Of a stretch of 64,000 nucleotides of DNA, positions 1-64,000 are shown piece by piece. Source of the stretch: Candidatus Zixiibacteriota bacterium. Lineage in GTDB: Bacteria > Zixibacteria > MSB-5A5 > GN15 > PGXB01. The DNA is taken from NCBI GenBank assembly GCA_900498245.1, contig LS998015.1, positions 919,224 to 983,223 on the forward strand. The letters are read 5' to 3'. Under the pieces are notes generated by a model that searched no databases, was not told the DNA's origin, and worked only from the letters and a program-made list of their open reading frames with translations. Position 1 is the first letter of the stretch, and each line of letters starts with the position of its first letter. The position numbers were made by a program, and so were the translations under genes.

Positions 1-2
1 GC

Positions 3-350
3 GGGCACAAGACCGGATTTCATGAAAAAGAAGCCGAAGCCAATCTTTACTCGGCGCGGGCCAGGACCGCCGATGTCCAACGGCAAATTAAATCGGAAGT
101 GGAGCAGGCACTTGCCGCGGTCAATTCCAGCCGCGAAAAAATTCAAAATGCGGAACTTCAGGTAAGGCAGGCCCAGGACGCTCTGACACTGGCCCGGGCA
201 CGGTACGAAGCGGGCGTGATTACCAATCTGGACCTTCTCGATACCCAGACGACATTATCGCAGGCCAAGCTGGTTCATCTGCGGGCCGTATATAATTACA
301 CTGTCAGCCGGAATGCCCTTGACCGGGCCTCGGGAAAAAAAATCTGGTGA
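3..350 (+). CDS. TolC-family outer membrane efflux protein, C-terminal fragment
   Basis: The reading frame is open from the left edge of the window and ends at a TGA at 348-350, so only the last 115 or so residues are present. They form long amphipathic helices rich in Ala, Gln and Arg (block RQAQDALTLARARYEAGVITNLDLLDTQ), and the 'Y..G..t.ldlLdtQ' signature is typical of the second outer-membrane-efflux repeat of TolC-like channels. The protein would form the outer-membrane channel of a tripartite exporter. An ABC ATPase and permease follow within 12 bases, which fits a three-component export operon. The family assignment is fairly safe; the substrate cannot be inferred. Confidence 0.8.
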   Translation, partial: GHKTGFHEKEAEANLYSARARTADVQRQIKSEVEQALAAVNSSREKIQNAELQVRQAQDALTLARARYEAGVITNLDLLDTQTTLSQAKLVHLRAVYNYTVSRNALDRASGKKIW

Positions 351-360
351 TCGATTTGGT

Positions 361-1110
361 ATGAATAGTGATGTCATATTGAAAATAAGCGGTCTGACCA
401 AGGAGTATGGGACCCTGAAAGCAGTCGATCATATCTCTTTTTCCGTTCATTCCGGTCAGATTGTCGGCCTGCTCGGTCCCAACGGCGCCGGCAAATCGAC
501 CACCATCAATATGATTTTAGGTATCCTGCAGCCGACCGATGGCACGGTTGAAATATTCGGCCGGGATCTCTCCAAAAATCGCTCCGCGATCAGTCGGGAA
601 CTCAATTTTGCGGCCGTCTACGCCCATATGCCCCCCAACTTAACGGTTAAGCAGAATCTCCGCCTGTTCGGGCATCTGTACGGTGTCAAGAATGTGAATG
701 ACCGGATCGGCGAACTATTGCAGGAATTTGATCTGGAAAAATTCGCCTCGAGCAAAGCCGGGGTCTTATCTTCCGGCGAACTGAGCCGTCTCAGTCTGGC
801 CAAAGCGGTCATCAACAGGCCGAAACTGCTTCTTCTCGATGAGCCGACCGCATCGCTCGATCCCAGCATTGCCCTGAGCATCAGGGAGAAAATTAAGGAG
901 TATGTCGATAAAACCGGGACCGCCGTTCTCTGGACCTCGCATAATATGCGGGAAATCGAGGCGGTCTGCGATGAGGTGATGTTTCTGTCACACGGGCATA
1001 TTCTTCTTTCCGGGCATCCGCGAACGCTTCCCCTCGATCATGGCAAGAAGGATCTGGAAGAACTCTTTATTGCCGTGGCGCGGGAACCGCTTTCCCTGAG
1101 GGAAACCTGA
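361..1110 (+). CDS. ABC transporter ATP-binding protein
   Basis: A 249-residue ABC ATPase. Walker A is GPNGAGKST at residues 39-47, the signature loop is the variant SSGEL, Walker B is LLLLDEP, and a switch His follows in TSHNM. It belongs to the CcmA/DrrA-like group that pairs with ABC-2 permeases. The ATG at 361 is preferred over an upstream in-frame ATG at 313 that lies inside the preceding gene. The stop is followed after one base by the permease start, so the two are translationally linked. Together with the upstream TolC-like gene this looks like an exporter for a drug, lipid or polysaccharide; the substrate is unknown. Confidence 0.9.
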   Translation: MNSDVILKISGLTKEYGTLKAVDHISFSVHSGQIVGLLGPNGAGKSTTINMILGILQPTDGTVEIFGRDLSKNRSAISRELNFAAVYAHMPPNLTVKQNLRLFGHLYGVKNVNDRIGELLQEFDLEKFASSKAGVLSSGELSRLSLAKAVINRPKLLLLDEPTASLDPSIALSIREKIKEYVDKTGTAVLWTSHNMREIEAVCDEVMFLSHGHILLSGHPRTLPLDHGKKDLEELFIAVAREPLSLRET

Positions 1111-1111
1111 G

Positions 1112-1921
1112 ATGATATTTTCACGAGTCTACGCCGTATTCCTGCGGCAATTATACTTGATCCGCAACAATCCGACCCGTCTGGCCAGCATCTTCCTGTG
1201 GCTCCTGGTCAATATTATAATGTGGGGCTTCATAAGCAAATATCTCGGTTCGTTCGGCAAAGCGACTTTCAATTTCGTGACCGTCATTCTGGGCGCGATT
1301 ATACTCTGGGAATTCGTGACCCGCATCCAGCAGGGGATGATGACCAGTTTTCTGGAGGATATCTGGACCCAGAATTTTGTCAACTTCTTTGCCTCACCGT
1401 TAAAAATAATCGAATACTTGAGCGGGCTGGTGCTGAACAGCATCACCACCGGCCTTCTGGGATTTTTCATGGTGACAATAATTGCGGGAATCGCCTTTGG
1501 CTATAATATTTTCAAAATCGGTCTGCTTCTTATCCCCGCCATGGCAATTTTATTTGTTTTTGGAATTTCGATGGGGATTGTCGTTTCGGGATTGATCTTC
1601 CGTCTCGGCCCGACCGCTGAATGGCTCGGCTGGCCGATTCCGATGGTGCTGTCGCTTTTTTCCGGTGTTTTTTACCCGGTCGCGACCCTGCCGCCTGCTC
1701 TGAGAATAGTCGCCGATATCGTTCCGGCCTCTTATGTTTTCGAAACTGTCCGGGCGGTTTTGTCAAATTCTTCCACGGGAACGGAAATCGCGTCAAATTT
1801 ACTGATTGGTGCTGCCCTCGTGCTGGTATATCTGGCGGTGGCTTATATCTTATTTATCAGAGTTTACGCCCGCAATCTGAAAAACGGGGCGATCGCCCAG
1901 TTCAGCGCCGAATCTTTCTGA
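1112..1921 (+). CDS. ABC-2 type transporter permease
   Basis: A 269-residue integral membrane protein with about six hydrophobic segments, including a segment starting LGWPIPMVLSLFSGVFYPV that matches the conserved 'P...lsgvfyPv..lP' region of ABC-2 permeases. It starts one base after the stop of the ATPase gene and is its membrane partner. It is the last gene of the group, because the following 230 bases carry no gene on this strand. The substrate is unknown. Confidence 0.9.
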   Translation: MIFSRVYAVFLRQLYLIRNNPTRLASIFLWLLVNIIMWGFISKYLGSFGKATFNFVTVILGAIILWEFVTRIQQGMMTSFLEDIWTQNFVNFFASPLKIIEYLSGLVLNSITTGLLGFFMVTIIAGIAFGYNIFKIGLLLIPAMAILFVFGISMGIVVSGLIFRLGPTAEWLGWPIPMVLSLFSGVFYPVATLPPALRIVADIVPASYVFETVRAVLSNSSTGTEIASNLLIGAALVLVYLAVAYILFIRVYARNLKNGAIAQFSAESF

Positions 1922-2152
1922 GTTTTCTTGTCCCACAGCAGCCCGAAATGTCCACGGAAAACCGAATAATCCAAAAAAGAGATTTCGCCACGTTTATTTG
2001 TGATTGACGGAGCAATTTCATTTGATAACGGCAAGGTCTGAATTGCTCGGGGAATCACCAGGAATACCTAACTTTAGCATGTGATACCCAAAAATTTTTA
2101 GTCGAATCCTCCTGTTATCCGGGACCTCTTACGCGCGGGAGCCGCTTTGCTT

Positions 2153-2356
2153 TCAGGATTTTATCAGAAAAGGGATAATACAGAGAATCAGACTTATCGC
2201 CACAGTCAAACCGGTTCCCAAAGGCAAGTACGGCATGACAAAAAGACCGATACCGGCCACCATCGGAATCCAACGCCGCTGTTTCTTGCCGTAAATGAAA
2301 TACCCGGCGCCGACCGAGCCGATCACCAATCCCATAAACAATGTTGTGCCACTCAT
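2153..2356 (-). CDS. Small conserved-type membrane protein (67 aa)
   Basis: A 67-residue hydrophobic protein starting MSGTTLFMGLVIGS, with three predicted transmembrane stretches separated by a short basic loop (YGKKQRR). Small proteins beginning SGTTLF.GL..G..G.GYF.YGKKQ are recurrent in Gram-negative genomes and are sometimes annotated as amino acid transport proteins without support. The coding potential rests on this recognisable start and the clean topology. A TATAAT-like element lies about 10 bases upstream on the minus strand. It is isolated between an ABC permease and ridA, so context gives no function. Confidence 0.65.
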   Translation of the reverse strand: MSGTTLFMGLVIGSVGAGYFIYGKKQRRWIPMVAGIGLFVMPYLPLGTGLTVAISLILCIIPFLIKS

Positions 2357-2438
2357 AATATCTCTATAATATAAAACTGCTCAAGACTGATTTATAGACT
2401 TTATTCGAGACCAAACGTAATATTATTGGAGAAAATAA

Positions 2439-2828
2439 ATGTCGCAGAGAATAAATATCGGTTCCGGGACGGAATGGGAAAAAACGGTCGGTTACAGCCG
2501 GGTGGTGCGGGTCGGAAATGTTATCGAGGTTTCAGGAACGGTGGCGGTCGAAAACGGGGACGTGGTCGCCCAGGATAATCCCTATGAACAAACCCGCTTC
2601 ATCCTGGCCAAAATCGCCGATTATCTGAAGCAGGCCGGTGGCACCGCCGCCAACATCGTCCGTACCCGGATTTATGTCACCAATATCCTGGATTGGGAAG
2701 AGGTCGGCAGGGCCCACGGTGAATTCTTTGGGGACATCAGGCCGGTGACGTCGATGGTGGAAGTTCGGGCTCTGATCGAACCGGAATATTTGGTCGAAAT
2801 CGAAGCCACCGCTATTATCGCCGAATAA
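2439..2828 (+). CDS. RidA/YjgF-family protein
   Basis: A 129-residue single-domain RidA-fold protein. The family pattern is clear: GTVAVENGDVVAQDNPYEQT near the N-terminus, RTRIYVTNI in the middle and EIEATAII at the end. Canonical RidA enamine/imine deaminases carry an Arg in a P-x-R-S-x-V-E-V motif; here the stretch reads PVTSMVEV, so the catalytic Arg is replaced. This suggests membership of a RidA subfamily that does not hydrolyse 2-aminoacrylate in the usual way. ATG at 2439 is preceded by GGAGAAAATAA. It stands alone, with the next gene convergent. Confidence 0.88.
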   Translation: MSQRINIGSGTEWEKTVGYSRVVRVGNVIEVSGTVAVENGDVVAQDNPYEQTRFILAKIADYLKQAGGTAANIVRTRIYVTNILDWEEVGRAHGEFFGDIRPVTSMVEVRALIEPEYLVEIEATAIIAE

Positions 2829-2870
2829 GTCCGGAAACGGCCCCCCGGATATTAGCTACTCAGAATGATT

Positions 2871-4127
2871 TCATCCGCCTTTCTGCATGAACTGCAGAAA
2901 TGACGACCGCAGAGTTTCGGACATCAGGCTCTTCTTGATTGGCGGTAATCGAAGAAATCCGCCGACCATTCCCCGCATGAATTTATGAGTCAGCCGCTGC
3001 GTGTCGGCGAACATCAGGTTCTGCAGGGTGCCCCGCTCCAGCGACTGCAGGATGATTCTCTCAAAGGTCGTTTCCGGATGCAGGACCCGTTCTTTTCTTT
3101 TGACCAGTGTCATCGAACCGGTAGCGCATTTCAATCCGCAAACCCCACAACCGATACAGAATTTTTCATCGACTTCCGGACCGCCCTCGGTTTTCATTTT
3201 GATGGCGTTTATCGGGCAGGCCGATGCGCAATCGCCGCATTCCGAGCAGTTTTCCGAAGTATGATGGGCGATAAAGGTCGAGGTGACAACGGCGTTGGGA
3301 TAGCCGAATCGGCTTATCCCCAGAAGGACATTACAGCAACAGCCGCAGCAGAAGCAAATGAAAGAAATATCCTTTTTGATATTGTCGGCGCACATAACCA
3401 GTCCCATTTCGCGGCACCGGTCGAGATTTTCCTTCATTTCGCTCTTGGAAACCGCCTTGCCGAAACCGTGCTGCACCATATAGTCGCTGCTCTCGCCGAA
3501 AGTCGAACAGGTGTCCAGGGGAATACTGCAGGTCTTTTTGCCGACATGCAGTTTCTCATGACGGCAGGAGCAAATCCCGATCGAGAATTTATTCGCTGAC
3601 TCGACAATGGATGAGGCTTTTTCATAATCGAGTATTTCCACATATTCCGCTTGGTCGATGGCCTCTTCATAGGGCAGAGCCCGCAGGGGGAAAACTCTTT
3701 TCCCGCCGGCCATATTGGCCCGATAGAAGGAATCATCGCCGTGGAGGTATTCGTTAAACAACCGGGCCCATTCTTTTAAATTAAGGTTATCGCCGGTCCG
3801 CATCATGGTAAATTCAAAAATTCCGATAACCAACGGTGAAAGAAGATAACGATATTCTCCGTTCATCCAGAGATCCATCACCAAGCCTTTAGCCGCCAGC
3901 CCCTCAAGTATTTTTTTCAGTTTCGCCGGCTCGAATCCGGTCGCCTTTAATATTTGCGGCAGAGTTGAAAGCCCATAGGGCATTTTCACGGCCACTTCCG
4001 CCTCGTCGGCGGAATACAACTCTTTAAGCACAGCATATAGCCGGTCGTTCCAGGGAGCGCGGGTCGGCATGTTGTCGATTTTCCGCCCCAGTTGCCGATA
4101 GATATCTTTGCCTGCCAGATGGCCCAT
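2871..4127 (-). CDS. 4Fe-4S dicluster protein with N-terminal helical domain
   Basis: A 418-residue protein. About the first 110 residues are helical and may be winged-helix-like (LSTLPQILKATGFEPAKLKKILEGL). The middle holds two unusual Cys groups, CSCRHEKLHVGKKTC and CFCCGCCCNVL. The C-terminal half has two ferredoxin motifs, CSECGDCASACP and CIGCGVCGLKC, each able to hold a 4Fe-4S cluster. Similar proteins occur in anaerobes next to redox genes, but no specific reaction is established. The start is fixed by a strong Shine-Dalgarno, GGAGGTGATAAG directly before ATG. The Cys-rich middle suggests a third metal site. It is likely a cytoplasmic electron carrier or redox-sensing protein. Confidence 0.8.
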   Translation of the reverse strand: MGHLAGKDIYRQLGRKIDNMPTRAPWNDRLYAVLKELYSADEAEVAVKMPYGLSTLPQILKATGFEPAKLKKILEGLAAKGLVMDLWMNGEYRYLLSPLVIGIFEFTMMRTGDNLNLKEWARLFNEYLHGDDSFYRANMAGGKRVFPLRALPYEEAIDQAEYVEILDYEKASSIVESANKFSIGICSCRHEKLHVGKKTCSIPLDTCSTFGESSDYMVQHGFGKAVSKSEMKENLDRCREMGLVMCADNIKKDISFICFCCGCCCNVLLGISRFGYPNAVVTSTFIAHHTSENCSECGDCASACPINAIKMKTEGGPEVDEKFCIGCGVCGLKCATGSMTLVKRKERVLHPETTFERIILQSLERGTLQNLMFADTQRLTHKFMRGMVGGFLRLPPIKKSLMSETLRSSFLQFMQKGG

Positions 4128-4355
4128 CTTATCACCTCCGATTTAAATAAATTCGGCCTTATTGAATCTAAGCGATGTCATGATAAGCTCGGATTGAATA
4201 ATATTTATTTAATCTATATCCCGGTCACGCCGTGGGCAAGCGCTTTTTATATGACAATCCGGCCTTCTTCAGCGGGCATTTTTGTCTGTCCTTAACCTGG
4301 AGGAAGTGGTATATTTGAAAAAATATTCAGATCTCGATATTGCAGGAAAGGGTGT

Positions 4356-5603
4356 ATGAAATTTCCGGAAAGCGAACTCTCCCGAAGAAAATTTCTGGGC
4401 GCCGCGTCCGGCCTGGTCGCGGCCGGGCTGACCGCCATGCCGGCGGCTAATCTGCTCGCCCAGACTGAAAATAAAGATAGCAGTAAGGCATCGGCTTCCA
4501 CCGAGCTGAAGCCGGTCATTTACAGGACCCTCGGAAGAACCGGCATCAAAATGCCAGTTATCGGCATGGGCGTGATGAACGCCGATGTTCCCGAAGTTCT
4601 GGCGGCGTCATACGAAGAAGGGGTTCGCTTTTTCGATACCGCCGCGCTCTACCAATACGGCAGGAATGAGCAGATGGTCGGGAACGTCATTAAGAAACTC
4701 GGCGTGCGTGATAAAGTGACAATTGCAACCAAGGTCTATGGACAGCGGAAAAAAGGAGATATTCCGGCATCGGAAACCAAAGCCGCCATAATAAAAGAAG
4801 CCGAAGAGAGTCTGAAGCGTCTGCAAATGGATTATGTCGACATACTTTACATTCATTCGGTGTCGGATCCGGCCGAGATGCAGAACCCGGCGATTGCCGA
4901 GGCGATGAACCAGTTGAAAGAGCAGAAAAAAATCGGTTTTGCCGGTGTGACCTGCCATTCCGGCATGACCGCGGTCCTGAATCAGGCGGCCAAAGGGGGA
5001 TTCTGCGATGTCGTTCTGGCCGTGATTAATTTTGCACTCTCACCGGAAACACGATTATTCGACGCCATCAAGAATGCCGCTTCTGCCGGGGTGGGGGTGA
5101 TCGCCATGAAGACCTTTTACGGGAGCCCGGAAAGTCTCTCGGTCGATAACGCCGAATGGCTGAAAAATTATTCCGGCGCCACGATTGCGGCCGCGTCGCT
5201 CAAATGGGTGCTGAAAAATGAAAATATCACCGCTGCCATCCCCGGGTACACCAATTTCGAGCATATGAAACAGGATTTTGCCGTGGCCCGAAATCTCGAA
5301 TTTACACTGGAGGAAGCGAAATTCCTCGACGAGCGGGGCCTCAAACTCGGGTTCGATTTCTGCCGTCAATGTCGCTCCTGCCTGGCCGCCTGCCCCCGCG
5401 ATGTCGATATCCCGGCCCTCATGCGGACCCATATGTATGCGATGCAGTATCGTAACCCGGTTCACGCTAAAATAACGTTCGACGGGATTCCCGAAAATCG
5501 CTCCCTCAAAAATTGCCGTTCCTGCGATTCCTGTTCGGTGCAATGCGCCCATGACGTGAATATCGAAAGACGGATAGAAGATTTAAAACTGATTTACGCT
5601 TGA
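4356..5603 (+). CDS. Tat-exported aldo/keto reductase with C-terminal 4Fe-4S region
   Basis: A 415-residue protein. It begins with a twin-arginine signal (LSRRKFLGAASGLVAAGL), then an aldo/keto reductase barrel from about residue 50 to 330 with the Asp (RFFDTAALYQYG), Tyr, Lys (ATKVYG) and His (YIHSV) tetrad region. The C-terminus carries CRQCRSCLAACP and CRSCDSCSVQCAHDV, each a cluster-binding Cys set. Family members with this fusion are usually annotated as 4Fe-4S aldo/keto reductases. The Tat signal implies folding with cofactor before export to the periplasm. The downstream nucleotidyltransferase starts 20 bases after the stop. The substrate is unknown. Confidence 0.88.
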   Translation: MKFPESELSRRKFLGAASGLVAAGLTAMPAANLLAQTENKDSSKASASTELKPVIYRTLGRTGIKMPVIGMGVMNADVPEVLAASYEEGVRFFDTAALYQYGRNEQMVGNVIKKLGVRDKVTIATKVYGQRKKGDIPASETKAAIIKEAEESLKRLQMDYVDILYIHSVSDPAEMQNPAIAEAMNQLKEQKKIGFAGVTCHSGMTAVLNQAAKGGFCDVVLAVINFALSPETRLFDAIKNAASAGVGVIAMKTFYGSPESLSVDNAEWLKNYSGATIAAASLKWVLKNENITAAIPGYTNFEHMKQDFAVARNLEFTLEEAKFLDERGLKLGFDFCRQCRSCLAACPRDVDIPALMRTHMYAMQYRNPVHAKITFDGIPENRSLKNCRSCDSCSVQCAHDVNIERRIEDLKLIYA

Positions 5604-5623
5604 CAGGGCGGAATAGAAAAAAC

Positions 5624-6379
5624 ATGAAATCCTGGGAGAGGGCTTTAAGGAAATTTTTGGATGAATGGGAAGGGCGGCCGGAAGTTATCGGGGCTCTGGT
5701 CACAGGCAGTTTTGCGGCCGGAACAGCCACGAAATATTCCGACATCGACATTCACATCGTGCTTTCCGACAAGGTCACATGGCGGGAAAGGGGAAACAGG
5801 GTTGTCGATGGTTATCTAATAGAATACTTCGCCAATCCGGTTCGTCAAATAATGAAATATTTTGAGAATGATTTCAGAATCGGACGGCATACCGATGCCC
5901 GGATGTTCGTCATCGGCAAAATTATCTTCGATAAAACCGGAGCGGTTGCCAGATTGCGGGAGTGCGCCCGGCGCGATCTGAAACGTCCCTTTGCGAAACC
6001 GGCAAAGACTTGGGTGGAAACCGCCAAATATGAACTCTGGGATGGGCTCGATAATCTGAAAGAATTGGGCCATTCTCGATCCCGCAATTTCTCCCTGATG
6101 TATAACTGGCAGATGATGCGGACGGTGGCCCTCTATGCCCGCTTTTTAAGAATTGAGATGCCGCCCGCCGCGAGGTTACTTAAGTACTTCAGCGATCGTA
6201 AATTTCGAGAGAAATATGAAATGACTATTTTCCCCGATCGGAAATTTATTAGTCTGGCGAAACGATGCCTTGAAAGTCCCGCTTTCCCCGGAATCGAGAA
6301 ATTGACCGGTCACGTTCTTCAAAAAATGGGCGGTTTTGAAATCAACGGCTGGAAATTGAAAACCCCGCTGGATATTTGA
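5624..6379 (+). CDS. Nucleotidyltransferase domain protein
   Basis: A protein of 251 residues with an N-terminal Pol-beta-type nucleotidyltransferase motif, ALVTGSFAAGTATKYSDIDIHIV, where the GS pair and D-x-D are the catalytic and metal-binding residues. The rest is helical and lacks a recognisable second domain. It resembles stand-alone minimal nucleotidyltransferases and aminoglycoside adenylyltransferases, but no substrate can be assigned. ATG at 5624 is preferred; a TTG at 5600 overlaps the preceding stop. It may be co-transcribed with the aldo/keto reductase gene. Confidence 0.75.
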   Translation: MKSWERALRKFLDEWEGRPEVIGALVTGSFAAGTATKYSDIDIHIVLSDKVTWRERGNRVVDGYLIEYFANPVRQIMKYFENDFRIGRHTDARMFVIGKIIFDKTGAVARLRECARRDLKRPFAKPAKTWVETAKYELWDGLDNLKELGHSRSRNFSLMYNWQMMRTVALYARFLRIEMPPAARLLKYFSDRKFREKYEMTIFPDRKFISLAKRCLESPAFPGIEKLTGHVLQKMGGFEINGWKLKTPLDI

Positions 6380-6483
6380 TAAAACGAAGAGATTTCCGGT
6401 CGCTTTAATTGACACCGTCTTTCATTGAGGATATATTTAATCCAGAATATTTTTTGCAAACTTACACCCGCGAAGGAGTCGGC

Positions 6484-7899
6484 ATGAGATTTTTTCTGCT
6501 CCTCAAAATTGCCCTGACATTATCATTATTCGGCTTGGTGGCGGTATCGTCAATTTCGGCCGCAGAGGGCGCCCTGACCCCTGAGATGGTCGACCAGTAC
6601 CGCGCTAACCTTCAACTCGACGGCCGGGCCCGGGCCATCTACAATGCGGTCAGCGGCAATGATATCAACAATCTGGCGCTGAACCGCGATCTGCTCCGCC
6701 AGCAGAACGACCTTTTCAGCCATAAAATCAAGACCAAAGGGATAACCAACCAGAAAAGCAGCGGTCGCTGCTGGCTGTTCGCCGGTCTCAATATCATGCG
6801 CCCGGTGGTCATCGACAAATACAAACTGGCCAATTTCGAATTCTCCGAGAGTTATCTCTCGTTCTGGGACAAAATGGAAAAGTCGAACTGCTTCCTCGAG
6901 GATATCATCGCCATGCGCGATAGGGATCCGCTCGACCGGGAAATGGAAATGACCCTCTCCGACCCGATCGGCGACGGCGGCTGGTGGAATTATGTGGTCG
7001 CTCTTATCGAGAAATACGGTGCTGTCCCCAAGGATGTCATGCCGGAAAGTTTCAACTCGGAAAATACCGGCGGTATGAACAGTCTCCTCAGCCGCAAACT
7101 CCGCGCCGACACCGTCCGTCTCCGGGAGATGGCCAAAGACAGCGCTTCGGTCGAGGATCTTCGTGCCGAAAAAGTAAAAATGCTCTCGGAAATTTATAAA
7201 ATGCTGGTCCTCAATTTTGGCGAGCCGCCCCGCGAATTCACCTGGCGCTTCGAGGGCAAAGATTCCACGCTGAGCGCTTCGAAAGTCTATACCCCGCAGA
7301 CTTTCTACCGGGATTTTGTCGGCGTCGATCTGAACCAATATGTGAATCTGTTCAATTACCCGGCGCAGGATTTCGGCAAGCATTACCAGGTGCAGGGGGC
7401 GCGGAATATGTATGACGCGCACTTCATGGATTTTGTCAATGTCGAAAGTTCGGTCCTGATGGATGTCGCCATGAAATCGATTCTCGATGACGAACCGGTC
7501 TGGTTTTCGTGCGATGTCGGCAAAGATCAGTACGGCGCCAAGGGGCTTATGGCCACCAATATTTATGATTATGGCTCCGTCTACGGAACCGATTTCGGCA
7601 TGTCCAAGGCCGACAAAATCATGTATCGTGATATCACCGCCAATCATGCCATGGCGCTGGTGGGGGTCGATGTCAAAGATAATCGTCCGGTCAAATGGCT
7701 GGTGGAAAATTCCTGGGGTAGCGACAAAGGGAACAGCGGCTACTGGACCATGACCGGAAACTGGTTCGACAACTACGTCTTCAACGTTATCGTCAAGAAG
7801 AAATATCTTCCCAAAGAAATCCTGCCGGTATTCGATCAGACGGCTATCACATTACCGCCGTGGGATCCGATGATGCAGATAATCCGGCACACGGAATAA
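6484..7899 (+). CDS. Secreted C1 peptidase of the bleomycin hydrolase / aminopeptidase C family
   Basis: A 471-residue cysteine peptidase. The catalytic Cys lies in QKSSGRCWLFAGLN, the His in TANHAMALVGVD and the Asn in LVENSWGSDKG, all matching bleomycin hydrolase (PepC). Cytosolic PepC enzymes have no signal peptide, but this one starts MRFFLLLKIALTLSLFGL and ends near SAAEG, so it is predicted to be exported, as in some Bacteroidetes. The start at 6484 is supported by GAAGGAG five bases upstream; longer starts lack a site. It probably trims extracytoplasmic peptides. A GC-rich hairpin lies just downstream. Confidence 0.88.
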   Translation: MRFFLLLKIALTLSLFGLVAVSSISAAEGALTPEMVDQYRANLQLDGRARAIYNAVSGNDINNLALNRDLLRQQNDLFSHKIKTKGITNQKSSGRCWLFAGLNIMRPVVIDKYKLANFEFSESYLSFWDKMEKSNCFLEDIIAMRDRDPLDREMEMTLSDPIGDGGWWNYVVALIEKYGAVPKDVMPESFNSENTGGMNSLLSRKLRADTVRLREMAKDSASVEDLRAEKVKMLSEIYKMLVLNFGEPPREFTWRFEGKDSTLSASKVYTPQTFYRDFVGVDLNQYVNLFNYPAQDFGKHYQVQGARNMYDAHFMDFVNVESSVLMDVAMKSILDDEPVWFSCDVGKDQYGAKGLMATNIYDYGSVYGTDFGMSKADKIMYRDITANHAMALVGVDVKDNRPVKWLVENSWGSDKGNSGYWTMTGNWFDNYVFNVIVKKKYLPKEILPVFDQTAITLPPWDPMMQIIRHTE

Positions 7900-7939
7900 A
7901 CCACAATCCCTTGTTCTATAATTACTTGCAGGGTGTTAT

Positions 7940-7966
7940 GGCCCGGCGCTCCGCCGGGCCGTTTAT
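7940..7966 (+). terminator. Hairpin terminator after the C1 peptidase gene
   Basis: Perfect 9-bp inverted repeat GGCCCGGCG / CGCCGGGCC with a CTC loop, followed by GTTTATC. The T-run is short, so termination may be partial. Confidence 0.65.
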
Positions 7967-8024
7967 CATTGACAAATGACTGGAACATCCCTATCCTTAA
8001 ATCGTATCAATCGGGAAAGTATTT

Positions 8025-8408
8025 ATGAACTGTCTTAACTGCAAAGAGCCGATGGTGGTTCTGGAGTTGAACCAGGTCGAAATTGATTACTGTCTCGAAT
8101 GCGGCGGTATCTGGCTCGACGGCGGGGAACTGGAAATTTTGATCGAGGACCCTGCGGAAGTCAAAAAGATGCTGGCCGATTTTGCTTCGGGACGGGAGAG
8201 CGCCTCCGGAAAACGAAAGTGCCCGGTTTGCCGCAAGAAGATGGAAATGATAACGATCGGCGACAAAAACAAGGTGCAGATTGACCGCTGTGTCCGCCAC
8301 CACGGCATCTGGTTCGACAAAAATGAACTCGATGAAGTCATTGAAATTTTCGACCAAAATAAAAACAGCAGGGTGCACAAACTGTTGAAAGAGATGTTTA
8401 ACAAATGA
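8025..8408 (+). CDS. Double zinc-ribbon protein (TFIIB-like zinc finger)
   Basis: A 127-residue protein made of two similar zinc ribbons. The first is CLNCKEP...CLECGGIWLDGGELE; the second is CPVCRKKM...CVRHHGIWFDKNELDEV, where the last ligand pair reads C-x-x-H instead of C-x-x-C. The G-I-W-x-D-x-x-E-L motif after each pair is the hallmark of the zf-TFIIB family of small bacterial proteins. The function is unknown. It directly precedes lemA and an M48 peptidase that also ends in zinc ribbons, so it may belong to the same envelope-related operon. Confidence 0.85.
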   Translation: MNCLNCKEPMVVLELNQVEIDYCLECGGIWLDGGELEILIEDPAEVKKMLADFASGRESASGKRKCPVCRKKMEMITIGDKNKVQIDRCVRHHGIWFDKNELDEVIEIFDQNKNSRVHKLLKEMFNK

Positions 8409-8434
8409 AGCATACGGAGGAAGGAAGGTAAGAA

Positions 8435-8992
8435 ATGGTTACATTGCTTGTCGTTCTTGCCATAGTACTTATCATCATTTTCTATATGGTCGGGATGTTT
8501 AACTCCCTGGTCAGGTTGCGCAATCAGGTGAAAAACGCCTGGGCGCAGATTGATGTCCAGTTGAAGCGGCGGCACGATTTGATCCCCAACCTGGTGGAGA
8601 CCGCCAAGGGGTATGTCAAGCATGAGCGGGGGACACTCGAAGCGATTACCGAGGCCAGGAGCCGCGCCATGGGGGCCGGGTCGGTCGGCGACAAAGCCAA
8701 AGCCGAAGGGGCTCTGACCGACGCCATCAGCAAATTTTTCGTCGTGGTCGAAAATTACCCCGACCTGAAGGCCAATCAGAATTTCCTGGCGCTTCAGGAA
8801 GAACTGACCTCCACCGAAAACAAAATTGCCTTCTCCCGCCAGGCCTACAACGACCAGGTGTTGAACTACAACAACAGGATCCAAATGTTTCCGACCAATA
8901 TCATGGCCGGGATGTTCGGATTTCAGCAGTCGGAATTTTTCGAAGTCGAAGACAAAGCCGAACGCCAGGTCCCCAAGGTCGACTTTTCCTGA
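8435..8992 (+). CDS. lemA: LemA family protein
   Basis: A 185-residue LemA protein. It has one N-terminal membrane helix (residues 1-20), then the family core RLRNQVKNAWAQIDVQLKRRHDLIPNLVET and the later block TENKIAFSRQAYND..NYNN.IQ.FP. LemA proteins are membrane-anchored helical bundles frequently encoded beside M48 peptidases, as here. Their biochemical role is unsettled. The ATG at 8435 has GGAGGAAGG upstream. The gap to the peptidase gene is about 40 bases, so the two genes are likely one operon. Confidence 0.93.
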   Translation: MVTLLVVLAIVLIIIFYMVGMFNSLVRLRNQVKNAWAQIDVQLKRRHDLIPNLVETAKGYVKHERGTLEAITEARSRAMGAGSVGDKAKAEGALTDAISKFFVVVENYPDLKANQNFLALQEELTSTENKIAFSRQAYNDQVLNYNNRIQMFPTNIMAGMFGFQQSEFFEVEDKAERQVPKVDFS

Positions 8993-9033
8993 AAGGTATA
9001 TGTCTACAGGGAAAGCGGGGTGAGTAACAAGTC

Positions 9034-10458
9034 ATGTGGGAACTGATCAGCGCCAATAGAAGAAAGTCGTTCTTCCTGTTTGTCATAATGGGGACGTGCC
9101 TTATCCTTCTGGGGTATTTTATTGGCGCCGCCTATTATCCGCAGGGCGGCGGATTTATCGGTATCGGCATCGCCTTTTTCATCTGGATGATGCTGTCCGT
9201 CATCAGTTATTTCTCGGGCGATTCCATTCTTCTGGCGGTCAGCGGGGCGCGCGAGGTTACGCCCGACGTCCATCAGCAGTTATTTAATGTTGTCGAAGAG
9301 ATGAAAATTGCCGCCGGGCTTCCGGCGATGCCCAAGGTGTATATTATCGATTCCCCGGCTCCCAACGCTTTTGCCACCGGGCGAAAACCGGAAAATTGCG
9401 CTATCGCGGTCACGGCGGGTTTACTATCCCGCCTCAATCGCGATGAACTGCAGGGCGTGGTGGCCCATGAAACCTCGCACATCTTGAACCGCGACATTCA
9501 ATTTATGACTTTCGCCGGCGTGATGCTGGGAAGTATCGTCCTTATCTCGCAGGTCTTTGTCCGCGGTCTCTGGTTTTCGGGCGGCGGCAGCCGCTACCGC
9601 GGCCGCTCCCGCGATTCCGGGCAGGGGGCCGCCATCTTCATGATTGTCGCCATCGTCTTTGCCATTCTGGCGCCCATCTTTGCCCAACTTCTCTTTCTGG
9701 CAATCTCGCGGCGACGGGAATATCTGGCCGATGCCACCGGGGCCCGGCTGACCCGTTACCCCGAAGGTTTAGCTTCGGCGCTGGAGAAAATCGCCAGTTC
9801 GCCCGAAAAACTACAGACCGCCAATGACGCCACCGCCGGTTTGTATATCATAAATCCGTTGCAGGCTAATCGCTCCGACTGGAGCGCCTGGACCTCAACT
9901 CATCCCCCGATCGCCGAGCGAATCGCCATCCTGCGGGCTCTTTCCCAGGGCGCGAGTCTGGTCGATTATCAGAATGCATTTAACAAAATCAGGGGAAAGA
10001 AAGATACCGTCATTCCCGATTCCGGATTGAAAGATGCCACCCCCGTCCCGCTTCGCACCGCCGGCGCCCCGCTGGAAAAAGGAGCCGGGGCGCAAAAGCG
10101 AGAACTGGGTGATCTGATCCGGGCGGTAAACGGATTCCTGTTTTTAACCTGTGCCTGCGGTTTGAAAATTAAGATTCCGCCCGATTTTAAGAAAGAATCT
10201 ATCGCCTGTCCCCGCTGCGGACGGGAGAATAAGGTCCCTTCGGCGGAACTGGCCACATTGGCCGGAGTCGGCGCCATAATTTCCAAAGATGTTCCCGGTA
10301 TGTCGAAAGACGGCCCAACATCCATTTACAAACGCCGGGGAACCGGGTGGGAAACATTCAATTGCTCCTGCGGACGGCCCATTCAACTTTCACCGCAATT
10401 CCAGGGAAATGAAGTCACCTGCCCGAGTTGCGGCAAAAAAACATTGATTCAGCAATAA
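9034..10458 (+). CDS. M48 family metalloprotease with C-terminal zinc ribbons
   Basis: A 474-residue HtpX-like membrane protease. Two membrane helices lie in the first 65 residues; the zinc site is HETSH at 145-149, and the third ligand Glu lies in REYLADATGARL. A second hydrophobic pair follows residue 170. Unlike standard HtpX (about 290 residues) it has a C-terminal extension with two Cys4 zinc ribbons (CACGLKIKIPP...CPRCG and CSCGRPIQLSP...CPSCG). The pairing with lemA suggests quality control of membrane proteins. The zinc-ribbon tail may bind substrate or regulate activity; that part is inference. Confidence 0.9.
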   Translation: MWELISANRRKSFFLFVIMGTCLILLGYFIGAAYYPQGGGFIGIGIAFFIWMMLSVISYFSGDSILLAVSGAREVTPDVHQQLFNVVEEMKIAAGLPAMPKVYIIDSPAPNAFATGRKPENCAIAVTAGLLSRLNRDELQGVVAHETSHILNRDIQFMTFAGVMLGSIVLISQVFVRGLWFSGGGSRYRGRSRDSGQGAAIFMIVAIVFAILAPIFAQLLFLAISRRREYLADATGARLTRYPEGLASALEKIASSPEKLQTANDATAGLYIINPLQANRSDWSAWTSTHPPIAERIAILRALSQGASLVDYQNAFNKIRGKKDTVIPDSGLKDATPVPLRTAGAPLEKGAGAQKRELGDLIRAVNGFLFLTCACGLKIKIPPDFKKESIACPRCGRENKVPSAELATLAGVGAIISKDVPGMSKDGPTSIYKRRGTGWETFNCSCGRPIQLSPQFQGNEVTCPSCGKKTLIQQ

Positions 10459-10620
10459 GCGCACTTTCAACATAATTCAGAAAAATTCGATAACTGCCAT
10501 ATTTCGAACGGAATCTAATTATTGTCTCGCAGTCTACCGTCTTTTCACCGTTATTTTGAACTTTCCGGTTGCGTATCTGTTATTCCGGTGTAATAATGAG
10601 ACAACAGGAAAGGATTCTTT

Positions 10621-11232
10621 ATGAATTATTTTAAATCAATTGGTATAATTGCGGTTTCCGCCTTGCTTTTGGGATGTTCCTCCGCCGACAAAGGCACGGT
10701 CAAAGGCGGTCTGAAAGTATCCTCGGATATTAAACTGGACGGCAACCCGGCGACTGTCGCCGGCGTGACATTCCGCCCCCCCTCGGTTTGGAAAGATCTT
10801 GGCCCCAGCGGGATGAGGCAAGCCGATTATATGTATGGCCCGGCGGAAGGGGATTCCGAAGCGGCCAACATGGCGGTCTTCTATTTCGGGGCAACCTCCG
10901 GTGGCGCGGTCGGAAGCAATATCGAGAGATGGATCGGGCAAATGAGCATGCCGGACGGGAGCGATCCGCACAAGGCGGCCAAAACGACCGATTTCTCTGT
11001 TGACGGTATGCCGGCGCACCTGGTGGAACTGAACGGAACATATAACATGTCGATGGGCGGACCGATGATGGGCGGCGAGACAGTTCCCAAGCCGAATTAT
11101 AAAATGGCGGCGGTTGTTCTGGAAACACCCCAGGGAAATCTTTTCTTCAAACTGACCGGCCCGGAAAAGACCGCCGATGAAATGGCCGAAGCCTTCAAAG
11201 CAATGATTATGGATGTGAAAAAATCAGGATAA
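10621..11232 (+). CDS. Predicted lipoprotein, unknown function
   Basis: A 203-residue protein with a lipoprotein signal peptide ending LLLGC (Cys at about residue 19). The mature part contains a beta-rich domain resembling proteins of unknown function that carry a '..W....pS.MR.A.Y..P...GD.E.A...VfyFG...GG....N..rW..Q' pattern. No catalytic motif is visible. ATG at 10621 is preceded by AGGAAAGG. The gene appears monocistronic, 160 bases after the M48 gene and 110 bases before the HesB-like gene. Confidence 0.75.
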   Translation: MNYFKSIGIIAVSALLLGCSSADKGTVKGGLKVSSDIKLDGNPATVAGVTFRPPSVWKDLGPSGMRQADYMYGPAEGDSEAANMAVFYFGATSGGAVGSNIERWIGQMSMPDGSDPHKAAKTTDFSVDGMPAHLVELNGTYNMSMGGPMMGGETVPKPNYKMAAVVLETPQGNLFFKLTGPEKTADEMAEAFKAMIMDVKKSG

Positions 11233-11343
11233 CTGATTTATTTATAATGACTTCGACTTTGGAATTGCTTTTGGGCGAAAATTGATTATTTTTCCTGCGG
11301 TACTACTGTCCGCCGCCAATATTTTTGAGAGGAAGGATAACTA

Positions 11344-11661
11344 ATGCTGGTTGTTACTGATAAGGCAAGTGAGGAACTCAAAAAGGTTCTTGATTCCGAT
11401 CAAGCCAAAGGAAAATATCTTGTTTTATATTTTCAAGGGGCTGGCTGAAGCGGTCCCTCTGTGGGAATGGCTCTGGATGAGTCAATTAATGGATTGGATA
11501 AACTGGAATCGAACGGTGTCAATGCCTTCATCGATCCCAAATTGAATGAATACCTTACTTCTGCGGGTGACATAAATATCGATTTTATCTCTAATGAAAT
11601 GGGCCAGAGCGGATATCGCGTCACTGTGGGGGAAAGCAGTTGCGGCGATTGCCATTGCTGA
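11344..11661 (+). CDS. IscA/HesB-like selenoprotein (in-frame TGA read as selenocysteine)
   Basis: One continuous frame of 106 codons interrupted only by TGA at 11446-11448, codon 35. The N-terminal part (MLVVTDKASEELKKVL...) and the C-terminal part (SGPSVGMALDES...SSCGDCHC) are both recognisable as IscA/HesB-like. Codon 35 falls exactly where the family has its first cluster-binding Cys (G-x-G-C-[SG]-G-P), so reading TGA as Sec restores the motif GAG-U-SGPS. A suitable hairpin lies downstream of the TGA. HesB-like selenoproteins are an established family; this assignment rests on sequence only. Standard gene calling would give two fragments. GGAAGGA precedes the ATG and a strong terminator follows. 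Confidence 0.85.
11469..11483 (+). promoter_or_regulatory. Candidate bacterial SECIS hairpin
   Basis: Stem GGCTC / GAGTC (five pairs, one G-U) with apical loop TGGAT. Flanking T-A and further A-T pairs extend the stem past a one-base bulge. The loop starts 25 nt after the TGA and has G as its second base, which fits the known bacterial SECIS pattern (G among the first two loop bases, 16-37 nt from the UGA). It would recruit SelB. Confidence 0.65.
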
Positions 11662-11683
11662 TGGATTTCAAATATTTCTTGAT

Positions 11684-11716
11684 AATCTGCCGGTCTCGAC
11701 CGGCAGATTTTTTTTA
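11684..11716 (+). terminator. Rho-independent terminator after the HesB-like selenoprotein gene
   Basis: Inverted repeat AATCTGCCGGT / ACCGGCAGATT with loop CTCG, followed by a run of eight T. It separates this gene from the radical SAM locus. Confidence 0.9.
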
Positions 11717-11859
11717 TCCTTCATATTGCGATTGCCGGGGGCCGGACCCCGGCTTGACTCCTATCCTGACATGCGAATGCTCGCCTTTCAATTCAATTCA
11801 AAATGGGTCAGCTTTTACTATTTTGCCCATGCCGATTTCTCTTCAATATTAAAAATGGC

Positions 11860-11887
11860 TTGACAATGTCCCAAATTTTCATAATTT
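11860..11887 (+). promoter_or_regulatory. Candidate sigma-70-type promoter of the radical SAM / peptide operon
   Basis: TTGACA at 11860-11865 and TAATTT at 11882-11887 with a 16-base spacer, about 100 bases upstream of the maturase ATG. The 330-base gap between the selenoprotein gene and the maturase holds only this element and the preceding terminator. Confidence 0.5.
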
Positions 11888-11991
11888 TACGCATCGAAAG
11901 GTACTAGCGTAAGACTACCGGATTCCCATTGCGCGGTACCGAATTGGCTGGTTCACAAATCCATACGTGAAGGACAAGTGCGACTCCAGCA

Positions 11992-13320
11992 ATGAAACCG
12001 TCCCGCTACAACATCTTTATCGACTTGGGTGAAAATCGGCGGCTGGCTTTCAACAGTGTCAGTGCCACCCTGGCCGAAATCTTTCCCGAGGATCTTCCTA
12101 TCGTCGAAAAGCTTCTGCAGAAATCTGCCCGGCCGGAATCCCCCAAGGAAAAAGAGATCTTTGAAGTCATGCTGGAGGGGGGGTATCTTGTCGATGAGGG
12201 CGTCGATGAACTGGAGTTTCTGAAAGTCAAAAACCGCAGCCGCCGCTTCGACAAAGCCACCTTCATGCTGACCATCGCGCCGACCCTGGCCTGCAATTTT
12301 CGCTGTGAATATTGTTTCGAGAATCAGCGCAAAGAAAAAATGACCGAGGAGGTGGAACGGGCCCTCTTGGCCTTCAGCGAAAAACATATCAAGCGCTCGG
12401 AAGCGGCGGTCATAACCTGGTTCGGCGGAGAACCGACCCTATGCGTTCCCACCATTGAGAGAATTCAGACCGGAATTGCCGCGCTCGCCCAAAAATACGA
12501 TGTCACCATGGAGCCGACATCGATTATCACCAACGGTTATCTTATGGATCGCAAAATGGCGGAGCGGCTCAAGGCGGTGGGAGTAGCCGAGGCTCAGGTT
12601 ACCCTCGACGGACCGCGGGAAACGCACGATAAAAGGCGTAAACTCCATAACGGCGGCGGAACCTACGATCGCATAATGGCCAATCTCCGCGAGTCGGCCG
12701 ATATCCTCAAGATCGTCATTCGCGTCAATGTCGATAAAAGCAACTATCTGGAATCGCTGGCCATCCTGAAAGATCTTCGCCAAAACGACCTTATCTCCAA
12801 AATTTATATATACTTCGCTCAAGTGAACGACGCCGACGGAGTCTGCGCCGATGTCAAGGGACAATGCCTTACTACCCGGGATTTCGCTGTCAATCAGGTA
12901 AAAATGTACAGGGACCTAATAGATAACGGCTTCTACCAGATCGAATATCCGTCGATTGCGCCGGGCGGTCACTGCGGCGCCGACACCGACGGTTCCTTCG
13001 TGGTCACCCCGACCGGAGACTTGTTCAAATGCTGGGAGGAAATCGCCGCCGATAAGAGCCTATCGATCGGCAACATCATGGATGATGATCCGGCCCCGTA
13101 TCAGAAAATCAACCGCAATCAATACTTGGCCTGGGATCCATTCGAAAAAAAATTCTGCCGGGAGTGCGATGTTTTGCCAATCTGCATGGGCGGATGTCCC
13201 AAGCATGGCATGAACCAGAATAATCGCGATATCGGCAGTTGCTGCAATTGGAAATACAATTTGAATGATATGCTTTCCCTGAGGTACCTCTGTGATCAAA
13301 GAAAGGAGGTGAAAGAATGA
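11992..13320 (+). CDS. Radical SAM/SPASM peptide maturase
   Basis: A 442-residue radical SAM enzyme. Residues 1-90 form an N-terminal module starting PSRYNIFIDLGENRR, a layout shared by peptide-modifying SPASM enzymes, possibly for peptide recognition. The SAM cluster motif is CNFRCEYC at 101-108, with WFGGEPTL later. The C-terminal SPASM region has HCGADTDGSFVVTPTGDLFKCW and CRECDVLPICMGGCPKHG...GSCC, ligands for two auxiliary 4Fe-4S clusters. Such enzymes install thioether or C-C crosslinks in small peptides. The stop overlaps the ATG of a 27-residue peptide gene (ATGA), so that peptide is the obvious substrate. The exact modification is unknown. Confidence 0.9.
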   Translation: MKPSRYNIFIDLGENRRLAFNSVSATLAEIFPEDLPIVEKLLQKSARPESPKEKEIFEVMLEGGYLVDEGVDELEFLKVKNRSRRFDKATFMLTIAPTLACNFRCEYCFENQRKEKMTEEVERALLAFSEKHIKRSEAAVITWFGGEPTLCVPTIERIQTGIAALAQKYDVTMEPTSIITNGYLMDRKMAERLKAVGVAEAQVTLDGPRETHDKRRKLHNGGGTYDRIMANLRESADILKIVIRVNVDKSNYLESLAILKDLRQNDLISKIYIYFAQVNDADGVCADVKGQCLTTRDFAVNQVKMYRDLIDNGFYQIEYPSIAPGGHCGADTDGSFVVTPTGDLFKCWEEIAADKSLSIGNIMDDDPAPYQKINRNQYLAWDPFEKKFCRECDVLPICMGGCPKHGMNQNNRDIGSCCNWKYNLNDMLSLRYLCDQRKEVKE

Positions 13321-13400
13321 AGATTATTCAGAAGAGCAAAGAAACCCGCAAGCCGTGCTTCTGCTATCTGCAGCTTTGGATCATCTACCCGGTCTGGTGA
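13317..13400 (+). CDS. 27-residue putative RiPP precursor peptide 1
   Basis: A 27-residue ORF that overlaps the maturase stop by four bases and is preceded by a near-perfect Shine-Dalgarno, AAGGAGGTGA at 13303-13312, indicating very strong translation. The N-terminal half is basic and polar (MKIIQKSKETRKP). The second half begins with C14-F-C16-Y and continues hydrophobic and aromatic to a final Trp (tail IIYPVW). The peptide 200 bases downstream has the same length and an almost identical N-terminal half, which is strong evidence that it is translated. By position it should be the target of the flanking radical SAM enzymes, with C14-x-C16 and the aromatic tail as likely core. Confidence 0.85.
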   Translation: MKIIQKSKETRKPCFCYLQLWIIYPVW

Positions 13401-13601
13401 TTTAGCCGGGTGGCTAAGATGCTGGAAAGACTGAGAGAAGCCTGAACCGACGGCCAAACCGCCCGTTTTCTTCGCGACGCCGGTTCGCAAGATATCGGCC
13501 TTTCGGAGAAAATGAGGTTTCGGGCTTACGCAAAAGATGGCGGATGAAAATCGGCCATCACAGGTCATTCATAATACCCATCCCCCGAGGAGGTGAAACG
13601 A

Positions 13602-13685
13602 ATGCGCATCGTCCAGAAATCAAAGGAGACCCGGAAACCGTGTCCCTGCTACAAAATTATGTTCTATATTCTCCCTCCGTGGTGA
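13602..13685 (+). CDS. 27-residue putative RiPP precursor peptide 2
   Basis: Also 27 residues, with GAGGAGGTGA just upstream of ATG at 13602. The first 17 positions differ from peptide 1 only at residues 2 (R for K), 4 (V for I) and 15 (P for F): QKSKETRKPC is identical and C-x-C-Y is kept. The tail diverges (KIMFYILPPW) but keeps length, hydrophobicity and the terminal Trp. A conserved leader with a variable core is the classic RiPP pattern. A strong terminator follows 26 bases after the stop, so the maturase and the two peptides form one transcription unit. Confidence 0.85.
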   Translation: MRIVQKSKETRKPCPCYKIMFYILPPW

Positions 13686-13711
13686 TCCTGAGGTAGAATA
13701 ATCCAGATTAT

Positions 13712-13748
13712 GGGAAGGGCGGCCCGAATCGGGCCCCCTTTCCTTTTA
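13712..13748 (+). terminator. Terminator closing the maturase-peptide unit
   Basis: Hairpin with inner arms GGCCCG / CGGGCC (loop AAT) and outer arms GGAAGGG / CCCTTTCC, followed by TTTTATA. Confidence 0.85.
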
Positions 13749-13805
13749 TAAAGTGAAAGTTTTTCGAAAAGAATTGATTAATATCTTGAAGCGGAAGAGT
13801 GACAG

Positions 13806-14855
13806 ATGAATCGAGAAATGCCGACCATGATGGGCTGGGAAATAACGCGCCGCTGCAATCTGACCTGCCCGCACTGCTACAGCGCCGCCACCAGAAAAGC
13901 GCTGAATGAATTGACGACCACGGAGTGTCTGGAAATTGTCAGGACCATCGGTGAAATGGGCGTGAAAATGGTGGGCTGGACCGGGGGAGAACCGCTTCTG
14001 CGGGAGGACTTGGAAGAAATCGCCGGTGCGGCGCGCAAGTTCGGCATGAAACAGGGAGTTACCACTAATGGCGTTCTGCTTGATGAAAAGAGGGGAAAGA
14101 GCCTGATGAAGGCCGGCGTGACGGCGATGCAGGTCAGCATCGACGGGACCACGGCGGAACGGAATCGTCCCATGAGAAACGCCAGTGACGAGGAATTCGA
14201 AAAAGCCCTCGAGGCCGTGCGCGTATCGGTCCGCCTCGGCTTTAAGACCAGTCTGGCGATGATGATCGGACAGGAAAATCTTGATGATGCCCCCCGCTTC
14301 ATTCATATGGCCAAAAAAATGAAAGCGCACGTCGTCCGTTTCTCCGGGTTTGTGCCTCACGGACGGGGCAAGGGACAGCGAAGCCGCCTCGAGTTCACTA
14401 CCCGCCTGGGTGAATTGAAAGCTTTTGTTTCACAATTTACCGGTTATGAAAAGATGCCGATCGCCTTTGATCCCGGTTTCGGGCCCCTGCCTCCCTATTA
14501 TGAGTTTCATCAATGCATTGCCGGCAAGCAGATGTTTTATTTATCATGCATCGGAGATGTATATCCCTGCACATCCTTACTGAGTAAGGAATTTGTCGTC
14601 GGCAATGTCCGCCAGAGGCCCCTGATTGACATCTGGAACGATCCCAATATGACCAAGATGGCTGAAATTCCGCGCGAAAAAATTCATGGCCCCTGCCGAA
14701 CCTGCCGCTATATGACCGTCTGCCACGGAGCCTGCCGAGGCGCCAGTTATGCCCATACCGGTGACCTCTTTGCCTCTTTCCCGGTTTGTCTGAGACGGGT
14801 CAGGATCAAGAAGAATCCCGCCATGCTTGTCAAAAACGTGAGGAGTTTGAAATAA
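13806..14855 (+). CDS. Second radical SAM/SPASM enzyme (PqqE/NirJ-like)
   Basis: A 349-residue radical SAM protein with motif CNLTCPHC at residues 17-24, followed by GWTGGEPLLREDL and VSIDG. Its C-terminal SPASM-type region has HQCIAGKQMFYLSCIGDVYPC and CRTCRYMTVCHGACRG. The layout is that of PqqE, heme-maturation NirJ/AhbD and other peptide- or porphyrin-modifying enzymes, so the family name alone does not decide the substrate. It lies 120 bases behind the peptide genes on the same strand, after the terminator. A role as second maturase, or in a later processing step, is the simplest inference. No transporter or protease gene is adjacent. Confidence 0.85.
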   Translation: MNREMPTMMGWEITRRCNLTCPHCYSAATRKALNELTTTECLEIVRTIGEMGVKMVGWTGGEPLLREDLEEIAGAARKFGMKQGVTTNGVLLDEKRGKSLMKAGVTAMQVSIDGTTAERNRPMRNASDEEFEKALEAVRVSVRLGFKTSLAMMIGQENLDDAPRFIHMAKKMKAHVVRFSGFVPHGRGKGQRSRLEFTTRLGELKAFVSQFTGYEKMPIAFDPGFGPLPPYYEFHQCIAGKQMFYLSCIGDVYPCTSLLSKEFVVGNVRQRPLIDIWNDPNMTKMAEIPREKIHGPCRTCRYMTVCHGACRGASYAHTGDLFASFPVCLRRVRIKKNPAMLVKNVRSLK

Positions 14856-14998
14856 ATCCGGCGGTTATTCGCCAATTAAATTTATTACCCCATTGATTTT
14901 CTCTTCCGATTTGTATATCGTGTACTAAATTGTCGTTATTTATTGAGAAAAAGAATTCCTATATCCCTGAGTGTACCTTGAAAGAATGGAGGACAAGA

Positions 14999-15748
14999 GT
15001 GAGGAACAGCAGGATTATTCTGTTCTTAATTGTGATTCTTATGGCCGGCCTGATGCCGCTTCTCGCGGAAAATCCCCCTGCGGGACAGGCCGACTCCACC
15101 CATATCATGACCATGGAGCGACCTCGCCTCGACGGGTTGAAGCAGTTTCATGATGTTGTTCGCCCTATCTGGCATACATATCTGCCGGAGAAGAACTATA
15201 AGGCCATTAGGGAATCGGTAGAACCTTTCCAGAAGAGCGTTCAAATCCTTATGGAGGCGCCGATCCCCGACTATTTTCAACATAAAAAGGAACAGATTGA
15301 AGCCGGGCGCAAAGCCATCGCCGACGCCATCGCGGCGTTTGATACGGTCGCAAAGAAGAATGATGATGCCGAGCTGGAGAAAGCCGTGGAAAATGCCCAC
15401 ACCGCCTTTGAAAATCTGGTGCGCGTGATCTCGCCCCGCATGGCGGAAATTGATAATTTCCATCTGGTCCTGTATCCTCTCTGGCATAAGGCTCTGCCGG
15501 CGTCCGATTGGACCTCGATCAAAGCCACCGCGCCGGTGCTTCGGACCGAAATGGATTCCCTGATGGCGGCGCCGATTCCGGAGTGGGCCAAAGAAAAAGA
15601 TCAGCAGATAAACGAACAGCGGACGGCTCTGAATAAAGCCGTTACCGATTTTTGCGAAACTTGTAAAGCCAATAAAGACGAGGAAATCAAGGACAAGTTG
15701 ACCATACTGCACCAGCATTTCATGGCCCTCGACGGTGTGTTTGAGTAA
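14999..15748 (+). CDS. Exported protein with two tandem His-containing helical repeats
   Basis: I do not recognise the family. GTG at 14999 is chosen because GGAGG lies six bases upstream; it yields 249 residues beginning with a signal peptide (IILFLIVILMAGLMPLLA). The mature part is two repeats of about 95 residues: FHDVVRPIWHTYLPEKNYK...APIPDYFQHKKEQI and FHLVLYPLWHKALPASDWT...APIPEWAKEKDQQI. Each keeps F-H, P-x-W-H, L-P and A-P-I-P. The paired His suggest metal or heme binding in four-helix units, but no CxxCH is present. It lies 140 bases after the second radical SAM gene and ends at its own terminator. Confidence 0.75.
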   Translation: MRNSRIILFLIVILMAGLMPLLAENPPAGQADSTHIMTMERPRLDGLKQFHDVVRPIWHTYLPEKNYKAIRESVEPFQKSVQILMEAPIPDYFQHKKEQIEAGRKAIADAIAAFDTVAKKNDDAELEKAVENAHTAFENLVRVISPRMAEIDNFHLVLYPLWHKALPASDWTSIKATAPVLRTEMDSLMAAPIPEWAKEKDQQINEQRTALNKAVTDFCETCKANKDEEIKDKLTILHQHFMALDGVFE

Positions 15749-15787
15749 AGCATAATTGAATTCTCACAATTATTGCGATAAATATCG

Positions 15788-15821
15788 CCGGGATTCGCTA
15801 CAATCGAGTCCCGGTTTTTTT
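15788..15821 (+). terminator. Rho-independent terminator
   Basis: CCGGGATTCG / CGAGTCCCGG (one T-G pair) with loop CTACAAT, then seven T. It ends the transcript of the tandem-repeat protein. Confidence 0.9.
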
Positions 15822-15967
15822 ATCCTTTTGCCGGGGGCGACAATTTTCTATATTTCAACGAATAATCTGGCCGGGATTCTGGCTTTTTGGGGAACTAATG
15901 TTTGATAAAGCGAATTTATGCCAAATAAAGAGCCATTGACATCGTAAAAGGGCGGAGTCTTTGATAT

Positions 15968-16924
15968 ATGCAGAACCGGGTAAGTTATTTGAAATCGATG
16001 CAATCCACTGACCGTGCCGATTTCCCGGCCGCGTCAAAAATTGTTTCGCCTTCCTCCGTGGCCGTTCTTTCCCGCCTGAAGTCTTATCTTCAAATGACCA
16101 AACCGTCCATCATGCTTCTGGTTCTGGTAACCGGGCTGGCTGCTCTGTTTGTCGAGGGAAGCATGCCAGCCGATCCGGCGCGGATGTTTCTATTTCTTCT
16201 GGGTTTGTACCTTACCGGGGGCTCGGCCAATTCTTTCAATCAATATTTCGAACGAGAAATCGATGCCCGCATGATCCGGACCCGTCGGAGAAGGCCCCTT
16301 CCTCTCGGAAAATTGTCGCCTTCGGAGGCGCTGGCCTTTTCCATTATAATCGGCCTGAGCGGGGTATTGCTTCTGGGCTTTGTCTTCAACTGGCTGACCG
16401 CCCTTCTGTCGCTTGCGACCATTCTGTTTTATTCCCTGTTTTATACTCTCGTATTAAAGCCGACCACCTCGCAAAATATAGTCATCGGCGGTATCGCCGG
16501 TGCCATGGCGCCGGTCGGGGCCTGGACCGCCGCCACCGGGGGGATGGCCTTAATGCCCTGGTTCATGTTTTTGATCGTCTTCCTTTGGACCCCGCCGCAT
16601 TTCTGGTCGCTCGCCCTCTGTTTCCAGGATGATTATCGGGCCGCCGGGTACCCGATGCTTCCTTTGGTCAAGGGGCCGGAAACAACCTTGCAGCAGATTT
16701 TTTATTATTCCCTGGCGCTCGTCCTGAGCAGTTTTCTTCCGCTGTTTGCCGGAGCCGGTTGGTTTTATACGGCGGTCGCATTGTTATCCGGTGTGATATT
16801 TATTGTAAAAACCGTTCGAACCCGGCGATTAATGAGTCAAAGGGCGTTTTGGGGCGTCTTTAAATTTTCGATTATTTACCTTTTTGCTCTATTTATCGCC
16901 CTTGTTATAGACAAGTATATTTGA
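15968..16924 (+). CDS. ctaB: Protoheme IX farnesyltransferase (heme O synthase)
   Basis: A 318-residue UbiA-family membrane prenyltransferase with about eight helices. The diagnostic motif NSFNQYFEREIDARMIRTRRRRPLP contains the N-x-x-x-D-x-x-x-D farnesyl-diphosphate site; the second motif region GAMAPVGAWTAATG and the loop FLWTPPHFWSLAL are also typical. It converts heme B to heme O, the first step to heme A. Heme A synthase and the caa3 oxidase lie downstream, so it supplies their cofactor. The first 35 residues extend beyond the family core; ATG at 15968 has GGAG ten bases upstream. Confidence 0.95.
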   Translation: MQNRVSYLKSMQSTDRADFPAASKIVSPSSVAVLSRLKSYLQMTKPSIMLLVLVTGLAALFVEGSMPADPARMFLFLLGLYLTGGSANSFNQYFEREIDARMIRTRRRRPLPLGKLSPSEALAFSIIIGLSGVLLLGFVFNWLTALLSLATILFYSLFYTLVLKPTTSQNIVIGGIAGAMAPVGAWTAATGGMALMPWFMFLIVFLWTPPHFWSLALCFQDDYRAAGYPMLPLVKGPETTLQQIFYYSLALVLSSFLPLFAGAGWFYTAVALLSGVIFIVKTVRTRRLMSQRAFWGVFKFSIIYLFALFIALVIDKYI

Positions 16925-16967
16925 GTTGAATGAATAAAAATCGGTTAGCGCCGGAGATTATTTGACA

Positions 16968-16996
16968 TTGACAGACCGCCAAAATAAACATAATAT
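16968..16996 (+). promoter_or_regulatory. Sigma-70-type promoter of the act-cox operon
   Basis: TTGACA at 16968-16973, a 17-base spacer, TAATAT at 16991-16996. It lies about 100 bases upstream of actA. A second overlapping TTGACA starts at 16962. Confidence 0.65.
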
Positions 16997-17097
16997 CCGA
17001 ACTAAGGCGCTAATTTCGAAATAATACTTTAACTTCGGGAATCTGTATTGAGGATTGTTATAGTCCAGGTTGTTAAAATGCAGGCAGGAAATTTGTA

Positions 17098-17745
17098 ATG
17101 GCCCAAATATTTCCCCGCTGGACCAATAAACTGCCCCCCCTGATGGCGGGCGGGGCCGCATTTTTAATTATTATAATCATAGGGGGATTCTGGTATTACG
17201 GTTCCCCGTGGTACTCCGATGTCGGCTACCGCCCCACCCAGCCGGTTCCCTACAGTCATAAATTGCACGCCGGAGATCTCGGTCTCGATTGCCGCTATTG
17301 CCATTCCGATGTCGAAATATCTCCGGTGGCCAATGTCCCGCCCACCCAAACCTGCATGAACTGCCACAAGATTATATTGCCGCAGAGCGAAAAATTGCTC
17401 CCGGTGCGGGAAAGTTGGGCCAAGCATCAGCCGATCCAGTGGATCCAGGTTCATAAACTGCCCGATTTTGTCTATTTTAATCACAGCGCCCACCTGAACG
17501 CCGGCGTGGGATGTTTCGATTGCCACGGCAATATCGCGCAAATGGAAGTGGTCACCCAGCAGAAACCGTTGAGCATGTCCTGGTGCCTGGACTGTCATCG
17601 TAATCCCGACATGCACCTTCGCCCCCGCGAGGACCTCACCAACATGAACTGGGTGCCGCCGGCCAATCAGAAAGATTTCGCCGCCCGGGTCATAAAAGAA
17701 AAAAATATCGCACCGCCAACCGATTGCTCGGGGTGTCACCGATGA
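17098..17745 (+). CDS. actA: Alternative complex III pentaheme cytochrome subunit ActA
   Basis: A 215-residue protein with an N-terminal membrane anchor (residues 12-32) followed by five CxxCH motifs: CRYCH, CMNCH, CFDCH, CLDCH and CSGCH. ActA of alternative complex III carries five c-type hemes and passes electrons from quinol towards the oxidase. The order actABCDEF followed by cox genes confirms the identity. The last heme motif is at the extreme C-terminus and the stop overlaps the actB ATG by four bases. Confidence 0.93.
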   Translation: MAQIFPRWTNKLPPLMAGGAAFLIIIIIGGFWYYGSPWYSDVGYRPTQPVPYSHKLHAGDLGLDCRYCHSDVEISPVANVPPTQTCMNCHKIILPQSEKLLPVRESWAKHQPIQWIQVHKLPDFVYFNHSAHLNAGVGCFDCHGNIAQMEVVTQQKPLSMSWCLDCHRNPDMHLRPREDLTNMNWVPPANQKDFAARVIKEKNIAPPTDCSGCHR

Positions 17746-20732
17746 GTGATGAATTAAAATATGGCGGAAAGGAATACTGGCGAAGTTTCGACCAGCTGGC
17801 CGAGACTCCCGAATTCCAGGAGTTATTGCACCGGGAATTCCCCGAACATGCTTGGGAACTTGATAACGGGATGTCGCGCCGGAATTTTCTCTCTTTAATG
17901 GGGGCCTCGGTGGCTATGGCCGGCCTGGCCGGATGCCGCCGCCCGGTGGAAAAGATTCTTCCCTATGTCAGCCAGCCGGAAGAAATTATTCCCGGTGTCG
18001 CCCAGCATTATGCCACGACCATGCCTCTGGGTCTTAATGCTTACGGTTTGGTGGTGGAGACTCACGAAGGCCGGCCCACCAAAATCGAAGGGAATCCGCT
18101 TCATCCTTCCACTCTCGGGGCCGCCAGTGCTATCATGCAGGCGTCGATCCTCGGGATGTACGATCCCGATCGCTCCAAACGTCTCCTCCAAAAAGGGGAT
18201 GAAAAGGAATGGATTGATTTCGTCTCATTCTGGAGAGAGTTATACCAGTCTTATCTGCAAAATAGGGGAAAAGGACTGGCAGTTCTCACCGAATCCTTTG
18301 CCTCCCCGACCCTGGCCAAATTGATCGAGACCTTCCGGAGCCAATTCCCCGCGGCCGCTTTTATCTCTTGGGAACCGGTAAGCGATGAAAATCTGTATGA
18401 GGGGACAAAAACGGCCGCCGGTGCATATCTTCAGCCGGTTCACTACTATGACAGGGCCCGTGTCATTCTCTCTCTGGACTCGGACTTTCTGCAGACTGAG
18501 GGGGAAAATGTCGCGGCCACCCGGCATTTTGCCGATGGCCGCCGTCTTGTGACCGAAAAAGATGCGATGAATCGTCTCTATATGGTCGAAAGCAACTACT
18601 CCTTGACCGGAGGGATGGCCGATCATCGTCTGCGCCTGGCCTCTCGTCATATCGGGCCGTTCGTCATGGCCCTGACCCGGGAATTAAAAACCCTGGGGTT
18701 GGCGGTCGGAATTGACGCCCGAATCGATTACCCCGAGAATTTCTTCGATAAAAAATGGCTCAACGTGGTCGCCCGCGACTTACTGCGCTCCCAGGGACAA
18801 TCGCTCCTTGTCGCCGGCCGCAGACAGCCGTCCTATGTCCATGAAATTGTCCTGGCCCTCAATCATGGCCTCGGCAATACCGGGCAGACCGTATCATATC
18901 GCAGGGCAATTGATTCCGAAATGCCGTCGACCGCCGCTCTCTCAGGTTTGGTTGATAGTGTCAATCGCGGCGAAATTGAGACCCTCATTATATTGGGCGG
19001 AAATCCTGTCTATAACGCCCCTGTCGATCTGAAATTTCCCGAGGCCCTTAAAAAAGCAGGACACGTTATTCATCTTGGCCTCTATAACGATGAGACCGGC
19101 AAAATATCCGAATGGCATATCCCGCAGAGCCACTATCTGGAAAGTTGGGGCGATGCCCGGGCCGCCGACGGAACCGTCAGCGTCATTCAGCCGATGATCG
19201 AACCGCTTTATGGCGGTCATAGTGCTGTCGAACTCTTAAACCTGATCGTCACCGGCCACGACCAAGGCGGTTATGACATCGTTCGGAATCGCTGGTCCGA
19301 CATTCTGAATGGGTTAACCTTTGAATCGGTGTGGCAGAAAGTCCTGCATGACGGACTGCTTTCGAACAGCGCCGTGCCACCCCAGACGATCACCTTGAAT
19401 TTTGCCGCGATTGAGTCCGATATCAATCGATCGCTTCCGTCATACAAACAACTCGATTCCGGGAATATGGAAGTCGTTTTCGCCGCTTCGCCGGCAATGT
19501 TCGACGGGCGCTTCGCCAATATCGGCTGGCTGCAGGAATTGCCCGATTCCATTACCAAAATCACCTGGGATAATCCCGTTTTAATCAGTCATCGCACCGC
19601 GCAAGCCCTGAAAGTGGAAAGCGGAGACCTGGTGCAGTTGGAATGGCAGGGGAATAAAATGGAAGCGGCCGTTTATGTCCTCCCCGGCCACGCCGACAAC
19701 TCCGTCACCCTGCAATTGGGATATGGCCAAAGCGGACTGGGGCGAATTGCCGATGGGGTCGGATTTGATACCTATAGACTGCGCCAGTCCCAAAATAAAG
19801 ATTTCGGCGACGGTCTAATCGTGACAAAGACCGGGAGAACCTATAAACTCTCGACCACGCAGAATCATCAGACCATGGAAGGGCGGCCGATGGTTCGCGA
19901 AGGCACGATTGATGAATACCGTCAACGGCCCAATTTCGCCGCCGAGATGGTCAAACTTCCCCTGATTGAATCAATTTTCACGGAACACAAGTATGATACC
20001 GGGTACCAGTGGGGCATGACCGTCGACCTCAACGCCTGCACCGGCTGCAACGCCTGCACCATCGCCTGTCAGAGCGAGAACAATATCCCGATCGTCGGCA
20101 AAGAACAGGTGTCGCGGGGGCGGGAGATGCACTGGATCCGGAATGACCGCTATTTTGTCGGCGATACTGATACTCCCGAAATGGCCCATCAGGTGGTGGC
20201 CTGCCAGCAGTGTGAAAACGCCCCGTGCGAGACCGTCTGCCCGGTGGCGGCCACCGTGCATGACCATGAAGGTTTGAATGTCATGACCTATAACCGCTGT
20301 ATCGGCACCCGCTACTGCTCCAATAATTGTCCGTACAAAGTGCGGCGCTTCAACTTCTTTAACTATACCAATAAACTGCCTCAAACCATAAAGATGGCCC
20401 AGAACCCGGATGTCACCGTCCGGTTCCGCGGCGTCATGGAAAAATGCACCTTCTGCGTCCAGCGCATCGTGCGCGGCAAGGATAAGGCGAAACTGGAGGG
20501 ACGAGAGGTCCGCGACGGTGAAATTATCACCGCCTGTCAGCAAACCTGCCCGGCACAGGCTATTGTCTTCGGCAATATTAACGACCCGGATAGCCGGGTT
20601 TCGCAAATAAAGAAAAGTAACAGAAATTACCAGATCCTGGCGGAATTGAACACCAAGCCGCGCAATTCCTATCTGGCGCGGATTCGCAATCCCCACCCGG
20701 AACTGGAAAACCATAAACCTGTTACAGGATAA
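17742..20732 (+). CDS. actB: Alternative complex III subunit ActB (molybdopterin-like plus Fe-S domains)
   Basis: A 996-residue protein. Near residue 46 it has a Tat-type signal, MSRRNFLSLMGASVAMAGLAGC, whose Cys could also be lipidated. A molybdopterin-oxidoreductase-like domain that in this family has no cofactor follows to about residue 700. The C-terminal NrfC/HybA-like domain has four cluster sites: CTGCNACTIAC, CQQCENAPCETVC, CIGTRYCSNNC and CTFCVQRI...CQQTC. This ferredoxin arm sits outside the membrane in complex III. The start overlaps actA (ATGA). No truncation or missing cluster Cys was seen. Confidence 0.95.
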   Translation: MSDELKYGGKEYWRSFDQLAETPEFQELLHREFPEHAWELDNGMSRRNFLSLMGASVAMAGLAGCRRPVEKILPYVSQPEEIIPGVAQHYATTMPLGLNAYGLVVETHEGRPTKIEGNPLHPSTLGAASAIMQASILGMYDPDRSKRLLQKGDEKEWIDFVSFWRELYQSYLQNRGKGLAVLTESFASPTLAKLIETFRSQFPAAAFISWEPVSDENLYEGTKTAAGAYLQPVHYYDRARVILSLDSDFLQTEGENVAATRHFADGRRLVTEKDAMNRLYMVESNYSLTGGMADHRLRLASRHIGPFVMALTRELKTLGLAVGIDARIDYPENFFDKKWLNVVARDLLRSQGQSLLVAGRRQPSYVHEIVLALNHGLGNTGQTVSYRRAIDSEMPSTAALSGLVDSVNRGEIETLIILGGNPVYNAPVDLKFPEALKKAGHVIHLGLYNDETGKISEWHIPQSHYLESWGDARAADGTVSVIQPMIEPLYGGHSAVELLNLIVTGHDQGGYDIVRNRWSDILNGLTFESVWQKVLHDGLLSNSAVPPQTITLNFAAIESDINRSLPSYKQLDSGNMEVVFAASPAMFDGRFANIGWLQELPDSITKITWDNPVLISHRTAQALKVESGDLVQLEWQGNKMEAAVYVLPGHADNSVTLQLGYGQSGLGRIADGVGFDTYRLRQSQNKDFGDGLIVTKTGRTYKLSTTQNHQTMEGRPMVREGTIDEYRQRPNFAAEMVKLPLIESIFTEHKYDTGYQWGMTVDLNACTGCNACTIACQSENNIPIVGKEQVSRGREMHWIRNDRYFVGDTDTPEMAHQVVACQQCENAPCETVCPVAATVHDHEGLNVMTYNRCIGTRYCSNNCPYKVRRFNFFNYTNKLPQTIKMAQNPDVTVRFRGVMEKCTFCVQRIVRGKDKAKLEGREVRDGEIITACQQTCPAQAIVFGNINDPDSRVSQIKKSNRNYQILAELNTKPRNSYLARIRNPHPELENHKPVTG

Positions 20733-20756
20733 TAATTGCTTTAAGAATAGGGAAGA

Positions 20757-22166
20757 GTGAGTTCGAATATTTCAGATCCGGGCCGCCTGTATATCGATGA
20801 GCCGCCGCTTGTAACCGGGAACCAGACTTTCGCCTCCGTCACGGAGAAAATCAGCAGTATTACGGAGCGAAAAGTCTCGAAATACTGGTACCTGGCCATC
20901 TCCATCACCGGCGCCATGACCGGCCTGCTTTTTATTTCCATTGGATACCTGGTCTGGGAAGGAATCGGTATCTGGGGCGTCATGATCCCGGTCGGCTGGG
21001 GCTGGGCGATCGTCAACTTTGTTTTCTGGGTCGGTATCGGCCATGCCGGAACCCTGATCTCGGCCATTCTCTATCTGCTCCGCCAGCATTGGCGCACCTC
21101 CATAAATCGCTTCGCCGAGGCGATGACACTCTTCGCCGTAATTTGCGCCCTTATTTTCCCCGGCGTGCATGTCGGACGGGTCTGGGTCGCCTACTGGCTG
21201 GCCCCGGTTCCGAATCAGATGGGTCTCTGGCCCAATTTCCGCAGTCCCCTGTTATGGGATTTCTTTGCCGTCGGCACCTATTTTACCGCCTCTCTTCTTT
21301 TCTGGTACACCGGCCTGATTCCCGATCTGGCCACTTTACGTAACCGGGCCGTCAAGAGAATTAAGAAAATTCTGTTCGGGATATTATCGTTAGGCTGGCG
21401 CGGCGGCAATCGCCAGTGGAAACATTATGAACTGGCGTACCTGATTCTGGCCGGAATCTCCACGCCGCTGGTTCTTTCGGTGCATAGCGTTGTCAGTACC
21501 GATTTTGCCGTAAGTATCCTTCCCGGCTGGCACTCGACCATTTTCCCACCCTATTTTGTGGCCGGGGCGATATTTTCCGGATTCGCCATGGTCGTCACTC
21601 TGGGGATTATCGCGCGTCAGGCCTTCCAACTCGAAGACTTTATAACGATCAACCATCTCGAAAAAATGGCCAAAATCATGATGGTGACCGGTATGATGGT
21701 CGGATATGCCTATCTGATCGAATTTTTCATGGCCTGGTACAGCGGCAATGAGTACGAGGCGTTCACCTATCTCAACCGGGCCTTCGGACCGTACGCCTGG
21801 GCCTACTGGATAATGTTCCTCTGCAATGTGATTGTGCCGCAGATTTACTGGGTCAAGAAGTTCCGCACCAGTATTCCGATTTTATTTGTCTCATCGATCC
21901 TTGTCAATGTCGGCATGTGGTTCGAGAGATTCGTTATCGTAATAACATCACTCTCGCGAGATTTTATGCCGGCCAATTGGGGATACTACAAACCGACCTT
22001 CTGGGATATCTCGACTTTCGTCGGTTCCGTCGGCTTGTTCCTGACCCTTTTCTTGCTCTTCGTCCGCTACCTCCCGATTATTGCCATGTCGGAAGTCAAA
22101 GGGGTTCTGCCCGCCGCCAATCCTCATAATTATGGGGGTGAACATGCTGGGGGAGGGGAGAAATAA
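20757..22166 (+). CDS. actC: Alternative complex III quinol-binding membrane subunit ActC
   Basis: A 469-residue NrfD/PsrC-family integral membrane protein with about ten helices (for example [23 protein letters not shown] and [14 protein letters not shown]). NrfD-type subunits bind quinol at the membrane surface. It starts with GTG at 20757 behind AGGGAAGA, 24 bases after actB, and its stop overlaps the ATG of actD. Confidence 0.93.
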
Positions 22167-22711
22167 TGCTCGGAACTCCGAAAAAAACCGATTTCATCCT
22201 GGCGGAATTTTCCGACCCGGCGGCCCTGATTGAGGGCGCGAAAAAAATGCGCGATGCCGGATACAAGAAATTCGATTGTCATTCCCCCTTCCCGATTCAT
22301 GGAATGGATCGGGCCATGGGACTCAAACGATCCCCGATCGGATGGATCGCCGGTCTCTGGGCGATTATCGGGGCCGGCGGCGGTTTGGCCCTGCAGTGGT
22401 ACGCCATGTCGGTCAGTTACCCGCTTGTCATCGCCGGCAAGCCGTATTTCGCTTTTCAGGCCTATGTCCCGGTGACATTCGCCTTCGGCGTTTTGGGCGG
22501 AGCTTTTGCCTCCCTCTTCGGCATGCTGATAATCAACCGCTTGCCACGGCTGAATCATCCCTTATTCAATTCGGAACGATTCAAGCGTCTGACTGTTGAT
22601 GCCTTCTTCATAAGTCTGGAATCGGATGATCCGTTGTATGATGAAAGCAAATCCCCGGCATTCCTGGAATCTGCCGGCGGTAAAAATATTGAAATTTTGA
22701 GGGACGAATGA
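22166..22711 (+). CDS. actD: Alternative complex III subunit ActD (DUF3341)
   Basis: A 181-residue protein with a soluble N-terminal part (FILAEFSDPAALIEGAKKMRDAGYKKFDCHSPFPIHGMD) and two membrane helices (around 55-75 and 95-120). This is the DUF3341 family, the ActD subunit that contacts ActC and ActF. Its ATG overlaps the actC stop and its own stop overlaps the actE start. Confidence 0.93.
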   Translation: MLGTPKKTDFILAEFSDPAALIEGAKKMRDAGYKKFDCHSPFPIHGMDRAMGLKRSPIGWIAGLWAIIGAGGGLALQWYAMSVSYPLVIAGKPYFAFQAYVPVTFAFGVLGGAFASLFGMLIINRLPRLNHPLFNSERFKRLTVDAFFISLESDDPLYDESKSPAFLESAGGKNIEILRDE

Positions 22712-23331
22712 AATCCGGAATTCAAAATATCTGGTTGATTTTCCTGTCGGGAGCCTTTCTATTGGCGGCCGTAATTGGTTGCGGCCGCGGCATTCCATTC
22801 GAAAAACCGCCGACTCATATCGACCGCGGCATGAGCGAACAGCCGAAATTTAAGCCCCAGTCGGAAAATGACTTTTTTGCCGATAAAGCGTCGATGCGGA
22901 TGCCGGTGCCGGGGACCGTTTCCCACGATGAACTGCGCGATAATACCGAATATTATTTAGGCAAAAATGCCAAGGGCGAGTTCCTTGCCAAAGCGCCGGT
23001 TCCTATCACCATGCAGAATCTCAAAAGAGGGCAGGAGCGGTTCAATATTTACTGCGCTCCCTGTCACAGCCGGGTCGGCGACGGCAAAGGGATTATGGTG
23101 AACCGCGGCTATCCCCCTCCGCCGTCATATCATGAAGAACGTCTTATCAAAATTCAGGATGGATATATTTTCGATGTCATAACCAATGGCATCCGCAATA
23201 TGCCGTCATACCGGCACCAGATTCCGGTCGCCGACCGCTGGGATATTGTCCTTTACGTGCGGGCTCTGCAGAGAAGTTGGAACGCCACCATTAACGACAT
23301 CCCGGAAGAATTGCGTCAGAATATCAGGTGA
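22708..23331 (+). CDS. actE: Alternative complex III monoheme cytochrome c lipoprotein ActE
   Basis: A 207-residue lipoprotein with lipobox AAVIGC near residue 25. One heme motif, CAPCHSRVGDGKG, follows at about residue 113, and the Met ligand is probably in IRNMPSYRHQI. ActE is the monoheme cytochrome that hands electrons to the oxidase or its cytochrome domain. The start overlaps actD by four bases. Confidence 0.93.
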   Translation: MKSGIQNIWLIFLSGAFLLAAVIGCGRGIPFEKPPTHIDRGMSEQPKFKPQSENDFFADKASMRMPVPGTVSHDELRDNTEYYLGKNAKGEFLAKAPVPITMQNLKRGQERFNIYCAPCHSRVGDGKGIMVNRGYPPPPSYHEERLIKIQDGYIFDVITNGIRNMPSYRHQIPVADRWDIVLYVRALQRSWNATINDIPEELRQNIR

Positions 23332-23336
23332 GAAAT

Positions 23337-24521
23337 ATGAAATTGGATATTCAAAAATTCACTTTGATCGACTCCGGCTCCCTCGGCAGGAATTCTCTGA
23401 TTGTCGGCATAATCGGCCTGGCTTTGTCGCTGGTCGGCTATTTCCTCAATAGCGGGCAATTTTTCCATTCTTATCTGGTGGCTTATACTTTCTGGCTCAG
23501 TATCGTTCTGGGAGCGCTGTTCTTTGTGATGCTCCATCATCTGGTGGGGGCCAAATGGAGTATCGTCATGCGCCGTCTGGCCGAAACCGTCTCGCAGGTC
23601 ATGCCTCTCATGGCGATTCTTTTTATCCCGGTCATAATCGGACTGCCTCATCTCTATGAATGGAGCCATAAGGATATCGTTGCCGATGACAAACTGCTGG
23701 CCGGGAAAGCCGCTTATTTGAATGTCGCCTTTTTCCTGATACGGGCGGTTGTCTATTTCGCGGTCTGGATTTTTCTCTCCCGGCGCCTGTACAAAATATC
23801 TCTGGAGCAGGACAGCGGCTTCAAACCGGAACAGGTTCGTAAATTTCGCGTCACCAGCGCTCCCGGAATCATTGCCTACGCTTTCACCGTGACCTTCGCC
23901 GCCTTCGACTGGCTGATGTCGCTCGCGCCCCATTGGTATTCGACCATTTACGGCGTCTATTATTTCAGCGGCGCGGTCGTAGGCGTCCTGGCGCTTTTTA
24001 TAATGGCTGTATATTTTCTGAGGCGGGATAACATCCTGTCTGAAAGCATCACGGTCGAGCATTATCACGATTTGGGGAAATTGCTCTTTGCCTTTACTAT
24101 CTTCTGGGCCTATATCGCTTTTTCCCAGTATCTGCTTATATGGTACGCTAATATTCCGGAAGAAACCATCTGGTACCGCAACCGCTGGGAAGGCACCTGG
24201 AAGGCAGTTTCGCTGATTATTGTCTTCGGCCATTTCGTGGTACCGTTTTTCATTCTTATTACCAGGTCCGCGAAACGCAACCCGGCCTTTTTGGCCGTCA
24301 TGGCCCTCTGGATGTTCCTGATGCATTGGGTCGATATCTACTGGCTCGTCGTGCCTTCGCTTCATCATGGAGGAGCCGTCATTACTTGGATCGATATCAC
24401 CGCCATGGCGGGAATCGGAGGACTGTTCCTCTGGTATTTCTGGAGACTATTTTCAGCCCGGCCGCTTTTGGCAGTGGGCGACCCGCATCTGCGCGAATCG
24501 GTGGAGTTTATAAACAGTTAG
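23337..24521 (+). CDS. actF: Alternative complex III membrane subunit ActF
   Basis: A 394-residue NrfD-like membrane protein with about ten helices; typical blocks are GLPHLYEWSHKD, AFDWLMSLAPHWYSTIYGVYYFSG and YLLIWYANIPEETIWY. ActF is the second quinol-side membrane subunit, homologous to ActC. The ATG at 23337 is preferred over a GTG at 23328, because AGGTGA at 23326-23331 then sits five bases upstream. Confidence 0.93.
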   Translation: MKLDIQKFTLIDSGSLGRNSLIVGIIGLALSLVGYFLNSGQFFHSYLVAYTFWLSIVLGALFFVMLHHLVGAKWSIVMRRLAETVSQVMPLMAILFIPVIIGLPHLYEWSHKDIVADDKLLAGKAAYLNVAFFLIRAVVYFAVWIFLSRRLYKISLEQDSGFKPEQVRKFRVTSAPGIIAYAFTVTFAAFDWLMSLAPHWYSTIYGVYYFSGAVVGVLALFIMAVYFLRRDNILSESITVEHYHDLGKLLFAFTIFWAYIAFSQYLLIWYANIPEETIWYRNRWEGTWKAVSLIIVFGHFVVPFFILITRSAKRNPAFLAVMALWMFLMHWVDIYWLVVPSLHHGGAVITWIDITAMAGIGGLFLWYFWRLFSARPLLAVGDPHLRESVEFINS

Positions 24522-24528
24522 GAATAAG

Positions 24529-24879
24529 ATGCCTGATATACCGGGAAATAAGCCTTCCGACGAAGGCTACGAGAAAAAAGATATCAATGTCGCCAAGGTC
24601 TTCATGTTTGTCGCCCTGGCGGCGGGGTTTCTGGTCGTGGCTATTTTGCTCCTCAATAATTATTTCACTGAAGCCACCGAGGAACAGGTATATAGCGCCG
24701 TTCTGAAACCGGAATCGGTGGCGTTGCGCGATCTCCGCGCCCGCGAGGACGGCATCCTTAATTCCTACAAACTCCTGGATTCGGCCAAAGGGATTTATCA
24801 AATTCCGATTGAACGCGCCATGAAGGTCATGGCCGATGAGGCGTTCCGCGAATCTCAAAAAGAAGAGAAGGCAAAATAA
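24529..24879 (+). CDS. Small single-span membrane protein of the act-cox operon
   Basis: A 116-residue protein with a charged N-terminus, one membrane helix (VFMFVALAAGFLVVAILLL, about residues 25-43) and a helical, charged, extracytoplasmic C-terminus. It sits between actF and a Sco gene with gaps of 7 and 0 bases. Operons of this kind often carry such a gene. It might be a structural or assembly factor of the complex III/oxidase supercomplex, but there is no motif to prove it. Confidence 0.75.
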   Translation: MPDIPGNKPSDEGYEKKDINVAKVFMFVALAAGFLVVAILLLNNYFTEATEEQVYSAVLKPESVALRDLRAREDGILNSYKLLDSAKGIYQIPIERAMKVMADEAFRESQKEEKAK

Positions 24880-25761
24880 ATGTCCGCTCACCCCAAAATA
24901 TTTCACTTCCGATATTTGCGGATGCTCGCGCCTGCCTTCATAATCCTGGTGGTTTCTTTGAATGGCCCGCAAATATTCGCCCAGGCGGTGCGCAATGATA
25001 TCTCGGAATTGAGAAAAATGGATGTTGTCGAGCATCCCGACGCCCGCATTCCGCTCGATTTGACTTTTGTCGATGATTCCGGCAAGACTGTCACAATCGG
25101 CGATTATTTCAATCAGGGGAAACCGGTCATTCTTGACATGGCCTACTACACCTGCCCCATGCTCTGCAATCTGGTTATGAACGGTATCGCTCAGGGAGTC
25201 AAACAAATCAACCTGCTCCCGGGGCGCGATTTTCAGATTGTCACCGTCAGCATCGATCCCCGTGATTCCGTATCGCTGGCGGCCGCCAAACGCGCCAATT
25301 ATCTCAAAAGCATCGGGAAACCGGGCATCGACGCCGGCTGGCGTTTCCTTACCGGGCCGGCGGAAAATTCCAAGGCTCTGGCCGATGCCCTTGGATTTGA
25401 ATATTATTATGATGAGGCAAAGGGGCAGTACGCCCATCCGGCCGTGATTTTCGTTCTGACCGCCGACGGCCGGATATCGCGATACCTGTATGGTATCGAA
25501 TTCAAGCCAAACGATTTACGGCTCGCTCTTTTGGAGGCCTCCGAAGGAAAAATCGGCAATACCGTCGATCGGATCTTATTGTACTGCTATCATTATGACC
25601 CGGAAGCAAAGGGTTATGTCCTCTTTGCCGCCAATGTGATGAAACTCGGCGGGCTGATTACACTCGTGCTTCTGACAGCGATTTTGGCCTTTCTCTGGAT
25701 TCGCGAACACCACAAAAAATCTGCCCACAAGACCGGAACAGTCGGGCAATCATTATTGTGA
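24880..25761 (+). CDS. Sco/SenC copper chaperone with C-terminal membrane helix
   Basis: A 293-residue protein with a signal sequence, a thioredoxin-like Sco domain and a C-terminal membrane helix (LGGLITLVLLTAILAFLWI). The copper-binding motif CPMLC (C-x-x-x-C) follows MAYYT, and the conserved His lies in YAHPAVIFVL. Sco proteins deliver copper to the CuA site of oxidase subunit II, which is encoded next. The C-terminal anchor differs from the second Sco gene, which has an N-terminal anchor. ATG at 24880 directly follows the previous stop. Confidence 0.92.
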   Translation: MSAHPKIFHFRYLRMLAPAFIILVVSLNGPQIFAQAVRNDISELRKMDVVEHPDARIPLDLTFVDDSGKTVTIGDYFNQGKPVILDMAYYTCPMLCNLVMNGIAQGVKQINLLPGRDFQIVTVSIDPRDSVSLAAAKRANYLKSIGKPGIDAGWRFLTGPAENSKALADALGFEYYYDEAKGQYAHPAVIFVLTADGRISRYLYGIEFKPNDLRLALLEASEGKIGNTVDRILLYCYHYDPEAKGYVLFAANVMKLGGLITLVLLTAILAFLWIREHHKKSAHKTGTVGQSLL

Positions 25762-25775
25762 GAAGAAAATAAATT

Positions 25776-26717
25776 ATGGATACGTCCGGGACTTTATTCA
25801 TGCCGCCTCAGCATTCGACCTTTGCGGGACAGGTCGATTCTCTTTTCTATTTCATATTGTACGCCGCCAGTGTTTTCTTCGCGATTGTCGTATTCGGAAT
25901 AATCTACTTTGCCGTCCGTTACCGGCGGGGCCATAAAAAACCGGCCAAGCCCGGTCCCGACCATAATACGGCTCTTGAAATCATCTGGACCCTTATCCCG
26001 ACCATACTCGTGGTTATCGTCTTTTTCCGCGGCTTCAAAATTTATCTGGAAATGAATGTTCCTCCCAAGGACGCCATGGAAATCAAAGTTACCGGCCAGA
26101 AATGGTTCTGGTCGTTCGATTATCCCAACGGCGCCAGCACCGTCAACGAACTGGATGTCCCCGTCGGTAAACCGGTCAAGCTTTTGATGTCATCGCGCGA
26201 TGTTATTCACGGCTTCTATATCCCGGACTTTCGTATCAAGGCCGATGTCGTTCCCAATCGCTATACGATTACCTGGTTTCAGGCCACCCAGACCGGAACT
26301 TTTAATCTCTTTTGTACCCAGTATTGCGGAAAGGGCCACTCGGAAATGATCGCGAAAGTGAAAGTGATGGGGGAGAGGGAATACGACGAATGGCTGGCCT
26401 CCGGAACCAAAGCCGGCGAGGGAATGTCCCTGGCCGATTTCGGTGCCAAGTTGTATGTTTCCAAGGCCTGTGCTACCTGCCATAATGTCGATGGCACCGC
26501 CAATGTCGGCCCCACCTTCAAGGGGATTTTTGGCCACCCGGTGAAACTTTCCGACGGTTCCTCGGTTATGGTTGACGAAAACTATATTCGCGAGTCGATT
26601 CTGAACCCGCAGGCCAAAATCGTCGCCGGCTACCAGCCGGTCATGCCGACTTTTCAGGGGGTGCTGAATGACCGCGAGGTCGATGCCTTGACGGCCTATA
26701 TTAAGACGCTGAAATAA
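25776..26717 (+). CDS. coxB: Cytochrome c oxidase subunit II with fused cytochrome c domain
   Basis: A 313-residue protein. Two N-terminal membrane helices are followed by a cupredoxin domain with the CuA ligands (His in [23 protein letters not shown]) and, from about residue 225, a cytochrome c domain with CATCH and probable Met ligand in PVMPTFQG. The fusion makes this a caa3-type oxidase, as in Rhodothermus and Thermus. Electrons enter from ActE or directly from complex III. Confidence 0.95.
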
Positions 26718-26728
26718 AAGGAATTTTG

Positions 26729-28342
26729 GTGGAAACAAATACCGAAAGAAACTATCTGAAAGAGCCCAGAGGCTGGAAATCGTGGGTCTTTACGCTCGAT
26801 CATAAACGTATCGGCCTCATGTATCTCTTTTCCATCATGGCTTCCTTCCTCCTGGGCGGGATTTTCGCCCTTCTGATTCGCCTGGAACTCCTTCACATCG
26901 GCGGGAAACATCTCATGGGCGCCGAAACCTATAATCAGGTCTTTACGTTGCACGGTGCCATAATGATTTTCCTCTTTATCATTCCCTCGATTCCGGCCGC
27001 GCTCGGTAATTTTGTCCTGCCGCAGATGCTCGGAGCCAAGGATGTCGCCTTCCCCCGATTAAATCTGGCCAGTTTCTATATCTATATTTTCGGAGCCATC
27101 TTCGCCGTTTACTCGATGGTGAGCAACGCCGCCGATACCGGCTGGACATTTTATACCCCCTACAGTACCACCACCAACACGGCCGTCATTTCCATGACCC
27201 TCGGGGTCTTTATCCTCGGATTTTCCTCCATTTTTACGGGAATAAATTTTATTGTCACGGTGCATAAACTGCGGCTCCCCGGAATGACTTGGTACAAAAT
27301 GCCCTTATTCGTCTGGGGTCTGTACGCCACCGCCATCATCCAGGTCCTGGCCACCCCGGTTCTGGGAATAACTCTGGTGTTGCTTATTCTGGAGCGCCTC
27401 TTCGGCATCGGCATATTCGATCCGGCCATGGGCGGCGACCCGATTCTATACCAGCATTTCTTCTGGTTCTATTCACATCCGGCAGTCTATATCATGATTC
27501 TTCCCGGCATGGGCATTATCAGCGAACTTATCCCGGTTTTCGCCCATCGCCGGATTTTCGGTTATAAGGCAATCGCCTATTCCTCGCTGGCGATTGCATT
27601 TGTCAGTTTTCTGGTCTGGGGCCACCATATGTTTGTCAGCGGGCAGTCGCAGTATGCTTCCATGATTTTCTCCTTCCTGACCTTTGTCGTGGCGATTCCG
27701 TCGGGTATTAAGGTTTTCAACTGGCTGGCCACCCTCTATAAAGGCTCCATCAGTTTCAATGCTCCGATGCTCTATGTCTTTTCCTTTCTGTTCCTTTTCA
27801 CCATCGGGGGATTGACCGGGATGTTCCTCGGGGCGCTGGCTACCGATGTCCATCTCCACGATACCTACTTTGTCGTGGCGCATTTCCATTATGTCATGAT
27901 GGGCGGGACGGTTATGGCGTTCCTCGGAGGTCTGCACTACTGGTGGCCGAAAATGTGGGGGAAAATGTACAGCGAACGCTGGGCAAGTCTTTCCGCGATC
28001 CTCGTCTTCCTCGGCTTTAACATCACTTTCTTCACGCAGTTCATTCTCGGCGCCAAAGGGATGCCCCGCCGCTACTACAATTATCTCGACCAGTATCGGC
28101 AACTTCACGCTTATTCGACCTACGGCTCATGGATCCTGGCCCTTGGCTTCATAATCATGGCCGTATATCTCATCCATTCGCTGTTCCGGGGGAAAAAGGC
28201 GCCCGGCAATCCCTGGGGCGGTCTGACCCTGGAGTGGACCAACAGTTCTCCGCCGCCGCCGGAAAATTTCATCGAAACCCCGGTACTGAAATACGGCCCG
28301 TACGATTACGACAAACTCCCCGCCGATGAAGTGAGCGGCTGA
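26729..28342 (+). CDS. coxA: Cytochrome c oxidase subunit I (A2-type, caa3)
   Basis: A 537-residue heme-copper oxidase core with twelve helices. Visible sites are the low-spin heme His in LHGAIMIFL, CuB and Tyr site [21 protein letters not shown] and [13 protein letters not shown]. The D-channel Glu of A1 enzymes is replaced: the helix reads Y-S-H-P-A-V-Y instead of x-G-H-P-E-V-Y, the YS signature of A2-type oxidases. It reduces O2 and pumps protons. GTG at 26729 sits five or six bases after AAAGGA; TTG at 26726 is the alternative. Confidence 0.95.
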
Positions 28343-28350
28343 TCGAGAAT

Positions 28351-28998
28351 ATGGCAGAAGCAAATAATCATTCTCCTCATCTGGCCCACCATTTCAGCGA
28401 AATGGAGCAACAGCGCGATTCGGCCAAACTCGGCATGTGGATATTTCTCATAACCGAGATACTCCTCTTCGGCGGCTTATTCACCGCCTATACTATTTAC
28501 CGCTCCTGGCATCCGGATATGTTCTATAACGCCCACAAGTTTCTCGATATCTATCTCGGCACCACCAATACCGTTGTCCTGATTACCAGCTCTTTAACCA
28601 TGGCGCTGGCTATCCGCTCGATGCAGATCGGTCTGAAAAAAAGAACGATAATCTTTCTGACGATTACTCTAATTCTGGCGGCGGTCTTTCTTGTCATAAA
28701 ATTTTTCGAGTATCACCACAAATTCGAACTGGGTCAACTGCCGGGAAAATATTATACTTTCACGGGTATCGAAGGAACCAATCCGCATATCTTTTTCAGC
28801 ATGTACTTCATGATGACCGGTCTGCATGGAATTCATGTCATTGCCGGGATCTGTGTCATCGGGTGGCTGTTGCGTCAGACGATAAAGAACAGGTTTTCGC
28901 CGGAATATTATACCCCCCTCGAAATGACCGGCCTGTACTGGCACCTCGTCGATATAATCTGGATTTTTCTTTTCCCGCTCTTCTATCTGGTAGGATGA
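28351..28998 (+). CDS. coxC: Cytochrome c oxidase subunit III
   Basis: A 215-residue membrane protein with five or six helices. The start KLGMWIFLITEILLFGGLFTAY, the central FFSMYFMMTGLHGIHVIAG and the C-terminal TGLYWHLVDIIWIFLFPLFYL are the standard COX3 blocks. It stabilises subunit I. The spacing is 8 bases to coxA and 4 bases to the next gene. Confidence 0.95.
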   Translation: MAEANNHSPHLAHHFSEMEQQRDSAKLGMWIFLITEILLFGGLFTAYTIYRSWHPDMFYNAHKFLDIYLGTTNTVVLITSSLTMALAIRSMQIGLKKRTIIFLTITLILAAVFLVIKFFEYHHKFELGQLPGKYYTFTGIEGTNPHIFFSMYFMMTGLHGIHVIAGICVIGWLLRQTIKNRFSPEYYTPLEMTGLYWHLVDIIWIFLFPLFYLVG

Positions 28999-29002
28999 TT
29001 AA

Positions 29003-29419
29003 ATGAGTAATGATAAATCCCCCAGCGCCGTTCATATTGTCCCTCTACGCGTCTATTTAATGGTAGGTGCAGGGCTCCTGATACTGACCGCTTTGACCGT
29101 CTATATTTCGGAAATTCCCCTCGGAGGCTGGAACGTGGTGGTGGCGCTGTTGATCGCCTCCTTTAAGGCGCTCCTGGTGGCTTTTTTCTTCATGCATCTT
29201 CTTTACGACAAAAAGATATTTCTGATAATTCTGACAATCGCGATTCTGATGCTGGCCACATTTATTACTTTGACCATGTTTGATACGATGGAACGGGGAC
29301 GAATCAACCCGGCCTCGGCCATGCCTTATAAAGACAAGGCCGTAATTTATGAAAAGAATACTCAGCCGGCCGCCCCGACCGCCGATTCGAGTCGGGTCCC
29401 AGCCGATTCCGTAAAATAG
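29003..29419 (+). CDS. coxD: Cytochrome c oxidase subunit IV-like protein
   Basis: A 138-residue protein with three membrane helices in the first 95 residues; the block NVVVALLIASFKALLVAFFFMHLLYDKK is the signature of bacterial COX4 proteins. The C-terminal tail is polar and Pro/Ala-rich. It is the last structural subunit of the caa3 oxidase, and the gap to ctaA is 65 bases. Confidence 0.9.
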   Translation: MSNDKSPSAVHIVPLRVYLMVGAGLLILTALTVYISEIPLGGWNVVVALLIASFKALLVAFFFMHLLYDKKIFLIILTIAILMLATFITLTMFDTMERGRINPASAMPYKDKAVIYEKNTQPAAPTADSSRVPADSVK

Positions 29420-29484
29420 TTTTTTCAATCCCGTCCGTTTCTGGCGGCGGGATTAAATAATTTATAGAGGGAGGATGCACAGGC

Positions 29485-30417
29485 ATGAAGAAATTCCGCC
29501 AACTTGCATTTGTGACCACGCTGGTCACCTATTTTGCCATTTTCATGGGCGGCCTGGTGCGGGTCTCGGGAGCGGGACTGGGGTGTCCCGACTGGCCCAA
29601 ATGCTTCGGGCGATGGTTCCCGCCGACCAATGTCGGCCAACTGCCCCCTGATATCGATCCCAGTCTTTTCAATCTGACTCTGGCCTGGATCGAGTATATC
29701 AATCGCCTGGCGGGCGTCATATTGGGACTCTTGATTCTGATAATCGCCCTCTGGGCCATCAAGAGTTACCGTAAGGTTCCCCGCATAATCATCCCGTCGG
29801 TAATAGCCGCTCTGCTGGTGGCCTTTCAGGGATGGCAGGGGGGACAGGTTGTCACCTCGGAATTGCGCCAACTCTATGTTTCGATTCATATGGGTCTGGC
29901 CTTCATAATCGTATCCCTAATGATATATATAACACAGAATGCTTATTATGTCGATTACCCCGATGACGAGAAAGGCGCGACCTATCCGAAAGGTATTTCC
30001 CTCTATATCGTCATTCTCTGGGTACTGACGATGGTGCAGGTTATCATGGGAACCGAGATTCGCTCCCTTTTGGAATATATGCCGAAACGGTTTCCGCTTC
30101 TTTCCTCCACGGAATGGCTCGGGAAGGCCGGGGCCATCGTTTATATCCATGCCTTTCTGGGGATTTCCATCGCCGTCGGCGCCTGGCAGACCGCCGTCAA
30201 GATATTCCGGGAAAGCAAGAACCCGTCTTCGATCGTCCGAGTCGGGGCCTGGGGGATAATGATCCTGGCGCTCCTGCAGGTCCTGGTCGGGGCGATTCTA
30301 TCCATTGTCGGGCTTCCCGAAGTGATGCGGATATTTCATCTCTGGATCGCCGCTCTTTTGATAGGGATTATGCTTGTCCTATACTCGGCCTTGAAACAGT
30401 ACAGGAGGATACAATGA
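29485..30417 (+). CDS. ctaA: Heme A synthase (COX15/CtaA family)
   Basis: A 310-residue membrane protein with eight helices. Characteristic blocks are GGLVRVSGAGLGCPDWPKCFGRW and EYINRLAGVILGL, with His ligands in VSIHMGLAF, YIHAFLG and FHLWIA. It oxidises heme O (made by CtaB) to heme A for the caa3 oxidase. GAGGGAGGA lies ahead of ATG at 29485, and the stop overlaps the following Sco gene. Confidence 0.93.
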   Translation: MKKFRQLAFVTTLVTYFAIFMGGLVRVSGAGLGCPDWPKCFGRWFPPTNVGQLPPDIDPSLFNLTLAWIEYINRLAGVILGLLILIIALWAIKSYRKVPRIIIPSVIAALLVAFQGWQGGQVVTSELRQLYVSIHMGLAFIIVSLMIYITQNAYYVDYPDDEKGATYPKGISLYIVILWVLTMVQVIMGTEIRSLLEYMPKRFPLLSSTEWLGKAGAIVYIHAFLGISIAVGAWQTAVKIFRESKNPSSIVRVGAWGIMILALLQVLVGAILSIVGLPEVMRIFHLWIAALLIGIMLVLYSALKQYRRIQ

Positions 30418-31019
30418 ATTCCGGTACGAAATTTCTGAAAATATTGGTCTGGACGGCCGCCGCCTTTTTTGTTCTGGCGGTGGCGGCCCTTCTGGTGCTC
30501 AATAAAGCCAGCCAATCCCGGGCCGAAATCCCGGTGCTGGGTCAGTTGCCCGCTTTCACTTTCACCGCTCAGGACGGTCAACCGTTCGGGCGGGACAACA
30601 TGATGGGCAAAATAAACGTGGTCGATTTCATTTTTACCCACTGCAAGGGCCCCTGCCCGGTGATGGCAAGCAAGATGTCCAACCTGTACAAACTTTATGC
30701 CGGTTCGGATAAGGTCCAATTCATTTCCATCTCGGTCGATCCCGAAAATGATTCTCTTTCTATCCTGCGGGAATATGCCGCCCGTCAGGGCGTGACCGAC
30801 AACCGCTGGGTCTTCCTGCGGGCTCCGCTCGATTCGGTTGTCCAACTGTCCGAAAAAGGATTCATGATCGCCGCCGATGACCTCCCCGCCGGGCACAGCA
30901 CCAAATTTATTCTGGTTGACGGCCAGGGGCAGATTCGCGGCTACTATGACGGTCTCGATGACGCCAGTCTGGAAATCATGAAAACCCATATCCGCGAACT
31001 GGCGCAGCATATGAAATGA
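30414..31019 (+). CDS. Second Sco-family copper chaperone, N-terminally anchored
   Basis: A 201-residue protein with an N-terminal membrane helix and a thioredoxin-like domain. The copper motif is CKGPC in THCKGPCPVM, and the conserved His is in GHSTKFILVDG. ATG at 30414 overlaps the ctaA stop (ATGA) and has AGGAGG five bases upstream; the frame is open far upstream but that stretch is inside ctaA. Having two Sco proteins with opposite membrane anchors in one operon suggests separate steps, such as copper delivery and thiol reduction. Confidence 0.92.
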   Translation: MNSGTKFLKILVWTAAAFFVLAVAALLVLNKASQSRAEIPVLGQLPAFTFTAQDGQPFGRDNMMGKINVVDFIFTHCKGPCPVMASKMSNLYKLYAGSDKVQFISISVDPENDSLSILREYAARQGVTDNRWVFLRAPLDSVVQLSEKGFMIAADDLPAGHSTKFILVDGQGQIRGYYDGLDDASLEIMKTHIRELAQHMK

Positions 31020-31429
31020 CCATACATTCTTTTCCAACTATCGATGCCATTCTGAATCTCATCAGTGCCGTCTTGCTTCTATCCGGATATGTTTATATCA
31101 AAAGGGGCCGGCCCGATATTCATAAAAAATTTATGCTTTCGGCCCTCGGTTCGTCATTTCTATTCTTGATTTTCTATTTGATTTATCACAGCCAGGTCGG
31201 TTCGGTCCCTTATCCTCGTCACGATTGGACCCGTCCCCTTTATTTTGCCATTCTCATCCCTCACAGTATCCTGGCCGGGCTCGTGGTGCCTTTTATCCTG
31301 ACGGCGGTCTGGTTCGCCCTCAAAGGCAAATTCGACAAGCACAAAAAACTGGTCCGCTGGGTCTGGCCGGTATGGATGTTTGTCTCCTTGAGCGGTATCG
31401 CCGTATATATTATGTTATATAGGATTTAG
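31016..31429 (+). CDS. DUF420 membrane protein
   Basis: A 137-residue protein with four membrane helices and the DUF420 blocks DIHKKFMLSALGSSFLFL, IPHSILAGLVVPFI and HKKLVRWVWPVWMFVSLSG. Conserved His residues lie near helix ends. DUF420 proteins, including CtaM-like ones, are regularly linked to heme-copper oxidase genes and are thought to help their maturation. The start overlaps the Sco stop. Confidence 0.9.
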   Translation: MTIHSFPTIDAILNLISAVLLLSGYVYIKRGRPDIHKKFMLSALGSSFLFLIFYLIYHSQVGSVPYPRHDWTRPLYFAILIPHSILAGLVVPFILTAVWFALKGKFDKHKKLVRWVWPVWMFVSLSGIAVYIMLYRI

Positions 31430-31435
31430 AAAATT

Positions 31436-31864
31436 ATGCCCTGCTCGAACTATACCGAACTGCTCAAACTTGCTCTCGACAAAAACGACTGCATCGCCCG
31501 GTTCGGATTAAAAAAGGCCAGTTGCGGTCAAACGGTCGGCGGGGCGATTCTCCTGCCATACATCAAAGGTCTAAAAGGGGAGCATCTATTGGAGGGGCGT
31601 CTGCGCGATTTCGTTCCCGATTTGGACAAATTCGACCCCCAGGAATCGTTTCTTCTTTTCAAGCAGTTTTATTCTCTTCGGGCCGCCCTTTCGGTCCTTC
31701 TGGGGAGAACCAATGGCGGCCGGGACGAGGCCTTTGTGATCGATCAGGTCGATTATGACGACAACGGGACCTCGCTTTACGGCATGATCTCGGTCGCTAT
31801 GGTGGCGAAAGATATGGAGGCCTGTGAAGGTTGCGGCTGTCAATTACCGAAACTGACGGAATGA
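31436..31864 (+). CDS. Cys-containing protein of unknown function
   Basis: A 142-residue soluble protein that I cannot place. It has Cys at residue 3, CIARFGLKKASCGQTVGGAIL near the N-terminus and CEGCGC near the C-terminus. The spread of single Cys with a terminal C-x-x-C-x-C is reminiscent of iron-sulfur scaffold proteins, but no full family motif is present. It follows the DUF420 gene after 6 bases and is probably the last gene of the act-cox transcript, so a role in oxidase cofactor assembly is possible. Confidence 0.7.
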   Translation: MPCSNYTELLKLALDKNDCIARFGLKKASCGQTVGGAILLPYIKGLKGEHLLEGRLRDFVPDLDKFDPQESFLLFKQFYSLRAALSVLLGRTNGGRDEAFVIDQVDYDDNGTSLYGMISVAMVAKDMEACEGCGCQLPKLTE

Positions 31865-32016
31865 CGAATGGTTTGTCCATTTATTTTTCAAATCATCTCT
31901 TGACATCCCGGGCCGGCCTTAATTTATTGCGAGAGACAACAAGAGAGATTTACTTCTGAGCGCATTGTAAACCGATACTCTTGGTTTTGTCATTAGTAAT
32001 CATTTATGCCTGATTG

Positions 32017-32044
32017 ATGTTCCCCGGTTAGCCATGGGGAACAT
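32017..32044 (+). repeat. Perfect inverted repeat upstream of peptide 3
   Basis: ATGTTCCCC / GGGGAACAT, 9 bp arms with a 10-base spacer, ending 16 bases before the Shine-Dalgarno of the 30-residue peptide gene. No T-run follows, so it is not a classical terminator. It could be an operator or a 5' mRNA hairpin controlling the peptide. Confidence 0.6.
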
Positions 32045-32073
32045 ATTTAAACCCATATATAGGAGGCGCGGTA

Positions 32074-32166
32074 ATGAGAATTATCGTCCACGGCAAACGG
32101 ATGCCGAAACCCTGCCCGGGCAAACATATTTGCGGGGTCCTGTTGCTGATTTGCCCGGTCCCCTGA
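32074..32166 (+). CDS. 30-residue putative RiPP precursor peptide 3 (orphan copy)
   Basis: A 30-residue ORF with AGGAGG seven bases before ATG and its own terminator 27 bases after the stop. Aligned without gaps to peptides 1 and 2, it keeps M1, R/K2, I3, I4, K8 and the block K12-P13-C14 followed by P15. The remainder differs: C14, C20 and C27 in PCPGKHICGV...ICPVP, with no Trp. It lies 18 kb from the radical SAM genes and has no maturase beside it. It is probably another substrate of the same enzymes, or a related metal-binding peptide. Confidence 0.75.
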   Translation: MRIIVHGKRMPKPCPGKHICGVLLLICPVP

Positions 32167-32193
32167 TTCCACCACCGCTCAAGTTATGATAAA

Positions 32194-32221
32194 ACGCCGG
32201 CCCGGGGAGCCGGCGTTTTTT
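32194..32221 (+). terminator. Terminator after peptide 3
   Basis: ACGCCGGC / GCCGGCGT with loop CCGGGGA, preceded by an A-run and followed by six T. Confidence 0.9.
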
Positions 32222-32426
32222 ATTTCGGCGGTCGTGAATCGCAAGACCTCCCCATTCGCTCAAATTTTAAACAGTTTCCGCCTGACGGCAGTATAACCAT
32301 TAGTTGATAACAGGACGGCATTTCATTTGCGCAAATGGGACAATGTATGACAGATAAGCGATTGAAATAGAATAATAAAGTTATTGATATGGCCCTCTCA
32401 GTCGGGGGCGGGAAAGGATGGCAGGA

Positions 32427-33287
32427 ATGAGAAAATCGGCAAAAATCTTCACACTGTTGATATTGACTTGCATCGGAGCGACCGCATTTGGGGCGGTCCC
32501 GCCCAGTTACAACGGGGTCGTGAGTCTCGAAAATAAGGTCGTTATTCCCGGTCAGAATTTTACCGTCAAGGTTTGGCTGAGCCATAATAATATGGCCATC
32601 ACCTCCCTCAAAATCCCCCTGGAGATCAGCAGCCCCTACCTGACCTGCAATTATGTCGATATGACCACCGGCACCCTGAAGAAGGCCGATGTCGAGGGGT
32701 ATTATATCGTTCAGGGACAGCGGATCGAACTTTCCTATATCCCGGCGGTCGTTTTTCCTCTGCCGACCATTACCGAGGATTCGGGACTGATCGCGACCCT
32801 CTATTTTACCGCTTCGGCTTCCGCACCCAACACCACGGTTCAGATCGATTCCCTTTATAAAGACTCGACTTTCACTTTTAACGATTCTTTATATCATATC
32901 TGGACCAGATTAGAATTCACCGATGACCAGGGCCTTTTGACCACCATTCCGAATTTCACCCCTGGCACGGTCGAAATCCGCCACTCGACCGATATTCCCG
33001 ATGAACAGAAAGGCCTCTTGCCCGCCACCCTTGAATTGGGTCAGAATTACCCCAACCCTTTTAATCCCTCGACCGCCATTTCTTTTTCCCTGCCCGCCCG
33101 AAGCGCGGTCCGGCTGGATGTCTTCAACCTGCTGGGGCAGAAGATAATGACTCTGGCCGACGGTGACTATCCGGCGGGCGTCCATACTGTTACCTGGAAT
33201 GCATCGGACGTCCCCAGCGGCATATATTTCTATCGTTTGACAACCGACGAAGGAAAATTGACCCGAAAGATGCTTCTAATGAAATAA
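32427..33287 (+). CDS. Secreted cohesin-like protein with C-terminal sorting domain
   Basis: A 286-residue protein with a signal peptide (MRKSAKIFTLLILTCIGATAFG). A beta-rich domain follows (VVIPGQNFTVKVWLSHN...ITSLKIPLEI) that resembles cohesin-type folds. The last 85 residues are a FlgD-like/type 9-type C-terminal domain: ELGQNYPNPFNPSTAISFSL, VFNLLGQKI and PSGIYFYRL..DEGKLTRKMLLMK. Such domains direct outer-membrane translocation and surface attachment in FCB-group bacteria. ATG at 32427 is preferred, as AAAGGA sits eight bases upstream. The ligand is unknown. Confidence 0.85.
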   Translation: MRKSAKIFTLLILTCIGATAFGAVPPSYNGVVSLENKVVIPGQNFTVKVWLSHNNMAITSLKIPLEISSPYLTCNYVDMTTGTLKKADVEGYYIVQGQRIELSYIPAVVFPLPTITEDSGLIATLYFTASASAPNTTVQIDSLYKDSTFTFNDSLYHIWTRLEFTDDQGLLTTIPNFTPGTVEIRHSTDIPDEQKGLLPATLELGQNYPNPFNPSTAISFSLPARSAVRLDVFNLLGQKIMTLADGDYPAGVHTVTWNASDVPSGIYFYRLTTDEGKLTRKMLLMK

Positions 33288-33311
33288 AATTTTAGTCTCC
33301 TCCTGCCGACT

Positions 33312-33356
33312 AAATATGAGGATACCGCCGATTATGGGGTTCCTCATATTTTTTTG
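33312..33356 (+). terminator. Terminator between the sorting-domain gene and the kinase gene
   Basis: AAATATGAGG / CCTCATATTT, 10 bp arms with further pairing (ATACC with GGGTT) inside, followed by a run of seven T. The kinase ATG is only a few bases behind the T-run. Confidence 0.8.
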
Positions 33357-33362
33357 ACATTT

Positions 33363-35018
33363 ATGCAGTTGGATATAAAAACAGACACCCGGCCCGAAAT
33401 CGATGATTACGAAATCATCGAAAAAATCGGGCAGGGGGGGATCGCCGAAATCTACAAGGCGCGCCAGAAATCCCTGGGGCGGCATGTGGCCATCAAGGTT
33501 CTTTTTCCGGACCTGATTAACGATCCCGATATCGTTCGCCGTTTCGACCGCGAGGCCAACACTATCGCCGCTCTCAATCATCCCAACATCGTGCACGTCA
33601 TCGATAAGGGCATCGCCGCCGGGCGGTACTATTTTATTATGGAACACGTCGACGGCACCTCCTTCAAAGAAATAATCGGCGACAGCAAATACTCCATCCA
33701 GGAAAAACTGGAACTCCTCGTGATGGTCCTCAAAGGGCTCGATTACGCCCACAAGAACGGGGTGATTCACCGCGATATAAAACCGGCCAATATCCTCATC
33801 GATAAAAACGGCAATGCCCTTCTGGCCGACTTCGGCATCGCCCGCGTTCCCGGCAAAGGCGAGCAGGAAAACACCAAATCCGATATCATCATGGGCACAA
33901 TCGCCTATATGTCCCCGGAACAGCGCGAGAGTTCCGCCAGTGTCGATTTGACCACCGATATTTTTTCCATCGGCGTGATGATCTATGAAATTCTTGTCGG
34001 GAAACGTCCCGCCGGACGATTCAAACTTCCCTCCGAAGTCAACAGCACCGTTTCCAGGCGATTTGACGACATCATCGCCAGGTGTCTCGCCGAATCCCCC
34101 GCTGATCGCTACCAAACGGCGGTCGAATTAAAAAATGATCTGCTCAATGTCATCTCCGGACGGGCCCGGAGCGGCGCCATTTTCAAAGGGGAAATAATCG
34201 GAGTCGAGAACCTCATCGGCAAATGCCAGCACCTCGATACTATCCGCGATTCCAAATTCAGTTCCACCGTCCTCGTGGAAAACAAGGAGACCCGCGAACT
34301 TTATATCATCAAGAAAAACGAAAAATCGGGCGCCGGTCTCAAGGAATCACGGATTCTGGCCAACCTGAAACATAAAAATATTATCAACATCCTCGGTGCC
34401 GGCGGGGACAACCGCCGCCTGATCGTGATGACCGAATATGCCCCCGGAGGGTCCCTCGCCGACCGCATGATCCGGCCTTACCCCTATGATAAAGCGATGG
34501 AAATAATGATCGAGGTCGCCGAGGGGCTCGATTTTGTTCACAAAAATAATATCGTGCACGGCAACCTGAGGCCGTCCAATATTCTTTTCACCAAGGAAAA
34601 CCGCGTCAAATTGACCGATTTCGGCCTGCCCCCGCACTACAACATGGCCGAGAAAAACTGGTATGTCGCCCCGGAACGGCGCAACAGCCGGCAGGGCGAT
34701 ATCTACGCCATGGGCGTCATATTGCACCAGATGCTTTTCGGCAAGAATCCGGTCTATGATCGGGCGGGAAAACTGTTCCTGGGAAACTTGCAGAAGACCA
34801 TTCCGGCGCCGTTGTATGAAATCATGAACAAACTTCTGGCAATCCGTACTACCCAAAGATATCGCGCTATTGACGAATTCCTGAATGACTGGGATGCGTT
34901 TAAAGTTAGTATCACTCACACCCACGCTCCACTCGAAACCCCGCCGGCGCGCAAGATATCCGCTTCAGCCGGTTGGCTGAAAAAACTCTTGCAGTCTTTA
35001 AAAATCTTTAAGAATTAA
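33363..35018 (+). CDS. Tandem Ser/Thr kinase-pseudokinase
   Basis: A 551-residue protein with two eukaryotic-like kinase domains and no membrane helix. Domain 1 (about 16-265) is complete: GQGGIAE loop, Lys45 in AIK, catalytic HRDIKPAN at 136-143, DFG at 156-158 and SPEQ. Domain 2 (about 290-525) keeps a Lys (YIIKK) and DFG at 419-421, but the catalytic HRD is HGN (399-401), so it lacks the base Asp and should be a pseudokinase. The second domain may regulate the first or bind partners. There is no Shine-Dalgarno before ATG 33363. The gene is isolated and no phosphatase is nearby. Confidence 0.9.
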   Translation: MQLDIKTDTRPEIDDYEIIEKIGQGGIAEIYKARQKSLGRHVAIKVLFPDLINDPDIVRRFDREANTIAALNHPNIVHVIDKGIAAGRYYFIMEHVDGTSFKEIIGDSKYSIQEKLELLVMVLKGLDYAHKNGVIHRDIKPANILIDKNGNALLADFGIARVPGKGEQENTKSDIIMGTIAYMSPEQRESSASVDLTTDIFSIGVMIYEILVGKRPAGRFKLPSEVNSTVSRRFDDIIARCLAESPADRYQTAVELKNDLLNVISGRARSGAIFKGEIIGVENLIGKCQHLDTIRDSKFSSTVLVENKETRELYIIKKNEKSGAGLKESRILANLKHKNIINILGAGGDNRRLIVMTEYAPGGSLADRMIRPYPYDKAMEIMIEVAEGLDFVHKNNIVHGNLRPSNILFTKENRVKLTDFGLPPHYNMAEKNWYVAPERRNSRQGDIYAMGVILHQMLFGKNPVYDRAGKLFLGNLQKTIPAPLYEIMNKLLAIRTTQRYRAIDEFLNDWDAFKVSITHTHAPLETPPARKISASAGWLKKLLQSLKIFKN

Positions 35019-35088
35019 TTGAGCGCTTCGTCGGGGCCGTAAGGACTACCCTCATGGGTCTCAATGATGGCTTGATACCGTTATTGAA

Positions 35089-35490
35089 TCACGGCGCAGA
35101 ATGCCGGCCGGGAGCCGTTTTTCTTTGTCGATACCACGACCACAAGAATCGCATGCCATAAATAATAAGGGCATATAAAAGGATACAAAATATCCACGCT
35201 TCCGGATTTGATACAATGAAGCTCTCGCGACCTTTCAATTCCCATGCCAGTCCCACTGGCTCCATTAATGAGAAAACCAGCATGGCCGGAACGGCCAATA
35301 TTAGGCTGATATCTACCAGCGCCAGACCCGCCGGTTGCAGAAATTTCGGATAGCCAACGTCAAGTGCCATGTGAGCATTCCCGACAAGTAATCCAACTAT
35401 AACGGCCGACAAAACAAAGGAAGAAAGCATTCTTTTTTTCATGAAGGTTGACCATTTGGTCCGCGAACTCTGATCTGATTTATCCATCAT
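35089..35490 (-). CDS. Small membrane protein, unknown function
   Basis: A 133-residue protein with three probable membrane helices (SSFVLSAVIVGLLVGNAHMAL, LVDISLILAVPAMLVFSLM, WIFCILLYALIIYGMRFLW) and basic ends. No family is recognised. AAGGAT precedes two adjacent ATG codons; either may be the start. It is separated from the pantothenate/folate operon by 200 bases without a gene. Confidence 0.65.
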   Translation of the reverse strand: MMDKSDQSSRTKWSTFMKKRMLSSFVLSAVIVGLLVGNAHMALDVGYPKFLQPAGLALVDISLILAVPAMLVFSLMEPVGLAWELKGRESFIVSNPEAWIFCILLYALIIYGMRFLWSWYRQRKTAPGRHSAP

Positions 35491-35697
35491 ATCCTTCAGT
35501 TGAAATATTTTTACAGTCCTTGAATTCCCTAATACGCAATCGTTGAACCAGATTGATTCTTTTCCACTCCAATATAATCAACGTCCTAAATTATTTAAAT
35601 GTTTAAATTGAATTCGGCAGGTGCCGGCATCAAGTCTCACTCGGCCCTGGCGTACTCCCATTGGAAACGGTCGCATCTTATTGAATAGTCGGCACTC

Positions 35698-36336
35698 TTA
35701 GGCCAGCCCCGGAAAGAGCTGCAGGAGGCCGCTGGAGATAAATTCAATCGAAATGGCGGTAAGAATCAGCCCCATCACACGGGTGGTGATATTTATTCCG
35801 GTCCGGCCCAAAACCCGGCTCATCGGTATCGCCAGGCGCATGGTCAGCCAGAGAAGTACCGCCGCCACCACGCAACTGGCCATCAGGATACCTTTGTGCC
35901 CCCAGCCCGGTACTTCCTGCGAATAGATAATTACCGTGCTTATCGCCCCCGGCCCCGCCAGAAGCGGCATTGCCATCGGCACTACGGCAATACTTTCTTT
36001 GTTCTCCGCCTCCTGATCCTCCTCGGGGGTGTGACGGGTCGGACTTTGCTGGGCGTGCATCATGGCGATACCAAGGAATAGAAGCAAGATCCCTCCGGCC
36101 ACCCGGAACGACGCCATACTGATTCCGAAAAAATGCAGGATGGTATTTCCGAAAATGCTCGATACTATCAGAATCACGGCCGTGGCCAGTGCCGCAATTC
36201 GGGCGATATGCTTGCGGTCCGAATCGGTATTATGGCCGGTAAGTCCCAGGAATACCGGGATAGCGCCGATCGGATCGATAATGACCAGAACCGCGACAAA
36301 GATTTTTATATAATCATTCCACTGGAGCATTTCCAT
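35698..36336 (-). CDS. MarC family integral membrane protein
   Basis: A 212-residue protein with six helices and the MarC blocks VLVIIDPIGAIPVFLGLT, FRVAGGILLLFLGIAMM, VPMAMPLLAGPGAISTVIIYS and GLILTAISIEFISSGL. MarC/UPF0056 proteins have no proven transport activity despite the old link to multidrug resistance. It is the last gene of the minus-strand group from 40.9 kb, 18 bases after the zinc-ribbon gene. Confidence 0.92.
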   Translation of the reverse strand: MEMLQWNDYIKIFVAVLVIIDPIGAIPVFLGLTGHNTDSDRKHIARIAALATAVILIVSSIFGNTILHFFGISMASFRVAGGILLLFLGIAMMHAQQSPTRHTPEEDQEAENKESIAVVPMAMPLLAGPGAISTVIIYSQEVPGWGHKGILMASCVVAAVLLWLTMRLAIPMSRVLGRTGINITTRVMGLILTAISIEFISSGLLQLFPGLA

Positions 36337-36354
36337 CGCGCAATCCCGTGCCGC

Positions 36355-36723
36355 TTACCCCATCCGGCTCTTGCCGAAACCGAGCACTTTCAGACAATGC
36401 GGGCAGAAATAAACCGTGTTGTCGGCGGAAATAAATGGAATCCCTTTGGTCCGGGTATAAATCTCATTGAGCGATGCCTCACAATGCGGACAGATCGGCA
36501 CAAGATCCTCGCGTTCGGCTAATTTGAATTCCGTTTTAGTCTGCTCCTGAACCGGCGATGGCCTGTGTTGAGCGCGAATCGACGGTGATTCGTCGGTTTC
36601 GGTGGCGAAATCGGGAACAGCCACCAGCGCCCCGCAATGGGGACAGGCCATGGTTTCGCCCCGTTTCAGATAGCCGCTTACTATCGGCTTGCGGCAGGTT
36701 GAACATTTGAATTTCAGACCCAC
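36355..36723 (-). CDS. Zinc-ribbon protein, unknown function
   Basis: A 122-residue soluble protein with several zinc-ribbon Cys pairs: CSTCRKPI...CPHCGA near the N-terminus and CPHCEASL...CPHCLK near the C-terminus, joined by a polar linker. It looks like a small bacterial double zinc ribbon. The gene follows panB by 18 bases. Nothing further can be inferred from sequence. Confidence 0.75.
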   Translation of the reverse strand: MGLKFKCSTCRKPIVSGYLKRGETMACPHCGALVAVPDFATETDESPSIRAQHRPSPVQEQTKTEFKLAEREDLVPICPHCEASLNEIYTRTKGIPFISADNTVYFCPHCLKVLGFGKSRMG

Positions 36724-36741
36724 AGCCTTTTCCTCCCTTAT

Positions 36742-37569
36742 CTATTCCTTTTTCAGGAATGATTCGTCGTCGTTCGGGTATGACCCGCTTCTGACATCGG
36801 CGACAAACTCCCGCGCCGCCTTCTCGATCAGAGGCGGCAGATCGACATAGCGGCGGACAAATTTCGGAGTATAGATATCATATAATCCCAGAATATCGTT
36901 TATCACCAGCACCTGCCCGTCGCAATCTTTGCCCGCCCCGATTCCGATAGTCGGAATATGAACCGCGTCAGTAATTTCCGTCGCCGTATCGGCCTGTATC
37001 AACTCCAGAACCATCGAGAACGCCCCGGCCTCTTCCAGCGCCTGCGCCGATTCGATCAGATACTGCCGCGATTTTTCCTGCCGTCCCTGCACTCTGGCTC
37101 CGCCGAAACGGTATATCGATTGCGGGGTCATTCCGATATGCCCCATCACCGGGATACCGCATTCGACTATCCGCTTGACCGTCCCGGCCATCTCGATGCC
37201 GCCTTCGAGTTTCACCGCCTCGGCGCTCGCCTCCCGGACAAATCTCCCGGCGTTGGTTATCGCCGTCTCCAGCGATGGTTGATACGACATGAACGGCATA
37301 TCGGCGATAACCAGCGCGTATTGCGTCGCCCGCGCCACTGCCCGCACATGCGCCAGCATCATTTCCATCGTCACCGGGTGCGTACTCTTTTCGCCGTACA
37401 CGACCATTCCGGCCGAATCGCCGACCAGAAGGGAATCGACTCCGGCCCTGTCCAGCGTCTTGGCCGTGAAAAAATCATAAGCGGTCAGGACAGCAATCTT
37501 TTCGCCCTTCGCTTTCTTATCGACAAAGCGAAGCACCGTCATTTTTTTGCGAATATTCGTATCTGCCAT
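36742..37569 (-). CDS. panB: 3-methyl-2-oxobutanoate hydroxymethyltransferase
   Basis: A 275-residue TIM-barrel enzyme of the pantothenate pathway that transfers a hydroxymethyl group from methylene-tetrahydrofolate to ketoisovalerate. Family blocks are clear: VLTAYDFFTAK, LLVGDSAGMVVYGEKSTHPVT, KLEGG, GHIGMTPQS and PTIGIGAGKDCDGQVLVINDILG. ATG at 37569 is preferred over TTG at 37575, because GGAG lies nine bases upstream. It uses a folate cofactor, which fits its place behind folB and folK. Confidence 0.95.
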   Translation of the reverse strand: MADTNIRKKMTVLRFVDKKAKGEKIAVLTAYDFFTAKTLDRAGVDSLLVGDSAGMVVYGEKSTHPVTMEMMLAHVRAVARATQYALVIADMPFMSYQPSLETAITNAGRFVREASAEAVKLEGGIEMAGTVKRIVECGIPVMGHIGMTPQSIYRFGGARVQGRQEKSRQYLIESAQALEEAGAFSMVLELIQADTATEITDAVHIPTIGIGAGKDCDGQVLVINDILGLYDIYTPKFVRRYVDLPPLIEKAAREFVADVRSGSYPNDDESFLKKE

Positions 37570-37571
37570 TT

Positions 37572-38213
37572 TCAATTACTCCCGGCCGGGGCGTAATATT
37601 TCTTCCCCGACACCGGCTTCTTTATTATCTCTACAATATTACGAAAATCATCGGAATTGTTAACAAAATCGATATCGTCGGTCTTGACCACCAGAAGCGG
37701 GCTCTCTTCATAATGAAAGAAGAAATAATTGAAGGCCTCGTTGAGTTGATTGAGATAGTCGTCGTCGATAGTCTTCTCGAACGCCAAATTGCGTTTGTGG
37801 ATCCGGCTCTTCAGAACCGGTGTGCTGGCCTGCAGATATATGGTCAGATCCGGCTTGGGGATATGGGCAATCAAGAGGGGAAGAATCTTCTCGTAAACCG
37901 TTAGTTCCGGTCCCGCCAGATTGACCGACGCAAATATATGATCGCGGGCAAACGAATAATCGGCGATAATTTTCTGGGCGAATAGATCATGCACCAGAAG
38001 TCCCTGCTGTTGCTGGTAGCGGGTCAGAAGAAAATACAATTGCGCCGAAAGCGCGAAGCGCTTCGGATTTTTGTAAAAATCGACCAGGAAAGGATTATTC
38101 ATCGCTTCATCCAGAAGCAATTCGGCGCCGATTTCGTCGGCCAGAAGCCGCGCCAAAGTCGTCTTACCGGCTCCGATTACGCCTTCAATGGCGATATATT
38201 TCGGTTCAGACAT
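37572..38213 (-). CDS. Deoxynucleoside kinase
   Basis: A 213-residue P-loop kinase with Walker A GVIGAGKTT at residues 10-18, the Glu/Asp region LLLDEAMNNPFLVDFY, YQQQQGLLVHD and the lid segment KRNLAFEKTIDDDYL. It matches the dNK/dGK family found next to folK in many FCB-group genomes. It phosphorylates deoxynucleosides for salvage; the specificity cannot be read from sequence. Its start overlaps the folK stop by eight bases. Confidence 0.9.
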   Translation of the reverse strand: MSEPKYIAIEGVIGAGKTTLARLLADEIGAELLLDEAMNNPFLVDFYKNPKRFALSAQLYFLLTRYQQQQGLLVHDLFAQKIIADYSFARDHIFASVNLAGPELTVYEKILPLLIAHIPKPDLTIYLQASTPVLKSRIHKRNLAFEKTIDDDYLNQLNEAFNYFFFHYEESPLLVVKTDDIDFVNNSDDFRNIVEIIKKPVSGKKYYAPAGSN

Positions 38214-38715
38214 TGCGGAATAAGTTGTCCTTATACAAAATCATCTGGGCCTGATCGCCGTCCCTGAGATAGGTCGCTACTTTTTCCCCCGTGACCGGAT
38301 GAATTAACTCCGGCTCGATCTGCAATAGCGGCACCAGAAAGAACGGGCGCATGGTCAATTTGCGGTGCGGCACCGAAAGACGCTCCGTTTCGATAACTTC
38401 CTTACCGAAAAGAAGGATATCGATATCGATCGTCCGCGGCTTGTATCCCCCCTTGTCGGCCCGTCCCAGTTTCTTTTCGATCAATTCAATCTGGTTGAGA
38501 AGTTCCAGCGGCCGATAAGCATAATCTCCTTTGGCCACCATGTTGAGAAAACCCGGAGCCGGTTCGGCCATTTCCATCGCCGGATTGATATATATCGGGG
38601 AGCATTCGATCAGTTCGAATCCTTCCATGGAGGCGATCATTTCGCAGGCCTTGCAGAGGTTGCCCTCCCGGTCGCCGAGATTAGAACCAAATGCGAGATA
38701 TACCGTGCTCTTCAT
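38206..38715 (-). CDS. folK: 2-amino-4-hydroxy-6-hydroxymethyldihydropteridine pyrophosphokinase
   Basis: A 169-residue HPPK. It starts VYLAFGSNLGDREGNL and contains the signature KLGRADKGGYKPRTIDIDILLFG with the two Mg-binding Asp (D-I-D-I), then VPHRKLTMRPFFLVPLLQI. It transfers pyrophosphate to the pterin made by FolB. It lies 15 bases downstream of folB and overlaps the deoxynucleoside kinase gene. Confidence 0.95.
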   Translation of the reverse strand: MKSTVYLAFGSNLGDREGNLCKACEMIASMEGFELIECSPIYINPAMEMAEPAPGFLNMVAKGDYAYRPLELLNQIELIEKKLGRADKGGYKPRTIDIDILLFGKEVIETERLSVPHRKLTMRPFFLVPLLQIEPELIHPVTGEKVATYLRDGDQAQMILYKDNLFRNV

Positions 38716-38729
38716 ATCTATCTCCTTCC

Positions 38730-39122
38730 TTAGTTCTTATTATCGGCAATTATCTTCGACGGGTCAGGTTGCTGGCGGCTGACTTCGATTTCGATATGTT
38801 CGATATTTCCCGCAATCGGAGGAATAATCTTGCGCACCCGCACCGTCACGTGAAAAACCGGAAAATCATTGAGTATCTCATTGGCCAGCGATACCGCCAG
38901 ACTCTCCACCAGCGAAAACGCTTTTCCTTCGACTATGCCTCGAATCTTCTGATAGACCGCTTCATAATCGACCGTATCTTTGAGCGAATCCGATTCCCCC
39001 GGCGGCGCCAGGTCGGTTTCCAGTTCGCAGTCCACTTCAAAACGCCGGCCTGTTTCCTTCTCGGCCGCCGTGACGCCGTGGTATCCGTAAAACACCATAT
39101 CTTTCAGTCTTATAACATCCAT
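38730..39122 (-). CDS. folB: Dihydroneopterin aldolase
   Basis: A 130-residue protein of the FolB family: MVFYGYHGVTAAEKETGRRFEVDCEL at the start, DTVDYEAVYQKIRGIVE in the middle and LVESLAVSLANEIL with the catalytic Glu region. It produces hydroxymethyldihydropterin, the FolK substrate. It starts three bases downstream of the aminotransferase-fold gene. Confidence 0.95.
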   Translation of the reverse strand: MDVIRLKDMVFYGYHGVTAAEKETGRRFEVDCELETDLAPPGESDSLKDTVDYEAVYQKIRGIVEGKAFSLVESLAVSLANEILNDFPVFHVTVRVRKIIPPIAGNIEHIEIEVSRQQPDPSKIIADNKN

Positions 39123-39124
39123 TG

Positions 39125-40291
39125 TTACTCCTCCCGGATTCCTTTTTTCAGTATATTTTTTCGCGTGACCCTTTCACCGGCTTTCCGATAATCGTCGGCC
39201 GATGCCGTCAGGGAGAGTCGCAGATACCCCTCGCCACTCTCGCCGAAAGCCGATCCGGGTAGAGTCAGGATTCTTCGACGGCGCAACATGGCCGCCGCAA
39301 AGGACGATGACTGCCGCCGGCGGGGAATCTTCAGCCAGACAAACGGCGCGCCGTCGCCGCTGACACACTTCCACCCGAGTCGATCGGCGACCTCCCGCGC
39401 CGCCAGCCGCGACTGCTGAACATTTTTCCGAATTTCCTTCAAAGCGGGGGAGGGGAAATTTTCCACCCCCTTAATGGCCAGATCGATCCAGCCCCGCGGA
39501 ATGAAATTCCCCGTGGCCCGGCCGATCGTCTCCAATCCGGAGATTATTTCCGATGACCCGACCGCGAATCCGAACGGCATCGGGGGAAGACCGAAAGCGA
39601 ACGGAATAGAGAAAACCTCGGCCGCCACCCGATCCCCGCCCGGTATCGCCAGAGGGGAGACATATTTGTCCGAGGTGAGCGAGCAATAAGCGGCGTCATT
39701 GACAATGAAAAGATTTTCTTTCGACGCCATCCGCACCAGTTCCTCCAGTTCCGTCTCATCGAGAATCGAACCGAGCGGATTGTGGGGGTTGTTGAGAATT
39801 ATTATATGCGCCGCTTTTCCCAGTCTTGCGGCGATCTTTTTCAATGATGGTTTATAATTGGTTTTTTCCGAAAGAGTATAAGAAACCGGCACCCCTCCCG
39901 CGCAGATAACATTCTTGCGATAGACCGGCAACCCCGGCTCGGGACACAAAACAATATCGCCGCTCTCCACGAATGCCAGGGAGAGATCAAGCATGATTCT
40001 GCGGATTCCATGGCCGAGATAAATTTCCCGCCGGGGATTGACTTTCAGCCCGCATTCCTTTTTCAGCCAGTCGGCCAGAATTCTTTTCAATTTGAGAAGT
40101 TCTTCACCCGATGCCATCTGCATGTCCGCCCCTGCCTGAGGAATATCACCCGGCCAGCGAAAGTGCCCCAGATCTATTATGGGGAGCCCTCTTTCCCGCG
40201 CCGCCATCGTCCGCTTGGGGAAATATTCCTCCGGATCGAACGGAAAATGATAAATCCGGTCGGCTTTATCGAGAATAACCTTCTTGATCAT
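39125..40291 (-). CDS. Class I/II aminotransferase-fold protein lacking the PLP lysine
   Basis: A 388-residue fold-type I protein resembling LL-diaminopimelate/aspartate aminotransferases: LGHGIRRIMLDL, CPEPGLPVYR, LNNPHNPLGS and NDAAYCSL are all recognisable. In these enzymes the segment S-[LF]-S-K-x-x-x-M-x-G-W-R-x-G-F-A-V-G holds the PLP lysine and a substrate Arg. Here it reads SIPFAFGLPPMPFGFAVG with equal length, giving Phe for Lys and Pro for Arg. The C-terminal carboxylate Arg (GYLRLSL) is kept. It is therefore predicted not to be a normal transaminase. It overlaps the aldolase gene by four bases and precedes folB. Confidence 0.85.
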   Translation of the reverse strand: MIKKVILDKADRIYHFPFDPEEYFPKRTMAARERGLPIIDLGHFRWPGDIPQAGADMQMASGEELLKLKRILADWLKKECGLKVNPRREIYLGHGIRRIMLDLSLAFVESGDIVLCPEPGLPVYRKNVICAGGVPVSYTLSEKTNYKPSLKKIAARLGKAAHIIILNNPHNPLGSILDETELEELVRMASKENLFIVNDAAYCSLTSDKYVSPLAIPGGDRVAAEVFSIPFAFGLPPMPFGFAVGSSEIISGLETIGRATGNFIPRGWIDLAIKGVENFPSPALKEIRKNVQQSRLAAREVADRLGWKCVSGDGAPFVWLKIPRRRQSSSFAAAMLRRRRILTLPGSAFGESGEGYLRLSLTASADDYRKAGERVTRKNILKKGIREE

Positions 40292-40935
40292 TCTGTTTCC
40301 CGCAACTTTGCCGTCCTGATTTTTTCCAGACGGCGGATTTCATTCTTGTCGAGAAAATTCAGTTTACCTTTGGTTTCGGCAATATAGATTATTTTGATAT
40401 AATGTTCAACCGTTTCCATCCGGTCATACGCCTCTTCCATATTTCGCCCGATTGTCAGGACTCCGTGATTCCTCAGAATGAATGCCTGACTCGTCTTGAT
40501 ATATTTCTCCAGCGCCTTCGGCACCATCTCCGTTCCCGGGGGAGCATATGCAATCAGTGAAATTTTCCCGACCGAAACAATGACTTCCGGCAAAATGCCT
40601 TCCGGAACCTTTCGTCCGGTTATCGAGAACGCCGTGGCAAAAGGGGGATGGGCGTGGCAACAGGCGGTTATTTCAGGACGATTTCTATAGACCGCCAGAT
40701 GCATCAACAATTCCGATGACGGCCGCCCTGATGACGATGTAATCTTCCCCTCGCGATCGACAACTACCATATCTTGGCCTGCCAGAAAACCTTTGGCTCT
40801 CCCGGCCGGGGTTACGACAATCGCGCCGCTTTTCAACCGGACAGAAAGGTTGCCGTCGGTTCCGGCGATAAATCCCTTTTCATAGATTCTTCGCCCATAT
40901 TTTACAAGGAGTTGTCGGGCTTCTGATTCCTTCAT
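40288..40935 (-). CDS. Class II aldolase/adducin family protein
   Basis: A 215-residue protein of the fuculose-/ribulose-phosphate aldolase family. Visible features are GFIAGTDGNLSVRL, the phosphate site SSGRPSSELLMHLAVY, zinc ligands in CCHAHPPFATAF and the later EHYIKI. It is likely a zinc-dependent sugar-phosphate aldolase, but the family also includes epimerases and dehydratases. It is the first gene of the minus-strand operon that continues into the aminotransferase-fold gene and folB. Confidence 0.88.
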   Translation of the reverse strand: MKESEARQLLVKYGRRIYEKGFIAGTDGNLSVRLKSGAIVVTPAGRAKGFLAGQDMVVVDREGKITSSSGRPSSELLMHLAVYRNRPEITACCHAHPPFATAFSITGRKVPEGILPEVIVSVGKISLIAYAPPGTEMVPKALEKYIKTSQAFILRNHGVLTIGRNMEEAYDRMETVEHYIKIIYIAETKGKLNFLDKNEIRRLEKIRTAKLRETE

Positions 40936-41122
40936 TGAGGTAAATCTAACCTAAACACGATTCAAAGTCAACGCCCTCGATTTTTGGCCGCCCCAATGTG
41001 ATTTTAAGCGGCGTGAAGTCGCTGCCGCCAAAGAATTTGGAAACAAGTGAACAATTTATCCGGTATAAACGTTAGAATGATGACAAAAATTAGTTGTCAA
41101 TTAAAAATTTATTAATTTTTGC

Positions 41123-41151
41123 TTGACACCTAAGTTTTTGCGGCGTATAAT
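41123..41151 (+). promoter_or_regulatory. Consensus sigma-70-type promoter of the HtrA gene
   Basis: TTGACA (41123-41128), a 17-base spacer and a perfect TATAAT (41146-41151). The expected transcript start is near 41158, 20 bases before the translation start at 41180. An in-frame TTG inside the -35 box is therefore not the gene start. Confidence 0.85.
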
Positions 41152-41179
41152 AAAAGGCTATATTGTTTGGAGGTGTCCC

Positions 41180-42679
41180 TTGAAAGGGAGGATTCATTTT
41201 CTCGCCGGGATTCCCGGCCGCTATATTTCTTTGGCCCTGGTGGCCGTCGTTTTTACCGTATTAGGGATAATACTGGCTTCCAACCTCGATCTTTCCCAGA
41301 AATCAATTGCCACTCCCACTACCGCGGCCAGCCCGACCTTCCCGGTCGTACAGACTACCGAGGGAGAGTTGCACTCTCCTTTTGTTCCGGTTGTCGAAAA
41401 AGTCAAAGATGCCGTGGTTAATATCGCTGCCGAAGTTCCTCAGCAGTACGGCAGCAATGATTTCTTTTATCATTTCTTCGGCATGCCCCAGGGACCGGCC
41501 TATTCTTACGGCTCCGGATTTTTCTTTCGCGCCGACGGCTATATCCTTACCAATAATCACGTCGTCAGCGGCGCCAGCAAAGTAATGGTACGGACCTCCA
41601 CCGGCTATCAGTACGAGGCCCAGGTGGTCGGGGCCGATCCGCAAACCGATCTGGCCGTCCTCAAAGTTAAACCGGAAGAAAAAATTACATATATCTCCTT
41701 CGGCAATTCCGATGAAATCAAAGTCGGCGATTGGGCGATTGCCATCGGGAACCCTTTCCCCCAGCAGGGTCTGGATAGGACTGTCACGGTGGGTGTCATT
41801 TCAGCCAAAGGTCGGACCAACCTTAATTTCGGCAACGAATCGCCCCGCTATCAGGATTATATTCAGACCGATGCTTCGATTAATCCCGGTAACTCCGGCG
41901 GTCCGCTTTTGGATCTCAAAGGTGAGGCGATTGGCGTCAATGCCGCCATTTCAACTCCCTCCGGCGGTTCGGTCGGTATCGGTTTTGCCGTGCCGATTAA
42001 TCTGGCCCGCGCCATTGTCCCTGACCTTATTGCCACCGGCCACATATCAACCGGCTGGCTGGGTATTTACATGTTCGATGTCTCTCAGGCCCAGGCCAAA
42101 CAACTCGGACTGGAAGCGGTGCGCGGCGTCTATATCGATTCCGTTTTTGCCGGTTCCCCGGCGGATCAGGCCGGCATCAAAAAAGGTGACGTCCTCACCA
42201 AATTCAATGGCCAGGATGTCAGCGATGGCGGCCAGTTGATGGCTCTTATTGCCACCGCTCCGAAAGATAAATCCTCGACCGTGGATTTGATTCGTGACGG
42301 TAAACATATCACGGTCACTCCGACTGTGGTCGATATGGAAACCTACGCCAAGGCCCATGAGTCGCAATTCCGCCGGGCCACCCCGGCGTCGATGGATTGG
42401 CTGGGCATGCAATTATTGACCTTTACTCCCGATATTGCCAATCAAATCGGCATTGATTATCTGCCGGGCGTACTGGTCAATCGGGTCGCGAGAAATTCCC
42501 GAGCCGATCAGGCCAATATTCATCCCGGCTCGATTATAACTTCGATCGATAACGTTGAAATAAAAAATCTGGATGATTTGAAACTGGAGATGCAAAGCCT
42601 CAAGGGAAGGAAATCTGCGATTCCTTTCCTGGTGGTTGATCCGTCCGGGTCAATAGAGTACAAGGCCATACGGCCGTAA
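41180..42679 (+). CDS. HtrA/DegP-type periplasmic serine protease
   Basis: A 499-residue protein with an N-terminal membrane anchor (about 15-33), a trypsin-like domain and two PDZ domains. The catalytic triad is visible: His in LTNNHVVSG, Asp in QTDLAVLKV and Ser in NPGNSGGPLL. PDZ1 contains IDSVFAGSPADQAGIKKGDVL; PDZ2 contains VNRVARNSRADQANIHPGSII. TTG at 41180 is the likely start, since GGAGGTG sits four bases upstream and the promoter lies just before it. It degrades or chaperones misfolded envelope proteins. The sigma factor gene follows. Confidence 0.93.
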   Translation: MKGRIHFLAGIPGRYISLALVAVVFTVLGIILASNLDLSQKSIATPTTAASPTFPVVQTTEGELHSPFVPVVEKVKDAVVNIAAEVPQQYGSNDFFYHFFGMPQGPAYSYGSGFFFRADGYILTNNHVVSGASKVMVRTSTGYQYEAQVVGADPQTDLAVLKVKPEEKITYISFGNSDEIKVGDWAIAIGNPFPQQGLDRTVTVGVISAKGRTNLNFGNESPRYQDYIQTDASINPGNSGGPLLDLKGEAIGVNAAISTPSGGSVGIGFAVPINLARAIVPDLIATGHISTGWLGIYMFDVSQAQAKQLGLEAVRGVYIDSVFAGSPADQAGIKKGDVLTKFNGQDVSDGGQLMALIATAPKDKSSTVDLIRDGKHITVTPTVVDMETYAKAHESQFRRATPASMDWLGMQLLTFTPDIANQIGIDYLPGVLVNRVARNSRADQANIHPGSIITSIDNVEIKNLDDLKLEMQSLKGRKSAIPFLVVDPSGSIEYKAIRP

Positions 42680-42740
42680 AAAAGGGGTGCTGGAATGGAA
42701 ACGCTTGTAGGCGTATTATCAATAGGAGTTGGAATTCATC

Positions 42741-43595
42741 GTGGCTAAACAATCTTTAAAGTACCGCGACGAAGACAGGTCCCTGGACCTGTACCTCCGT
42801 GAAATAGGGGAGACTCCCCTTATTCCCGCCGAGGAAGAAGTGCGATTGGCCAAACAAATCAGGCAAGGCAGCAAACAAGCCCTTGAATCCTTAACGAAGG
42901 CCAATCTCCGCTTTGTGGTCTCGGTGGCCAAGCAGTATCAGAACCAGGGTCTATCCCTGGCCGACCTTATCAACGAAGGGAATATCGGTCTTATCAAGGC
43001 GGCCAAACGGTTCGATGAAACCCGGGGATTCAAATTCATCAGTTATGCCGTCTGGTGGATAAGACAGGCCATCCTGCAGGCTCTGGCCGAGCAGAGCCGC
43101 ATTGTCCGTCTGCCCCTGAACCGGGTCGGGACTCTTCACAAAATCGGCAAGATATCCAGTTCGCTCGAGCAGGGTCTGGGGCGGGAGCCGTCCCCCGATG
43201 AAATCGCCCGGGAACTCGATCTATCGGAGATGGAAGTTTCCGATACTCTGAAAATCTCCAATTCGCATCTGTCGCTCGATGCCCCTTTTTCGGTTTCGGA
43301 GGATAATTCCCTCATCGATATCCTTGAGGATGAATTTCAGCCGGCGCCGGACGAGGAACTTCTCGATCAGTCGCTAAAACTGGAGATCGAAAAAGCGCTG
43401 GATACTCTCACGGCGCGCGAAGCCGAAGTTATCAGTCTCTATTTCGGACTGAATCATGAGAAGGCTCTCACGCTCGAGGAGATCGGGGCCCGCTTTTCTC
43501 TGACCCGCGAGCGGGTCCGGCAGATAAAGGAGAAGGCGATCCGTCGCCTCCGTCACGCCTCCCGCAGCCGCTCCTTACGGGCCTATTTGAATTAA
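42741..43595 (+). CDS. rpoD: RNA polymerase sigma-70 factor, short RpoD type
   Basis: A 284-residue sigma factor with regions 1.2 to 4.2 but without region 1.1: [14 protein letters not shown], region 2 ([15 protein letters not shown]...[15 protein letters not shown]), region 3 ([14 protein letters not shown]) and region 4 helix-turn-helix ([29 protein letters not shown]). This size is typical of the primary sigma factor of Bacteroidetes and relatives. Whether it is the housekeeping factor or a paralogue cannot be decided here. GTG at 42741 gives the usual [14 protein letters not shown] start. Confidence 0.9.
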
Positions 43596-43617
43596 TTTAT
43601 TTTGCTGCTATTTTGAG

Positions 43618-43644
43618 GGGAATCCGATTGGATTCCCTTTTTTT
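43618..43644 (+). terminator. Rho-independent terminator after the sigma factor gene
   Basis: Perfect arms GGGAATCC / GGATTCCC with loop GATT and seven T. It ends exactly where the convergent glycosyltransferase gene stops. Confidence 0.92.
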
Positions 43645-45565
43645 ATTCTACGGTGACTTCAAAATCGCAGTCATTTCCCAGCCTCCCTAGGCGATCGAAA
43701 AATCCCATTAATACTTTATACTTGCCGGGTGTCAGTTCAAATTTTTGATATATCAATAGATGCCTGCCAGATGGCCAATCCTTTGTAGGTGGGGCAGGCA
43801 TAAAGTCAAAATTCATTATATCATCGCTATTCTCTGGATTAATATGAAGCAACACCTTCAAATTGCGCGTGATATTTCCCCTGGCATATAAATCAAAAAA
43901 AACACCAGTCGCAATCCCGGATTTTGATTCCAAATAAACATTAGATAGGATTATCTGATCATCAAAATTATGCTCCTTGGCCATTATGATTGAACGATAG
44001 ATTTTCTCACCGGAAATCTTCAGCATAAATTTGGCGATCGGATAAGTCACAAAAAAAAATAGAATGGCGATAATCACAAGACAGAAGGCTCTTTTCACGC
44101 CGGATGGGATTGTGATAGATTTCCTGCCAGCAATATTTATCTGATTCATATGAGCTTCAGTGTTGTCTCCAATCTTTTTACGGGCCGCTCCCCCTGATGG
44201 ACTGCCAGCTGTTGAAATTACCTTATTCAAAGCCCGCACGGATATCATGTATATCGCATATAGGACAATGGCGATAATAATAGCTGAAGCCGCAAGCGAT
44301 GGGAAAAATAATCTTGAACCTTGAAACTGAGTAAAGCCGATCATGGCGGCATAGTAGAAATATGTAGTTCCTAAAATAAGAAAGGGGCGTAACAGCCGAT
44401 ATCCGGCCAAAATCAGCAATCCCAATATTGAAACTGATACATCAAAGTACCGCGCCACTTCCTTCCCGAAAATTGGACCCCAGGCGATGGCCCGCTGCCC
44501 GTAATTGGGCAATTGTGCCCTTTGAAGATAATTCGGCTCGTTTATATTCTGCCAGATCAATTTGGCGTAAGTTCGAAACACCTCCCACGGATATTTCCAA
44601 ATTGTCTCACGAGCGTTCAAAAGATTCATCTTAAATGCATCATCGATCGACAATTCCTTCAGATTATTCTCTTCCAAATATTCTTTAACCCATTCGCTTC
44701 TAATAGCATCACCGGGCCTTGATTCGATTCGTGAAAGCGTCAGTACGGCAACGTTGGCGGCTCCGCCGGAGCTAGTGAAGGCAATTGTTGGAATACCATG
44801 CGTGCGATAATTACGAACAATCCAAACCGAAACAATCAAGCCAATTAATATTAGAGTTACAATTACTTTTCGTATAAGAGATTTGTCGGAATTCCTTAGA
44901 TACAAACCATTTTTATTGGAGGTCCAAATATATGGCAAGGATATAATGGCCATCATAAATGGGTAAAATTGTCCTATTGAACGAACCAAAATTGCCGCGC
45001 CAATGAAAATACCTGAAAAAATGAAAAAGACTATTTTCCGATCTTGCAGCCCGCCGATAAATAGTAGTAGTCCGACGAGAAATAGGAAAAAATATAAAGT
45101 ATCGGAAAGAGCCACTAAGCTTAAGGATATTGATGTGCCCGATGTTGCGGCTATAAATCCGGCTATGACGGCAATCGTTCTAATATGAAGCAATCTCATG
45201 GCCAGTAGGTAAACAAGAAAACAGGATGCTGCAGATAAGATAACCTGTGAAATTGCTATTGCAATTAAATCCTTGCTGAACAGAATCATATTTAGAGCCA
45301 GATAATATGCATAGCCGGGGCCAAATGTGAAAAAGCCATTTTCAAAATTATTCGTGCTCAACAAGAGTGACTTTCCCATGTTAATATACAGCACGGAATC
45401 AGGCGAGAACGATGAAAGCCCTTTTAATCCCGCTTGGCTTACTGATAGCAGCAAGAAAATCGCTCTGATTATCAAGGCAATTATGAATATCAGGACGATA
45501 TCCCTAAACCGCGCCTTAACCTCGGATTTAGGATTTATTATTCCCGAAAAATATTTTTCCAGCAT
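43643..45565 (-). CDS. GT39-like membrane glycosyltransferase
   Basis: A 640-residue protein with about eleven or twelve membrane helices. The first extracytoplasmic loop carries FSPDSVLYINMGKSLL, matching the Asp-containing loop of the ArnT/PMT (GT-C) fold, and GPGYAYYLALNMILF follows. The last 130 residues are a soluble beta-rich domain after a final helix (AFCLVIIAILFFFVTYPIA). GT-C enzymes use lipid-linked sugars. Codon use is visibly more AT-rich than in the neighbouring genes, which hints at later acquisition. GGAG lies ahead of the ATG. Confidence 0.8.
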   Translation of the reverse strand: MLEKYFSGIINPKSEVKARFRDIVLIFIIALIIRAIFLLLSVSQAGLKGLSSFSPDSVLYINMGKSLLLSTNNFENGFFTFGPGYAYYLALNMILFSKDLIAIAISQVILSAASCFLVYLLAMRLLHIRTIAVIAGFIAATSGTSISLSLVALSDTLYFFLFLVGLLLFIGGLQDRKIVFFIFSGIFIGAAILVRSIGQFYPFMMAIISLPYIWTSNKNGLYLRNSDKSLIRKVIVTLILIGLIVSVWIVRNYRTHGIPTIAFTSSGGAANVAVLTLSRIESRPGDAIRSEWVKEYLEENNLKELSIDDAFKMNLLNARETIWKYPWEVFRTYAKLIWQNINEPNYLQRAQLPNYGQRAIAWGPIFGKEVARYFDVSVSILGLLILAGYRLLRPFLILGTTYFYYAAMIGFTQFQGSRLFFPSLAASAIIIAIVLYAIYMISVRALNKVISTAGSPSGGAARKKIGDNTEAHMNQINIAGRKSITIPSGVKRAFCLVIIAILFFFVTYPIAKFMLKISGEKIYRSIIMAKEHNFDDQIILSNVYLESKSGIATGVFFDLYARGNITRNLKVLLHINPENSDDIMNFDFMPAPPTKDWPSGRHLLIYQKFELTPGKYKVLMGFFDRLGRLGNDCDFEVTVE

Positions 45566-45755
45566 TTAGCTCCAGGTATTATAGCGAAATAAGCCAAATA
45601 GTCCCGGCTCTGCAATTTATATACTTCATCTAAGTTACTCCCGCAATAAAAATCAGGCCTTAAATTCCGTGTGGCGTCTGCCTATGGCCATTGATTTTCT
45701 TTTTTAATAGTGATTTATTAAAAATCGCACTGTAAATTCAGCGCGCAATTCGAAC

Positions 45756-45785
45756 TTGACTTGTTCGGCCAGCATTTTGTAAAAT
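45756..45785 (+). promoter_or_regulatory. Promoter of the C5-epimerase-like gene; leaderless transcript possible
   Basis: TTGACT at 45756-45761, an 18-base spacer, TAAAAT at 45780-45785. The expected start of transcription, about seven bases on, coincides with the ATG at 45792, and there is no Shine-Dalgarno. Confidence 0.5.
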
Positions 45786-45791
45786 GAAATT

Positions 45792-46748
45792 ATGAAGAAA
45801 TATTGCGCCGCTCTTGCGTTGATCATTTGTTTCCTTTCTGGCTGCGGAATTAATGATATCGTTCACGATAGATCGGCCGTCCTCGCCAAAGCCGTTCATA
45901 GTAATTTGCAATTGCTTATGGTTCCCTCCGACAGCCTGTACACTTCCAGGGCGAATCTCTGGAATGTCGATTCCTTTTATAGCCCTCTTGACCCCGATAG
46001 TATTGAGATGTTTGAGTATCGGGGTGGTAAATATTACCATCCAGTATTTCTCGGTAACCGGGCTCAGACTATGCTGATGGCATTTGAAAAGAAAGGGCAT
46101 CCTAAATATCTCCGGCGGACCGAAAAAATTGTCAGGAAATTGATGTCTTTGTCATATAGCGATGGTCTGGCCGCTTTTCTTCCATATGAATTTAAGTTCT
46201 GTATTCATGGCGATACCAACCTCACAATGACTCCGCCCTGGTATTCAGGAATGGCCCAGGGCGTTATTTTGAAAGCGACCGCCCGCTTGTATGAATTCAC
46301 GGGGAAATCGGAATATCTCGTATTCTCGCGAATGCTGTTCAATTCTTTTTTGCACCCGGATCCTTCACATTCACCCTGGATTTCCCGTCTTGATAGTTTG
46401 AATTATTTTTGGATCGAGGAATATCCTTATAAGCCCCGGCCCGGTCAAACCCTGAATGGCTTCATCGGGGCCATTATGGGCATATACGAATATTATGATG
46501 CCACTGGGGACTTCCGTGCTAAAGCGGTTTTGGACGCTTCCGTTGCGACTCTCAAACACTATCTGCCCCAATTCCGTCGTGAGAGTCAGACCAGCCTCTA
46601 CTGCCTTGGCCATAAAATTCCCGCTTCTAGCGCGTATCACAAACTCCACATCCAGATGATGCACGACCTTTTTATGATCAGCGGCGATGATTTTTTCCGC
46701 CGCGTCGGCGAATCTTTTAAGGCGGATATTGCCGGCCCCGTGAAATAA
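45792..46748 (+). CDS. Lipoprotein with glucuronyl C5-epimerase C-terminal domain
   Basis: A 318-residue protein with lipobox FLSGC near residue 18. It resembles the C-terminal domain of D-glucuronyl C5-epimerases (alpha/alpha barrel): PPWYSGMAQGVILKATARLYE, QTLNGFIGAIMGIYEYYDATGD and SSAYHKLHIQMM. Eukaryotic relatives epimerise glucuronate in heparan sulfate; bacterial ones are mostly uncharacterised polysaccharide enzymes. It is divergent from the GT39-like gene with which it shares AT-rich composition, so both may act on an exopolysaccharide. Confidence 0.8.
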   Translation: MKKYCAALALIICFLSGCGINDIVHDRSAVLAKAVHSNLQLLMVPSDSLYTSRANLWNVDSFYSPLDPDSIEMFEYRGGKYYHPVFLGNRAQTMLMAFEKKGHPKYLRRTEKIVRKLMSLSYSDGLAAFLPYEFKFCIHGDTNLTMTPPWYSGMAQGVILKATARLYEFTGKSEYLVFSRMLFNSFLHPDPSHSPWISRLDSLNYFWIEEYPYKPRPGQTLNGFIGAIMGIYEYYDATGDFRAKAVLDASVATLKHYLPQFRRESQTSLYCLGHKIPASSAYHKLHIQMMHDLFMISGDDFFRRVGESFKADIAGPVK

Positions 46749-46848
46749 GATATTCGGGTAACGGTCTTTCTCTAATTAAACCGAGAATGACTGTCGCCGG
46801 ATGGAAAGCCGACTTGGAAAGTTCATTCAATATCCCGAAAAAAACCAT

Positions 46849-46876
46849 TTGCCCTGAGAACGATTTTGAATATATT
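46849..46876 (+). promoter_or_regulatory. Candidate promoter of tRNA-Leu
   Basis: TTGCCC at 46849-46854, a 16-base spacer, TATATT at 46871-46876; the tRNA begins 17 bases further on. Confidence 0.45.
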
Positions 46877-46893
46877 TACCTGTCCAAAAATAT

Positions 46894-46976
46894 GCCGAAG
46901 TGGTGAAATTGGCAGACACGCTGTGTTCAGGGCGCAGTGCCCACAAGGCGTGGGGGTTCAAATCCCCCCTTCGGCA
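46894..46976 (+). tRNA. tRNA-Leu (anticodon CAG)
   Basis: Cloverleaf folds fully: acceptor stem GCCGAAG / CTTCGGC with discriminator A, anticodon stem CTGTG / CGCAG with loop TTCAGGG (anticodon CAG at 46928-46930), long variable arm TGCCC-ACAA-GGCGT typical of Leu, and T-arm GGGGG-TTCAAAT-CCCCC. The 3' CCA is not encoded (ATTAT follows), so it must be added by the CCA-adding enzyme. Confidence 0.97.
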
Positions 46977-47070
46977 TTATTAACCAAATTCCGGCCGCCA
47001 TTCCCGAAGCGGCCATTTTTATATCACTTCTTGCGATAAAAACCACCCCTTCTGCCGATAATAGACATAT

Positions 47071-47862
47071 ATGCGTATTCTGCCGCCACTAAGCAAGATC
47101 GGGGCCTTCTTATTCTTCGCGGCCTGCGTCGTCCTGTTCCAATTCTATCCGGCCCGCACCGGCCAGGAACAGAAAGGGGAACATTCCCATATCTCCTGCA
47201 ATACCTGTCACGAAGTGATGGCCCAGTTGAACAACGAAGGCTTTAATATCCGGGGTATCAATAACCGCTGTCGCTCCTGTCATCAGGTTATCGCCTCCCC
47301 CGATGGCGGCGCGAACCTCAGTTTCCACTCTGATAACAGCCGCTCCTGCCTTGATTGCCATCTCTTTCATAACCAGACCGAATTGAAAGCCGGCGCCCTC
47401 CGGTTTCAGGTCGATTATTCCGCTCATAATCTGGCCGGCGTCTGCGGAACCTGTCACAGCGAGGGAGGCGACTTGAATAAATTATCTCCCGGTCACCGCG
47501 ATGCCGCCAAACTGTTTCATTCCGATTATAGGGCCCTGGCCCCTCTGTCACCCTCCGAAACCTGCCTCATGTGCCACGCCAAAAATTCCATGGTCGCCTC
47601 GGACATTGTGAACACCGCCAATATGCCCCGCTTCACCGAGCATCAGAGCCATCCCCTCGGGATTCCGGTCGTGGCCAACATCGGAACCGGCGGTTATCTG
47701 GTCCGAGCCGATATCGATCCCCGCATCCGCCTCTTCAGCGGCAAAATCGAGTGCCAATCCTGCCATACCCTGACTTCCGGCCCGTCGGCACTGGCCGACG
47801 GTTTCTCCGATGCCACCGACCTCTGCCGGGGATGTCATATCCGCGACCATCATCAGCCATAA
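47071..47862 (+). CDS. Heptaheme cytochrome c
   Basis: A 263-residue protein with an N-terminal signal or anchor (IGAFLFFAACVVLFQFY) and seven CxxCH motifs: CNTCH, CRSCH, CLDCH, CGTCH, CLMCH, CQSCH and CRGCH. It resembles NapC/c3-type multiheme carriers found at the periplasmic side. It converges on the large cytochrome operon. It might pass electrons from the inner membrane to that operon's conduit; this is inference from proximity only. Confidence 0.88.
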   Translation: MRILPPLSKIGAFLFFAACVVLFQFYPARTGQEQKGEHSHISCNTCHEVMAQLNNEGFNIRGINNRCRSCHQVIASPDGGANLSFHSDNSRSCLDCHLFHNQTELKAGALRFQVDYSAHNLAGVCGTCHSEGGDLNKLSPGHRDAAKLFHSDYRALAPLSPSETCLMCHAKNSMVASDIVNTANMPRFTEHQSHPLGIPVVANIGTGGYLVRADIDPRIRLFSGKIECQSCHTLTSGPSALADGFSDATDLCRGCHIRDHHQP

Positions 47863-47892
47863 AAAAAACGGAGAGTATTTCCATACTCTCCG
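47861..47892 (-). terminator. Terminator of the minus-strand cytochrome operon
   Basis: CGGAGAGTAT / ATACTCTCCG with loop TTCC; read on the minus strand it is followed by eight T. The last base pair region overlaps the end of the convergent heptaheme gene. Confidence 0.92.
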
Positions 47893-47927
47893 CCACATGA
47901 CTTCCTGTGCCTTCGGCCTGAATCGGC

Positions 47928-49148
47928 CTATTTCTTATGACATTGAATACAGAGTTCCCGTTCCGGATCCAGCGGCAAATACGGCTTGAAATCGGCTCCG
48001 TGCAATTGATGACAACTGGTGCAGACCAGGGTCGTCTTGGTTCGGGGATCGATCACATCACCGCCCATCGGATGCGAGCCCTTGTGCACATTGGCGTGAC
48101 AGACCCGGCACAGCTCCTCGCCCGTGCTTTTGAGATATCTTGGATCGTTCCCGCCGTGCGGCGTATGACAGTTGGAGCAATCCATACCGCTATGCGTAAT
48201 ATACTGCTCCCGGCTTTTGCCTTTATATTTTTCCCCCTTGAAATGACACCGCAGGCAGAGATCTTTCTGCTCGGCCGCGAGAAGGGTCGTCGTCGGGGCG
48301 GCGTGGGGATTGTGACAATTCAGGCAGGAGCGCGGGTCGTTCATGATATGATGATAGGGAAGATCCATCTTTTCCTGAATATCCTTGTGGCACTTCAGGC
48401 AGAGTGTCTTCGGCTCGCTGATAAGGGCGAAAGCCGACCCGGCCCCGGCAGCATGACAGCTGACACACTGTCCCGCCCGGAACGGGGCGTGCTGATTGGC
48501 CATCAGGAGATTCGGCTTGGCCGACGAATGCGGATCATGGCAGGTCACGCAGTTGGCCTTGGACAGATCATATCCTTTGTGCGCCGAGGCGAACGCGTTA
48601 TCCTGTTTGTGACAGGAAAAACATAATCCCGGGACCGCTCGGGTCAGAAGATTTTCACTTTCGGACCCGTGTGGGGTGTGGCAAATCTGGCAATTTTCCG
48701 CTTTCACCGGGGAATGAACCACCGCCGCCTTTACCCACCCGGCCGCTGCCGTGTGGCACTGAGAGCAGAGCGGCAGGGTTTTCTGCTTCAATTGATTTTT
48801 ATAATCGGACGCATGCGGATCATGGCAGGTGGTGCAGTCGCCGTCCAGGGCCGGTTGATGTACCGTCCCCTTGTGCATTTCCTGCTTGACGTTATCGTGA
48901 CAGGAAAGGCAAAGAGTCTTGATATCGTCGTCGATCAAGGCGGCATGCTTGGAGGCGTGCGGATTATGACAGGCCGAACAGACCCCTTGACGGAACGCCG
49001 TATGCACATATTTCTTATTGTTAAGCGCCTCGATTTTGTCGTGGCAGGCGTAGCAGACGGCCGGTTCGTTGACCTTCACCGGCGATGAATAAGCCCTCGC
49101 CGCCGGAATGAGTCCCAAAATCAGCAGGAGTATCAATTTCATTTTCAT
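47928..49148 (-). CDS. 16-heme cytochrome c (doubled CxxCH repeat)
   Basis: A 406-residue secreted protein (signal MKMKLILLLILGLIPAARA) with 16 CxxCH motifs from CYACH near residue 33 to CIQCH at the C-terminus. Motifs come in pairs about 25 residues apart; one of each pair is usually followed by the P-H of CHxPH, which supplies an axial His to a neighbouring heme. This is the 'doubled CxxCH' architecture of periplasmic or extracellular electron wires. Its ATG overlaps the stop of the 26-heme gene, so both are made together. It is the last gene of the operon. Confidence 0.93.
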   Translation of the reverse strand: MKMKLILLLILGLIPAARAYSSPVKVNEPAVCYACHDKIEALNNKKYVHTAFRQGVCSACHNPHASKHAALIDDDIKTLCLSCHDNVKQEMHKGTVHQPALDGDCTTCHDPHASDYKNQLKQKTLPLCSQCHTAAAGWVKAAVVHSPVKAENCQICHTPHGSESENLLTRAVPGLCFSCHKQDNAFASAHKGYDLSKANCVTCHDPHSSAKPNLLMANQHAPFRAGQCVSCHAAGAGSAFALISEPKTLCLKCHKDIQEKMDLPYHHIMNDPRSCLNCHNPHAAPTTTLLAAEQKDLCLRCHFKGEKYKGKSREQYITHSGMDCSNCHTPHGGNDPRYLKSTGEELCRVCHANVHKGSHPMGGDVIDPRTKTTLVCTSCHQLHGADFKPYLPLDPERELCIQCHKK

Positions 49149-51133
49149 GGCTTCGACTCCTTCGGCGCCGGAGTTTCATGGCAGGCGTCGCACATCCCTT
49201 CCTTGAATGGTTCATGCTCCTGTGATTTGATCAAACCCGCCACCACCGAAACATGGGGATTATGGCATTTCCGGCAGTCGATCTGGCTTCCGCTCAACTG
49301 CAGGTGCTTGTCTTTGAACGCCTGATCGTCGCCGTCATGACAGGTCAAACACTGCTGCGGGATACTGTCGGTGAGAAGGGACACAATCATGCTGGAATGG
49401 GGCTTATGGCACCCCAGGCAATCGCCGTCCTGGACCGGCGGATGGACATTCGCTGTCGGTGATGCGATCAACTTTTTGAGATCATCATGGCAGGAGAGAC
49501 ATAATTGATCGGCCTTATCCAGCAGGAGACCCTTGATTTTGGACATATGCGGCTGGTGGCAGGAGGTGCAATTTCCCTCGGCGGCCGGCTTGTGCATGCT
49601 GACCATTTTGGTGGAAACGCCCGGTATGCCGTCGTGACAGGTCCCGCAAACTTCACCCTGACTGCCGGTCAAAAGGCCGGCGAAATCGGAAGCATGGGGC
49701 ACATGGCAGGCATCACAACTGTGCTCGCTGAACGGCGGATGAAGGTCCATATCGGCGGTCGCCTCCGTCAGCGATGAATGGCATGTCAGACAGAGAGCGT
49801 TACGCTCCTCTTTCAAGAGCGCCTTCTGCGCCGAGGCGTGCGGTTGGTGGCAGTCGTTGCATTTCCCGGCCTTGAGCGGCAGGTGAACATCCTTCATCGC
49901 CAGCCACTTCTGGGCATCGTCATGACATTCGCCGCACAAGTCGCTCCGATTCGTTTTGGTCAGATGATCGAACGCCGACCCGTGAGGAACATGACAGGTC
50001 AAACACGGCCCGTCGGCGAACGGCGGATGGGTATCGGGAAGCGTCAGCATCTCCTTTTCCTTATCATGACACCCCAGGCACAGATCGCGCTCATCCTTAA
50101 CCAGCAATTTATTCTTGACCTTGCCGTGAGCGCTGTGGCAGAGCGTGCAATCTTCTCCGGCCGGTTTATGCCGCGAGGCCATCACCAGTTGTTTCGAAAT
50201 GTCGTCATGGCAGGTAAGGCAGAGTTCCTCTGGCGCCTGGGTCAAAAGGGCTTTCTGACGCGATCCATGGGGATTATGGCAACTGAGGCAATCCCCTTCG
50301 GCCACCGGCGGATGCAGGTCGTCGCCGGTCATGTTTTCACCGTCGTGGCAGGTCAGGCACAATTTGCTCCCCTCTTCTATCGTGGCGAATGGTTTTTCGC
50401 TTCCCGGGGCGTTATGGCAACTCTCGCACCCGCCGTCAAGCATCGGCTGATGAACCGAATTTGTCAAAAGTCCCGTTTGATTGGAAGAATGTGCCGTGTG
50501 GCAGGTGAGGCACGATGATTCCGGCATTGGGTAATTGGCGTGCGCCTTGGCAAAGGCCGGCGATTTGGCGTCGTGGCAATCCCGGCAGAGTTCCTGCTCG
50601 TCCGTTTTCAGCAGATATTTATGATCACTCCCGTGCACCTCATGACAGGAAAAACATCCCTTCTCCATCGGCTTATGGAGATGGGTTTGCTCGAATTCGG
50701 CTCGTTTGTGGCAGGTGTAGCAGAGTTCCGGCGACGATGACACCAGAATTGCCTTCCCCTCGCCGGCATGCGGGCTGTGACAGGCCGTGCATTTTCCTTT
50801 GGCCGCCGGCTGATGGATATTGCTTCGGGTCATCCCCAGGGCCGTCGAATCGTGGCAGGTGTAGCACAGCGCGGCGTCTTCCTTGACTAGCCGAAGCATC
50901 CCTACTATGCCGTGCGGTTTGTGGCACGACAGGCATTCCTTCTTCTCGAAGGGTTGATGTTTGTCGTGACCCGTGAATTTGTCGAGGGGATGACAATCGA
51001 CACAATCACCCTTGGTCGAAAATCGCTTCCCTTTCTTTACCTGCGCCTCCGCGCCGGGTGCCGGCCCCAGCGCCAGAATCATGGCCGCCAGACAGACCGT
51101 CAGAAATCCGGTCCTAATCCACCTCTTATTCAT
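49145..51133 (-). CDS. 26-heme cytochrome c (doubled CxxCH repeat)
   Basis: A 662-residue secreted protein with 26 CxxCH motifs, from CVDCH to the C-terminal CDACH. The signal peptide is RTGFLTVCLAAMILALGPAPGAEA. Motifs recur roughly every 20-30 residues, alternating C-x-x-C-H-x-[PA]-H-[GA] and C-L-T-C-H-D types, with HxP-type His between them for bis-His coordination. With almost one heme per 25 residues it should form a long heme chain. It overlaps the 16-heme gene and lies 39 bases after a SurA-like chaperone gene. It is likely a periplasmic or surface component of extracellular electron transfer. Confidence 0.93.
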   Translation of the reverse strand: MNKRWIRTGFLTVCLAAMILALGPAPGAEAQVKKGKRFSTKGDCVDCHPLDKFTGHDKHQPFEKKECLSCHKPHGIVGMLRLVKEDAALCYTCHDSTALGMTRSNIHQPAAKGKCTACHSPHAGEGKAILVSSSPELCYTCHKRAEFEQTHLHKPMEKGCFSCHEVHGSDHKYLLKTDEQELCRDCHDAKSPAFAKAHANYPMPESSCLTCHTAHSSNQTGLLTNSVHQPMLDGGCESCHNAPGSEKPFATIEEGSKLCLTCHDGENMTGDDLHPPVAEGDCLSCHNPHGSRQKALLTQAPEELCLTCHDDISKQLVMASRHKPAGEDCTLCHSAHGKVKNKLLVKDERDLCLGCHDKEKEMLTLPDTHPPFADGPCLTCHVPHGSAFDHLTKTNRSDLCGECHDDAQKWLAMKDVHLPLKAGKCNDCHQPHASAQKALLKEERNALCLTCHSSLTEATADMDLHPPFSEHSCDACHVPHASDFAGLLTGSQGEVCGTCHDGIPGVSTKMVSMHKPAAEGNCTSCHQPHMSKIKGLLLDKADQLCLSCHDDLKKLIASPTANVHPPVQDGDCLGCHKPHSSMIVSLLTDSIPQQCLTCHDGDDQAFKDKHLQLSGSQIDCRKCHNPHVSVVAGLIKSQEHEPFKEGMCDACHETPAPKESKP

Positions 51134-51172
51134 TCTATCATACCTGAAATTGTACTATCACTTATATCTTGT

Positions 51173-52846
51173 TTAATCTTTTCCGAAATATTTTTCAATC
51201 GCCTCGTTGTTGTACTTGATGGAGGCATTAGCCTTCAGCGATGCCAGGGTTTTGTCCATCGCGGCATTGAACTGCCTCTGAAATATCACCGACCGAATAT
51301 CGTTTTCCACCGCCTCCATTGGTTTCAGTTTGCCCGGCCGGCGGCCTCTCAAACGGAAGAAAGCCCAGCCCTCGCTGGTCAAGTACGGCCCCGCCACGCC
51401 GCCGCTTTTAAGTCCCGCGATATCTGCCTTGACCGACAGCGGGAACTGCTCCAGCCCGGCCCACTCATTGCTTTCATCGGCCCGCACCAGTTTGACCTCG
51501 GCGCCGAGCTGTTTTCCTAGATATTCGAAATCGGCCCCTCCGGCCAACCGCTGTTTCATTTCCTGCGCTTTGGCCGAATCATCGATCATGATGCGGTCCA
51601 GAAGAAACTGCTCCGGCTCGCGGAAACTGTCCGGATTCTGCTTATAGTAAGATTCGAATTCTTCTCTCGTAAATTTGATCCGGGGCACGATCGTTTCCTT
51701 AAGATAGACTTCGAGAAGGGCGCTATCAAGGCTTTTGTCATAGGCCGAGACAACCTCCGGCTTATTTTCATAGTCGTTCCGGTCGGCCGCCGCCGCAAGA
51801 ACTACCTGGTCCTGCGCCCGGGCAATCGTGTTGTTCAGCATGGAATCGAAAGGAAGGTTATATCCCGCCATCGCCGTTTTGGAAAGCATGGTGCGGAATT
51901 CCTTGTCCGTCACTTGATGGGTTTCATCTACCTTTAAGAGCGCCGCGTCGCTCCCCTTGGTGAAGTCCTGAGTGAATAAGTGCGACGAATCACCTATTAT
52001 ACCGGCCAAAAGTGATGAGTCAATCCTGACCGGGTAGTTCTTTTCCAGATTTTTTATAAAATCGACCCATGAAGTCTGATTCTTTTTCTCTTTTAAGAGC
52101 CCCTTAATCACGTTGCTGAAAAGCGGCAGTTCCGCCGTATCAGCCGGTTCATGTTTCTCCAGCCGGAGAAAGGCAAATACCTTCTTATAGGGGAACGGGG
52201 GAGAAAGTTGTCCCGGCTTCAGTTTCAGGGCCTGCTCCCGAAGCACCGGCTCGACATTGATCTGCGGCATAATGGGATGCAATCCGCCCTTAAAACGATA
52301 AGTATCGAGAGATATGGCATTCGCGACGCTGTCCATCGAAGCCCCTTTCCTGATGGCGGCGATCAGATTCTGGGCCTCCTCTGTGATTGCCGTTGAAATC
52401 GTACGGATTTGTATCTTGTCGTAATTGGCCAGAAAAAATGCCCGCACGGCGCTGTCGGATATATCCAGATTTGGTTTATAATTGTCGGCCACATACTGCC
52501 GAATGGCACTATTGCGCCTGATCTTCCCGATCTCCTCCACCAGCCAGTCCTCCTTGTCCATCCCCAGATTTCTGGCCTCCTGGATGAGAAGACGGTCGTT
52601 CACCAGTTTGTTAAGCAGTTTATGATAATCGAACTGCTCTCTCTTCTTCTCATCGATATTGGCATGAAACTTAATCAGGGCCGAATCGAGATCCGAGGTA
52701 TAAATCGTGTCGGCATTCACGATTACCAGCGCTTCCTGATTTGTTTCCACTTTGTGCGATGGCCGCATTGTCAGCGTCTCCTGAGCCGCCGCAAATATCG
52801 GGATCAAGGCCGCTATCAGGACTCCGATGGGCGTCAATTTCTTCAC
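51173..52846 (-). CDS. SurA-like peptidyl-prolyl isomerase
   Basis: A 557-residue exported protein when started at GTG 52846 (signal KKLTPIGVLIAALIPIFAAA); the frame is open further upstream but there overlaps the previous gene. It has a SurA-type N-terminal helical region (LNKLVNDRLLIQEARNLGMDKEDWLVEEI) and two parvulin-like regions, the first ending GGLHPIMPQINVEP...LKPGQLSPPF and the second near the C-terminus (EPEQFLLDRIMI...LKSGGVAGPYLTSEGWAFFRL). SurA-like chaperones carry outer-membrane proteins across the periplasm. Its place between the beta-barrel and the large cytochromes suggests it serves them. Confidence 0.85.
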   Translation of the reverse strand: MKKLTPIGVLIAALIPIFAAAQETLTMRPSHKVETNQEALVIVNADTIYTSDLDSALIKFHANIDEKKREQFDYHKLLNKLVNDRLLIQEARNLGMDKEDWLVEEIGKIRRNSAIRQYVADNYKPNLDISDSAVRAFFLANYDKIQIRTISTAITEEAQNLIAAIRKGASMDSVANAISLDTYRFKGGLHPIMPQINVEPVLREQALKLKPGQLSPPFPYKKVFAFLRLEKHEPADTAELPLFSNVIKGLLKEKKNQTSWVDFIKNLEKNYPVRIDSSLLAGIIGDSSHLFTQDFTKGSDAALLKVDETHQVTDKEFRTMLSKTAMAGYNLPFDSMLNNTIARAQDQVVLAAAADRNDYENKPEVVSAYDKSLDSALLEVYLKETIVPRIKFTREEFESYYKQNPDSFREPEQFLLDRIMIDDSAKAQEMKQRLAGGADFEYLGKQLGAEVKLVRADESNEWAGLEQFPLSVKADIAGLKSGGVAGPYLTSEGWAFFRLRGRRPGKLKPMEAVENDIRSVIFQRQFNAAMDKTLASLKANASIKYNNEAIEKYFGKD

Positions 52847-52865
52847 GGCACTTATTCCATGCCAT

Positions 52866-53903
52866 CTATTTCTCAAATACATGCAGTTTCTCCAAAAAAT
52901 TATGCGTTGCATCCTGGGCCAGTTGACCCAAAGAATAGGTGATACCCAACTTGAATATCGTTTCCGAATCGGTGCCGCGTCGATCGATCTCGACCGCTCC
53001 GAGGACTTTCCCCGTGGCGGCATCGAGGTATCGCCCGCCCAGTTCCACTTCCGGTGTGCCCGCTTCGGTTCCGCCCGAGGGCCGCAGTAGATCCACACTT
53101 CCGGTTATCACCCGCGCCACCCCGAATTTCTCATTCAATTTCAACAACAGAGATTTATCGATTTCCCCTCGCGGATACTCGCCGTTCTGGCGGAACAATT
53201 CTATGGCCGCTCCCGGCTCTAATGTCGCTATTCTATTTTCAATCAGGTCAGAGACCGCCATCATTGTGATGATGTCCCCGGCAAAATTATTATCCGACAA
53301 ATTATCGAACATGACCAGAGCATGGCGCTTACCGGTCTCATTTTCCTTTGTTCTGTTATCTCCCGTTTTAAGTGCGGGGACCAGGCCACTGAGTGCTTTT
53401 TCCACCAGGCGCTGAGCCAATTCCTCTATTGATGTCACCTCTCCCAGGCCGAGCATTTTCGTATAATCACGGCCGCTGGCGGCAACCGATACCGCCCAGA
53501 TAACCGCCATGTCGGACGGCCTGACCACCCGCATCGAAAGACCGGCTTCCGGCACTCCCCCGGGGGCGTAAACATTGATCGAACCCAGCATGATATATTC
53601 GACCCTCAGAGCGTTTGCCAATTTTAGCGCATCATCCTGCCCGATCGCGGCGGTGGAACGGATTCGGTATTTTCTCAATTCCAGACTCAGGCTGTCGGGA
53701 TCGGCCAAGCCGATATTTTTATTTTTCAGATTATCTGAAATCAACGGCGTGAATATATCCGTCGCCTCCGCCGTTCCGGTATAATTGGCCAACGGCAAGA
53801 GCGCCAGGCTGATCGGAACTCCCGCCGTATCGACAATCGATACTTCAGAGCGCTCTCCCCGACCGAGGGCCGGAATGGCCAGAGCCGTCATCATCAATGT
53901 CAC
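52866..53903 (-). CDS. Exported protein with two CsgG/FlgO-like domains
   Basis: A protein of about 345 residues with an N-terminal hydrophobic signal (LLVTLMMTALAIPALG). Two related domains follow: ISLALLPLANYTGTAEATDIFTPLISDNL...YIMLGSINVY and HALVMFDNLSDNNFAGDIITMMAVSDLIENRI...ARVITGSVDLL. Both show the 'v.pf.N.s...........l...l......v......i....ga..vitGsv' pattern of CsgG/FlgO/LpoB proteins. The start is uncertain: GTG 53903 is the only usual start codon near the signal and lacks a Shine-Dalgarno and a basic n-region. It may be an outer-membrane assembly factor. Confidence 0.7.
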   Translation of the reverse strand: MTLMMTALAIPALGRGERSEVSIVDTAGVPISLALLPLANYTGTAEATDIFTPLISDNLKNKNIGLADPDSLSLELRKYRIRSTAAIGQDDALKLANALRVEYIMLGSINVYAPGGVPEAGLSMRVVRPSDMAVIWAVSVAASGRDYTKMLGLGEVTSIEELAQRLVEKALSGLVPALKTGDNRTKENETGKRHALVMFDNLSDNNFAGDIITMMAVSDLIENRIATLEPGAAIELFRQNGEYPRGEIDKSLLLKLNEKFGVARVITGSVDLLRPSGGTEAGTPEVELGGRYLDAATGKVLGAVEIDRRGTDSETIFKLGITYSLGQLAQDATHNFLEKLHVFEK

Positions 53904-53944
53904 GAGTAAATATCTGATAGATCCGTCCTGTGTTATTCCTTGGC

Positions 53945-54514
53945 CTATTTGATTAATGTCTTCAATATGCCGTCCACACAGGCCCGAATTGCCTCGGTTT
54001 GCGTCTTTCCGCCGCCCCCGAAGATTGATGCCCAAAATCCTTTTTTACCCGATGAATACGTGGCCGACCAGATGGTACTTCCTTTTTCCGTCTCAATCAA
54101 CCGCACCACCATCGTCACGATATTGGTCGTGGAACTGCCGCTCCGCAGTTCCGATAGTTCCGTCACCGAGCCGACAAATATCCCCTGCACTTTAAGTTCT
54201 TTGCCGATATTGATTATCTGTTCCTGGGTTAAATCGCTGTACCTTCCGCCGGGCGTAAATTTATCGAGAGCCCGCGTCACTTCACCCGGTTCGACCATAT
54301 CGAACGATTCCGATGACAGGAGCCGCGAAAGAAAAATGCGGGTCGCCCGGGGGCCGGCGCCCTGATTATCCGATAAATTGTCGAAGGGGACTACGGCTAC
54401 CCGCTCCAGAAACTGATAATTATAGTCGCGATTCAAAAAGACCGTCGGCCCCATCCCGCAACCGCTTATTCCCAGTGCCGTCAAAATTAAAAGTGAAACT
54501 AATATTATTCTCAT
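53945..54514 (-). CDS. CsgG/LpoB-like lipoprotein
   Basis: A 189-residue lipoprotein with lipobox LGISGC at about residue 19. The mature part has VAVVPFDNLSDNQGAGPRATRIFLSRLL, FDMVEPGEVTRAL and VQGIFVGSVTEL, the fold pattern shared by CsgG, LpoB and related outer-membrane lipoproteins. It lacks the long insert that forms the CsgG channel, so an accessory or scaffolding role is more likely than a secretion pore. It lies 21 bases downstream of the beta-barrel gene. Confidence 0.8.
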   Translation of the reverse strand: MRIILVSLLILTALGISGCGMGPTVFLNRDYNYQFLERVAVVPFDNLSDNQGAGPRATRIFLSRLLSSESFDMVEPGEVTRALDKFTPGGRYSDLTQEQIINIGKELKVQGIFVGSVTELSELRSGSSTTNIVTMVVRLIETEKGSTIWSATYSSGKKGFWASIFGGGGKTQTEAIRACVDGILKTLIK

Positions 54515-54535
54515 TTTATCGGATCCTTAATCAAT

Positions 54536-56680
54536 TTAAAAGCCGGTGTTCAAACCTGCCTGGACAAAATCTATATTTTCTCCGCTGATCGATGTATTAC
54601 TGCTGTTGGAATAATTGGCGAATAAGAGCGTCCGCGAACTGATTCTCATATTTATCTGCGCGCCCATTCTCTCGAAACGGACACCGTTCCGGTTGTCATT
54701 CGACGAATAACTTCCGCCCAGCGAAACCTTGTCGCTCAAATTCCAGCTTATACTGTAATCCTGTGACAGGAACACGTTGCGCACCTCATAATTGGCCGCC
54801 ACCGCCCCGGTCATATAAATCTTCTCCGTCAATCGGTAGTTAAGGCCGAATCGATACTGCCGCCGGATACTCAAATTCCTCTTGGCCGGAGAAGAAATCG
54901 ATTGATACAGGAAATTGAAACTGGCGTCCAGCGGCCGAAAAACCGTGCCCCCCGCCGCCAGATGATAGGTCCAGATATCGAACCGGTTCTGAACATCGAA
55001 TAAATTATTGCGGCTGAAACCGGCATCCCCGGAAACCGTCAGCGCCTCCAGCAAATTGGCCCTGGTAAGAAAGAAAAGATTATTGGTCTCCTGGGTTTTC
55101 ACCCGGCTAATATAAGTGGCTCTCGTCAGGGCGACAAATGAAAATTCCAGGGCCTCGACCGGCAGATACTTGAAATTATAGGTCAGATCGGTGTTGGCAT
55201 TTCTCGTGTCAGTCGCTTTGAACGATTCTATCCCGCCCTGATAGCGGACATCATGAGTCATCCGGCGGTTCTGTTTATAGTGCATCCCCAGGGTGTAAAA
55301 TAATTGATTGCGGCTGTCAGCAAATTCCCCCTTCGGCTCATACTGGAAAGAAACTTCCCCCGTCGAAACCAATGATTTTGACCATTGATAATTCCCGCTC
55401 AGATCGGCCAGATGTGATGTCTGTCGTAGCGTTTCCCGGGAGGAGTCGGAAAAGAGGTCCCAGCTTTCGATTTCTGTCAACAATGCCGAAGGAACATCGT
55501 TGGCCCCGTAATTGACAACCTTAATATAGCGCGCCTTCTGGGCGGGGAAGGTTATCTCATAACGGCTGAAACTGGTGCTGAAATGGGAAACCACCGTCCC
55601 GCTAATTTGGCTCCAAACCAGATTGTCGTTGGAAGTATAGACATCCCAACTCACCCCCGATCCCGACGGGCGGTCGGTGTATATATAAATAGCGCTGATT
55701 TCCGTGGGAATGCCGAAATCAATGCCGATATTACGGTCCACCAGGGCCCGGCCGATATCGATTACCGGGCTCACCGGAACCGTCGCATTGCCGTCGGAGA
55801 GCATCCCCAGCGTATCGAGTTGTCCCAGTTGCGGGGTCGGATCATACGCATACATGGCGCTCAGGAAGGGGATAGGGCGAAGCACCGCCGCGGTCGGCGG
55901 GCGGCTCGTCTCCTGCGACTGATATATGAAACTGTAGAGCGAACTGAGATGAAATTTCGGCCCCACTGAAAATGTCGCCTGGTTCCAGCGGAACTGGTGC
56001 TGCCAGTTGGTGATATTCAGGCCGGTGATGAGATTTTTGGTTCGCCCCCGGCTGATGCTGTAATAAAAATTCTGATTTTTTACATTGTAATTGGCAACCC
56101 CCTGCCACAGCCGGTCCCGGGTATTTCGCGCGTTGGAGAGTGACCCCCCCTCGGCCAGGGTGTCAATCAGGGTTTGATTGAATTCATTGTAGGAATGATT
56201 CCATTCATAGCGGAATTTCAAAATTGGATAGTTCACGGCCCGGGTGGCGAATGACACCGACGAATTATTACGGATCAGATTCGTCGTGGAATCGTTGCTG
56301 GTCATTTTGTTATGCATGATGCTGCCGGTGATGTTGAACAGCGGATGGTTCCAGAAGAGTTCTCCTTCGGGCTGAAATTCCCGGCGCCAGGAATTGGCCC
56401 CCTGCGATTCATCGATCCCCAGATCGTAATAATGAAGAGTACTGCGGCCGCCCAGATACGATATAAGATTCTTGGTCCAGTTGACCGTGTAATCCTGCCC
56501 CAGCGATTTGGTCCGCCCGCCGGAGATGTCCGACTGGATTCCGGAGACCTGAGCGTTGCCGTGCAGGTTGTCAAATAAAAAGGCTCGAGTCGGAACTGAC
56601 ATCAAAAGAGTCGCAAGGCTCCCTAAAACCACAATTCCGAATCGGGTCTTCTTTATATATTTCAATTCAAATCCGCGCAT
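54536..56680 (-). CDS. Outer-membrane beta-barrel protein with discoidin-like insert
   Basis: A 714-residue protein with a signal peptide (FGIVVLGSLATLLMSVPTRA), then many alternating hydrophobic strands ending in the aromatic/hydrophobic pattern of outer-membrane barrels (final residues ...FVQAGLNTGF, C-terminal Phe). About residues 320-415 form an inserted F5/8-type C (discoidin-like) domain: SGVSWDVYTSNDNLVWSQI and YEITFPAQKARYIKVVNYG. Barrel plus multiheme genes are the hallmark of porin-cytochrome conduits such as MtrB or OmbB; sequence alone cannot show homology to them. The insert may face outside and bind a surface or cytochrome. Confidence 0.8.
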   Translation of the reverse strand: MRGFELKYIKKTRFGIVVLGSLATLLMSVPTRAFLFDNLHGNAQVSGIQSDISGGRTKSLGQDYTVNWTKNLISYLGGRSTLHYYDLGIDESQGANSWRREFQPEGELFWNHPLFNITGSIMHNKMTSNDSTTNLIRNNSSVSFATRAVNYPILKFRYEWNHSYNEFNQTLIDTLAEGGSLSNARNTRDRLWQGVANYNVKNQNFYYSISRGRTKNLITGLNITNWQHQFRWNQATFSVGPKFHLSSLYSFIYQSQETSRPPTAAVLRPIPFLSAMYAYDPTPQLGQLDTLGMLSDGNATVPVSPVIDIGRALVDRNIGIDFGIPTEISAIYIYTDRPSGSGVSWDVYTSNDNLVWSQISGTVVSHFSTSFSRYEITFPAQKARYIKVVNYGANDVPSALLTEIESWDLFSDSSRETLRQTSHLADLSGNYQWSKSLVSTGEVSFQYEPKGEFADSRNQLFYTLGMHYKQNRRMTHDVRYQGGIESFKATDTRNANTDLTYNFKYLPVEALEFSFVALTRATYISRVKTQETNNLFFLTRANLLEALTVSGDAGFSRNNLFDVQNRFDIWTYHLAAGGTVFRPLDASFNFLYQSISSPAKRNLSIRRQYRFGLNYRLTEKIYMTGAVAANYEVRNVFLSQDYSISWNLSDKVSLGGSYSSNDNRNGVRFERMGAQINMRISSRTLLFANYSNSSNTSISGENIDFVQAGLNTGF

Positions 56681-56765
56681 TTTTCGTTCGTTATCGGGGA
56701 ATATATCCGGCTTTTCTCAGAGCGCCAACAACTTCCTTCAAATAAAATTTATTCTTCTAATAGAA

Positions 56766-56788
56766 CGCCCGGGTTCATCACCCGGGCG
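56766..56788 (-). terminator. Intra-operon hairpin (possible attenuator)
   Basis: CGCCCGGGT / ACCCGGGCG with a 5-base loop, 80 bases after the OmcS-like gene; on the minus strand it is followed by TTCTATTAG, a weak T-run. It could end part of the transcripts so that the hexaheme protein is made in excess over the downstream genes. Confidence 0.6.
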
Positions 56789-56866
56789 CTCCAAATTATC
56801 AACTCACATTTGCAGTTTATGCGCCGTCTTCAGTCCGGCGTCCATTAAACTTCAGAACAATATACC

Positions 56867-57919
56867 TTACGGCAACAGGAGGTCGTTGACATCCTTGTTG
56901 TGGCACTTGTTGCAAAGCGAGCGCTGATCCGCGAGCGGATTCGGATACGGATTCGGAATCGCATACGTACCGGACCTCACACCCTCTTCGGACCAGACAC
57001 TGATCGTGAAATCCCAGCGACCGGCATCGGGAGATGACGTCGCGTGGGCACGATGGCAGGTCAGGCACATTACCTGGCTCGACGCCGTCGGGCCGGTGGT
57101 GGAAGTCGTGGTCATGGCCGCATCTTCGAACGGAACCAGTTCCAGGAAAGAAGTCGCCTGGACCGCGCCATTCTGGTCGCCGGTGCCGTTGTAGCGGTTG
57201 TAAATGCCGGCGATAGTGCCGCCAAGGGCCCGTCCCGAAGGATGGATCAACTTGGTGTTGTTGTTGTGGAAATCGCCGTGACAGTTGCCGCACCAGGCGC
57301 TCATGCCGCTGTGATAGGCGGTATGAATGGTGTTGCTGACAGTGTCATTATACGAAACGCCTTCCGCTATGGGAGCGGCATTCGTAAAGGTGAACAAGCC
57401 GTCCTGGATGGCGCCGATACCGTACAGCATCCGGAAATTCATGTTACCGTGCGGATCGTGGCAGCTGGAGCAGCCCAGGCTGGCTGACGGAAAGGCTCCG
57501 GCGCCGCCACCGGGGGCGCTCAAAACGGCTCCGTCGGCGGCAAGGGCGTAACCGGGGGCCACAATGCTGTGACCGGCGGCGTAACCCGGATAACTGCCGC
57601 TACGACCTTCGTTCAGGTTGGTCGCGGTCAGGAAGATGAAACTTCCGGCGGCCGTCTGAGCCGGCGGATTCAGCGGGGTACCGGTGAACTCATTGCCGTG
57701 GGTAACAGCATGGCAGGAGAGACAGACGTCGCTCGGGGTCGCATCTTTCAGCAACCACGGATTGCCATTGGGGCTGTTGGGATCCACAAGCGCATTGTTC
57801 TGGCTGTTATGCATGGTATGACAACCAGCACAACGGGCAACACCCTCGTCATGGAATGCGTAGGCGGTGCCACCAAGAACAAAGAGAACTCCGGCTGCAA
57901 GCAGAAGGAGCTTACGCAT
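56867..57919 (-). CDS. OmcS-like extracellular hexaheme cytochrome
   Basis: A 350-residue secreted cytochrome. ATG 57919 has GGAGGT seven bases upstream. Signal MRKLLLLAAGVLFVLGGTAYA is followed directly by FHDEGVARCAGCHTMHNS. Six CxxCH motifs: CAGCH, CLSCH, CSSCH, CGNCH, CLTCH and CNKCH. From memory of Geobacter OmcS, several blocks match in the same order: AFHxxGVAxCxGCHTMHNS, CSSCHDPHG, GMSxWCxNCHxDxHN, GxTIAGxYNxY, APFE-like LVPFED, CLxCHRAHA and LCNKCHxKD. OmcS polymerises into heme-stacked filaments. Filament formation here is an inference. The gene sits between an NHL protein and a beta-barrel gene. Confidence 0.88.
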   Translation of the reverse strand: MRKLLLLAAGVLFVLGGTAYAFHDEGVARCAGCHTMHNSQNNALVDPNSPNGNPWLLKDATPSDVCLSCHAVTHGNEFTGTPLNPPAQTAAGSFIFLTATNLNEGRSGSYPGYAAGHSIVAPGYALAADGAVLSAPGGGAGAFPSASLGCSSCHDPHGNMNFRMLYGIGAIQDGLFTFTNAAPIAEGVSYNDTVSNTIHTAYHSGMSAWCGNCHGDFHNNNTKLIHPSGRALGGTIAGIYNRYNGTGDQNGAVQATSFLELVPFEDAAMTTTSTTGPTASSQVMCLTCHRAHATSSPDAGRWDFTISVWSEEGVRSGTYAIPNPYPNPLADQRSLCNKCHNKDVNDLLLP

Positions 57920-59009
57920 GAAAAATACCTCCAAAGTGTTGATTGATGTTAAATATCGTCGGGTGTTGTACCCGCGATGCTTTATCGAGTATCTGACCGG
58001 TTTGGTTGCCCGAACCGTTCAGTGACTTCTCATTTTCTTTGGCGCCATTCGGCCGTTTTTCCTTTATTTTTCCCGGCAGACGGCAAACCTGAATCTTGTT
58101 GTTGAATATCTGGCCGATATAAATCAGCCCGCTGGCATCAACCGCCAGCCAGTTGGGATGATAAAACCACCCCGGGCTGATCCCTTTACCGCCGAATTCC
58201 CCGATAAATTTCCCCTCCGGGCTGTAGCAGGAAACATCGTAGCGATGCTTGTCGAGAACCAGAATCGTGCCGTCGGCCATCACCGCCGCCGCTACCGGGA
58301 AATTCAACTCTCCCGCCTTCGTTCCGAAAAAGCCGATTTCGCGGATTTTCTTCCCGCTCAAATCAAGACTATAAACCGAACCGATCGAACTTACCGGAAG
58401 ATATATAGTGTCCGACGCTATCGTCATCACCCCGTAAGAAACATCCCGTAGCAGATTTCCGCTCAGGTCGGCGGTAGGGGAGAACTCAAAATCGATATTG
58501 CCGGATTGGTCAAACCGGACAATCCGCCGGCCGGTGCCGTCAGTGGCATAGAGACGATCCGAGGAATCGAAGGCAATCGAGCCGAAATTGCAGGCCGAAA
58601 CCATGGAGTCGGAGACGAATTTACGCAGGAAACGGCCGTTATAATCATATTCGATTATCCCTTCGCCCGGGCGCGTCGCTCCCAAAACAAATATATGCCC
58701 CTTGGAATCAACCGCCACGTCAATCGGCGCCCCGCACTGCTCCGATGTCGCAAACTCGAATTTATACATCCCCTGCTGATCCAGAATCAAAATCCGATCG
58801 TTACCGGCGTCGGCGATATAAACTTCATCCGCTTTATTATCTGTCAGAATCCGGGCCGGGCGCAGGAAGTGATTCATTGCCCCCGGAAGTTTCAATTCGC
58901 GGACAAAATCGGACGGAACAGAAATAATTTCCTGCGCTTGAACCGCCGGCGCCAGGGAAGCGCTCATTAGCAGCAGGGCAAAAATAAGGGATATAATTGC
59001 GGGTCGCAC
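57912..59009 (-). CDS. Secreted NHL-repeat beta-propeller protein
   Basis: A protein of 365 residues from GTG 59009 (AAGGAA upstream), with a signal peptide (RPAIISLIFALLLMSASLAPAVQA). Six NHL-type repeats follow, for example DEVYIADAGNDRILILDQQG, IFVLGATRPGEGIIEYDYNG, RLYATDGTGRRIVRFDQSG and LIYIGQIFNNKIQVCRL. NHL propellers are often encoded beside extracellular cytochromes. The C-terminal 45 residues are polar and lack repeats. The stop overlaps the ATG of the hexaheme gene by eight bases. Upstream are the Crp/Fnr-type operators, so this is the first gene of the operon. Confidence 0.85.
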   Translation of the reverse strand: MRPAIISLIFALLLMSASLAPAVQAQEIISVPSDFVRELKLPGAMNHFLRPARILTDNKADEVYIADAGNDRILILDQQGMYKFEFATSEQCGAPIDVAVDSKGHIFVLGATRPGEGIIEYDYNGRFLRKFVSDSMVSACNFGSIAFDSSDRLYATDGTGRRIVRFDQSGNIDFEFSPTADLSGNLLRDVSYGVMTIASDTIYLPVSSIGSVYSLDLSGKKIREIGFFGTKAGELNFPVAAAVMADGTILVLDKHRYDVSCYSPEGKFIGEFGGKGISPGWFYHPNWLAVDASGLIYIGQIFNNKIQVCRLPGKIKEKRPNGAKENEKSLNGSGNQTGQILDKASRVQHPTIFNINQHFGGIFHA

Positions 59010-59083
59010 GACGGGAAAGTTTCCTTGCGGTCTGATATCCGCTATGAATAACCGCAAAGCTTGGCAAACTTTGAAATTCAACC

Positions 59084-59099
59084 TGTGAATAAATTCACA
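59084..59099. promoter_or_regulatory. Crp/Fnr-family operator A
   Basis: Perfect TGTGA-N6-TCACA palindrome (TGTGAATAAATTCACA), about 75 bases before the NHL start codon and close to the expected transcription start. Confidence 0.7.
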
Positions 59100-59108
59100 A
59101 GAAACGAT

Positions 59109-59114
59109 ATTATA
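59109..59114 (-). promoter_or_regulatory. Candidate -10 element of the cytochrome operon
   Basis: Perfect TATAAT on the minus strand. No good -35 box lies 16-18 bases upstream; that place is taken by the degenerate operator B, which fits an activator-dependent promoter. Confidence 0.5.
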
Positions 59115-59122
59115 AAACACGC

Positions 59123-59138
59123 CGAGAATCATTTCACA
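59123..59138. promoter_or_regulatory. Degenerate Crp/Fnr-family operator B
   Basis: CGAGA-N6-TCACA: one perfect and one degraded half. Its centre is exactly midway between operators A and C (39 bases from each). Confidence 0.4.
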
Positions 59139-59161
59139 AATGTCCCTGAATTCATAGTTCC

Positions 59162-59177
59162 TGTGAACATTTTCACA
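59162..59177. promoter_or_regulatory. Crp/Fnr-family operator C
   Basis: Perfect TGTGA-N6-TCACA palindrome (TGTGAACATTTTCACA), centred about 68 bases upstream of the transcription start predicted from the TATAAT, a plausible class I activator position. Confidence 0.7.
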
Positions 59178-59489
59178 AATCGGCATATAGAAATCGAACC
59201 TTTCCCCGTCAGTCGATCTTCCTTAATCAGCGATAAATCCGTTTTCGATCACCTATTAGTGCAAGTAATAAAGGACAGTAAAGACAATTTCTCTCATATT
59301 TTGCCCAAAAAATAACAGAAAACGAGATAAAGTCAAGCAAAATTATCCTATATTTTTGAATAATTTCTGACCAATTTTATCTTTTTTATCTTCGATATTC
59401 CGCTTTCCCGCAATAACTTGAAATTACATAAAAGTATATTATTACTCCTCTTTCATAGTTACAGAGAATCAAATAATAAGTATCGGACA

Positions 59490-59635
59490 ATCAAGTGAGT
59501 TGGGGCCCCGTCCGCCCAAGGCAACTATCTCTGAGATATTGACTTATGAGATTTACCAATCCATCATCGGGTTTGTAGCCGTGGCAGGAAAATTGGCGGG
59601 CGAGGACAGAATATCCCCAATTTCGGGGATTAAAG
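59490..59635. other. Gene-free intergenic region with strong secondary structure
   Basis: No convincing gene lies between the operators at 59.2 kb and the protease terminator. This stretch contains GTTGGGGC...GCCC-AAGG-CAAC (two helices with a 4-base bulge) at about 59499-59525 and ATCCCC / GGGGAT near 59612-59630. It could be an untranslated RNA or simply the tail of the protease transcript. No known riboswitch motif was recognised. Confidence 0.3.
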
Positions 59636-59638
59636 AAA

Positions 59639-59661
59639 ACGGCCCGCGCATCGCGGGCCGT
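59639..59661 (-). terminator. Terminator of the tricorn-like protease gene
   Basis: ACGGCCCGCG / CGCGGGCCGT with loop CAT; on the minus strand it is followed by TTTCTTT. Confidence 0.85.
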
Positions 59662-59695
59662 CGTGTCAAGACTCTATTTTGAAAGAAACTTGCCC

Positions 59696-62600
59696 TTATC
59701 TTGGAGTCGGCGGTGCCGGACGTGGCGGCAATTTCTTGGGATGTTCCGTAATTTCTTTCAAGAGATAAGCGATTGCCTGTTCCAGTTGATCATCGTGCCC
59801 CGCAAGAACCCTCACCGGCAGGTTATCCGCCTCAATATCAGGAACCACGCCGACATTCTCAATGGCCCAATTCCCCTTCAAGTCGTAAAATGTTCCCTGG
59901 GGAATGGTGACATACCCGCCATCCAGAAGCGGGGGAAAGCCGCCAATCCCGACCACTCCGCCCCAGGTCCTTTTGCCCATTAAGGGACCCAGTTTGTATT
60001 CGCGGAAGAAATAGGGGAAAATGTCGCCATCGGAACAGGAGTATTGATTCATCAACGTCAGCATATAGGCATTAAGTCCCTCCGGCTCGGGCTCCCCTTC
60101 GCGCCCAACCCCCATAGCCATCACCTGTTCCCGCAGTCTCTGCAGAATCAGGTGAGAAACAAAGCCGCCGCCGTTATAACGGTCATCGAGGATCAGCCCC
60201 TCCTTTAGCTCCTGATTGTAGAACATTTTCATGAAACGGATCAGGCCGAAACCTTCCATATCCGGAATATGGATATAGCCGATCTTCCCGCCCGAAGCGG
60301 AATCGACAATATGTCGTCTTTCAACCACCCAGTTGTAATATCGCAATAATTCCTCGGAGTCAATCGGCCGGATGGTTACATCACGGGCGCCGTCATTCGA
60401 CGGCCTGTTGTTGACCGTGAGAGTTACCGTTTCACCGACCGTATTGCCTGTCAGGGAATAGGGATCGATCGCGGCGGTCACATCATGGCCGTTTATCGCC
60501 AGAAGATAATCTCCATCCTTGACATCGACTCCCGGCTCCTGAAGCGGGGAACGCAAACCCTCGTCCCAGTTTTCCCCTTTGAGAATCCGGGCAATTTTAA
60601 TCCGATTGGCGGCTTGATCGACCGCAAAATCGCAGCCGAAAAGCCCGGTCTTGCTCGGCGGAATCCGCTCCATCTCACCCCCGCCGGTATAGGTATGGGA
60701 ACAGCAGAGCGAGCCGATCATTTCCCCCAGAATGTACGTGAAATCATAGCGGTTGATGACATATGGTACCAAGGGCTCGAAACGGTCGTGGATTTTCTTC
60801 CAGTCCACCCCGTGCATGTTGGCGTCGTAGAAGTAATCCCGCATCATTCGCCAGGCTTCGTTATACATCTGCCGGTATTCCTGCGGGTGATCGACCACCA
60901 TTTCCATCCGGGACACATTCACCCGGGCGTCCTCGAAATCGGCCTTTTTCCCGCCGGTCCCGCAGATATAATATTCATTCCCCTTCCTGATTATCATTTT
61001 CTCGTTGTTGGCCGCGATTGAATAATTATCCGCGCCCGGAGCGAAATCGTTATCCTTCTTGTCGGCGAGAATATATTTATGCAGAACCTGTTCGCCGCCG
61101 CCGACATTCCCCTCTAAACCTCTCATCGGGACCGAGATATAAAATACCGCCCCCGGTATCGCAGACAGGCCATAATAGTTCCCGGGCGGAAGATCGAAGG
61201 CCACCTGACGATCATAAATTCCGTCATAGTCGATTTTAACTTCGGTCGCCTTTTTCTCTTTTTCTCCTTTACCCTCTTCTTTTTTGGGGGCCCCTTTGTC
61301 CTCCTTTTTCTGATCAGGCGCCTCAGTTACGGTCACCTCATCGCTCTTGGGCGCGAATGGCGATTTCTCCGTCGCCGAGAGAAGCAGAAGATAAAGATTG
61401 GTGATAGAACTGTTTACCGCCATGAATTCATAGTCGCTCAATATCGGATTGAAATTCCGATCCGAAAGAAAATAAAGATATTTCCCCTCCGGATCGAAGG
61501 CCGGGGAATAATCGTTCGTGCTGGCCGGCGTGACCTGATGGATACTGCCGTCACTCAAGGAATAAATATAAATGGCCGCGATATCATTGTCGGCCGATTT
61601 ACCATACGCGATAAATTTGCTGTCCGGCGACCAGGTATAGGCCCGGATCTGGCTCTTTTTACTCTTTTCGATTTTGGTGACTTTTTTCGCCGCCACATCA
61701 ATATAGTACAGGTTCCATTCCTTATCGGCGAACGCCAGTTTCTTGCTGTCCGGCGACCAGAGCGGATTGTACCGGCGGCAATGACCGTCGGTGGTCAGGC
61801 GCACCCGCTCCTTGCCATCCTGAGACACCAGATAAATCTCATCTTCGCCGGTGGTGTCGGAAATATAGACAATCCACTTTCCGTCCGGCGACCAGCTCCC
61901 GGCAACTTCTTTGGCTCCCGAGGTGTTGGTCAGGTCCCGGGTGTTTCCTTCCTTGGCCGGTACCGTGAAAATATCGCCCCGTCCCGAGAAAACCGCCCGC
62001 TTGCCGTCGGGAGCGATATCGAAATCATAAATCCTTTCGTACGCCTTCTCGATTTCCGGCCGGACCGTATGTTTATCCGTGATAATATCAATCGCTACCT
62101 TGTGGGCCTGCTCCGAGGGAAGATTCAGAAGGTACAAATATCCGCCGTTTTCGAAAGCGATCGCGTCCGGCCCCAGACTCGGCCAGCGGACATCGAATTC
62201 GTCGAATTTCGTCACCTGCCTCGTTTCCTTGGTCTTGGTGTCGTAGCACCAGATATTGAGCGTCCCGGCGCTGTCGGGATTGGACGTCCGGTCCGAATTG
62301 AAATATATTTTGTCCCCATACCACATCGGCACATTGTCAGTGCCGCTCCAATCGGTGATTTTCTGCGCGTCGTTAGTCTGCAGATCATAGATCCAGACAT
62401 CCTGCGCCATTCCGCCGCGGTACCGTTTCCAGGTCCGGAAATCGCGGAAGATCGGGCAATAGGCCACTTTTTTCCCGTCGGGAGAGAAACTGGTGAATCC
62501 GGCCGACGGCATCGGCATCGGGACCGACATCCCCCCTTTGGGATCGACCAGATAGACGCGCCCTTCCCACCAGCTCATCGCGTCTTTGCGGGAACGATAC

Positions 62601-63001
62601 ATTACCCGCCCATCCTTGGACCACCCCATCACCACCACATCCGGCCCGAACCGTTCCGGGGTATTTTTTATTCCCGGATGAAAAGTCAGCCGCTTCGGCT
62701 CTCCGCCGGTGACCGGCATCACATAAACCGCCATGTCGCCGTCATATTGTCCGTCGAAGGCGATCATGGAACCGTCGGGTGAAAATCTGGGGAAAAGTTC
62801 CAGACCGTCATGGCTGGTCAGCCGGGTCGCGGCTCCGCCGGTGCGGGGGGCGACATAAATATCGCCGCCGTACGAAAATGTAACTTTATCCTGGCTGACA
62901 TTCGGGAAGCGCAGCAGACGGGCTTCCGTTCCCGTTTGGGCCTGAATGGCGCCGCTCAGCAGAATCATGCAGAACAGCGTGAGCAATAAAACTCGTCTCA
63001 T
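59696..63001 (-). CDS. Tricorn-like S41 protease, secreted
   Basis: A 1101-residue protein with a signal peptide (MRRVLLLTLFCMILLSGAIQA). Residues 30-560 hold WD40/PD40-type propeller repeats with recurring 'WSPDGK/SPDSKKLAF' blocks. A charged Lys/Glu-rich linker follows at about 580-620, then a tricorn C1-like region, a PDZ domain (GVDVKDGDYLLAINGHDV) and the S41 catalytic domain with YNGGGFVSHLILQRL and the Ser region NQYSCSDGDIFPYFF. ATG 63001 is chosen because GGAG lies upstream and the signal starts there. It probably degrades peptides in the periplasm or outside the cell. Confidence 0.93.
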   Translation of the reverse strand: MRRVLLLTLFCMILLSGAIQAQTGTEARLLRFPNVSQDKVTFSYGGDIYVAPRTGGAATRLTSHDGLELFPRFSPDGSMIAFDGQYDGDMAVYVMPVTGGEPKRLTFHPGIKNTPERFGPDVVVMGWSKDGRVMYRSRKDAMSWWEGRVYLVDPKGGMSVPMPMPSAGFTSFSPDGKKVAYCPIFRDFRTWKRYRGGMAQDVWIYDLQTNDAQKITDWSGTDNVPMWYGDKIYFNSDRTSNPDSAGTLNIWCYDTKTKETRQVTKFDEFDVRWPSLGPDAIAFENGGYLYLLNLPSEQAHKVAIDIITDKHTVRPEIEKAYERIYDFDIAPDGKRAVFSGRGDIFTVPAKEGNTRDLTNTSGAKEVAGSWSPDGKWIVYISDTTGEDEIYLVSQDGKERVRLTTDGHCRRYNPLWSPDSKKLAFADKEWNLYYIDVAAKKVTKIEKSKKSQIRAYTWSPDSKFIAYGKSADNDIAAIYIYSLSDGSIHQVTPASTNDYSPAFDPEGKYLYFLSDRNFNPILSDYEFMAVNSSITNLYLLLLSATEKSPFAPKSDEVTVTEAPDQKKEDKGAPKKEEGKGEKEKKATEVKIDYDGIYDRQVAFDLPPGNYYGLSAIPGAVFYISVPMRGLEGNVGGGEQVLHKYILADKKDNDFAPGADNYSIAANNEKMIIRKGNEYYICGTGGKKADFEDARVNVSRMEMVVDHPQEYRQMYNEAWRMMRDYFYDANMHGVDWKKIHDRFEPLVPYVINRYDFTYILGEMIGSLCCSHTYTGGGEMERIPPSKTGLFGCDFAVDQAANRIKIARILKGENWDEGLRSPLQEPGVDVKDGDYLLAINGHDVTAAIDPYSLTGNTVGETVTLTVNNRPSNDGARDVTIRPIDSEELLRYYNWVVERRHIVDSASGGKIGYIHIPDMEGFGLIRFMKMFYNQELKEGLILDDRYNGGGFVSHLILQRLREQVMAMGVGREGEPEPEGLNAYMLTLMNQYSCSDGDIFPYFFREYKLGPLMGKRTWGGVVGIGGFPPLLDGGYVTIPQGTFYDLKGNWAIENVGVVPDIEADNLPVRVLAGHDDQLEQAIAYLLKEITEHPKKLPPRPAPPTPR

Positions 63002-63275
63002 AAAAACTCCATGATAATTGGGTATGAGGACATAATGCATCTGAAATTACCTGTCCCCTTAATACGTCGGTTAGAACTCATAAGTTTTGTCTCAAATAAG
63101 AATTAGCAATTTAGAAGAATCCCGGCGTTTGGCAATCCCCCGCCGCAAATATTTTTTCCAATTACAGGCCGCCCCCTCCATCCCATTTCCTGTTTTTTTC
63201 CCTAAAATGCAACCCCGGCCCCCTTCCGGCCGTCTAATAGACCAGAAATCCTCAAACTAACATGGGAGAAAAGTA

Positions 63276-64000
63276 ATGCGATCAACTTTTATATTTTTGA
63301 CAGTGCTCCTGTTCCTGGCCGCCGCGGCCTCTGCCGACTATTCCGAAACCCGAACCCTGAATCTGCCCACCGCGAACCTGCGGCAAATGGTGATCGAATG
63401 CGGCGCCGGATCCCTCGATATCAAAGGGGTCGAAAATATTTCCGATATCGAAGTCACCGCTGAAATCGTCCTGGATAATTTCAGCAAGGGCGAGGCCCAG
63501 AAATATATGGATCGATATATGAAACTGGAACTCAGACCCAGGGGTTCTACCGCCTACCTGAAAAGCACCTTCGAAGAAAGCGGCATCTCTTTTGGATCCT
63601 TCTTTCGCAATAAATCGGCCCAAATCAATCTGGTCGTAAAAATTCCCAAAAATTTGGCGCTGGAAGTTGATGACGGCTCCGGCGATATCAGAATCGTCGA
63701 TATTGCCGCCAATGTTGAAATCGAAGACGGTTCCGGGGGAATAATCATCCGCAATATCGGCGGCGATTTGAGAATCGATGACGGCTCCGGCGAAATTGAA
63801 ATTGTCGGGATCACCGGAAATCTTGATATCGACGACGGTTCCGGGGAGATCGATGTCGAGGATATCGGCGGCAGTGTCCGTATCGATGACGGTTCCGGGG
63901 ATATGAGTGTCGCCAGGGTAGAGGGCTCGGTCGAAGTTGACGATGGTTCCGGGGATATCCGGATTGACGGGGTCAAGCGGGATGTCAACATCATCAGCGA
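63276..64000 (+). CDS. DUF4097-type repeat protein, exported, 3' end missing
   Basis: The frame opens at ATG 63276 (GGGAGAA upstream) and runs off the window after 241 residues. A signal peptide (MRSTFIFLTVLLFLAAAASA) is followed by a domain of about 110 residues (ECGAGSLDIKGVENISDIEVTAEI). At least six perfect 18-residue repeats then begin with [DE]DGSG: DDGSGDIRIVDIAANVEI, EDGSGGIIIRNIGGDLRI and so on. This is the DUF4097/adhesin-like beta-solenoid pattern, with each repeat one coil and the D-D-G-S-G as turn. The function is unknown. It is divergent from the tricorn-like protease gene, sharing a 270-base promoter region. Confidence 0.85.
   Translation, partial: MRSTFIFLTVLLFLAAAASADYSETRTLNLPTANLRQMVIECGAGSLDIKGVENISDIEVTAEIVLDNFSKGEAQKYMDRYMKLELRPRGSTAYLKSTFEESGISFGSFFRNKSAQINLVVKIPKNLALEVDDGSGDIRIVDIAANVEIEDGSGGIIIRNIGGDLRIDDGSGEIEIVGITGNLDIDDGSGEIDVEDIGGSVRIDDGSGDMSVARVEGSVEVDDGSGDIRIDGVKRDVNIIS

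Follow-up and report, generated by a model that had tools for sequence, protein, structure and literature searches.

A Zixibacteria locus with two twin short peptides between two radical SAM/SPASM enzymes: a probable RiPP module on a sister branch to Clo7bot

Introduction

Two twin open reading frames of only 27 codons, set between the genes for two radical SAM/SPASM enzymes in a Zixibacteria genome, raise the question of whether they encode substrates of these enzymes, and of what the enzymes would make from them. The locus occupies positions 11992-14855 (+) of the window, i.e., the whole stretch of 64,000 nucleotides that was analysed, in which enzyme 1, peptide A, peptide B and enzyme 2 follow one another on one strand. 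Taken as a whole, the locus is best explained, with good confidence, as one that makes one or two RiPPs by way of two radical SAM enzymes. It offers a compact, testable three-part module, whose precursors are small enough to synthesise, from a phylum without described RiPP chemistry in the literature searched; the literature on Zixibacteria and RiPPs, judged by titles and counts, gave passing mentions only. The constant pairing of an RRE-bearing with an RRE-less enzyme would help to show how two radical SAM enzymes share one peptide.

Organization of the locus

Enzyme 1 (11992..13320, +; 442 aa) is a radical SAM/SPASM peptide maturase according to its NCBIfam and Pfam hits, fused to a predicted RRE. 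Its TGA stop shares the tetranucleotide ATGA (13317-13320) with the start codon of precursor peptide A (13317..13400, +; 27 aa, MKIIQKSKETRKPCFCYLQLWIIYPVW), which is preceded by the ribosome binding site AAAGGAGGTGA (13302..13312, +). Precursor peptide B (13602..13685, +; 27 aa, MRIVQKSKETRKPCPCYKIMFYILPPW) carries the consensus core of the family and has the ribosome binding site GAGGAGGTGA (13587..13596, +). Both binding sites are kept in L033, the nearest relative, which belongs to the same genus. This layout bears out the first-pass annotation, which had described two 27-residue frames between two SPASM radical SAM genes, each with a strong ribosome binding site and the first overlapping the maturase stop. 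A 30-aa version of peptide B, starting at a GTG (13593), was rejected, as that start overlaps the ribosome binding site and the homologues begin at ATG.

Enzyme 2 (13806..14855, +; 349 aa) is a radical SAM/SPASM protein, and is separated from peptide B by a GC-rich hairpin followed by UUUUAU (13712..13743, +; centroid -26.7 kcal/mol, MFE -27.3, z -3.5). The hairpin is retained in L033 with altered bases and preserved pairing. It is likely a partial terminator, through which the peptide transcript could exceed that of enzyme 2. A terminator-like hairpin behind enzyme 2, at the end of the unit (14860..14873, +), is a weak pattern match, and an Rfam scan of 10400-15100 gave no match.

Upstream of the locus, a HesB/IscA-like ORF (window 11344-11664, +) contains an in-frame TGA at 11446-11448 (QGAG-U-SGPS) that is conserved in L033. 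The host genome carries a tRNA-Sec (71.9 bits, C1:2493252-2493343), and the ORF is probably a selenoprotein split by gene callers. It was considered as a part of the system and set aside: although L033 retains it, the modules of other genera have no upstream gene in common with this locus.

Conservation of the short peptides

Since both peptides are short, beneath the usual gene-calling limits, they might be chance open frames without a product. Comparison with L033 leaves this reading almost no probability. Enzymes 1 and 2 are 80% and 91% identical between the two genomes, and both peptides are identical in amino acid sequence, with 12 synonymous codon differences and 0 replacements; the start codon of peptide A is ATG in the window and TTG in L033, and little of the ~200-base stretch separating the ORFs can be aligned. 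A rough estimate, which takes about one in four random changes to be silent, places the probability of 12/12 silent changes near 1e-7. Peptides A and B are under purifying selection.

A single filter (24-52 aa, a strong ribosome binding site, a loose start motif and a Cys) was applied to 17 related loci, and at least one passing peptide is present in each of the 17 modules. Within the modules 26 peptides pass (0.405 per kb), against 4 outside on either strand (0.010 per kb), a ~40-fold ratio that is somewhat optimistic because the filter was modelled on peptides already seen; the zero failing modules and the near-empty background stand despite this bias. The 12 to 0 ratio and the enrichment in 17/17 modules together refute the chance-frame reading. 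The first-pass annotation had named two findings that would speak against a RiPP locus, namely homologous maturase loci without such a peptide and short frames lacking conservation at the synonymous versus nonsynonymous level. Neither was encountered, and its RiPP reading is supported by the peptide in every module tested and the synonymous-only change in L033.

Peptides A and B are the only two copies found in a search of the 3.5 Mb host genome. They agree at 14 of their 17 N-terminal positions and differ at 2, 4 and 15, in line with the near identity earlier ascribed to the twins over this stretch. Neither matches a model in NCBIfam or Pfam.

Distribution and gene order

Judged by enzyme 2, the module is present in 19 of 132 Zixibacteria genomes (~1 in 7) and in 14 of the 78 of good quality. 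Among the Zixibacteria searched, and where the flanks are readable, enzyme 2 is found only with this peptide system and directly follows an enzyme 1 in every module; G067 ends at a contig edge and was left unjudged, and the enzyme 1 of G077 is truncated at a contig end. The module also occurs in one Acidobacteria-labelled MAG (L039). Across 347 genomes of that phylum enzyme 2 was found in one, the starting genome of L039 itself, and this occurrence could reflect either transfer or faulty binning. In a tree of 104 sequences, the 21 enzyme 1 sequences with an adjacent enzyme 2 form one clade (SH-aLRT 100) that excludes both the Clo7bot maturases and the single-enzyme MIYLIDP systems.

The order of enzyme 1 and enzyme 2 is constant, and in G039 and G040 their genes overlap by ATGA, which suggests their joint synthesis. 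The peptide genes are found in the interval between those of the enzymes, ahead of enzyme 1 (L118, L123, L125, L126) or behind enzyme 2 (L120). This variable placement bears on the idea that the short ORFs serve not as substrates but as regulatory leader peptides, with the hairpin at 13712-13743 as the means of controlling enzyme 2. The conserved terminator-like hairpin directly 3' of peptide B would suit such a role; the positions of the peptides elsewhere, and a conservation that tracks amino acids while synonymous change is free, make it very improbable.

No conserved dedicated exporter, protease or immunity gene was found beside the module in the neighbour clusters across loci. Each cluster is common to at most 4 loci and none repeatedly accompanies the module, which we therefore regard as a self-contained unit. 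The lack of a conserved protease or exporter is unusual for a secreted RiPP and counts against the main reading. It would fit a peptide-derived cofactor or metal ligand that is retained in the cell, by analogy to mycofactocin and PQQ, as would the scores of enzyme 2 near PqqE, MftC, AhbD and NirJ and the strong conservation of the core across genera. Nevertheless, several different peptides can occur per locus (four in G027), G085 has two loci, the core varies greatly in some genera, and no conserved partner oxidoreductase is found among the neighbours; we consider a retained cofactor unlikely.

Structure of the two enzymes

SPASM peptide maturases carry the motif CxxxCxxC together with CX9-15GX4C, CX2CX5CX3C and a final C, and this set is complete in both enzymes. 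Enzyme 1 has the radical SAM site CNFxCxYC and the full SPASM set C328-x13-G-x4-C347, C389-x2-C-x5-C-x3-C402 and C417, and its Cys columns are conserved in all members covering them in a 58-sequence alignment. A further pair in enzyme 1, C285/C292 (C-x6-C, window 12844-12867), lies outside the SPASM motif; these residues are present in 44/57 and 49/58 superfamily members, respectively, and are invariant in the 14-sequence alignment A2.

The model of enzyme 1 (pLDDT 92) has CteB (5why, Z 27.5) as its nearest structure, and the top structural matches comprise CteB, sulphatase-maturating enzymes, ChlB and TigE, of which CteB and TigE match over the full length. Residues 1-90, modelled alone (pLDDT 93.8), resemble RRE-bearing RiPP proteins, i.e., TigE (Z 9.0), TbiB1 (8.2), MccB (7.8), lasso synthetase B1 (7.7) and the PbtF RRE (7.0). 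On this model, the N-terminus of enzyme 1 is predicted to be a leader-binding RRE fold, which spans residues 1-85 (11992..12246, +) with three strands followed by three helices. The locus combines two features of an RRE-dependent RiPP system, a predicted RRE fold on the maturase (Z 7.0 to 9.0) and a conserved short precursor adjoining it.

Enzyme 2 begins at the radical SAM core, with no N-terminal extension and no RRE. No cysteine of the SPASM set is missing, and these residues are conserved, as are those of its radical SAM site. Among curated families it comes closest to AhbD, NirJ, PqqE and the mycofactocin enzyme MftC, at 145 to 168 bits, far below all of the cut-offs; the 145 bits on the MftC model TIGR03962 compare with a cut-off of 265.

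The peptide family

All 28 peptides collected contain Cys, 27 of them at least two and one a single residue. The 12 that align closely give the consensus MKFIEKPKxxxxKPCPCYxxLFxILPPW, in which the Pro before C-x-C, the second Cys and the tail Ile are invariant, and the first Cys and the tail Pro nearly so. The spacing from C-x-C to Ile is free of gaps in 11/12 of these KPC-type peptides. Across genera conservation lies at the two ends, in the first residues, M-[KR]-x-[IV], and in a C-terminal core, [KR]PCPC[YL]xxLFxILPP, with a variable stretch between them; the core of the broader family may be written [KR]PCxCYxxLFxILPPW. The variable part is a linker after residue 7, and conservation is highest in the C-terminal half. 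The first-pass annotation had seen a conserved leader and a variable core, a description that holds between the two twins but not across genera, where the C-terminal core is conserved and the linker varies.

The common core, found across genera, is that of peptide B. Peptide A represents a second core type, [KR]PC[FW]CYxxLWIIYPV, also present in L033 and in another genus (G085/L113); no second peptide was found in the three forward frames beside the peptide A of G085. Cores that are related yet distinct, and in every case contain Cys, occur in the second locus of G085 and in G040, G003 and G026-G028.

Proposed mechanism of action

The genes, the selection on the peptides, the co-occurrence of the parts, the predicted RRE and the cluster ligands are read from sequences or models. 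On this basis the case that the peptides are substrates of the two enzymes is strong. The RRE of enzyme 1 would hold an N-terminal recognition sequence of about M-[KR]-[FILY]-[IV]-x-x-[PS]. Enzyme 1, with one SAM-binding cluster and two auxiliary iron-sulphur clusters, would generate a 5'-deoxyadenosyl radical and oxidatively join one or both cysteines of C-x-C to the hydrophobic C-terminal segment. The C-terminal region is the likely acceptor because of the fixed spacing from C-x-C to the invariant Ile. Enzyme 2 would probably add a second modification, either on the precursor bound to enzyme 1 or as part of a complex of the two enzymes, since it has no RRE and always occurs with enzyme 1. 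Both the order of action and any use of the product are points that we infer.

Cysteine thioethers are favoured as the cross-links because Cys is the sole residue common to all cores, and we give them an even chance or slightly better. The acceptor would differ from that of the PapB-type ranthipeptides, for which the motif is Cys-X3-Asp/Glu (PMC9413430): no Asp/Glu follows Cys in peptides A and B, so that PapB-type acceptors are absent, and enzyme 1 scores 125 bits against the PapB cut-off of 340. Moreover, the great variation of the peptides in some genera, as in the G027 locus, means that one shared chemistry is not assured.

The peptides may instead be RiPP precursors with no Cys thioether, in which the enzymes introduce C-C or C-O aromatic links, a cyclopropane on Ile/Val or an epimerisation, and Cys stays free or binds a metal. 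The conserved aromatics and Ile/Pro of the core are compatible with such chemistry, two different enzymes suggest two reactions, and there is a precedent in the radical SAM enzyme TvgB, which forms cyclopropylglycine from Val by C-C chemistry (PMC9062424). Set against this are the Cys in 28/28 peptides, usually twice, while the aromatic positions vary, and the nearest curated relatives, which act on Cys-rich peptides. We hold this alternative to be the less favoured, at somewhat under one chance in three, and retain thioether cross-linking as the working proposal.

Relationship to known systems

In the libraries searched, no named family matches the peptides or the enzyme pair. No NCBIfam model covers the peptides, neither enzyme reaches the cut-off of an equivalog there, and the genes are consequently likely to be missed or generically named in current annotation. 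The best curated full-length match of enzyme 1 is the Clo7bot maturase model TIGR04334, at 344 bits against a cut-off of 600, whereas the genuine Clo7bot maturases L052 and L054, of the same superfamily, score 776 and 720. The peptide model TIGR04333 (cut-off 31 bits) matches neither peptides A and B nor a relative's peptide. The Clo7bot peptides start much like those of the window family, with MKYIVKP compared to MKFIEKP, and likewise lie beside the maturase; in a profile comparison only nine leader residues align. The Clo7bot core has many cysteines, whereas the window family has two, in C-x-C, with an ILPPW tail, as well as a second radical SAM enzyme and a separate branch of the tree. The system of the window is a sister branch to Clo7bot, distinguished by a second enzyme and by its new core motif. 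In the open-access literature searched, no paper on Clo7bot, TIGR04333, TIGR04334 or TIGR04463 was found.

The TIGR04463 maturases of Cys-rich RiPPs and CefB (NF038107) share the superfamily and the domain plan with enzyme 1, which scores 311 bits against 525 and 223 against 600, respectively. The SCIFF maturase CteB, the top structural match, is likewise a SPASM protein; enzyme 1 reaches 80 bits on TIGR03974 against 425, and the window peptides have two cysteines rather than six in forty-five residues. Thuricin CD, compared here by its organization, also has two radical SAM enzymes (TrnC/TrnD) and two precursor peptides, the sequences of which we take to be unlike peptides A and B. Of the two enzymes at the locus, enzyme 1 alone carries an RRE-like domain, as judged by model and alignment. 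The two radical SAM enzymes of thuricin CD form a tight complex and act only together (PMC12093266), a precedent for joint action of enzymes 1 and 2.

The first-pass annotation knew of no named RiPP class for these peptides, which stands insofar as no named family was matched; the system is not isolated, however, as its superfamily includes the Clo7bot, TIGR04463 and CefB maturases. Membership of enzyme 1 in this large radical SAM/SPASM superfamily makes the system a new branch and not a class without relatives. A separate class of its own is possible. More specifically, and only tentatively, the module may define a RiPP class in its own right, seen in these searches almost exclusively in Zixibacteria, whose two enzymes, one with an RRE and one lacking it, would together build a new cross-linked C-x-C-aromatic-ILPP ring system.

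Single-maturase systems with MIYLIDP...PLYGIP peptides share the superfamily and the phylum, and have similar short peptides, but form a separate clade with a different core and without this kind of enzyme 2. Peptides of the type MIYLIDP...C...PLYGIP occur phylum-wide beside a single radical SAM maturase (L022-L031, L067), and the one example tested has no match in NCBIfam. The host genome itself holds two paralogous single-maturase systems with short peptides of their own, MVYLVDPKTVRNFCIVKCGVVYPLYGIRCGDLTI in L139 (reverse strand, 3894-3998 of the reverse complement) and MTWIVEPNAIVAG... in L132 (5556-5747). Elsewhere in the superfamily, a Desulfobacterales MAG has four maturases in tandem (L048 1936-7296), and in Thermus igniterrae a peptide, MRWVVKPGLRIAPSGDCGYNCGQNSGCGINTKLW, with no NCBIfam match, directly follows a superfamily maturase (L071 3803-3907).
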